A DNA stretch of 26,030 bases from an uncultured Actinomycetes bacterium. GTDB taxonomy: Bacteria; Actinomycetota; Thermoleophilia; Solirubrobacterales; Thermoleophilaceae. Where the stretch lies: assembly GCA_946481495.1 (NCBI GenBank), contig CAMLNW010000005.1, forward strand, positions 1 to 26,030, written 5' to 3'. A program made the position numbers and the translations under genes. The notes below the pieces were generated by a model. The model saw only the letters and a list, made by a program, of their open reading frames with translations. It did not search any database and had not been told where the DNA came from. This document shows, one piece after another, positions 1 to 26,030 of the stretch; the first letter of the stretch is position 1; every line of letters starts with the position of its first letter.

Positions 1-1
1 G

Positions 2-157
2 CTACTGAAGGCCGGCAACGTCTACGTCAACGTCTGGGGCCCGAGCGACGCCGCCGCTCCCTTCGGCGGCGTCAAGGCCTCCGGCATCGGCCGCGAGCAC
101 GGCCTCGCCGGCCTCGAGAGCTACCTCGAGGACAAGACGGTCTGGGTCGGGATGTGA
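2..157 (+). CDS. Aldehyde dehydrogenase, C-terminal fragment (5' end outside window)
   Basis: The frame is open from the first complete codon to TGA at 155-157 and encodes 51 residues. They include NVYVN, then [14 protein letters not shown] and a closing [12 protein letters not shown]. This is the conserved tail of the NAD(P)-dependent aldehyde dehydrogenase superfamily, where the PFGG.K.SG.GRE..G segment and the following YTE/YLE..K strand form the end of the catalytic and oligomerisation domains. The catalytic Cys and the cofactor-binding domain lie upstream of the window, so the substrate cannot be judged. The next gene starts 42 bases downstream with its own promoter-like sequence, so this is probably the end of a transcription unit. 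Confidence 0.9.
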
Positions 158-164
158 ACATCGG

Positions 165-193
165 TTTACTGAGTGCGCCGCCGGTGAGATAGT
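165..193 (+). promoter_or_regulatory. Candidate leaderless promoter of the 200-start membrane protein
   Basis: TTTACT (165-170) and GATAGT (188-193) are separated by exactly 17 bases and resemble -35 and -10 hexamers. The ATG at 200 follows the -10 box by only 6 bases, so a transcript starting at the usual distance would begin at or next to the start codon. No Shine-Dalgarno sequence is visible. Inference from spacing only. Confidence 0.4.
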
Positions 194-199
194 TGGGCC

Positions 200-847
200 A
201 TGCGTATCAGGCGCTTGGCTCTCACAGCCGCGATGGGGATCGTCGCGCTGAACATTGCGACGGGTAGCCCAGCGATAGCTCTGTGGGCGGGGTCACAGGT
301 GCAGGGGAGCGGACCTCCGACCATGTCCGGTGTGTTCGTCGTGGTGATCGTGTTCGCGACCCTCGCGTTCGCCCTCGTGGCGGTCATGACGCGAATCAGC
401 CAGGCACACAACGCGCTGACGGGTCATACGCCGAACGTGAGCAAGCACGTCCCGTGGCTTCGCAGCCTGCGCGGCGAGGCTCCCGTCTATCCCGGCGTGA
501 ACCCCAGCCTGAGTGGCCCCGAGCGCATGGTGGTCATAGTCGTCGTCGGCGTCGTCATCGCCTTCGAGGTCTGGTTCTTCTTCTTCTCGGGCTCGCCAGT
601 GGACCAGCGCAGCGGCCGGGCTGCGGTTCTACCCGCGACCCAGCAGCAGGGCGATTCCCTGACCGCCGCCGATGCAGAGCGTGACGAGGCCGAGCTCGTG
701 GTCCTCGCGCTCCATCTCGGAGAGGATCTTGGCGGTGATCACGGCGCCGGTGGCGGAGATCGGATGGCCGAGGGCGATCGCGCCACCGTTCGGGTTGACC
801 TTGGCCGGGTCGAGCTCGAGGTCCTGCATGACGGCGAGCGCCTGTGA
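200..847 (+). CDS. Small multi-pass membrane protein of unknown function (GSQVQ family, copy 1)
   Basis: The frame encodes 215 residues. The believable part is about residues 1-133. It has an N-terminal hydrophobic segment (about 6-29), the short motif LWAGSQVQ, a second membrane segment (about 43-63), a polar loop, and a third segment ending VWFFFFSGSP (about 108-132). The order GSQVQ, membrane segment, basic loop, then a terminal membrane segment with WFF and a Gly/Pro end recurs in the protein at 13450-13923, so I read the two as paralogues. The last ~70 residues are polar and lie antisense to the thiolase gene for 219 bases. That tail is doubtful: either the stop has been lost or a base is missing near 600 (a nearby alternative frame ends at 661). 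Function unknown. Confidence 0.55.
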   Translation: MRIRRLALTAAMGIVALNIATGSPAIALWAGSQVQGSGPPTMSGVFVVVIVFATLAFALVAVMTRISQAHNALTGHTPNVSKHVPWLRSLRGEAPVYPGVNPSLSGPERMVVIVVVGVVIAFEVWFFFFSGSPVDQRSGRAAVLPATQQQGDSLTAADAERDEAELVVLALHLGEDLGGDHGAGGGDRMAEGDRATVRVDLGRVELEVLHDGERL

Positions 848-1807
848 GGCGAACGCCTCGTTGAGCTCGATCACGCCGACCTCGTCGAGCGAGCGGCCGG
901 CGCGGTCCATCGCCTTCTTGACCGCCGGGACCGGGCCGATGCCCATGATCTTCGGGTCGACGCCGCAGTAGGCGTAGGAGAGGATCTTCGCGCGCACCGG
1001 GGCGCCGAGCTCTGTCGCCTTGTCCTCTGACATCAGGACCACGGCCGCGCCCGCGTCGTTCATCCCCGACGCGTTGCCGGCGGTGACGGTGCCGTCGGCC
1101 TTGAAGACCGGCTTGAGCTTCGCGAAGCCCTCGATCGAGGCGCCGGGACGTACGTGCTCATCCTGGGTGAAGGGAACCTTCTCGCGCTTGACCTTGATCT
1201 CGACCGGGACGATCTCGTCCTCGAACTTGCCGGCGGCGATCGCCGCCTCGGCGCGGTGGTGGGACTGGAGCGCGAACGCGTCCTGGTCCTCGCGCGAGAT
1301 CGAGTGCGACTCGGCGAGGTTCTCAGCGGTCATTCCCATATGGACGTTGTCGAACGGGTCGGTCAGGCCGCCGACGACCGGGTCGACCATCTTCGTCTCG
1401 CCCATGCGGGCGCCGAAGCGCGCGGCCGGCATCCAGTACGGACCACGGCTCATGTTCTCGGCGCCGCCGGCAACGACGCACGCCGCGTCGCCGGTCTGGA
1501 TCGCCTGGGCTGCCGAGACGATCGCCTGGACGCCGGTGCCACAGAGGCGGTTGACGGTGAACGCCGGCGACTCTTTCGGGATGCCTGACTTCATCCCGAC
1601 GACGCGCGCCGTGTACATGTCCTCAGGCGCCGTATGGATGACGTTGCCGAAAACGACCTGGTCGATCTGGTCGGGCGCCGTCTGGGCGCGCTCGAGCGCG
1701 GCGGTGACCGCGGTCGCGCCGAGATCGGTGGTCGGCACACCGGCAAGGCTCTTTCCATACGAGCCGACGGCGGTGCGCGCGGCGGACGAGATCACGACTC
1801 CGGTCAC
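629..1807 (-). CDS. Thiolase family protein (acetyl-CoA C-acetyltransferase)
   Basis: A 392-residue protein of the usual thiolase length. It catalyses reversible thiolytic cleavage or condensation of acyl-CoA, in fatty acid beta-oxidation or in acetoacetyl-CoA formation. The nucleophilic cysteine is Cys89 in NRLCGTGVQA. The second active-site segments are NEAFASQ, the His of GGAIALGHPISATGA and the Cys of CIGGGQG near the C-terminus. The Ser after GHPI is usually Gly in close relatives, a mild oddity. The start is GTG at 1807, supported by AGGAGG nine bases upstream. The aldehyde dehydrogenase nearby and the acyl-CoA synthetase at 10523 fit a fatty-acid-degrading lifestyle, but the gene is not in an obvious fad operon. 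Biosynthetic versus degradative thiolase cannot be decided from the sequence. Confidence 0.92.
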   Translation of the reverse strand: MTGVVISSAARTAVGSYGKSLAGVPTTDLGATAVTAALERAQTAPDQIDQVVFGNVIHTAPEDMYTARVVGMKSGIPKESPAFTVNRLCGTGVQAIVSAAQAIQTGDAACVVAGGAENMSRGPYWMPAARFGARMGETKMVDPVVGGLTDPFDNVHMGMTAENLAESHSISREDQDAFALQSHHRAEAAIAAGKFEDEIVPVEIKVKREKVPFTQDEHVRPGASIEGFAKLKPVFKADGTVTAGNASGMNDAGAAVVLMSEDKATELGAPVRAKILSYAYCGVDPKIMGIGPVPAVKKAMDRAGRSLDEVGVIELNEAFASQALAVMQDLELDPAKVNPNGGAIALGHPISATGAVITAKILSEMEREDHELGLVTLCIGGGQGIALLLGRG

Positions 1808-1847
1808 TGAAACGATCCTCCTGGATGGCTACGGGGGCCGCTGGAGG

Positions 1848-3049
1848 CTACCGACGCGGCGCGAGGCGGAATATCCCGCCCGCAAGCGAGACCACGTAGA
1901 CGCGGCCGCGGGCGTCCTCGCCGAACGAAACGACCTGCGGAACGCTCGGCCCGAGCGCGCGGTCGCCGCGGGCGCCGCCGGCTGTCAGCCGTGCCACGCG
2001 CAGGCCGGAGTCGCAAAGGTCGCCGTAGACGTAGCTGCCACGCAGCGCGCCATAGCCGCGCGGTCGCAGCACATAGCCACCGGTGATCGAGCAGCTGCCC
2101 TGGTCGTGGGACCGCTCGATGACCGGCGCCACGGCGCCGGACGCGCTGCCCGAGCGGTAACGACGGTTGCCCTCGAAGACCGACCAGCCGAAGTTGGCTC
2201 CCCCGCGCGGACCGCGCGACGCCGAGGCCGCCGGCAGGAAGTCGATCTCCTCGACCTCGTCCTGGCCGACGTCGCCGATCGTCAGGTCGCCGGTCGCGCG
2301 GTCGAACGAGAAGCGGTACGGGTTGCGCAGGCCGTAGGCGAAGATCTCGCCGCGAGCACCGGCGCGGCCGACGAAGGGATACCGCGCGGGACGCGGTAGC
2401 CGCCGCCCGGCTTCGGGTCGATCCGAATCAGCTTCCCGAGCAGCTCGCCGAGATCCTGCGCGTTGCGATCGGGATCGCCGCCGCCACCGCCGTCGCCGAA
2501 GCCGGCATAGAGCATCCCGTCAGGGCCGAACTGGAGCTGGCCGCCCTTGTGGTTGAAGCGCGGGTGCGGGACGCGCATGACCAGACGGCCCGACCCCTTG
2601 CGCGTCGCGTTGCCGTTGGCCGTCGCGCGGAACTGGAAGATCGTCAGCGCGCCATCGTTGGCGACGTAGTAGACGAAGTAACGGCGGTTGGTCTTGTATC
2701 CGGGATGGAACGCCATCGACAGCAGCCCGCTCTCGCCACCGGTCTCGACGCGCGACGCGATGTCGAGGAAGGTCGAGCGGCGACCGTTGCGCAGCTGCAC
2801 GATCCGGCCCTCGCGCTCGGTGACAAAGCGGCGCTTGCGATCGCCGGGAGGCGCAGCGAGATAGGTCGGCTGGTCGAACGTCCCGACGCGCAGCAGGCGG
2901 ACGCCCTTGGCCGCGGCGCCCACCGGTGGAGCGGACCTCCCGGAGCTGGACGCGGCCTGGCCGCCCGAGCCATCGCCGGACGACGCGCAAGCGGTGACCG
3001 CGAAGGTCAGCGAGCAGCAGAGGGTCGCGATGGCGACGGCGCGCTTCAC
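1848..3049 (-). pseudogene. PQQ-type glucose/sorbosone dehydrogenase lipoprotein, frameshifted
   Basis: GTG at 3049 opens a type II signal peptide (basic start, hydrophobic core, lipobox VTAC with Cys21), so the product would be a lipoprotein outside the membrane. Then come hallmarks of the glucose/sorbosone dehydrogenase beta-propeller family: EREGRIVQL, GLLSMAFHPGY, FNHKGGQLQFGPDG (catalytic His) and DPDRNAQDLGELLGKLIRID. After GGGYRVP the frame is lost near 2381-2388. The next frame continues without a gap as YPFVGRAGARGEIFAYGLRN, DLTIGDVGQDEVEEI, NFGWSVFEG and a normal C-terminus to 1848. Restoring one base gives a complete 400-residue protein. No other damage is visible, so a sequencing error is at least as likely as a true pseudogene. 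The frame can also be read upstream of 3049, but that stretch is antisense to the next gene and is not protein-like. Confidence 0.85.
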
Positions 3050-3098
3050 GCGGCGCAGTATGGCGATGGCTGAGGCAACTCTGGGTAGGTACCCCTCG

Positions 3099-4013
3099 AT
3101 GCGCGTACTCGTAACCGGCGCGACCGGCTTCGTCGGGGGCCGCCTTGCCCACGCGCTCACCGGCGAGCAGGGGATCAAGGTGCGGGCGCTGGTGCGCGAT
3201 CGCGCCCGCGCCGGCGCGCTCGAGCGCGCCGGGATCGACCTGCACGAGGGCGACGTCACGCACGCCGACTCGCTTGAGGGCGCCGGCGACGGGGTCGACG
3301 TCGCCTACTACCTCGTTCACGGAATGGGACGCGGTGGGGACGGCGACTTCGCCGAGCGCGAGCGCGAAGCGGCGCGCAACTTCGCCCGGATGGCGCTCGT
3401 CGAGGACGTCGAGCGAGTGATCTACCTCGGTGGGCTCGGCGACCAGCCCGGCTCGAAGCACCTGCGCAGCCGCCACGACACCGCACTGACGCTGAAGCGA
3501 GAGGGGCCGCCGGTCACCTACTGCCGCGCCAGCATGGTCGTCGGTGCGCGCAGCGAGGGGTACCGCACGCTGCGCTACCTCGTCGAGCGGCTGCCGGCGA
3601 TGATCGCCCCGGCCTGGCTGAAGACGCCGACTCAGCCGATCGGGATCGACGACGCCGTCGCCTACCTCGCCGCGGCGCCACGCATCCAAGCGACGACCGA
3701 TCGCGAGATCCAGATCGGAGGGCCCGACGTGCTCGCCTACGGCGAGATGCTCGACCGGATGGCGATCGCACTCGGTCGCCGCCCACGGCCGAAGATCCCG
3801 GTCCCGCTGTTGACGCCGTGGCTGTCATCGCACTGGATCGGCCTCGTGACGCCAGTCGACGCCGGCGTCGCGCGCCCGCTCGTCGAGGGCCTGTCGACCG
3901 AGACCGTCGTCACCGACCCGTCGGGCGCCGCCCTCTTCGACATCGCCCCGATCGGCTTCGACGAGACCCTGCGTCGTGCGCTCGCGGAGGACCCGGAGGC
4001 CGGCGCGCGATAG
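3099..4013 (+). CDS. NAD(P)-binding SDR-like protein (atypical/NmrA-like)
   Basis: A 304-residue protein starting MRVLVTGATGFVGGRLAHAL, the classical Rossmann TGxxGxxG nucleotide-binding motif of extended or atypical short-chain dehydrogenases. The segments HEGDVTHADSLEGA and VERVIYLGGLGD match the second and fourth strands. RASMVVGARSEGY and the later QIGGPDVLAYGEML match NAD(P)H-binding epimerase-like proteins often listed as 'NAD(P)H-binding protein'. No clear YxxxK pair is seen, so it may be a redox sensor or a non-classical enzyme. The ATG at 3099 is chosen because the Rossmann strand starts there; the longer reading is antisense to the lipoprotein gene. GGGTAG ends 10 bases before the start, but no good GNNT partner is present. 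tRNA-Pro starts 14 bases after the stop. Substrate unknown. Confidence 0.85.
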   Translation: MRVLVTGATGFVGGRLAHALTGEQGIKVRALVRDRARAGALERAGIDLHEGDVTHADSLEGAGDGVDVAYYLVHGMGRGGDGDFAEREREAARNFARMALVEDVERVIYLGGLGDQPGSKHLRSRHDTALTLKREGPPVTYCRASMVVGARSEGYRTLRYLVERLPAMIAPAWLKTPTQPIGIDDAVAYLAAAPRIQATTDREIQIGGPDVLAYGEMLDRMAIALGRRPRPKIPVPLLTPWLSSHWIGLVTPVDAGVARPLVEGLSTETVVTDPSGAALFDIAPIGFDETLRRALAEDPEAGAR

Positions 4014-4027
4014 CCTTCGCTCGGCCA

Positions 4028-4101
4028 CGGGCTGTGGCGCAGTCTGGTAGCGCGCTCCGTTCGGGTCGGAGAGGTCCCGAGTTCAAATCTCGGCAGCCCG
4101 A
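4028..4101 (+). tRNA. tRNA-Pro (anticodon CGG)
   Basis: A full cloverleaf can be drawn. The acceptor arm CGGGCTG (4028-4034) pairs with CAGCCCG (4094-4100), with discriminator A at 4101. The D arm has GCGC with a GGTA loop. The anticodon arm is CTCCG/CGGAG with loop TTCGGGT, placing anticodon CGG at 4062-4064 for codon CCG. The T arm is CCGAG/CTCGG with TTCAAAT. The 3' CCA is not encoded. It lies 14 bases after the SDR gene and 8 bases before the next coding region, so it is probably cut from a shared transcript. Confidence 0.96.
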
Positions 4102-4109
4102 TATCTCGT

Positions 4110-4568
4110 ATGCCTAGCGACCGCTTCTACACCCGCCTCTCGATGGCGGCCCCTGCGGGAGTGTTGAAGGCGACCGGGAAGCTGAACATCCCGATCTACC
4201 GCCTGACGGGCGGTCGGGTGTTCGGCAGCCTCGACGGCAATCCGATCCTGCTGCTGACCACGACCGGGCGCAAGTCCGGCCAGCCCAGGACGGCGCCGGT
4301 GATCTACCTCCCCGAAGACGACCGGCTGATCGTCATCGGCTCGAACGCCGGCAACCTGCGCGCGCCGGCCTGGGCGCTGAACCTCGAGGCGAACCCCGAC
4401 GCCGAGGTGGAGGTCGGACGCGACCGGCGCCCGGTGCGGGCGCGCGTCGCGTCTGGCGACGAGCGTGCCGAGCTGTGGCGCAACTTCACCGCGCGCTACT
4501 CGGGCTTCGACGACTACGAGGCGAAGGTCACGCGCGACGTCCGCCTGTTCGTGCTGGAGCCACGCTAG
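4110..4568 (+). CDS. Nitroreductase family deazaflavin (F420)-dependent oxidoreductase (Ddn-like)
   Basis: A 152-residue protein of the Ddn family, split beta-barrel enzymes that bind the deazaflavin cofactor F420 (or sometimes heme or FMN) in actinobacteria. The family signature is visible: LLLTTTGRKSGQPRTAPVIY (about residues 48-67), then VIGSNAGNLRAPAWALNLEA (about 75-94) and PDAEVEVG. Length is typical. The ATG at 4110 is only eight bases after the tRNA and has no Shine-Dalgarno sequence. Another in-frame Met is residue 12 (4143), but the upstream residues FYTRLSMAAPAG look family-like, so I keep the first. The natural substrate of most members is unknown; quinones or redox-active small molecules are possible. 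The gene converges with the YihY gene. Confidence 0.88.
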   Translation: MPSDRFYTRLSMAAPAGVLKATGKLNIPIYRLTGGRVFGSLDGNPILLLTTTGRKSGQPRTAPVIYLPEDDRLIVIGSNAGNLRAPAWALNLEANPDAEVEVGRDRRPVRARVASGDERAELWRNFTARYSGFDDYEAKVTRDVRLFVLEPR

Positions 4569-4573
4569 CCGGC

Positions 4574-4588
4574 CGGACTCTTAGTCCG
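4574..4588. terminator. Short hairpin between convergent genes
   Basis: CGGACT (4574-4579), loop CTT, AGTCCG (4583-4588) form a 6-bp stem at the junction of the Ddn-like gene (ends 4568) and the YihY gene (ends 4581), including the TAA of the latter. There is no T tract on either side. It could serve as a weak two-way terminator or 3' end stabiliser. Confidence 0.35.
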
Positions 4589-5459
4589 CCGCATTGCGCG
4601 GCGGCAGCTGGATCGTCTCCTCGGCCCCGCTGACACCTGCCGCAAGCTCACGCTCGCGCTCCAGCTCGGCGTTGAGCTCGACGCCGAGCAAGACAGCGAT
4701 GTTGCCGAGCCAAAGCCAGACGAGGAAGCTGACGACACCACCGAGCGTGCCGTAGGTCTTGTCGTAAGAGCCGAAGTTCGCGACATAGAGCGCGAACGCC
4801 GCCGACGCCGCGATCCAGATGACCAAAGCGAGGATGCTGCCCGGCGTGATCCAGCGCGGACCACGCAACTGCACGTTCGGCGACAGGTAGTAGAGGACGC
4901 CGAACATCAGGATCACGACGACCAGTAGCACCGGCCATTTGGCGATGTTCCACGCCGTGACGGCGCTGTCGCCGACCCCGATCGCCTCACCGACCGCCGA
5001 GGCAAGCGGTCCGGTGACCACCAGCGCGACCAGCACGAGCGCCAGCAAAACGACCATCAGCAGGGTGATCGCCAGCTGCAGCGGACGCAGCTTCCAGAAC
5101 GGCCGTCCCTCCTCGACCTCGTAGATCGCGTTGGCGGCCCGCCCGAACGCGCCGACGTAGCCCGACGCCGTCCAGATCGCGAGTGCGATGCCGACGACCA
5201 GCAGCAGCCCGGCGGTGCCACGATTCGACGTCACCTGCTCGATCGGCCCCTGGAACGTGTTGGCGGCGGACTCGGGCCCGAGCGACTCGACGATCTCGCT
5301 CAACGAGTCAGTCGTCGCGCGCGGATCGCCGAACAGCCCAACGATCGACACCAGCGCGATCAAGGCCGGGAAGATCGACAGAACCGCGTAGTAGGTCAGC
5401 GCAGCCGCTCGATCGGTCAGCGCATCCTCGCGAAACTCGGTCACCGTCCGGCGCAGCAC
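4581..5459 (-). CDS. YihY/BrkB family inner-membrane protein
   Basis: A 292-residue polytopic membrane protein (about six hydrophobic segments) with the family opening TEFREDALTDRAAALTYYAV followed by LSIFPALIALVSIVGLFGDP. Further signatures are AIWTASGYVGAFGRAANAIYEVEEGRPFW, split around residues 95-125, and the closing TYGTLGGVVSFLVWLWLGNIAVLLGVELNAELER. Once misnamed ribonuclease BN, the family has no settled function; it is a probable transporter or envelope protein. The GTG start at 5459 begins abruptly: the upstream in-frame residues VGLRGWGGVL look like the usual family N-terminus. A CTG at 5543 overlaps the preceding stop as CTGA and would give about 320 residues. It is co-oriented with the preceding small gene, so the two probably form an operon. 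Confidence 0.9.
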   Translation of the reverse strand: MLRRTVTEFREDALTDRAAALTYYAVLSIFPALIALVSIVGLFGDPRATTDSLSEIVESLGPESAANTFQGPIEQVTSNRGTAGLLLVVGIALAIWTASGYVGAFGRAANAIYEVEEGRPFWKLRPLQLAITLLMVVLLALVLVALVVTGPLASAVGEAIGVGDSAVTAWNIAKWPVLLVVVILMFGVLYYLSPNVQLRGPRWITPGSILALVIWIAASAAFALYVANFGSYDKTYGTLGGVVSFLVWLWLGNIAVLLGVELNAELERERELAAGVSGAEETIQLPPRNAAD

Positions 5460-5539
5460 CCCGCCCCAGCCGCGCAGACCGACCTGGGCGGGCCCGTCCG
5501 GCCCCTCACGATCGCCCGCGTCTGTCGTCTGGTCGGCCG

Positions 5540-5884
5540 TCAGCTTTTCTTTCCCGCGATCGCCCGTTGGAGCTGGTCCTTGTTCATCTTCGAGCGACCG
5601 TCGATGCCTAGTTGGCGCGCCTCGTTGTAGAGCTGATCGCGCGTGCGACCGCGCGGGCCGGGGCGTCCCGACCGCTTGCCGCCACGCCGCCCGGACGAGA
5701 TGTCCTGCGTCGAGCTACGCGATCGCTGGCGCGACTCCCCACTGCGCGCACGCTCCTTGTTGACCGTGCGTGCCGCGATCTCCTCGGCGCGCTCCTCCGA
5801 ACGGCCCTGCTGCTTCTCGCTCTTCTTGATGTGCTCGTACTGACGAGCCCGCTTCGTGCCCTTCTTCACGCCGCGCGGTGGCAT
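5540..5884 (-). CDS. 'Plasmid stabilization' protein with C-terminal Rho-N/SAP-like motif
   Basis: A 114-residue, highly charged protein opening MPPRGVKKGTKRARQYEHIK, with the conserved middle EERAEEIAARTVNKERARSGE, DISSGRRGG, and a C-terminal RTRDQLYNEARQLGI followed by GRSKMNKDQLQRAIA. The last 45 residues resemble the Rho termination factor N-terminal/SAP-like helix-turn-helix found in small nucleic-acid-binding proteins. The group is widely annotated as 'plasmid stabilization protein', but chromosomal copies are common in actinobacteria and the role is unproven. The ATG at 5884 has AGAGGAGG five bases upstream, which fixes the start. A GGTT-N15-GGGTAC promoter-like site lies 32 bases upstream. 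The topoisomerase IB gene is divergent, and the YihY gene follows directly. Confidence 0.88.
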   Translation of the reverse strand: MPPRGVKKGTKRARQYEHIKKSEKQQGRSEERAEEIAARTVNKERARSGESRQRSRSSTQDISSGRRGGKRSGRPGPRGRTRDQLYNEARQLGIDGRSKMNKDQLQRAIAGKKS

Positions 5885-5916
5885 GCCTGCCTCCTCTGGC
5901 CGGGAACGCTCCAGTG

Positions 5917-5941
5917 GTACCCGACTGGACGCCGGCCAACC
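5917..5941 (-). promoter_or_regulatory. SigB/SigF-type promoter for the plasmid-stabilization/YihY genes
   Basis: On the minus strand GGTT (plus 5938-5941) is followed after 15 bases by GGGTAC (plus 5917-5922). This fits the relaxed GNNT-N14-16-GGGTA(C/T) pattern known for group 3 SigB-type sigma factors of actinobacteria. It lies 32 bases before the start codon, with a good Shine-Dalgarno sequence between. Confidence 0.5.
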
Positions 5942-5957
5942 ATCCAAACGGGCGGGC

Positions 5958-5982
5958 GTTTCGACGAACGCCGTGGGGGTAC
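5958..5982 (+). promoter_or_regulatory. SigB/SigF-type promoter for topoisomerase IB
   Basis: GTTT (5958-5961), 15 bases, then GGGTAC (5977-5982) is a full match to the GTTT-N14-16-GGGTA(C/T) pattern of SigB/SigF-family promoters. The start codon at 5993 is only 10 bases after the -10 element and has no Shine-Dalgarno sequence, so the message is probably leaderless or nearly so. Confidence 0.6.
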
Positions 5983-5992
5983 CGAGCGCGAC

Positions 5993-7042
5993 ATGGCCCG
6001 GCTGCGGCGAGTCGACTGCGGCAACAGCGGATTCCGCCGCCGCCGGCACGGTCGCGGCTTCGTCTATCTCGACCATGACGGCGAGCGGATCGGAGATCCC
6101 GACACGCTCGAGCGGATCAAGGCGCTGGCGATTCCGCCGGCTTGGGAGGACGTTTGGATCTGCCCGTTGCCGAACGGTCATATCCAGGCGACAGGGGTCG
6201 ACGCGGCCGGACGCAAGCAGTACCGCTACCACGACGACTGGCGCGTCCGCCGCGATGCCGACAAGTTCGACTCGATGGTCCGCTTTGCCGAGGAGCTTCC
6301 CACGGTGCGCGAGCAGGTAGAACGCGACCTGACGCTCACGGAGATGCCGCGCGAGCGTGCGCTCGCCTGCGCGGTGCGGCTGCTCGACCGCGGCTCGTTC
6401 CGGATCGGTTCTGAGGACTATGCCGAGGAGAACGAGACCTACGGGTTGGCAACGATGCGCAAGCAGCACGTGACTGTCACCGACGATGTTGTCGTCTTCG
6501 ACTACCCCGCGAAAGGCGGACAGGCGCGACGCCAGCGAGTGATCGACGAACAGGCCGCGAAGACGGTCGACCTGCTGTTGCGCCGACGTGGAGGCGGCGA
6601 CGAGTTGCTCGCCTACAAGGACGGCCGCCGTTGGCACGATGTTCGCTCGGCGGACATCAACGCCTACCTCAAGCAAGCGAGCGGCGACGACTTCTCGGCT
6701 AAGGACTTCCGTACCTGGAACGCGACGGTGCTGGCGGCGATCGCGCTCGCGGTCTCCGGACCGGTTGCCGGCGCCTCACGGACCGCCCGCAAACGGGCGA
6801 TCCGGCGGGCAGTCGAGGAGGTCGCCCACCACCTCGGCAACACGCCTGCCGTCTGTCGCGCCTCGTACATCGACCCGCGCGTCTTCGACCGCTTCGACGG
6901 CGGCCTGACGATCGGCGGTGTGCTGCCCGAGCTCGCCGCCGATGCCGAGGGCTGGCCAGCCGTCCAGCGTGTGGTCGAGGAGGCCGTGCTCGACCTGATC
7001 GCCGCCGACGAGTCCTCCGACGCGGTCGAGCGCGCCGCTTAG
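5993..7042 (+). CDS. DNA topoisomerase IB (poxvirus-like type)
   Basis: A 349-residue tyrosine topoisomerase of the bacterial/poxviral IB family, which relaxes supercoils by forming a 3'-phosphotyrosine link. The N-terminal DNA-binding part holds GFVYLDHDGERI and IPPAWEDVWICP. The catalytic domain has RIGSEDYAEENETYGLATMR (about residues 137-156), KDFRTWNATV with its conserved Arg, and CRASYIDPRVFDRF, where Tyr292 is the nucleophile. The ATG at 5993 is chosen because family similarity begins there; the frame stays open upstream but antisense to the neighbouring gene. Chromosomal topoisomerase IB is an accessory enzyme in actinobacteria, and the SigB-like promoter suggests stress-induced expression. 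The gene converges with the DJ-1/PfpI gene. Confidence 0.93.
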   Translation: MARLRRVDCGNSGFRRRRHGRGFVYLDHDGERIGDPDTLERIKALAIPPAWEDVWICPLPNGHIQATGVDAAGRKQYRYHDDWRVRRDADKFDSMVRFAEELPTVREQVERDLTLTEMPRERALACAVRLLDRGSFRIGSEDYAEENETYGLATMRKQHVTVTDDVVVFDYPAKGGQARRQRVIDEQAAKTVDLLLRRRGGGDELLAYKDGRRWHDVRSADINAYLKQASGDDFSAKDFRTWNATVLAAIALAVSGPVAGASRTARKRAIRRAVEEVAHHLGNTPAVCRASYIDPRVFDRFDGGLTIGGVLPELAADAEGWPAVQRVVEEAVLDLIAADESSDAVERAA

Positions 7043-7065
7043 GCGCACTCGACCGTCGCGATGAC

Positions 7066-7644
7066 TCAGGCGGTGGCGCCCGCCGGATGCACCTCGTGCT
7101 CGCCCTCAGCGAACTCCTCGACGATCTTCGCGCAGAAGGCATCGAGGTCGTCGGGGCTGCGACTCGAGACGAGGCCCTGGTCGGTCACGACCTCCTCGTC
7201 GACGACATTGCCGCCGGCGTTGCGGATGTCGGTACGGATGCTCGGCCAGGAGGTCAGCGTCCGGCCGCGGACGAGATCAGCCTCGACGAGCGAGGCCGGG
7301 CCGTGACAGATGACGCCGACCGGCTTCCCAGTCGAGAAGAACTCCTGCAGGAAGCCGACGGCCTGCTCGTCCATCCGCAGCTTGTCCGGGTTGACGGTGC
7401 CACCGGGCAGCAGCAGCGCGTCGTAGTCCTCGACTGCCGCCGACGCGACCTCGCGGTCGACCTCGAACGTATCGGCTGGCTCGATGTCGCTGTTCATCGC
7501 CTGGATCTCGCCCCGCTCCAGCGACAGCAGCTCGGTCTCGGCGCCGGCCCGCTCGACCGCCTCGCGCGGCCGCTCCAGCTCGACCTGCTCGACTCCGTCA
7601 GCCGCCAGGATCGCGACCCTCTTGCCCTGCAACTCGTCAGCCAT
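7066..7644 (-). CDS. DJ-1/PfpI family protein (type 1 glutamine amidotransferase-like)
   Basis: A 192-residue protein with KRVAILAADGVEQVELERP at the N-terminus, DYDALLLPGGTVNPDKLR, and the nucleophile elbow PVGVICHGPASL with Cys113 followed by His114. This is the PfpI/YhbO branch of the DJ-1 superfamily, whose members are described as stress-induced proteases, chaperones or protein/DNA deglycases; the true activity is debated. Length matches YhbO-type proteins. The ATG at 7644 begins the domain directly, and an AGGAAGG-like sequence lies about 12 bases upstream. A GTTT-N15-GGGTAG site 46 bases before the start points to SigB-type control. It is divergent from the small membrane peptide and DUF6766 operon. 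Confidence 0.92.
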   Translation of the reverse strand: MADELQGKRVAILAADGVEQVELERPREAVERAGAETELLSLERGEIQAMNSDIEPADTFEVDREVASAAVEDYDALLLPGGTVNPDKLRMDEQAVGFLQEFFSTGKPVGVICHGPASLVEADLVRGRTLTSWPSIRTDIRNAGGNVVDEEVVTDQGLVSSRSPDDLDAFCAKIVEEFAEGEHEVHPAGATA

Positions 7645-7690
7645 CTCGCCCACTTCCTTCCTGTTTCGCTCGCTGGCCAGCACACAGCCG

Positions 7691-7715
7691 CTACCCCCTC
7701 CGGGCGAGCGAAAAC
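7691..7715 (-). promoter_or_regulatory. SigB/SigF-type promoter for the DJ-1/PfpI gene
   Basis: On the minus strand GTTT (plus 7712-7715) is followed after 15 bases by GGGTA(G) (plus 7691-7696). This is a full match to the GTTT-N14-16-GGGTA core, 46 bases before the ATG at 7644 and inside a 112-base divergent gap. Confidence 0.6.
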
Positions 7716-7718
7716 GCG

Positions 7719-7744
7719 GATTGGCGCAACCGGCCGCCGGGTAC
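7719..7744 (+). promoter_or_regulatory. SigB-type promoter (relaxed) for the small peptide/DUF6766 genes
   Basis: GATT (7719-7722), 16 bases, then GGGTAC (7739-7744) matches the relaxed GNNT-N14-16-GGGTAC form. The ATG of the 30-residue peptide follows 12 bases later. It sits back to back with the PfpI promoter, repeating the arrangement at 5917-5982. Confidence 0.45.
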
Positions 7745-7756
7745 GTCAATCCCACG

Positions 7757-7849
7757 ATGAGCGGCCCGCGCACCATCTTCGTCATCTACGTCGCTTTGAT
7801 CGTGACCGGTCTGACGCTGTCGATCCTCGTCGGGATAGCGGGGCGCTGA
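7757..7849 (+). CDS. 30-residue single-span membrane peptide
   Basis: The ATG at 7757 opens a 30-codon frame ending TGA at 7847-7849. The product MSGPRTIFVIYVALIVTGLT continues with SILVGIAGR. It is almost entirely one hydrophobic helix (residues about 6-27) with a basic residue at each end, as expected for a single-pass membrane microprotein. It stops two bases before the ATG of the DUF6766 gene, so the two are almost certainly co-translated. A GATT-N16-GGGTAC promoter-like site ends 12 bases upstream. Codon choice is typical of the window. No family is recognised. The tight spacing to a multi-pass membrane protein suggests a small partner subunit, which is inference. Confidence 0.6.
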   Translation: MSGPRTIFVIYVALIVTGLTLSILVGIAGR

Positions 7850-7851
7850 CG

Positions 7852-8526
7852 ATGCGCCGTATCGCCCGTGAGAACAGCCTCGCGCTCGTCTTCCTGGTGC
7901 TGTTCCTGGTCGCGCTCACATTTCAGGCGATCGCCGGCCATGCCGCCTATAACGATGAGCAGGCCAGCCACATGGAGCCCGGCATCTCGCTCTGGCGCTA
8001 TGTCACCTCCTCGCCATTCGCCGTCTCGGTGATGGAGAACTGGCAGTCTGAGTACCTGCAGTTCACACTCTTCATCGTCCTCACGGTCTGGCTGTTCCAG
8101 AAGGGCTCACCGGAGTCGAAGCCGCTCGACACGCCCGGCCGCGAGTCGGACGATCGCCAGCGCGTCGGGCGCCACGCGCGGGCCGACTCCCCGACCGCCG
8201 CCAAGCGCCGGGGACTCCCGCGTGCCCTCTACGAGAACTCGCTCCTGATCGCGATGGGCACGATCTGGATCGCGAGCTGGCTAGCGCAATCGCTGACCGG
8301 TGTCGTCGAGTACAACGCGGAGCAGTCCCAGCATCACCAGGCGGCGATTAGCTGGCTCGAGTATCTCGGCAACCCCAGCTTCTGGGAGCGCACGCTCGAG
8401 AACTGGCAGTCCGAGTTCCTCGCGGTTGGGTCGATGGCGATCTTCGCGGTGTACCTGCGCCAGCGTGGATCGCCAGAGTCGAAGCCGGTCGGGGCGCCTC
8501 ACGATGCGACTGGCGTCGAGGGTTGA
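7852..8526 (+). CDS. DUF6766-like membrane protein with internal duplication
   Basis: A 224-residue protein built from two similar halves joined by a polar linker (about residues 88-118). Each half runs ENSL, membrane helix, an acidic Asn-rich stretch (YNDEQASH in half one, YNAEQSQH in half two), a Trp-rich loop, ENWQSE(Y/F)L, a second membrane helix, and the identical end GSPESKP. The predicted topology is four membrane helices with the linker on one side. It matches the small membrane family called DUF6766, known mainly from soil bacteria; no function is established. The start at 7852 is two bases after the 30-residue peptide. The probable SigB-type promoter upstream suggests a role in envelope stress, which is inference. 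Confidence 0.82.
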   Translation: MRRIARENSLALVFLVLFLVALTFQAIAGHAAYNDEQASHMEPGISLWRYVTSSPFAVSVMENWQSEYLQFTLFIVLTVWLFQKGSPESKPLDTPGRESDDRQRVGRHARADSPTAAKRRGLPRALYENSLLIAMGTIWIASWLAQSLTGVVEYNAEQSQHHQAAISWLEYLGNPSFWERTLENWQSEFLAVGSMAIFAVYLRQRGSPESKPVGAPHDATGVEG

Positions 8527-8532
8527 CCAGCC

Positions 8533-8547
8533 TGCGGGTTTCCCGCA
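8533..8547. terminator. Compact hairpin after the DUF6766 gene
   Basis: TGCGGG (8533-8538), loop TTT, CCCGCA (8542-8547) form a perfect 6-bp stem starting seven bases after the DUF6766 stop codon. There is no T tract, so as a terminator it would be weak. It could equally be a protein-binding inverted repeat upstream of the sigma factor gene. Apart from this and the possible promoter at 8564-8589, I see nothing in the 149-base gap. Confidence 0.3.
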
Positions 8548-8563
8548 TACGCCAGACGGCCAC

Positions 8564-8589
8564 GTTTCGCCCCGCGCAGCGACCGGGTA
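8564..8589 (+). promoter_or_regulatory. Possible SigB-type promoter of the sigma factor gene
   Basis: GTTT (8564-8567) and GGGTA (8585-8589) are 17 bases apart, one more than the usual 14-16. If real, it would let the sigma factor promote its own gene, a known feature of SigB-type loci. It lies 86 bases before the start codon. Confidence 0.3.
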
Positions 8590-8675
8590 GACCTTTCCTA
8601 CGACACGGATCCACGCCTCTGACTCAGGCCAATGGGGATGCGCGCCGCTGGCCCACCCGATAGCGAGGAGCATCC

Positions 8676-9407
8676 ATGTCTGTCTCCGCCCCGCCGCGCC
8701 CTAGGCGGATCGACTACCGCCGATCCGCGAACGAGGAGCTGGTAACCAGCCTGCTGCCGCTAGCCAAGCGGCTCGCGGGCCGCTACCGTCACGCTGGCGA
8801 GAGTCAGGAGGACCTGGAGCAGGTCGCCTGCCTCGGCCTCGTCAAGGCGGTCGACCGCTACGACCCGTCGGCCGGCCCGTTGGTCCGCTACGCCGTGCCG
8901 ACGATTCTCGGCGAGCTGCGCCGGCACTTCCGCGACAAGGGTTGGGGCGTGCACGTCCCGCGCAGCGTTCAGGAGAACCTCCTGACCGTCAACAAGGCGA
9001 CCGAGCGCTTGGCGACGACGCTTGGCCGGACACCGCGCGCACGGGACATCGCGAGCTTCACCGGGATGGCGCTCGAGGACGTGATCGAGGCGCTCGACGC
9101 CGGCGCGTCTTACACCCCGGCGGCGCTCGATGCGCCGCAACGCGGCGACGAGCCCGAGGCCCGCTCGCTCGGCGACGCGCTCGGAACGGACGACCCGAAC
9201 TACGAGCTGGTCGAGCTCGGCCAGTCGATCGGACCGGCATTCCGCGAGCTGCCCGCACGCGAGCGCGCGATCGTTCAGCTGCGCTTCTTCGAGGATCTCA
9301 CCCAAGCCGAGATCGCTGAACGGATCGGCATCTCGCAGATGCACGTGTCACGCCTGCTGCGGCGCGCGCTCGACACGCTCCACGGCGCGGTCGACGAGGC
9401 CGCCTGA
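8676..9407 (+). CDS. RNA polymerase sigma factor, SigB/SigF/SigG (group 3) family
   Basis: A 243-residue sigma-70 family protein. Region 2 spans about residues 20-90, with LLPLAKRLAGRYR, EDLEQVACLGLVKAVDRYDP and RYAVPTILGELRRHFRDKGW. Region 3 includes VHVPRSVQENLLTVNKATE and LGRTPRARDIA. Region 4 includes LPARERAIVQLRFFEDLTQ and the helix-turn-helix AEIAERIGISQMHVSRLLRR. This is the pattern of general-stress and sporulation-type sigma factors (SigB, SigF, SigG). The ATG at 8676 has AGGAG five bases upstream. No anti-sigma (RsbW/SpoIIAB-like) or anti-anti-sigma gene is adjacent, which is unusual for this family. GGGTA-type promoter-like sites in the neighbouring gaps suggest that nearby genes are its targets. 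Confidence 0.93.
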   Translation: MSVSAPPRPRRIDYRRSANEELVTSLLPLAKRLAGRYRHAGESQEDLEQVACLGLVKAVDRYDPSAGPLVRYAVPTILGELRRHFRDKGWGVHVPRSVQENLLTVNKATERLATTLGRTPRARDIASFTGMALEDVIEALDAGASYTPAALDAPQRGDEPEARSLGDALGTDDPNYELVELGQSIGPAFRELPARERAIVQLRFFEDLTQAEIAERIGISQMHVSRLLRRALDTLHGAVDEAA

Positions 9408-9420
9408 GCGGCGCGCCGCG

Positions 9421-9672
9421 CTAGGCGGCGACGGCGTTGTAGTAGCGCACGGCAAGACCGGTCAGCAACGCCTCGAAGCAGGCCTCCTGGGTCAAATCGT
9501 GCTCGGCCGCATACGCGCGGATGCCGGCGCGCTCGATCGCCTCGCTCTGGGCGACGACGTCGTCGACGAGATCGGGATGCTCGTCGCTGAAGAACGCGCC
9601 CATCGAGTAGAGCCCGGTGTCCATCAGCGACTCGAGGAACGCGTCGTCGCTGCGCTGCGAGACGTCCGCCAT
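9421..9672 (-). CDS. Conserved-looking small protein of unknown function (83 aa)
   Basis: An 83-residue acidic, mostly helical protein with segments such as FLESLMDTGLYSMGAFFSDE, HPDLVDDVVAQSEAIE and ACFEALLTGLAVRYYNAVAA. No signal peptide or membrane span and no recognised family. I accept it because its composition is protein-like, it fills the gap between two real genes exactly (13 bases from the sigma factor stop, 44 from the Nif3-like start), and the antisense frames are poor. GGGTAC on the minus strand (plus 9683-9688) lies 10 bases before the ATG, but its upstream partner is GATA, not GNNT. Control by the neighbouring sigma factor is therefore only a guess. Confidence 0.6.
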   Translation of the reverse strand: MADVSQRSDDAFLESLMDTGLYSMGAFFSDEHPDLVDDVVAQSEAIERAGIRAYAAEHDLTQEACFEALLTGLAVRYYNAVAA

Positions 9673-9703
9673 GCGCCTCAGCGTACCCGGGAAGCAGTGC
9701 GGC

Positions 9704-9709
9704 TATCGT
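9704..9709 (+). promoter_or_regulatory. Candidate -10 box of a leaderless Nif3-like gene
   Basis: TATCGT (9704-9709) is followed after seven bases by the ATG at 9717. There is no Shine-Dalgarno sequence, so the transcript probably starts at the start codon. No convincing -35 box is seen. Confidence 0.35.
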
Positions 9710-9716
9710 CTCGCCG

Positions 9717-10478
9717 ATGGCCGACCGCGACGAGATCGTCTCGTTCCTCGACGAGCTGCTCGACTCAACCGGCTTCCCCGACTACGGCCCGAACGGACTC
9801 CAGGTCCCCGGCGCCGAACGGGTCGAGCGTGTCGTGACCGGCGTGTCTGCCCATCTCGAGCTGTTCGAGCGTGCCGCAGAGACCGGCGCGCAGCTCGTTC
9901 TCTGCCATCACGGGATCGTTTGGGGATCGCGTCCCCAGGCAATCAGCGTTCAGGCCAAGCGCCGCCTGCAGACACTGTTCGCCGCTGACATGTCGCTGGC
10001 CGCCTACCACCTGCCACTCGACGCGCATCCGGAGGTCGGCAACAACGCGCTGATCTGCGCGGCGCTCGGTCTCGAGCCAGCGGAGCGGATCGGCAACTAC
10101 GAGGGCCGGCCGCTGGGGCTCGTCGGTCGTTGCAGCAAGGGGATCGCCCTGGCCGAGCTGCGCGAGCGTTGCGTCGCCGCTTTCGGCGGCCGCGAGCCGC
10201 TGATCCAAGGTGCCGGCCCCGAGACCGTCCACAGCCTCGGCGTTATCTCGGGCGCGGCGGCCGGCTATCTCGACGATGCGATCGGGCTCGAGCTCGACGG
10301 CTTCCTGACGGGTGAGCCGTCCGAGCACTCGATGGCCGACGCCCGTGAGAGCGGCCTCCACTTCATCGCCGCAGGCCACTATGCGACGGAGACCTTCGGC
10401 ATCCGCCGGCTCGGCGAGCTCGTCGCCGAGCGGTTCGGCGTCGAGCACCAGTTCATCGAGGTTGCGAACCCGGTCTAG
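9717..10478 (+). CDS. Nif3-like dinuclear metal centre protein
   Basis: A 253-residue member of the Nif3/YbgI/DUF34 family, which forms toroidal hexamers with a two-metal site in each subunit. The name 'GTP cyclohydrolase 1 type 2' is often used, but the reaction is unproven. Metal ligands visible are His64 and His65 in VLCHHGIVWG, His98 and Asp102 in AYHLPLDAHPEVGNN, and the C-terminal His/Glu of IAAGHYATETFG. GEPSEH is also typical. Length fits the shorter form without the inserted PII-like domain. It is the only gene between the divergent small gene and the acyl-CoA synthetase. In many genomes it is next to a zinc-ribbon protein; no such gene is here. Confidence 0.93.
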   Translation: MADRDEIVSFLDELLDSTGFPDYGPNGLQVPGAERVERVVTGVSAHLELFERAAETGAQLVLCHHGIVWGSRPQAISVQAKRRLQTLFAADMSLAAYHLPLDAHPEVGNNALICAALGLEPAERIGNYEGRPLGLVGRCSKGIALAELRERCVAAFGGREPLIQGAGPETVHSLGVISGAAAGYLDDAIGLELDGFLTGEPSEHSMADARESGLHFIAAGHYATETFGIRRLGELVAERFGVEHQFIEVANPV

Positions 10479-10522
10479 ACTGCGCCTGGCAACCAATCGA
10501 GTTTTCCTGGGGAGGAGAGACG

Positions 10523-12313
10523 ATGGAGGGAGCAACGGCCGGTGCCGGAACCGGCTCTAAGACGATGGCCGACCTGCTGCCGCTCGCCGCGGAGCGCTTT
10601 GGCGACGCGACGGCGCTGAAGCACAAGGCCGGCGACGAGTGGGTCGAGACCAGCTACGCGGAGCTCGGCGACGCCGTCAGCGAGACCGCACGCGGACTGA
10701 TCGACCTTGGCCTCGAGCATGGCGACAAGGTCTCGATCATCAGCCATACCCGCCCCGAGTGGACCTACGCCAACTTCGCGATCCTCTCCGCCGGACTCGT
10801 CTCGGTCTCGATCTACCAGACGAACTCCGCCGAGGAGTGCGAGTACGTGCTCGAGCACTCCGAGTCACGCGCCGTCTTCCTCGAGGACGCCGAGCAGCTC
10901 GCCAAGGTGCTCGCCGTCAGGGACCGGCTGCCGAAGCTCGAGCACGTCGTGATCTTCGACCCGGCGGGTGACGCGAGCGGCGACGCGATCCCGCTGGCCA
11001 ACCTGCGTGCGCGCGGCGGCGCGCGCGACCCCGCAGAGCTGGAGGCGCGTACCGCCGCCGTCACCAAGGACGACCTCGCGATCACGATCTACACGTCTGG
11101 AACGACCGGGCCGCCGAAGGGCTGCCTGCTGACCCACGGCAACTACCGCGACGTCCCGACGATGACCGAGCAGGCTGGGGCGCTGGTGGCCGGCGACTCT
11201 GTCTACCTCTTCCTCCCGCTCGCCCACGCCTTCGCGGTGCTGATCCAGTTCGTGGCGATCGACGTCGGAGGCACGATCGCCTACTGGGAGAAGGACGCGC
11301 AGAAGATCGTCCCCAACCTGATCGAGGTCAAGCCGACCTACTTCCCGTCGGTCCCGCGGATGTTCGAGAAGATCTACACGCTCGCGACGAGCGCGGCCGA
11401 GGATCCCGAGCAGCTCCAGCAAGCGATCGCGCTCGGGTTGAAGGTGCGCGAACTGCAGCGGACCGGTCAGGAGGTGCCGGCGGAGCTGCAGCAGGCGTTC
11501 GACGCCGCCGACGAGAAGCTCTACGCCAACGTGCGGGCGCTGTTCGGCGGCCAGATCCGCGAGTGCGTGACCGGCGCGGCGCCGATCGCTCACGAGATCC
11601 TCGAGTTCTTCTACGCCTGCGGCGTGCCGGTGATGGAGGGCTACGGGATGACCGAGACCTCGACGGTCGCCAGCGCCAACACCCCGGGCGAGTTCCGCTT
11701 CGGCTCGGTCGGAAGGCCGCTGCCTGGAGTCGAGGCGAAGGTCGCCGACGATGGCGAGTTGCTGCTGCGCGGCGCCAACATCTTCCAGGGCTACTACAAG
11801 AACGCCGACGCGACCGCCGACACGCTCGTCGAGGGCTGGCTGCACACCGGTGATCTCGGCCGGATCGACGACGACGGCTTCATCTACATCGTCGGGCGCA
11901 AGAAGGACATCATCATCACGGCGGGCGGCAAGAACATCACGCCCGCGAATCTCGAGAACGGCCTCAAGCAGAACCGCTGGATCTCCCAAGCCGTGGTGAT
12001 CGGCGACCGCCGCCCGTACCTCGTCGCGCTGATCACGCTCGACCCCGACGAGCTCCCGGCCTTCGCCGGCCAGCACGGTCTTGAGCCCGACCAGATCGCA
12101 GGCTCGGACCAGATGCGCGCCGCCGTCCAGGAGACGGTCGACGCCGTCAACTCCACCGTCGGCCCCGTCGAGCAGATCAAGTACTTCGAGATCCTCCCCG
12201 ACGACCTGACCCAAGAGACCGGCGAGCTGACCCCCACCCTCAAGGTCAAGCGCAACGTCGTCAACGACAAGTACGCCGCCGTCGTCGACTCAATCTACGA
12301 CGCGGCGCGCTAG
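10523..12313 (+). CDS. Long-chain fatty-acid--CoA ligase (AMP-forming, FadD15/FAA1-like)
   Basis: A 596-residue adenylate-forming enzyme that activates fatty acids to acyl-CoA through an acyl-AMP intermediate. Motifs in order are TIYTSGTTGPPKGCLLTHGN (ATP P-loop, near residue 190), FLPLAHAF, GYGMTETS (near 372), LHTGDLGRIDDDGF (near 440) and GRKKDIIITAGGKNITP (near 460). The last replaces the SGGENI form of classical FadD and is typical of the long FAA1/FadD15 branch. The start at 10523 is preceded by GGGGAGGAGAGACG, an ideal Shine-Dalgarno sequence. It could feed the thiolase encoded at 629-1807 in beta-oxidation, though the genes are not linked in an operon. Its last codons and stop lie inside a perfect inverted repeat shared with the aminotransferase gene. 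Confidence 0.93.
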   Translation: MEGATAGAGTGSKTMADLLPLAAERFGDATALKHKAGDEWVETSYAELGDAVSETARGLIDLGLEHGDKVSIISHTRPEWTYANFAILSAGLVSVSIYQTNSAEECEYVLEHSESRAVFLEDAEQLAKVLAVRDRLPKLEHVVIFDPAGDASGDAIPLANLRARGGARDPAELEARTAAVTKDDLAITIYTSGTTGPPKGCLLTHGNYRDVPTMTEQAGALVAGDSVYLFLPLAHAFAVLIQFVAIDVGGTIAYWEKDAQKIVPNLIEVKPTYFPSVPRMFEKIYTLATSAAEDPEQLQQAIALGLKVRELQRTGQEVPAELQQAFDAADEKLYANVRALFGGQIRECVTGAAPIAHEILEFFYACGVPVMEGYGMTETSTVASANTPGEFRFGSVGRPLPGVEAKVADDGELLLRGANIFQGYYKNADATADTLVEGWLHTGDLGRIDDDGFIYIVGRKKDIIITAGGKNITPANLENGLKQNRWISQAVVIGDRRPYLVALITLDPDELPAFAGQHGLEPDQIAGSDQMRAAVQETVDAVNSTVGPVEQIKYFEILPDDLTQETGELTPTLKVKRNVVNDKYAAVVDSIYDAAR

Positions 12314-12336
12314 GCGTCGCCTAGCGCGCCGCGTTG
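12298..12336. terminator. Perfect inverted repeat spanning both convergent stop codons
   Basis: CGCGGCGCGCTAGGCG (12301-12316) and CGCCTAGCGCGCCGCG (12318-12333) are exact reverse complements around a single T. A12300 and T12334 extend the pairing, and after a G-T pair C12298 matches G12336. Both TAG stop codons (12311-12313 on +, 12321-12323 on -) lie inside it, and both proteins end Ala-Ala-Arg as a result. It should form a very stable hairpin in either transcript, though with no T tract, and probably acts as a two-way terminator or 3' end barrier. Confidence 0.7.
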
Positions 12337-13445
12337 AGAGACTTCTCGAGCGCTGAGAGGAGGCGGTTGGTGGCGGCAACGTCGCGGATGGCGGCGCGGA
12401 TGTGGTCGTCGGCGCCGAGTGGGCCGCCGGGGGCGACGGTGACGGACTCGCGTTGGAGGCGGTTGGCGAAGGCGGCGCCGGAGAGGTCGTCGGCAGCCAT
12501 CCAGATGAAGTTGGCTTGGGAGGCTGTTACGTCGACCGGCATCTGGGCGAGGGCGGCGAGCAGGCGGTGGCGCTCCTCGACAACGGTGGCGCGACGGCGT
12601 TCGACCTCGCGATCGCCAATCTTCAGTGCCTGGACGACAGCGGCCTGGGTGAGCGCGTTGACGCCGAGCACCGGAGCGATCGCGTCGAGCAGCTTGGCGG
12701 CCGCATTAGAGGCGACGGCGTAGCCGGCACGGAGGCCCGACAGGCCGTAGATCTTCGAGAAGGTGCGCACGACCAGCAGCCGGGGGAAGGCGTCGGTCAG
12801 CCGCAGGACGGCATCGAGCGGCTCGGCCTCCTGGAAGTGGATCAACGCCTCGTCGACGATCAGGTGGACGCGCTCCGGCAAGTCGCCCGCGAGCGCGGCG
12901 ATCCGTTCGGCCGGTACGTAGGTCCCGGTCGGGTCGTTGGGGTTGCAGATCATCACCAGCCGCGTCCGGTCGGTGACGGCGTCGCGCAGGCGATCGAGGT
13001 CCTGGCCGTCGGCGCCGGTCTCAACAGCCACCGGACGGCCGCCGGCGCGAGCTGCCATCAGCGGATAGAGCGGGTAGCTCGGCCACGGCGTGACCAGCTC
13101 GTCGCCCGCCGACATCAGCGTCATCGCCGTCGTCTGCAACAGCTCCGCGGCGCCGTTGCCGACGACGATCCGCTCCGGCTCGACGCCGTGGCGCTCGGCG
13201 AGCATTCGGCGCACACCTGCCGCATGGCGGTTCGGGTATCCGTTGACGCGGCCGCGCGCCGTGTAGATCGACGCGTTGACGACCTCTGAATTCGGCAGCT
13301 CGGGCCACTCGGTGCTCGACAGGTCGAGCTCCGGCGCCCGCTCCAGCGCCAGCCGCTTCTCGCGCGCGCGGCGCTCGCGGCGGGCCTTGTTGAGCTCCTC
13401 CTCGTCGACGTCCTCGAACTGCTTGTAGTAGTCGAGCAATCCCAT
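12321..13445 (-). CDS. Class I/II PLP aminotransferase, histidinol-phosphate aminotransferase-like
   Basis: A 374-residue fold-type I PLP enzyme. Motifs are NGAAELLQTTAMTL, ICNPNDPTGTYV (Asn for PLP), VDEALIHF (Asp198) and RTFSKIYGLSGLRAGYA, with the PLP lysine Lys231. The pattern is closest to HisC-like enzymes, which convert imidazole acetol phosphate or aromatic 2-oxo acids using glutamate. No his gene is nearby, so the substrate is open and an aromatic amino acid role is possible. The first ~40 residues, LLDYYKQFEDVDEEELNKAR and following, form an unusual charged helix before the catalytic fold. The gene starts four bases after the small membrane protein gene and is read with it. It converges with the acyl-CoA synthetase. 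Confidence 0.88.
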   Translation of the reverse strand: MGLLDYYKQFEDVDEEELNKARRERRAREKRLALERAPELDLSSTEWPELPNSEVVNASIYTARGRVNGYPNRHAAGVRRMLAERHGVEPERIVVGNGAAELLQTTAMTLMSAGDELVTPWPSYPLYPLMAARAGGRPVAVETGADGQDLDRLRDAVTDRTRLVMICNPNDPTGTYVPAERIAALAGDLPERVHLIVDEALIHFQEAEPLDAVLRLTDAFPRLLVVRTFSKIYGLSGLRAGYAVASNAAAKLLDAIAPVLGVNALTQAAVVQALKIGDREVERRRATVVEERHRLLAALAQMPVDVTASQANFIWMAADDLSGAAFANRLQRESVTVAPGGPLGADDHIRAAIRDVAATNRLLSALEKSLNAAR

Positions 13446-13449
13446 ACGG

Positions 13450-13923
13450 CTACTTGGGCGCGACCGACGGTCCGGGACCCTGGATGATGAAGAACCAGAA
13501 CGTGAAGATCACGACGGCGATCGCGACGCTGATCGCGAAGATCACCTCGAGCGCGCCACGCTCCTGCTTGTAGCCGGCGGCGCGCCGGACCAGCTTCCAG
13601 GCGTTGTCGACCCGCTTGGCGATCGCGACCGTGACCAGCAGCGACGTCAGCGTGCCGGCCATGATCGTTGCGATGCCCGCCGAGACGGAGTCAGTCCAGT
13701 ACTGGACCTGGGAGCCGAACCAGAACCAGAAGTACGGCTGTGGGCCGAACAGGCTCAGACACAGGACTGTCTCTAGCGCCAACAGCCCGAAGGCGAGGCC
13801 ACGGTCGGCGCTCTGACGCGCCTCCCCCTTGCGCTGCGGCGTGCCGCGGTACTTGACCCCGCGAACCTCGCTTGGGCGCCGGACGAAGAGGCCGCCGCTC
13901 TCTGTGGGGTCGTTGCTAGCCAC
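13450..13923 (-). CDS. Small multi-pass membrane protein of unknown function (GSQVQ family, copy 2)
   Basis: A 157-residue protein with a polar N-terminus (1-42), a membrane segment (about 44-65), the motif FWFWFGSQVQ, a second membrane segment (about 82-102), a basic loop with KLVRRAAGYKQERG, and a third segment ending FTFWFFIIQGPGP (about 126-150). The same order and the GSQVQ, WFF and terminal Gly/Pro features occur in the protein starting at 200, so I consider them paralogues. The start is GTG at 13923. A TAGTCT box lies eight bases upstream and no Shine-Dalgarno sequence is seen, suggesting a leaderless message. The aminotransferase follows after four bases. No function is known. Confidence 0.75.
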   Translation of the reverse strand: MASNDPTESGGLFVRRPSEVRGVKYRGTPQRKGEARQSADRGLAFGLLALETVLCLSLFGPQPYFWFWFGSQVQYWTDSVSAGIATIMAGTLTSLLVTVAIAKRVDNAWKLVRRAAGYKQERGALEVIFAISVAIAVVIFTFWFFIIQGPGPSVAPK

Positions 13924-13974
13924 GTCGAGACAGACTAGGGCACCGACCAGGCCGGCTTGGCCCCTTGGTCTCCT

Positions 13975-15240
13975 CTACCCGTCCTCGGACTGGCGCAGCA
14001 GCGAGCCGGTGGTCTGCTCGAGGATCCGTCGCCAAGCCGCCGTCTTCTCCCGCTCGCGCTCGAGCTTGCCGACGACCTTGCGCACCCGTGTCGCGGAGAT
14101 CTCGATGCCGTGCTTGGCGCAAACCGACTTCAGATCGTCGTAGTCCTCGGCCAGCTTGATCGTCACCGACTCGAAGCCGTGGCGAGCGATGTCGACGCGC
14201 CGGTTGAAGTTCATGATGTTCGTCTCGAACATCAGCTGGTCGTTCGGCTCTGGCTCGACGAGGACGATGTCGACGCCCGGATAGCGCTCCTTCCAGTGGC
14301 CGACCGCCTCGTGCAGCCGCTGGTGGGCGAGCAGCTTGAACGTCTGGTAGCCGATCTGGGCGAAGCCCATGTCGGCGACGCGCCGCACCTTGCTGCCGAA
14401 CGCCGTCGGAATCTGCTTCTGGAAGTCGTTGACGTACGGCACCAGCGGGTTGACGACGACGATGAACTTGGCGCCGCGCTCAACGGCGACGTCGACGTTG
14501 GTCGTCGAGCGGATGCCGCCGTCGATCAGCTGACGCCCGCCGATCTCGACCGGCTTGTAGACCATCGGCAGCGCCGTCGACGCGCTGACCGCCTTGGCGA
14601 TCGAGACGTCGTCCCACCCGTCGCCGCCAAACACGATCCGCTCGGTCGTGTCGAGGTCGGTGGCGGTCAGATAGAGCTCGCGCTTGAGCTTGCGGAAGTC
14701 GTTGACGCGACCGGACTCGCCGAGCACCCCGTCGAGGTACTGCTCGACGCCACGCGTGCTGTACGCGCCCGATGGCAGCCCTTGCGCGATCTCGGCCGCC
14801 ACGTCGACCAGCGACAGGCCGCGCTGGGTCGCGACGGTCTTCAGCACGCCAAGCATCCGCCACGGCAGCATCGCCGCCGACTGGGCGAACTCGCTGATGT
14901 TTGGGCGCATCAGCTGGCCGCGGTCGACGTCGCGGAACGGGCTCGGCGGCTGCTCGTTGACGACCCGCATCATCTCCTCGGGCGTGACGCCGTTGGCGAC
15001 GAGGCTGCTGACGAACGACCCGGCGCTGGTGCCGACGAAGACGTCGAAGTCGTTGACCGTCCGATTGACGGCGAGCAGGTCGAGCGCGCGCAGCGCGCCG
15101 ATCTCGTAGACGCCGCCAGTGAAGCCACCGCCGCCCAGGACGAGCGCGGTGCGCGAGCGCCGCGGGCGGCGCCGCCGCGGCTTGGCGGCTGGCTTCTTGC
15201 CCTTGGCTGGAGGCTTCTCCAGCTTTACAACGTCTCCCAT
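13975..15240 (-). CDS. Patatin-like phospholipase family protein
   Basis: A 421-residue patatin-fold lipid acyl hydrolase. The oxyanion hole is VLGGGGFTGGVYEIGALRAL (about residues 34-53). The nucleophile is Ser72 in FVGTSAGSFVSSL, and the catalytic Asp is in the IDGGIRSTTN segment, giving the Ser-Asp dyad typical of the family. Residues 9-30 are a Lys/Arg/Pro-rich tail with no signal peptide, so the enzyme is cytosolic or loosely membrane bound. Length is longer than a bare patatin domain; the C-terminal ~120 residues hold charged helices. ATG at 15240 follows GATAAT by nine bases, suggesting a leaderless transcript. The substrate is not known. It lies upstream of the membrane protein and aminotransferase genes on the same strand. 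Confidence 0.9.
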   Translation of the reverse strand: MGDVVKLEKPPAKGKKPAAKPRRRRPRRSRTALVLGGGGFTGGVYEIGALRALDLLAVNRTVNDFDVFVGTSAGSFVSSLVANGVTPEEMMRVVNEQPPSPFRDVDRGQLMRPNISEFAQSAAMLPWRMLGVLKTVATQRGLSLVDVAAEIAQGLPSGAYSTRGVEQYLDGVLGESGRVNDFRKLKRELYLTATDLDTTERIVFGGDGWDDVSIAKAVSASTALPMVYKPVEIGGRQLIDGGIRSTTNVDVAVERGAKFIVVVNPLVPYVNDFQKQIPTAFGSKVRRVADMGFAQIGYQTFKLLAHQRLHEAVGHWKERYPGVDIVLVEPEPNDQLMFETNIMNFNRRVDIARHGFESVTIKLAEDYDDLKSVCAKHGIEISATRVRKVVGKLEREREKTAAWRRILEQTTGSLLRQSEDG

Positions 15241-15249
15241 GCCAGATCC

Positions 15250-15275
15250 ATTATCCCCCAGGACCGGTCGGTCAA
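15250..15275 (-). promoter_or_regulatory. Candidate promoter of the patatin-like gene
   Basis: On the minus strand GATAAT (plus 15250-15255) lies nine bases before the ATG at 15240, a near-consensus -10 box for a leaderless message. TTGACC (plus 15270-15275) is upstream, but only 14 bases away, which is short for a -35 box. Confidence 0.4.
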
Positions 15276-15308
15276 CCGCTCCGGTGCCGCATGTAGCGTG
15301 TTCTGCCG

Positions 15309-16616
15309 TTGAAGATGAGCAGAATCTGGACAGCGGCAGCGATCCTGGCAGCGACCGTCACGGCGATCGCGGCCCCGGCGGCGGGCGCCAGCGAGCGCGG
15401 GCTCTCGTCGAGCCTGGGCGCCGCCATGGGCTCGTCCGGAAGCTGGAGCGGCGCCTACGTCTTCAACGCCGACAGCGGACGCCCCGTCTTCGCCTGGCGC
15501 CACACGACGCCGCGCATCCTCGCCTCCAACACCAAGCTGTTCACGACCTCGGCCGCGCTCGCGCGCTTCGGCGTGGCGGGCAGGCTCGCGACCGAGGTCC
15601 GCGGTACAGGAAAGCTCGGGTCCAAGGGCGTCTATCGCGGCAACCTCTACCTCGTCGGCGGCGGCGACCCGACGTTCGGCAGCCAGAGCTTCACCAGCCG
15701 CTCATACGGCAGCGGCGCAACCGTGGAGGCGCTCGCCGCCCAGCTCGATCGCGCCCGCGTCAAGCGCGTCGCCGGCCGGGTCTACGGCGACGAGTCCGCC
15801 TTCGACAGCCTGCGCGGCGGCCCCGACTCCAGCTACGGAACCTCGATCTGGGTCGGCCCGCTCAGCGCGCTCGGCTACAACCGCGGCCTCGGCGCCGAGA
15901 ACGGCTCCAGCTTCCAGACCAATCCGCCGTCGTTCGCGGCAGCTCGGCTCACCGACGCACTCCGCAAGCGCGGCATTCCGGTCACCGGAGCCGCGGCCAG
16001 CGGCACCGCGCCCCGAGCCGCCCAGCCCCTCGCCGCCGTCCGGTCCCCCACCATGGCCCGCCTCGCCGCGCTCACCAACAAGCCCTCGGACAACTACTTC
16101 GCCGAGACCCTCGTCAAGGATCTCGCCCTCGACGTCCGCTACACCGCGGGTGACGACCCGGCGAGCAGCGATTCCCAAGCGGAACGCCGGGTCGTCACCC
16201 GCGCAACCACCAGCGCCGGAGCACGAACCGCCGCCCGCTTCGCAAAGAGAATCGGCGGCCGCCCGTCTCGGCTCGCCGACGGCTCCGGCCTCTCGCGGCT
16301 CAACCGAGCGTCCCCCTACCGCGTCGCGAAGCTGCTGCTGGCGATGCGCGAGCGCGACGAATGGGTCGCCTTCAGCCGCTCGCTGTCGATCGCCGGCCGT
16401 GACGGGACGCTCGGAACGCGGATGCGCAGCGGACCCGCGCGCGGACACTGTCGCGGCAAGACCGGCACGCTGTCCGATGTCTCGGCGGTGTCCGGCTACT
16501 GTCGCGCCCGCTCCGGCGACACCTACGTCTTCTCGATCCTGATGAACGGGATCGACCCCTACGGCGCGCGCAACATCCAAGACCGGATGCTTCAGGCGAT
16601 CGCCGGCGTCCGCTGA
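15309..16616 (+). CDS. dacB: D-alanyl-D-alanine carboxypeptidase/endopeptidase (PBP4, peptidase S13)
   Basis: A 435-residue S13-family penicillin-binding protein that trims peptidoglycan stem peptides or crosslinks outside the membrane. An N-terminal signal peptide (about 1-27) ends AAGAS. The three active-site motifs are SNTK (Ser73, Lys76) in ILASNTKLFTT, SDN in NKPSDNYFAETL and KTG in CRGKTGTLSDVSAVSGYC. The inserted domain between the first two is present (LYLVGGGDPTFGSQSF and VYGDESAFDS), as expected for PBP4. The start may be TTG at 15309 or ATG at 15315; neither has a Shine-Dalgarno sequence, and TAGCGT at 15294-15299 fits a near-leaderless promoter. The two Cys near KTG could form a disulphide. 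Divergent from the patatin-like gene and convergent with ligA. Confidence 0.92.
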   Translation: MKMSRIWTAAAILAATVTAIAAPAAGASERGLSSSLGAAMGSSGSWSGAYVFNADSGRPVFAWRHTTPRILASNTKLFTTSAALARFGVAGRLATEVRGTGKLGSKGVYRGNLYLVGGGDPTFGSQSFTSRSYGSGATVEALAAQLDRARVKRVAGRVYGDESAFDSLRGGPDSSYGTSIWVGPLSALGYNRGLGAENGSSFQTNPPSFAAARLTDALRKRGIPVTGAAASGTAPRAAQPLAAVRSPTMARLAALTNKPSDNYFAETLVKDLALDVRYTAGDDPASSDSQAERRVVTRATTSAGARTAARFAKRIGGRPSRLADGSGLSRLNRASPYRVAKLLLAMRERDEWVAFSRSLSIAGRDGTLGTRMRSGPARGHCRGKTGTLSDVSAVSGYCRARSGDTYVFSILMNGIDPYGARNIQDRMLQAIAGVR

Positions 16617-16627
16617 TCTCCTCGTGC

Positions 16628-16643
16628 GCAGCCGGCCGGCTGC
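16628..16643. terminator. 16-bp perfect palindrome between dacB and ligA
   Basis: GCAGCCGGCCGGCTGC (16628-16643) is a perfect palindrome in the 41-base gap between the convergent dacB and ligA genes. It would fold as a 6-bp stem with a four-base loop in either transcript. There is no T tract, so it is a two-way terminator candidate only. Confidence 0.45.
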
Positions 16644-16657
16644 TTCGCTAGTCCTCG

Positions 16658-19497
<2,840 letters not shown>

Positions 19498-19505
19498 CGC
19501 GACGA

Positions 19506-19522
19506 CCGAGGATAGACCTCGG
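19506..19522. repeat. Short hairpin in the truA-surE gap
   Basis: CCGAGG (19506-19511), loop ATAGA, CCTCGG (19517-19522) form a perfect 6-bp stem 9-25 bases upstream of the surE start. It could hide or stabilise the surE leader or act as an attenuator. It may also be chance in G/C-rich DNA. Confidence 0.25.
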
Positions 19523-19546
19523 GCCGGAGCCGTCGTTACCCCGGCG

Positions 19547-20269
19547 TTAGCGGTAGCGGATCGCCTCGAGGTAGAGACCGTGCGCGTGCGCGGTGTCGCC
19601 GGCCTCGCGGCGGTGCCTGCCCTCGAGCAGGGTCTCGAACGGCGGGATCGTCGTCCGCTCGGCGGCCAAGCCGAGCATCGTCCCGACCAAGGTCCGCACC
19701 ATGTGCCGCATGAACGAGTCGGCCTCGATCCAGAACGCGAGCACTCCACTCGGCTCCTCGGCCCACTCCGCGCGTACGACGTCGCGCACGAAGCGTTGGT
19801 GGTAGCCGTCGGTCGGCGTGAACGCGGTGAAGTCGTGGCGCCCCGGCAGCAGCGCGGCGCACTGGTCGAGCACCGCGCGGTCGAGTGGATAGCGCCAGTG
19901 CAAAGACCGGCCGCGCTCGAGCGGCCGCTCGACCCGCCCGGGCAGCACGCGATAGCGGTAGACACGACCGATCGCGTCACGGCGCGCGTCGAAGTCGTCC
20001 GCTGCCGCCACGCTCTCCAGCACCCGCACATCCGGCGACAGCAAGGCGTTAATCCGCTCGCGCGGCAGCGGCTCGCCGGCGTGCGACGCCACCTGCCCGC
20101 GCGCGTGCACACCAGCATCCGTGCGCCCCGCGACCGTCAGCGCCACCGGACGCCCAGCCTGGCGCTCCAGCGCCCCCTCCAATGTCTCCTGGACGGTCCG
20201 CTGCCCGAGCTGCGTCGCCCAACCGGCGAACTCCCCGCCGTCGTACTCGATCGTGAGCCTGGCCGTCAC
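19547..20269 (-). CDS. truA: tRNA pseudouridine synthase A (TruA)
   Basis: A 240-residue enzyme that isomerises uridine to pseudouridine at positions 38-40 of the tRNA anticodon arm. The opening LTIEYDGGEFAGWATQ, the catalytic motif VAGRTDAGVHARGQVA with Asp51, and the late FWIEADSFMRHMVRTLVGTM are all TruA signatures. Length is close to the usual 245-270. The GTG start at 20269 overlaps the stop of the methyltransferase gene as GTGA, so the two are translationally coupled. In many bacteria truA directly follows rplQ; here a methyltransferase and an oppositely oriented phosphoesterase separate them. Confidence 0.95.
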   Translation of the reverse strand: MTARLTIEYDGGEFAGWATQLGQRTVQETLEGALERQAGRPVALTVAGRTDAGVHARGQVASHAGEPLPRERINALLSPDVRVLESVAAADDFDARRDAIGRVYRYRVLPGRVERPLERGRSLHWRYPLDRAVLDQCAALLPGRHDFTAFTPTDGYHQRFVRDVVRAEWAEEPSGVLAFWIEADSFMRHMVRTLVGTMLGLAAERTTIPPFETLLEGRHRREAGDTAHAHGLYLEAIRYR

Positions 20270-21069
20270 CCGCGTTTGCGAGCCACGATCACCAGGTACT
20301 CGGCATCGACCGAGAACGGCCCGTCGCCCCCAGCCCAGCCGCGCGCGAGCTCGATGAAGTCGCCGCGCATCTGCGCGTACAGCTCGGGCGGCATCGCCTC
20401 CTTGGCGGCCGCCTGCATCGGCGCGTTGCGCTCAAGGAAGTCGACGTACTGCTCGGGTGACTCGCCCGCCCAGGGCAGCGACCGCCGCTCCATCTCGATC
20501 GAGTTCGCCAGCTCACCTAGGCGCTCGTTGACGATGTCCTCGTCACCCCACTGCTCGTGTGTCGCAGCGCGTGTCGACGTTGGCGGCGCGTACTTGCGCC
20601 CGATCGCGAACAGCTGCTGCGCAACACCGTCCGGTACCCAGGACGCAATTCCGACCGTGTTGCCGGGCCGCACGACCCGGAACAGCTCCTGCGCGACGAC
20701 GTCTGGCCGCGGCGCCATCACCGCGCCGAACACCGACCCGACGCACTCGAAGCGGCCGTCGTCGAACGGCAGCTCCTCGGCGTCCGCCTCGACCCACTCG
20801 ACGTCGTAGCCCTCGGCCTCCGAGCGTGCCTTCCCACGCTCGACCATTCTGGGCGCGATATCCGAGGCAACCACACTCGCCCCCTCGAACGCACACGCCA
20901 GCGCAAAGTTCCCGTCACCGGCAGCCACGTCCAGGACCTCTTGGCCCGCACCGACAGCGCACGCGTCGCAGAGTGCCTGCGCCGCTGGCCGCAGGACCTC
21001 CGACAGCCCCGAGTAGCCCCCCTTGCCCCAACCCTCGCGGGCCCCGTTCTTGATCGCCTCGACGTCCAT
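20266..21069 (-). CDS. Class I SAM-dependent methyltransferase
   Basis: A 267-residue Rossmann methyltransferase. Motif I is EVLDVAAGDGNFALACAFEG (about residues 44-63), the acidic end of strand two is VVASDIAPRMVERGKA, the post-motif VEWVEADAEELPFDDGRFEC supplies the next acidic ligand, and ELFRVVRPGNTVGIASWVPD resembles the UbiE/Methyltransf_11 group. The C-terminal ~110 residues are a less conserved substrate region. It could act on a small molecule or lipid; nothing in the context decides this. The ATG at 21069 follows a TAGCTT box by six bases with no Shine-Dalgarno sequence, suggesting a leaderless message. The gene is coupled to truA. Confidence 0.88.
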   Translation of the reverse strand: MDVEAIKNGAREGWGKGGYSGLSEVLRPAAQALCDACAVGAGQEVLDVAAGDGNFALACAFEGASVVASDIAPRMVERGKARSEAEGYDVEWVEADAEELPFDDGRFECVGSVFGAVMAPRPDVVAQELFRVVRPGNTVGIASWVPDGVAQQLFAIGRKYAPPTSTRAATHEQWGDEDIVNERLGELANSIEMERRSLPWAGESPEQYVDFLERNAPMQAAAKEAMPPELYAQMRGDFIELARGWAGGDGPFSVDAEYLVIVARKRG

Positions 21070-21085
21070 GCCGCGAAGCTATCAG

Positions 21086-21123
21086 CGAAGCATTCTTGGG
21101 GCCACGACCCCGAGAATACTTCG
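21086..21123. promoter_or_regulatory. Imperfect 16-bp inverted repeat between divergent genes
   Basis: CGAAGCATTCTTGGGG (21086-21101) and CCCCGAGAATACTTCG (21108-21123) are reverse complements at 14 of 16 positions around a six-base centre. The repeat lies between the methyltransferase (start 21069) and phosphoesterase (start 21168) genes, over the region where the methyltransferase promoter should be. Operator-like; no regulator is identified. Confidence 0.45.
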
Positions 21124-21154
21124 CCGGACTGCGGGCGACCTGTTGACAGCCGGG

Positions 21155-21160
21155 TAGGCT
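21155..21160 (+). promoter_or_regulatory. Candidate -10 box of the phosphoesterase gene
   Basis: TAGGCT (21155-21160) is followed after seven bases by the GTG start at 21168, fitting a leaderless transcript. The nearby TTGACA at 21143-21148 is only six bases upstream and cannot be its -35 box. Confidence 0.3.
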
Positions 21161-21167
21161 GCGTCAC

Positions 21168-21749
21168 GTGAAGTTGCTCGCCTTCTCAGACGTCCACTGC
21201 GACCTCGGCGCCGTCGAGTCGCTGGTCGATCAGGCACGCTCCGCCGACGTCGTCGCCGGCGTCGGCGACTTCGCCAGCGTCCACGAGGGTCTGCTGCAGA
21301 CGGTCGCGCCGCTGGAGGCGATCGAGGCACCAGTGCTGCTTGTTCCCGGCAACAACGAGACGGCGGACGCGCTGCGCTCCGCCACCGCTGGCTGGAACGG
21401 CGTAACCGTCCTCCACGGCGAGACGGCGACGATCGACGGGGTCGCCTTCTTCGGCATCGGCGGCGGCATCCCGACCACGCCCTGGGACTGGAGTTTCGAC
21501 CTCACCGAGGACGAGGCCACCAACATGCTGCTCACGCTCCCCGAGAACGCGGTCCTGCTCAGCCACTCACCGCCCAAGGGGCACGTCGACAAGAACCTCG
21601 GCAGCACCGCCGTGCTCGAGGCCGCTCAGAGCAAGAACGCGCGCGCGGTTCTCTGCGGCCACATCCACGAGCAGTGGACCAACGAGTCGCGGATCGGCGA
21701 CACGCTCGTCCGCAACCTCGGCCCGGACGGCTACGTCCTCGAGCTCTAG
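21168..21749 (+). CDS. Metallophosphoesterase (calcineurin-like/YfcE-type)
   Basis: A 193-residue metallophosphoesterase. Ligand motifs in order are [10 protein letters not shown] (Asp8, His10), [12 protein letters not shown] (Asp34), VPGNNETAD (Asn62; Asn replaces the common His in GNHE, as in some archaeal-type members), LLSHSPPKG, and CGHIHEQW near the C-terminus. It should hydrolyse phosphomono- or diesters with two metal ions; the substrate is unknown. The start is GTG at 21168 with no Shine-Dalgarno sequence. The stop codon overlaps the stop of rplQ on the other strand by the four bases CTAG. It is an isolated + strand gene between two minus-strand operons. Confidence 0.9.
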
Positions 21750-22098
21750 ACCAGCTCGAGGAAGACCATCTCGGTCGCGTCGGACTTGCGTGGTCCGAGC
21801 TTCGAGATGCGCGTGTAGCCGCCAGGACGCTCCGCGTAGCGCGGGGCGATCTCCTCGAACAGCTTGTAGACGACGCCCTTGTCCTGCCCAAGTCGCGACA
21901 TCGCCAGACGACGCGAGTGCTGGTCGCCCTTCTTGGCGAGGGTGATCAGCCGCTCCAGTTCAGCTTGACGGCCTTCGCCTTCGCCTGAGTGGTCTTGATC
22001 TTCTCGTGGTCGATGATCTCGCGCGAGAGGTTCATCAGCAGCGCCTTGCGGTGCGCTGAGTCGCGGCTGAGCTTTCCTTTTTGCTTCTGATGGCGCAT
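21746..22098 (-). CDS. rplQ: 50S ribosomal protein L17, frameshifted in this sequence
   Basis: From ATG at 22098 the frame reads [20 protein letters not shown], then [20 protein letters not shown] and AKAVKL, and then runs to an early stop. One frame over, the protein continues as [40 protein letters not shown] and [20 protein letters not shown] to TAG at 21746-21748. The break is at 21961-21966, where family members have a Pro codon (R/K-P-E/V). Adding one base there gives 117 residues, the normal L17 length. L17 is a core ribosomal protein, so a single-base deletion in the read sequence is far more likely than a real mutation. It is the last gene of the alpha operon, 30 bases after rpoA. 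Confidence 0.92.
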
Positions 22099-22128
22099 GG
22101 CGAACCTTGGGCAGTCTAGGGGTTTCCG

Positions 22129-23115
22129 CTAAGCGCGGAGGGAAAGTCCCCGTGCCTCGAGCGTCTCCATGACCTCCTCGATCGACTTGCGACCGAAGTT
22201 GGGAATCGCGTTGAGCTCGGACTCGGACTTCTGGATCAGGTCGCCGACCGTCTGGACACCGGCGCGCTTGAGGCAGTTGTAGGAGCGGACGCCCAGCTCC
22301 AGCTCCTCGATCAGGATGTCGTCCATCCCGTCGCCGCCGGACACCGAGCCGCTGCTGCTGCCACCGAGCTCGCCACCGTTGGTCGCGGCAGCGCCGACGA
22401 GCGCGGCACCGGCCTCGCGCAGCGCCTCGACGCGCTCGGGCTCGCTGAAGATCGCCAAGTACTTGATCAGCGTCTCGGCGGCCTCGCGCAGCGCGGCGTG
22501 CGGGTCGAGCGAGCCGTCGGTCTCGATGTCGAGCGTCAGCTTGTCGTAGTCGGTGCGCTGTCCGACGCGGGCCGACTCGACGGAGTAGGCGACGCGCTTG
22601 ACCGGCGAGAAGATCGAGTCGATCGGGATGACGCCGATCGGCTGCTCCGGCGACTTGTTGTCCTCGGCGGGCGAGTAGCCGCTGCCGTGGCCGATCGTCA
22701 GGTACACCTCGAGCTTGGTCTTCTTCTCGAGCGTCGCGATGTGCGTCTCGGGGTTGAGGATCTCGACGCCGGACGGCAGATCGATGTCGCCGGCGGTGAC
22801 CTCACCGGGACCGGTCACGACGAGCGGCGCCTCGATCTCGGATGCCTCGGAGTGCATCCGGCAGACGATCTCCTTGAGGTTCAGGACGACGTCGGTGACG
22901 TCCTCCTTGACACCGGAGATCGTCGAGAACTCGTGGGCGACGCCCTCGATCCGAACGCTGGTGACCGCGGCACCAGTCAGCGAGGACAGCAGCACCCGCC
23001 GCAGCGAGTTGCCGAAGGTGTAGCCGAAACCGCGGTCGAGCGGCTCGATCGTGAACGTCCCGCGCGTGTCGGTGACGGTCTCGGCGGAGATCTGGGGGGT
23101 CTGAAACTCGATCAT
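22129..23115 (-). CDS. rpoA: DNA-directed RNA polymerase subunit alpha
   Basis: A 328-residue alpha subunit. The N-terminal domain (about 1-225) drives dimerisation and beta/beta' assembly and includes [33 protein letters not shown], split here. A Gly/Ser linker ([13 protein letters not shown], about residues 250-262) leads to the C-terminal domain, [20 protein letters not shown] and [16 protein letters not shown], which binds UP elements and activators. All parts are complete. The ATG at 23115 begins the family similarity. A G/C-rich hairpin (23143-23166) lies in the gap to rpsD. Confidence 0.98.
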
Positions 23116-23142
23116 GGGCGATGTCCTTCGCGTTGGTGCGCA

Positions 23143-23166
23143 CGCGACCCGCCGGCGGGCGTCGCG
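23143..23166. repeat. G/C-rich inverted repeat in the rpsD-rpoA gap
   Basis: CGCGACCCGCC (23143-23153) faces GGCGGGCGTCGCG (23154-23166). The arms pair throughout apart from a two-base bulge. It is in the 65-base gap between rpsD and rpoA and would form a strong hairpin in the operon transcript. Possible roles are partial termination, RNA processing or S4 binding; none can be shown here. Confidence 0.4.
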
Positions 23167-23180
23167 CGCGTCTTGGACTT

Positions 23181-23801
23181 CTACTTCGAGTAAAGCTCGA
23201 CGATGAGCTGCTCTTGGACCGGGACGGCGATCTCGTCGCGCTCCGGTCGGCGCAGCACCTTGGCCATCAGGCCGTCGTGATCGGCCTGTAGCCAGGCTGG
23301 GACCACGGAAACCAGCTCGGTCGCGTCTCGGATCGTCTGGTCGCCCTGGAATCCGGGGGCCAGCGTGATCACGTCATCGGGACGCACCTGGTACGAGGGG
23401 ATGTCGACGCGGCGACCGTTGACGAGCCAGTGTCCGTGGCGGACGAACTGGCGCGCCTGGCGACGCGAAGCGGCGAAGCCGAGCCTGACAAGCACGTTGT
23501 CGAGCCGGCACTCGAGGATCCGCAGCAGGTTCTCGCCGGTCACGCCCTCTTGGCGCGACGCGCGATCGTAGTAGCCGCGGAACTGCTTCTCGAGCACGCC
23601 GTAGTAGCGACGGGCCTTCTGCTTCTCGCGCAGCTGGACGCGGTACTCGGACTGGCGCGGACGACCACGGCCGTGATCGCCTGGCGGGTAGTTGCGTCGC
23701 TCGATGCCGCACTTGTCGGTGAGGCAACGCTCGCCCTTGAGGAAGAGCTTGGTGCCCTCACGGCGGCACTGCTTGCACTGGGAACCGGTGTCGCGCGCCA
23801 T
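23181..23801 (-). CDS. rpsD: 30S ribosomal protein S4 (zinc-binding form)
   Basis: A 206-residue S4, a primary 16S rRNA-binding protein and, in some bacteria, repressor of the alpha operon. The N-terminus carries Cys9, Cys12, Cys26 and Cys31 (CKQC, then GERCLTDKC), the zinc-binding C+ version. The S4 RNA-binding domain includes RLDNVLVRLGFAASRRQARQ and FVRHGHWLVNGRRVDIPSYQ. The ATG at 23801 is two bases after the rpsK stop and is required by the family N-terminus; an open upstream extension overlaps rpsK and is not real. Confidence 0.97.
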   Translation of the reverse strand: MARDTGSQCKQCRREGTKLFLKGERCLTDKCGIERRNYPPGDHGRGRPRQSEYRVQLREKQKARRYYGVLEKQFRGYYDRASRQEGVTGENLLRILECRLDNVLVRLGFAASRRQARQFVRHGHWLVNGRRVDIPSYQVRPDDVITLAPGFQGDQTIRDATELVSVVPAWLQADHDGLMAKVLRRPERDEIAVPVQEQLIVELYSK

Positions 23802-23803
23802 CG

Positions 23804-24202
23804 TCAAACCCTCCGCCGCTTGCGGGGACGGCAGCCGTTGTGCGCCTGCGGGGTGACGTCGCGGATGCCCGTGACCTCGAGCCCGGCGGCCTGCAGCGAG
23901 CGGATCGCGGTATCGCGTCCGGAACCGGGGCCCTTGACGAAGACCTCGACCTTCTCGAGGCCCTGCTCGATGCCCTTCTTGGCGGCCGCGTCGGCGGTCA
24001 CCTGGGCGGCGAACGGGGTCGACTTGCGCGAGCCCTTGAAACCGGCGCCGCCGGCGGACTCCCACGCGATCACGTTGCCCTCACGGTCGGTCAGCGACAC
24101 GATCGTGTTGTTGAAGCTCGTCTTGATGTGGGCCTGTCCGAACGGAACGTTCTTCTTCGCCTTGCGGCGCCCACGAGGTCGTGCTGGCCTCTGCTGTGCC
24201 AC
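23804..24202 (-). CDS. rpsK: 30S ribosomal protein S11
   Basis: A 132-residue S11 of the small subunit platform. A basic N-terminal tail is followed by [40 protein letters not shown] and the end [20 protein letters not shown], all diagnostic. The GTG start at 24202 shares one base with the rpsM stop (TAGTG), so translation is coupled. Confidence 0.98.
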
Positions 24203-24582
24203 TACTTCGTCACCTTCTTCTTCCCGGCCACCGACATGCGCTTGGGGCCCTTGCGAGAGCGGGCGTTGGTCTTGGTGCGCTGCCCGCGGACGGGCAGGCC
24301 GCGACGATGGCGAAGACCGCGGTACGCACCGATCTCCATCAGCCGCTTGATGTTCTGGGACAGCTCGCGCCGCAGATCGCCCTCGACCGTGAGGTCCTGG
24401 TCGATCGCGTCGCGCAGCTTGATGACCTCGTCGTCGGTCAGGTCCTTGACGTAGGTGTTGGGATCAACCCCAGCCTTCTTCAGGATGGCGTTCGACTGCG
24501 AGCGCCCGATCCCGTAGACGTAGGTGAGACCGATCTCGACCCTCTTGTTGAGGGGAATGTTGATGCCAGCGATGCGTGCCAT
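24202..24582 (-). CDS. rpsM: 30S ribosomal protein S13
   Basis: A 126-residue S13 that contacts the 16S rRNA head, the P-site tRNA and the 50S subunit. It begins [20 protein letters not shown], continues [19 protein letters not shown] and ends with [20 protein letters not shown] and a basic tail, as in all S13 proteins. The ATG at 24582 is eight bases after the rpmJ stop; a longer reading exists upstream but overlaps rpmJ. Confidence 0.98.
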
Positions 24583-24590
24583 CGTCTGCG

Positions 24591-24704
24591 TCAGCCCTGC
24601 CGCTGCTTGTGGCGCGGGTTCTGACAGATCACGAGGACGGCGCCATTGCGGCGAATGACCTTGCACTTCTCACACATGGGTTTGACCGACGCTCGGACCT
24701 TCAT
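24591..24704 (-). CDS. rpmJ: 50S ribosomal protein L36 (zinc-binding form)
   Basis: A 37-residue L36 reading [20 protein letters not shown] then [17 protein letters not shown]. Cys11, Cys14, Cys27 and His32 are the zinc ligands of the C+ type. GGAAGG lies six bases before the ATG. In most actinobacteria infA sits between map and rpmJ; here only a 100-base gap (24705-24804) is present, holding the leader, a possible TATATA box (24717-24722) and no further gene. Confidence 0.97.
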
Positions 24705-24804
24705 CGCTACCTTCCGTATATAGAGAACCGGCGCAGGGCCCAGGAGACGGCCTAGCGCCAACGGAGCACGATAGCACGCTGGCCCAGGAGCATCCGGTCG
24801 GCCC

Positions 24805-25608
24805 TCAGCGACCGCTCGTTGCCTCGGCTCCAACGGGGCTCATGGCGCCGTCATCCAGGTGCCAGGGGGTGAGTATGCGTGGCCCGTCGGCCGTTATCGC
24901 GACGGTGTGCTCGAAGTGCGCCGCAAGCGACCCATCCTCCGAGTAGACCGACCAGTTGTCGGGCGCTAGGCGGACCCCGGGTCCGCCGACGTTGACCATC
25001 GGCTCGATCGCCAGCGCCATGCCCTCCTCGAGCAGCGGGCCGCTGCCGGGAGTGCCGAAGTTCGGGATCTGCGGGTCCTCGTGCATCTCGCGACCGACGC
25101 CGTGCCCGACCAGCGAACGGATGATCGAGTAGCCGTCGGACTCGACGCGACGCTGGATCGCGGCCGAGACGTCGCCGAGGCGGTTGCCGGCGACACAGTG
25201 CTCGATGCCGTCGAAGAGCGAGCCGCGCGTCGATTCGAGCAGGCCGGCGGCGACGTCGCCGACCGGACCGATCGGCAGTGTCACCGCCGCGTCGGAGATC
25301 CAGCCGTCGAGCTCGACGCCGATGTCGACCGACAGCACGTCGCCACGCACGAGCTCGTAGTCCCCGGGGATGCCGTGGACGACCATCGAGTTCGGCGACG
25401 CGCAGATCGAACCGGGAAAACCACGGTAGCCCTTGAAGCAAGGCGTCCCACCCTGCGAGCGGATGAACCGCTCCGCCGCCTCGTCGAGCTCCTCGGTCGT
25501 GACGCCGGCACGGGCCTTGGAGCGCAGCAGCTTGTGACAGCGCGCGAGAACCTGCCCGGAGGCTGCGATCTTCTCGATCTCCTCGGGCGTCTTCTTGATG
25601 ATCGCCAT
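24805..25608 (-). CDS. map: Methionine aminopeptidase, type I
   Basis: A 267-residue enzyme that removes the initiator methionine from nascent proteins using two metal ions. The five ligands are visible: Asp in [13 protein letters not shown], Asp in [11 protein letters not shown], His in [20 protein letters not shown], Glu in [12 protein letters not shown] and Glu in [31 protein letters not shown] is the substrate pocket region. It has no N-terminal zinc-finger or SH3-binding extension. The ATG at 25608 is two bases after the adk stop, so the genes are co-transcribed in the usual adk-map order. Confidence 0.97.
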
Positions 25609-25610
25609 CG

Positions 25611-25918
25611 CTAGAGCTGTTCCTCGAGGCGCAGCGTCGCGAGCGTCGCGCGGATGTGCGCGTGCACCTCGTCGGGCGAGCGGCTGCCGTCGAAGCGACG
25701 CAGCAATCCCTTGCCCTCGTAGTGCTCGACAAGCGGCTCGGTCTGGTCGTGGAAGACGTCGAGCCGGTGCTTGATCGTCTCCTCGCGGTCATCGTCGCGC
25801 TGAATCAGCGGCGAGCCGTCCTGATCGCAGAAGCCGGGATTCTTCGGCGGGTCGAAGTCGACGTGGTACGGATGCCCGTTCTTCTCGCAGACGCGGCGAC
25901 CGGACAGCCGCTGCCCGA
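25611..25918 (-). CDS. adk: Adenylate kinase, C-terminal part only (joined to unrelated DNA)
   Basis: The last ~100 residues of adenylate kinase are clear: RLSGRRVCEKNGHPYHVDFD, PPKNPGFCDQDGSPLIQRDD and DREETIKHRLDVFHDQTEPL, followed by the C-terminal helix. These are the LID domain, with Cys residues hinting at a zinc-type LID, and the end of the core. ADP-forming phosphotransfer would need the missing P-loop GxPGxGK and NMP-binding domain. Upstream of about 25918 the minus-strand frame stays open to an ATG at 26021, but its residues do not match adenylate kinase (no DxVIxIxVxxExLxxR stretch before RLSGRR). The other strand encodes an FG-GAP repeat there. The true 5' part of adk is therefore absent from this sequence. 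Confidence 0.85.
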
Positions 25919-25919
25919 T

Positions 25920-26030
25920 GTGACGGTTCAGGCGACGATTGCCGGCGGCGGCTTGATCGCCAACAATCCGTTCGGCGCGGGCTGGAGCATCAAAGCAGCC
26001 GGCGATTTCAACGGCGACCACAACAGTGAC
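25920..26030 (+). CDS. FG-GAP/VCBS repeat protein fragment (open at right edge)
   Basis: The + strand frame from 25920 to the last base gives VTVQATIAGGGLIANNPFGA then GWSIKAAGDFNGDHNSD. The DFNGDxNSD end is a calcium-binding FG-GAP/VCBS motif (Asp, Asn, Asp, Asn, Asp at alternate positions) and GxGW.IKAAGDFNGD is the usual lead-in; such repeats occur in large secreted or surface proteins. Base composition is lower in G/C than the neighbours (41 A/T in 111 bases) and it uses AAA, AAT and TTG codons rare elsewhere in the window. It begins inside adk with no start codon context. It looks foreign to this locus. Confidence 0.55.
   Translation, partial: MTVQATIAGGGLIANNPFGAGWSIKAAGDFNGDHNSD

Follow-up and report, generated by a model that had tools for sequence, protein, structure and literature searches.

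Adenylate kinase (Adk), the product of adk, is essential in bacteria. The adk copy considered here lies at one end of a stretch of 26,030 nucleotides (the window), and within the codons of the Adk lid it meets an unrelated coding sequence on the opposite strand. Contigs that mix genomes can arise from shared k-mers, as described in PMC7299287. Judged from its sequence, the window end is very probably a chimera, presumably of DNA from two organisms. It would then be an artefact and no feature of a real genome, and should be cut at 25910.

The minus strand at the window end carries rpmJ, map, and then the C-terminal part of adk, with its stop at 25611. The map gene (24805 to 25608, minus strand) is complete and encodes a type I methionyl aminopeptidase of 267 amino acids (PF00557, E = 5.1e-44; TIGR00500, 270.9 bits against a cut-off of 171.35). 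The adk remnant (25611 to 25910, minus strand) is followed by a join stretch (25911 to 25943) in which 21 to 33 bases, up to 25931 or 25943, belong to neither Adk nor an FG-GAP unit when compared with a repeat profile and with relatives. From 25944 to the window end, the plus strand encodes GGGLIANNPFGAGWSIKAAGDFNGDHNSD, a single FG-GAP/VCBS-type repeat unit that is still open at the last base. Only 120 bases (25911 to 26030) separate the join from the window end, and position 26030 is likely the end of the contig, given the odd length and the open genes at both ends. Elsewhere in the window, a glucose/sorbosone dehydrogenase (GSDH) gene on the minus strand (1848 to 3259) looks frame-broken: 2282 to 3259 corresponds to GSDH positions 2 to 155 of 332, and the remainder of the gene may continue in a different frame as far as 1848, although no Pfam family was matched by 1848 to 2132 on its own. 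The plus strand also carries an ordinary gene for a bacterial DNA topoisomerase IB (5999 to 7042; PF01028, PF21338).

The identity of the truncated gene was clear from family models. ADK_lid (PF05191) matched with E = 5.8e-15 and 55.3 bits, above the Pfam cut-off of 26.6, the Pfam ADK family matched the remnant with E = 2.8e-6, and positions 121 to 211 of the 215 in the best NCBIfam adenylate kinase model were covered. Of about 224 Adk residues, the C-terminal 99 with the lid are present; the ~125 N-terminal residues are absent together with the P-loop (GPPGAGKGT in relatives), the homology having stopped at 25910. Of 7997 candidates scored in a search of a protein collection, 7982 were Adk relatives at E ≤ 1e-10, and we examined the 120 that were listed. 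The top four were intact proteins of 221 to 224 amino acids, 94 to 96% identical to the window over 97 to 100% of the 105-residue query, and P0006 matched the first 40 residues of the window's lid stretch letter for letter. Among the 120 listed relatives, 115 were at least 180 amino acids long, and 113 carried DGF[LIV]LDGFPR within the 45 residues preceding the lid motif; the other seven comprised three short proteins (112 to 127 amino acids), three with variants of the segment, and P0113, which the motif pattern missed. An FG-GAP domain was listed for none of the 120. An organism was named for three of them (P0049, P0061, and P0068), a Thermoleophilaceae bacterium each time, and the adk side of the join appears to be Thermoleophilia-like.

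Close relatives read ..DDEEVVR-RLSGRR, whereas the window reads ..NRHIGQ-RLSGRR. Because EEVVR in the relatives gives way to RHIGQ upstream of RLSGRR in the window, we place the end of Adk homology at 25910, in the first R of RLSGRR; the next minus-strand codons, 25911 to 25913 and 25914 to 25916, encode Q and G where the closest relatives have R and V. A frameshift in adk was rejected after the other minus-strand frames of 25911 to 25943 had been compared by eye, and all 15 listed rows of a blastx search with the plus strand were in frame 1.

We then compared the locus with its counterparts in relatives. A map search gave 537 confirmed loci, of which 80 were kept; 16 of these (L001 to L015 and L026) were used for gene order and the other 64 were left out. 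The titles of the 16 were mostly Thermoleophilaceae, Solirubrobacterales, and Solirubrobacteraceae, all of which we take to belong to the class Thermoleophilia; three were titled Bifidobacterium breve, L003 Actinomycetota, and L006 Actinomycetes. The adk-map DNA of the three records titled Bifidobacterium breve (L010, L011, and L012) resembles by eye that of the Solirubrobacteraceae record L014, so these titles are probably wrong. The initial annotation had described the order adk-map-rpmJ as highly conserved, and this was borne out: in 15 of the 16 loci, adk was the gene immediately upstream of map, complete and with the P-loop segment in frame in all 15. Thirteen of the 16 had rpmJ no more than 200 bases from where the map match ended; in L007 it was about 1.4 kb away, and at L006 and L015 it was not found. 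The Adk lid family had exactly one match in each of 11 related genomes that contain such loci.

The related genome G011 has adk and map on separate contigs (L085 and L003, respectively), and both genes are whole. On L003 (403 to 2200), an FkbM-type methyltransferase gene precedes map-rpmJ-rpsM on the opposite strand; on L085 (1 to 6000), the complete adk is flanked downstream by a family-2 glycosyltransferase gene, and secY lies upstream of it with other sequence in between. Genes of the polysaccharide type may have entered the secY-adk-map region of G011, or its contigs may be misjoined. That adk and map are apart there, with such genes alongside, suggests that the neighbourhood can be broken, and the 21 to 33 orphan bases of the window could be end-joining filler, both of which would suit a real rearrangement in which FG-GAP DNA, foreign or from a distant site, entered adk by insertion or recombination within the cell, leaving filler at the join and requiring a second adk for survival. 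We consider such an event very unlikely, as the adk of G011 is whole (224 amino acids), the lid match was single in all 11 related genomes, the FG-GAP domain was absent from the 120 listed Adk relatives, and the join lies so near the window end. Even less credence goes to the specific version in which the junction would be genuine in a Thermoleophilia population, the lid codons being split by an acquired FG-GAP surface-protein gene with ~30 bases of filler and a second adk elsewhere. If the join were real, an essential single-copy gene would have been lost at its native site.

The other side of the join was characterized through its encoded residues. On a 40-residue piece of the tail, which the window end truncates, the Pfam FG-GAP family scored 10.9 bits, under its cut-off of 22.1, and no NCBIfam model matched the tail. 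A homology search with the last 42 residues found five proteins among 13 candidates, and all five contained FG-GAP domains. The best local alignment was with P0001 (80% identity over 30 residues), a metagenomic FG-GAP protein that shares the same terminal DFNGDHNSD. A profile built from 25 units of the five proteins aligned from 25932 (E = 3.8e-17, calculated for a single-sequence search space). The tail matches the units of the family closely and in register, and its first unit is cut by the window end. Homology to FG-GAP units is evident from the GGG at 25944 and begins at 25932 at the earliest. Thus, both boundaries proposed initially had to be moved. The adk match was said to run up to RLSGRR and to stop near 25918; its loss at the lid stood, but its end is at 25910. 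An FG-GAP repeat was indeed present on the plus strand, but it does not start at 25920.

The shortness of the stretch leaves some room for a reading without any join, in which adk would be decayed or error-ridden and the opposite strand would resemble FG-GAP by chance. The identity to P0001 and the profile match exceed chance, however, and adk is intact to 25910, including the 40 residues identical to P0006. We give this reading next to no probability and regard it as refuted, as far as sequence can tell.

The composition of the tail, said from the outset to be lower in G/C and different in codon use, agreed with that description. The G+C content of 25911 to 26030 was 63.3%, against 66.8 to 72.2% in 17 chosen genes of the window. 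The codon score of the tail was matched or undercut by 5 of 484 overlapping 40-codon pieces of the window, and its GC3 of 0.80 was as low in 25 of the 484. These values, obtained on only 40 codons, suggest that the G+C content and codon choice of the tail are atypical for the window.

In order to trace the tail, we searched several collections. Against 399 genomes from the class of G002, the best-scoring match had E = 0.0014 and 42% identity over residues 11 to 41; a few of the weaker listed matches were short but more similar, reaching 68% identity over 22 residues (E = 0.48), and 139 of the 399 genomes gave at least one match at E ≤ 1. No copy of an exact 30-mer of the tail turned up in genome contigs, nor of the wobble pattern of its peptide in viral contigs, and its protein had no match in plasmids at E ≤ 10. 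Its DNA matched five plasmid records over 27 to 40 bases, an SDR oxidoreductase gene with E = 2e-4 and the others with E = 0.3. The 80 map loci gave three matches (E = 5.7 to 6.8). Fold-back of nearby window DNA was rejected, the best match of the tail elsewhere in the window having E = 0.098.

The relatives of the tail were also surveyed. Among the 120 listed FG-GAP relatives, three had a named organism (Nitrospirae, Sphingomonas, and Usitatibacter). The NF038122 metalloprotease domain exceeded its cut-off in three of the five tail relatives (P0002, P0003, and P0005); a search for it found none in 11 related genomes and also none in 14 controls, and is hence uninformative. P0003 had no phage match at 1e-5 and matched 28 plasmid records at 27 to 34% identity, 21 of them actinobacterial (20 Streptomyces and 1 Arthrobacter). 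Given these Streptomyces-rich plasmid matches and the 139 class genomes with some match, FG-GAP proteins in general cannot be called foreign to actinobacteria.

We next examined whether the join stretch belonged to either neighbor. On a larger FG-GAP profile, built from 179 units of 47 of the 121 FG-GAP proteins, the 13 columns of 25905 to 25943 scored -22.9, close to the null mean (-26.3) and far from the family mean (+38.9); 29% of random pieces of the window scored at least this high. A second pattern caught 199 family units, in 198 of which the loop that precedes GGG is four residues long (five in the remaining one); P0004_732, which that pattern missed, diverges in this loop. Since the profile score is near the null and the loop length is conserved, the 21 to 33 bases fit neither of the two families as they are known here. 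Extension of FG-GAP homology back into the adk codons (DAATG, 25890 to 25904) was rejected as well: 3.4% of random pieces scored at least as high, and the score was far below the family mean.

The SDR oxidoreductase gene mentioned above lies on the Paraburkholderia phenoliruptrix plasmid pSYMBR3459 and agrees with 25913 to 25952 at 36 of 40 bases in an alignment that has a single gap. The E value improved to 5e-5 with a 56-base query, and the match begins in the gene's own frame (PDVTVQATIA in the window, LDVTDQASIA in the SDR protein). This would fit an artefact of three pieces joined in series, namely adk, a short stretch of an SDR gene, and the FG-GAP gene. We hold that arrangement to be unlikely, because the match comes from one record (the next best of 78 had E = 0.09, and, for 25905 to 25960, the best 10 of 18 phage records had E of 4 or worse), because G+C-rich coding DNA inflates matches of this sort, and because it spans GGCGGCGGC, which is part of the FG-GAP unit. 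As a match to a single record that reaches into the GGC repeats of that unit, it is a lead only, pointing either to chance or to a third piece.

The initial annotation had put forward a chimeric contig end or misassembly as the simplest reading, and our analysis favors it, in the form of an inter-organism chimera produced during assembly or library preparation. Two homologies, the end of each, and an adk that runs on normally in the examined relatives are observed directly. In its favor we count that the best-scoring class match of the tail is 42% identical as against 80% for the metagenomic FG-GAP protein (the bits of these two alignments come from different programs and are not set against each other), that the adk of relatives is intact, that none of the 120 listed relatives has an FG-GAP domain, that the tail is atypical, and that the foreign stretch runs for 120 bases to the window end. 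Against it, we count that orphan bases are not expected if two conserved coding regions were simply fused, that adk and map are apart in G011, and that FG-GAP proteins are present in actinobacteria. The contig of a Thermoleophilia-type chromosome would have been extended, inside the Adk lid codons, into the gene of an FG-GAP repeat protein whose owner was presumably a different organism. The join would not have formed in the cell: either the assembler would have followed a wrong path where coverage at the contig end was thin, or a chimeric read would be to blame. As no parent DNA was found, either in plasmids or by exact 30-mer in genome contigs, no shared k-mer could be demonstrated. The practical consequence is a quality flag: users of the contig should first drop all sequence after 25910, and annotation should include no broken adk and no FG-GAP gene beside adk.

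Set beside known systems, the locus resembles three of them in part. With the lid-bearing Adk of Thermoleophilia it shares the 99 C-terminal residues, the whole lid, and the adjoining map, but it lacks the ~125 N-terminal residues and the P-loop and is a remnant, an incomplete member of that group. With FG-GAP/VCBS proteins, some of which have an NF038122 N terminus (P0002, P0003, and P0005), it shares GGG..NPFGAGW..AGDFNGD and the 51-residue repeat register, but it differs in that its one unit is truncated and by itself scores under the Pfam cut-off, and in the misfit of the columns before GGG. With the chimeric metagenome contigs treated in PMC7299287, it shares unrelated coding sequences that abut near a sequence end.
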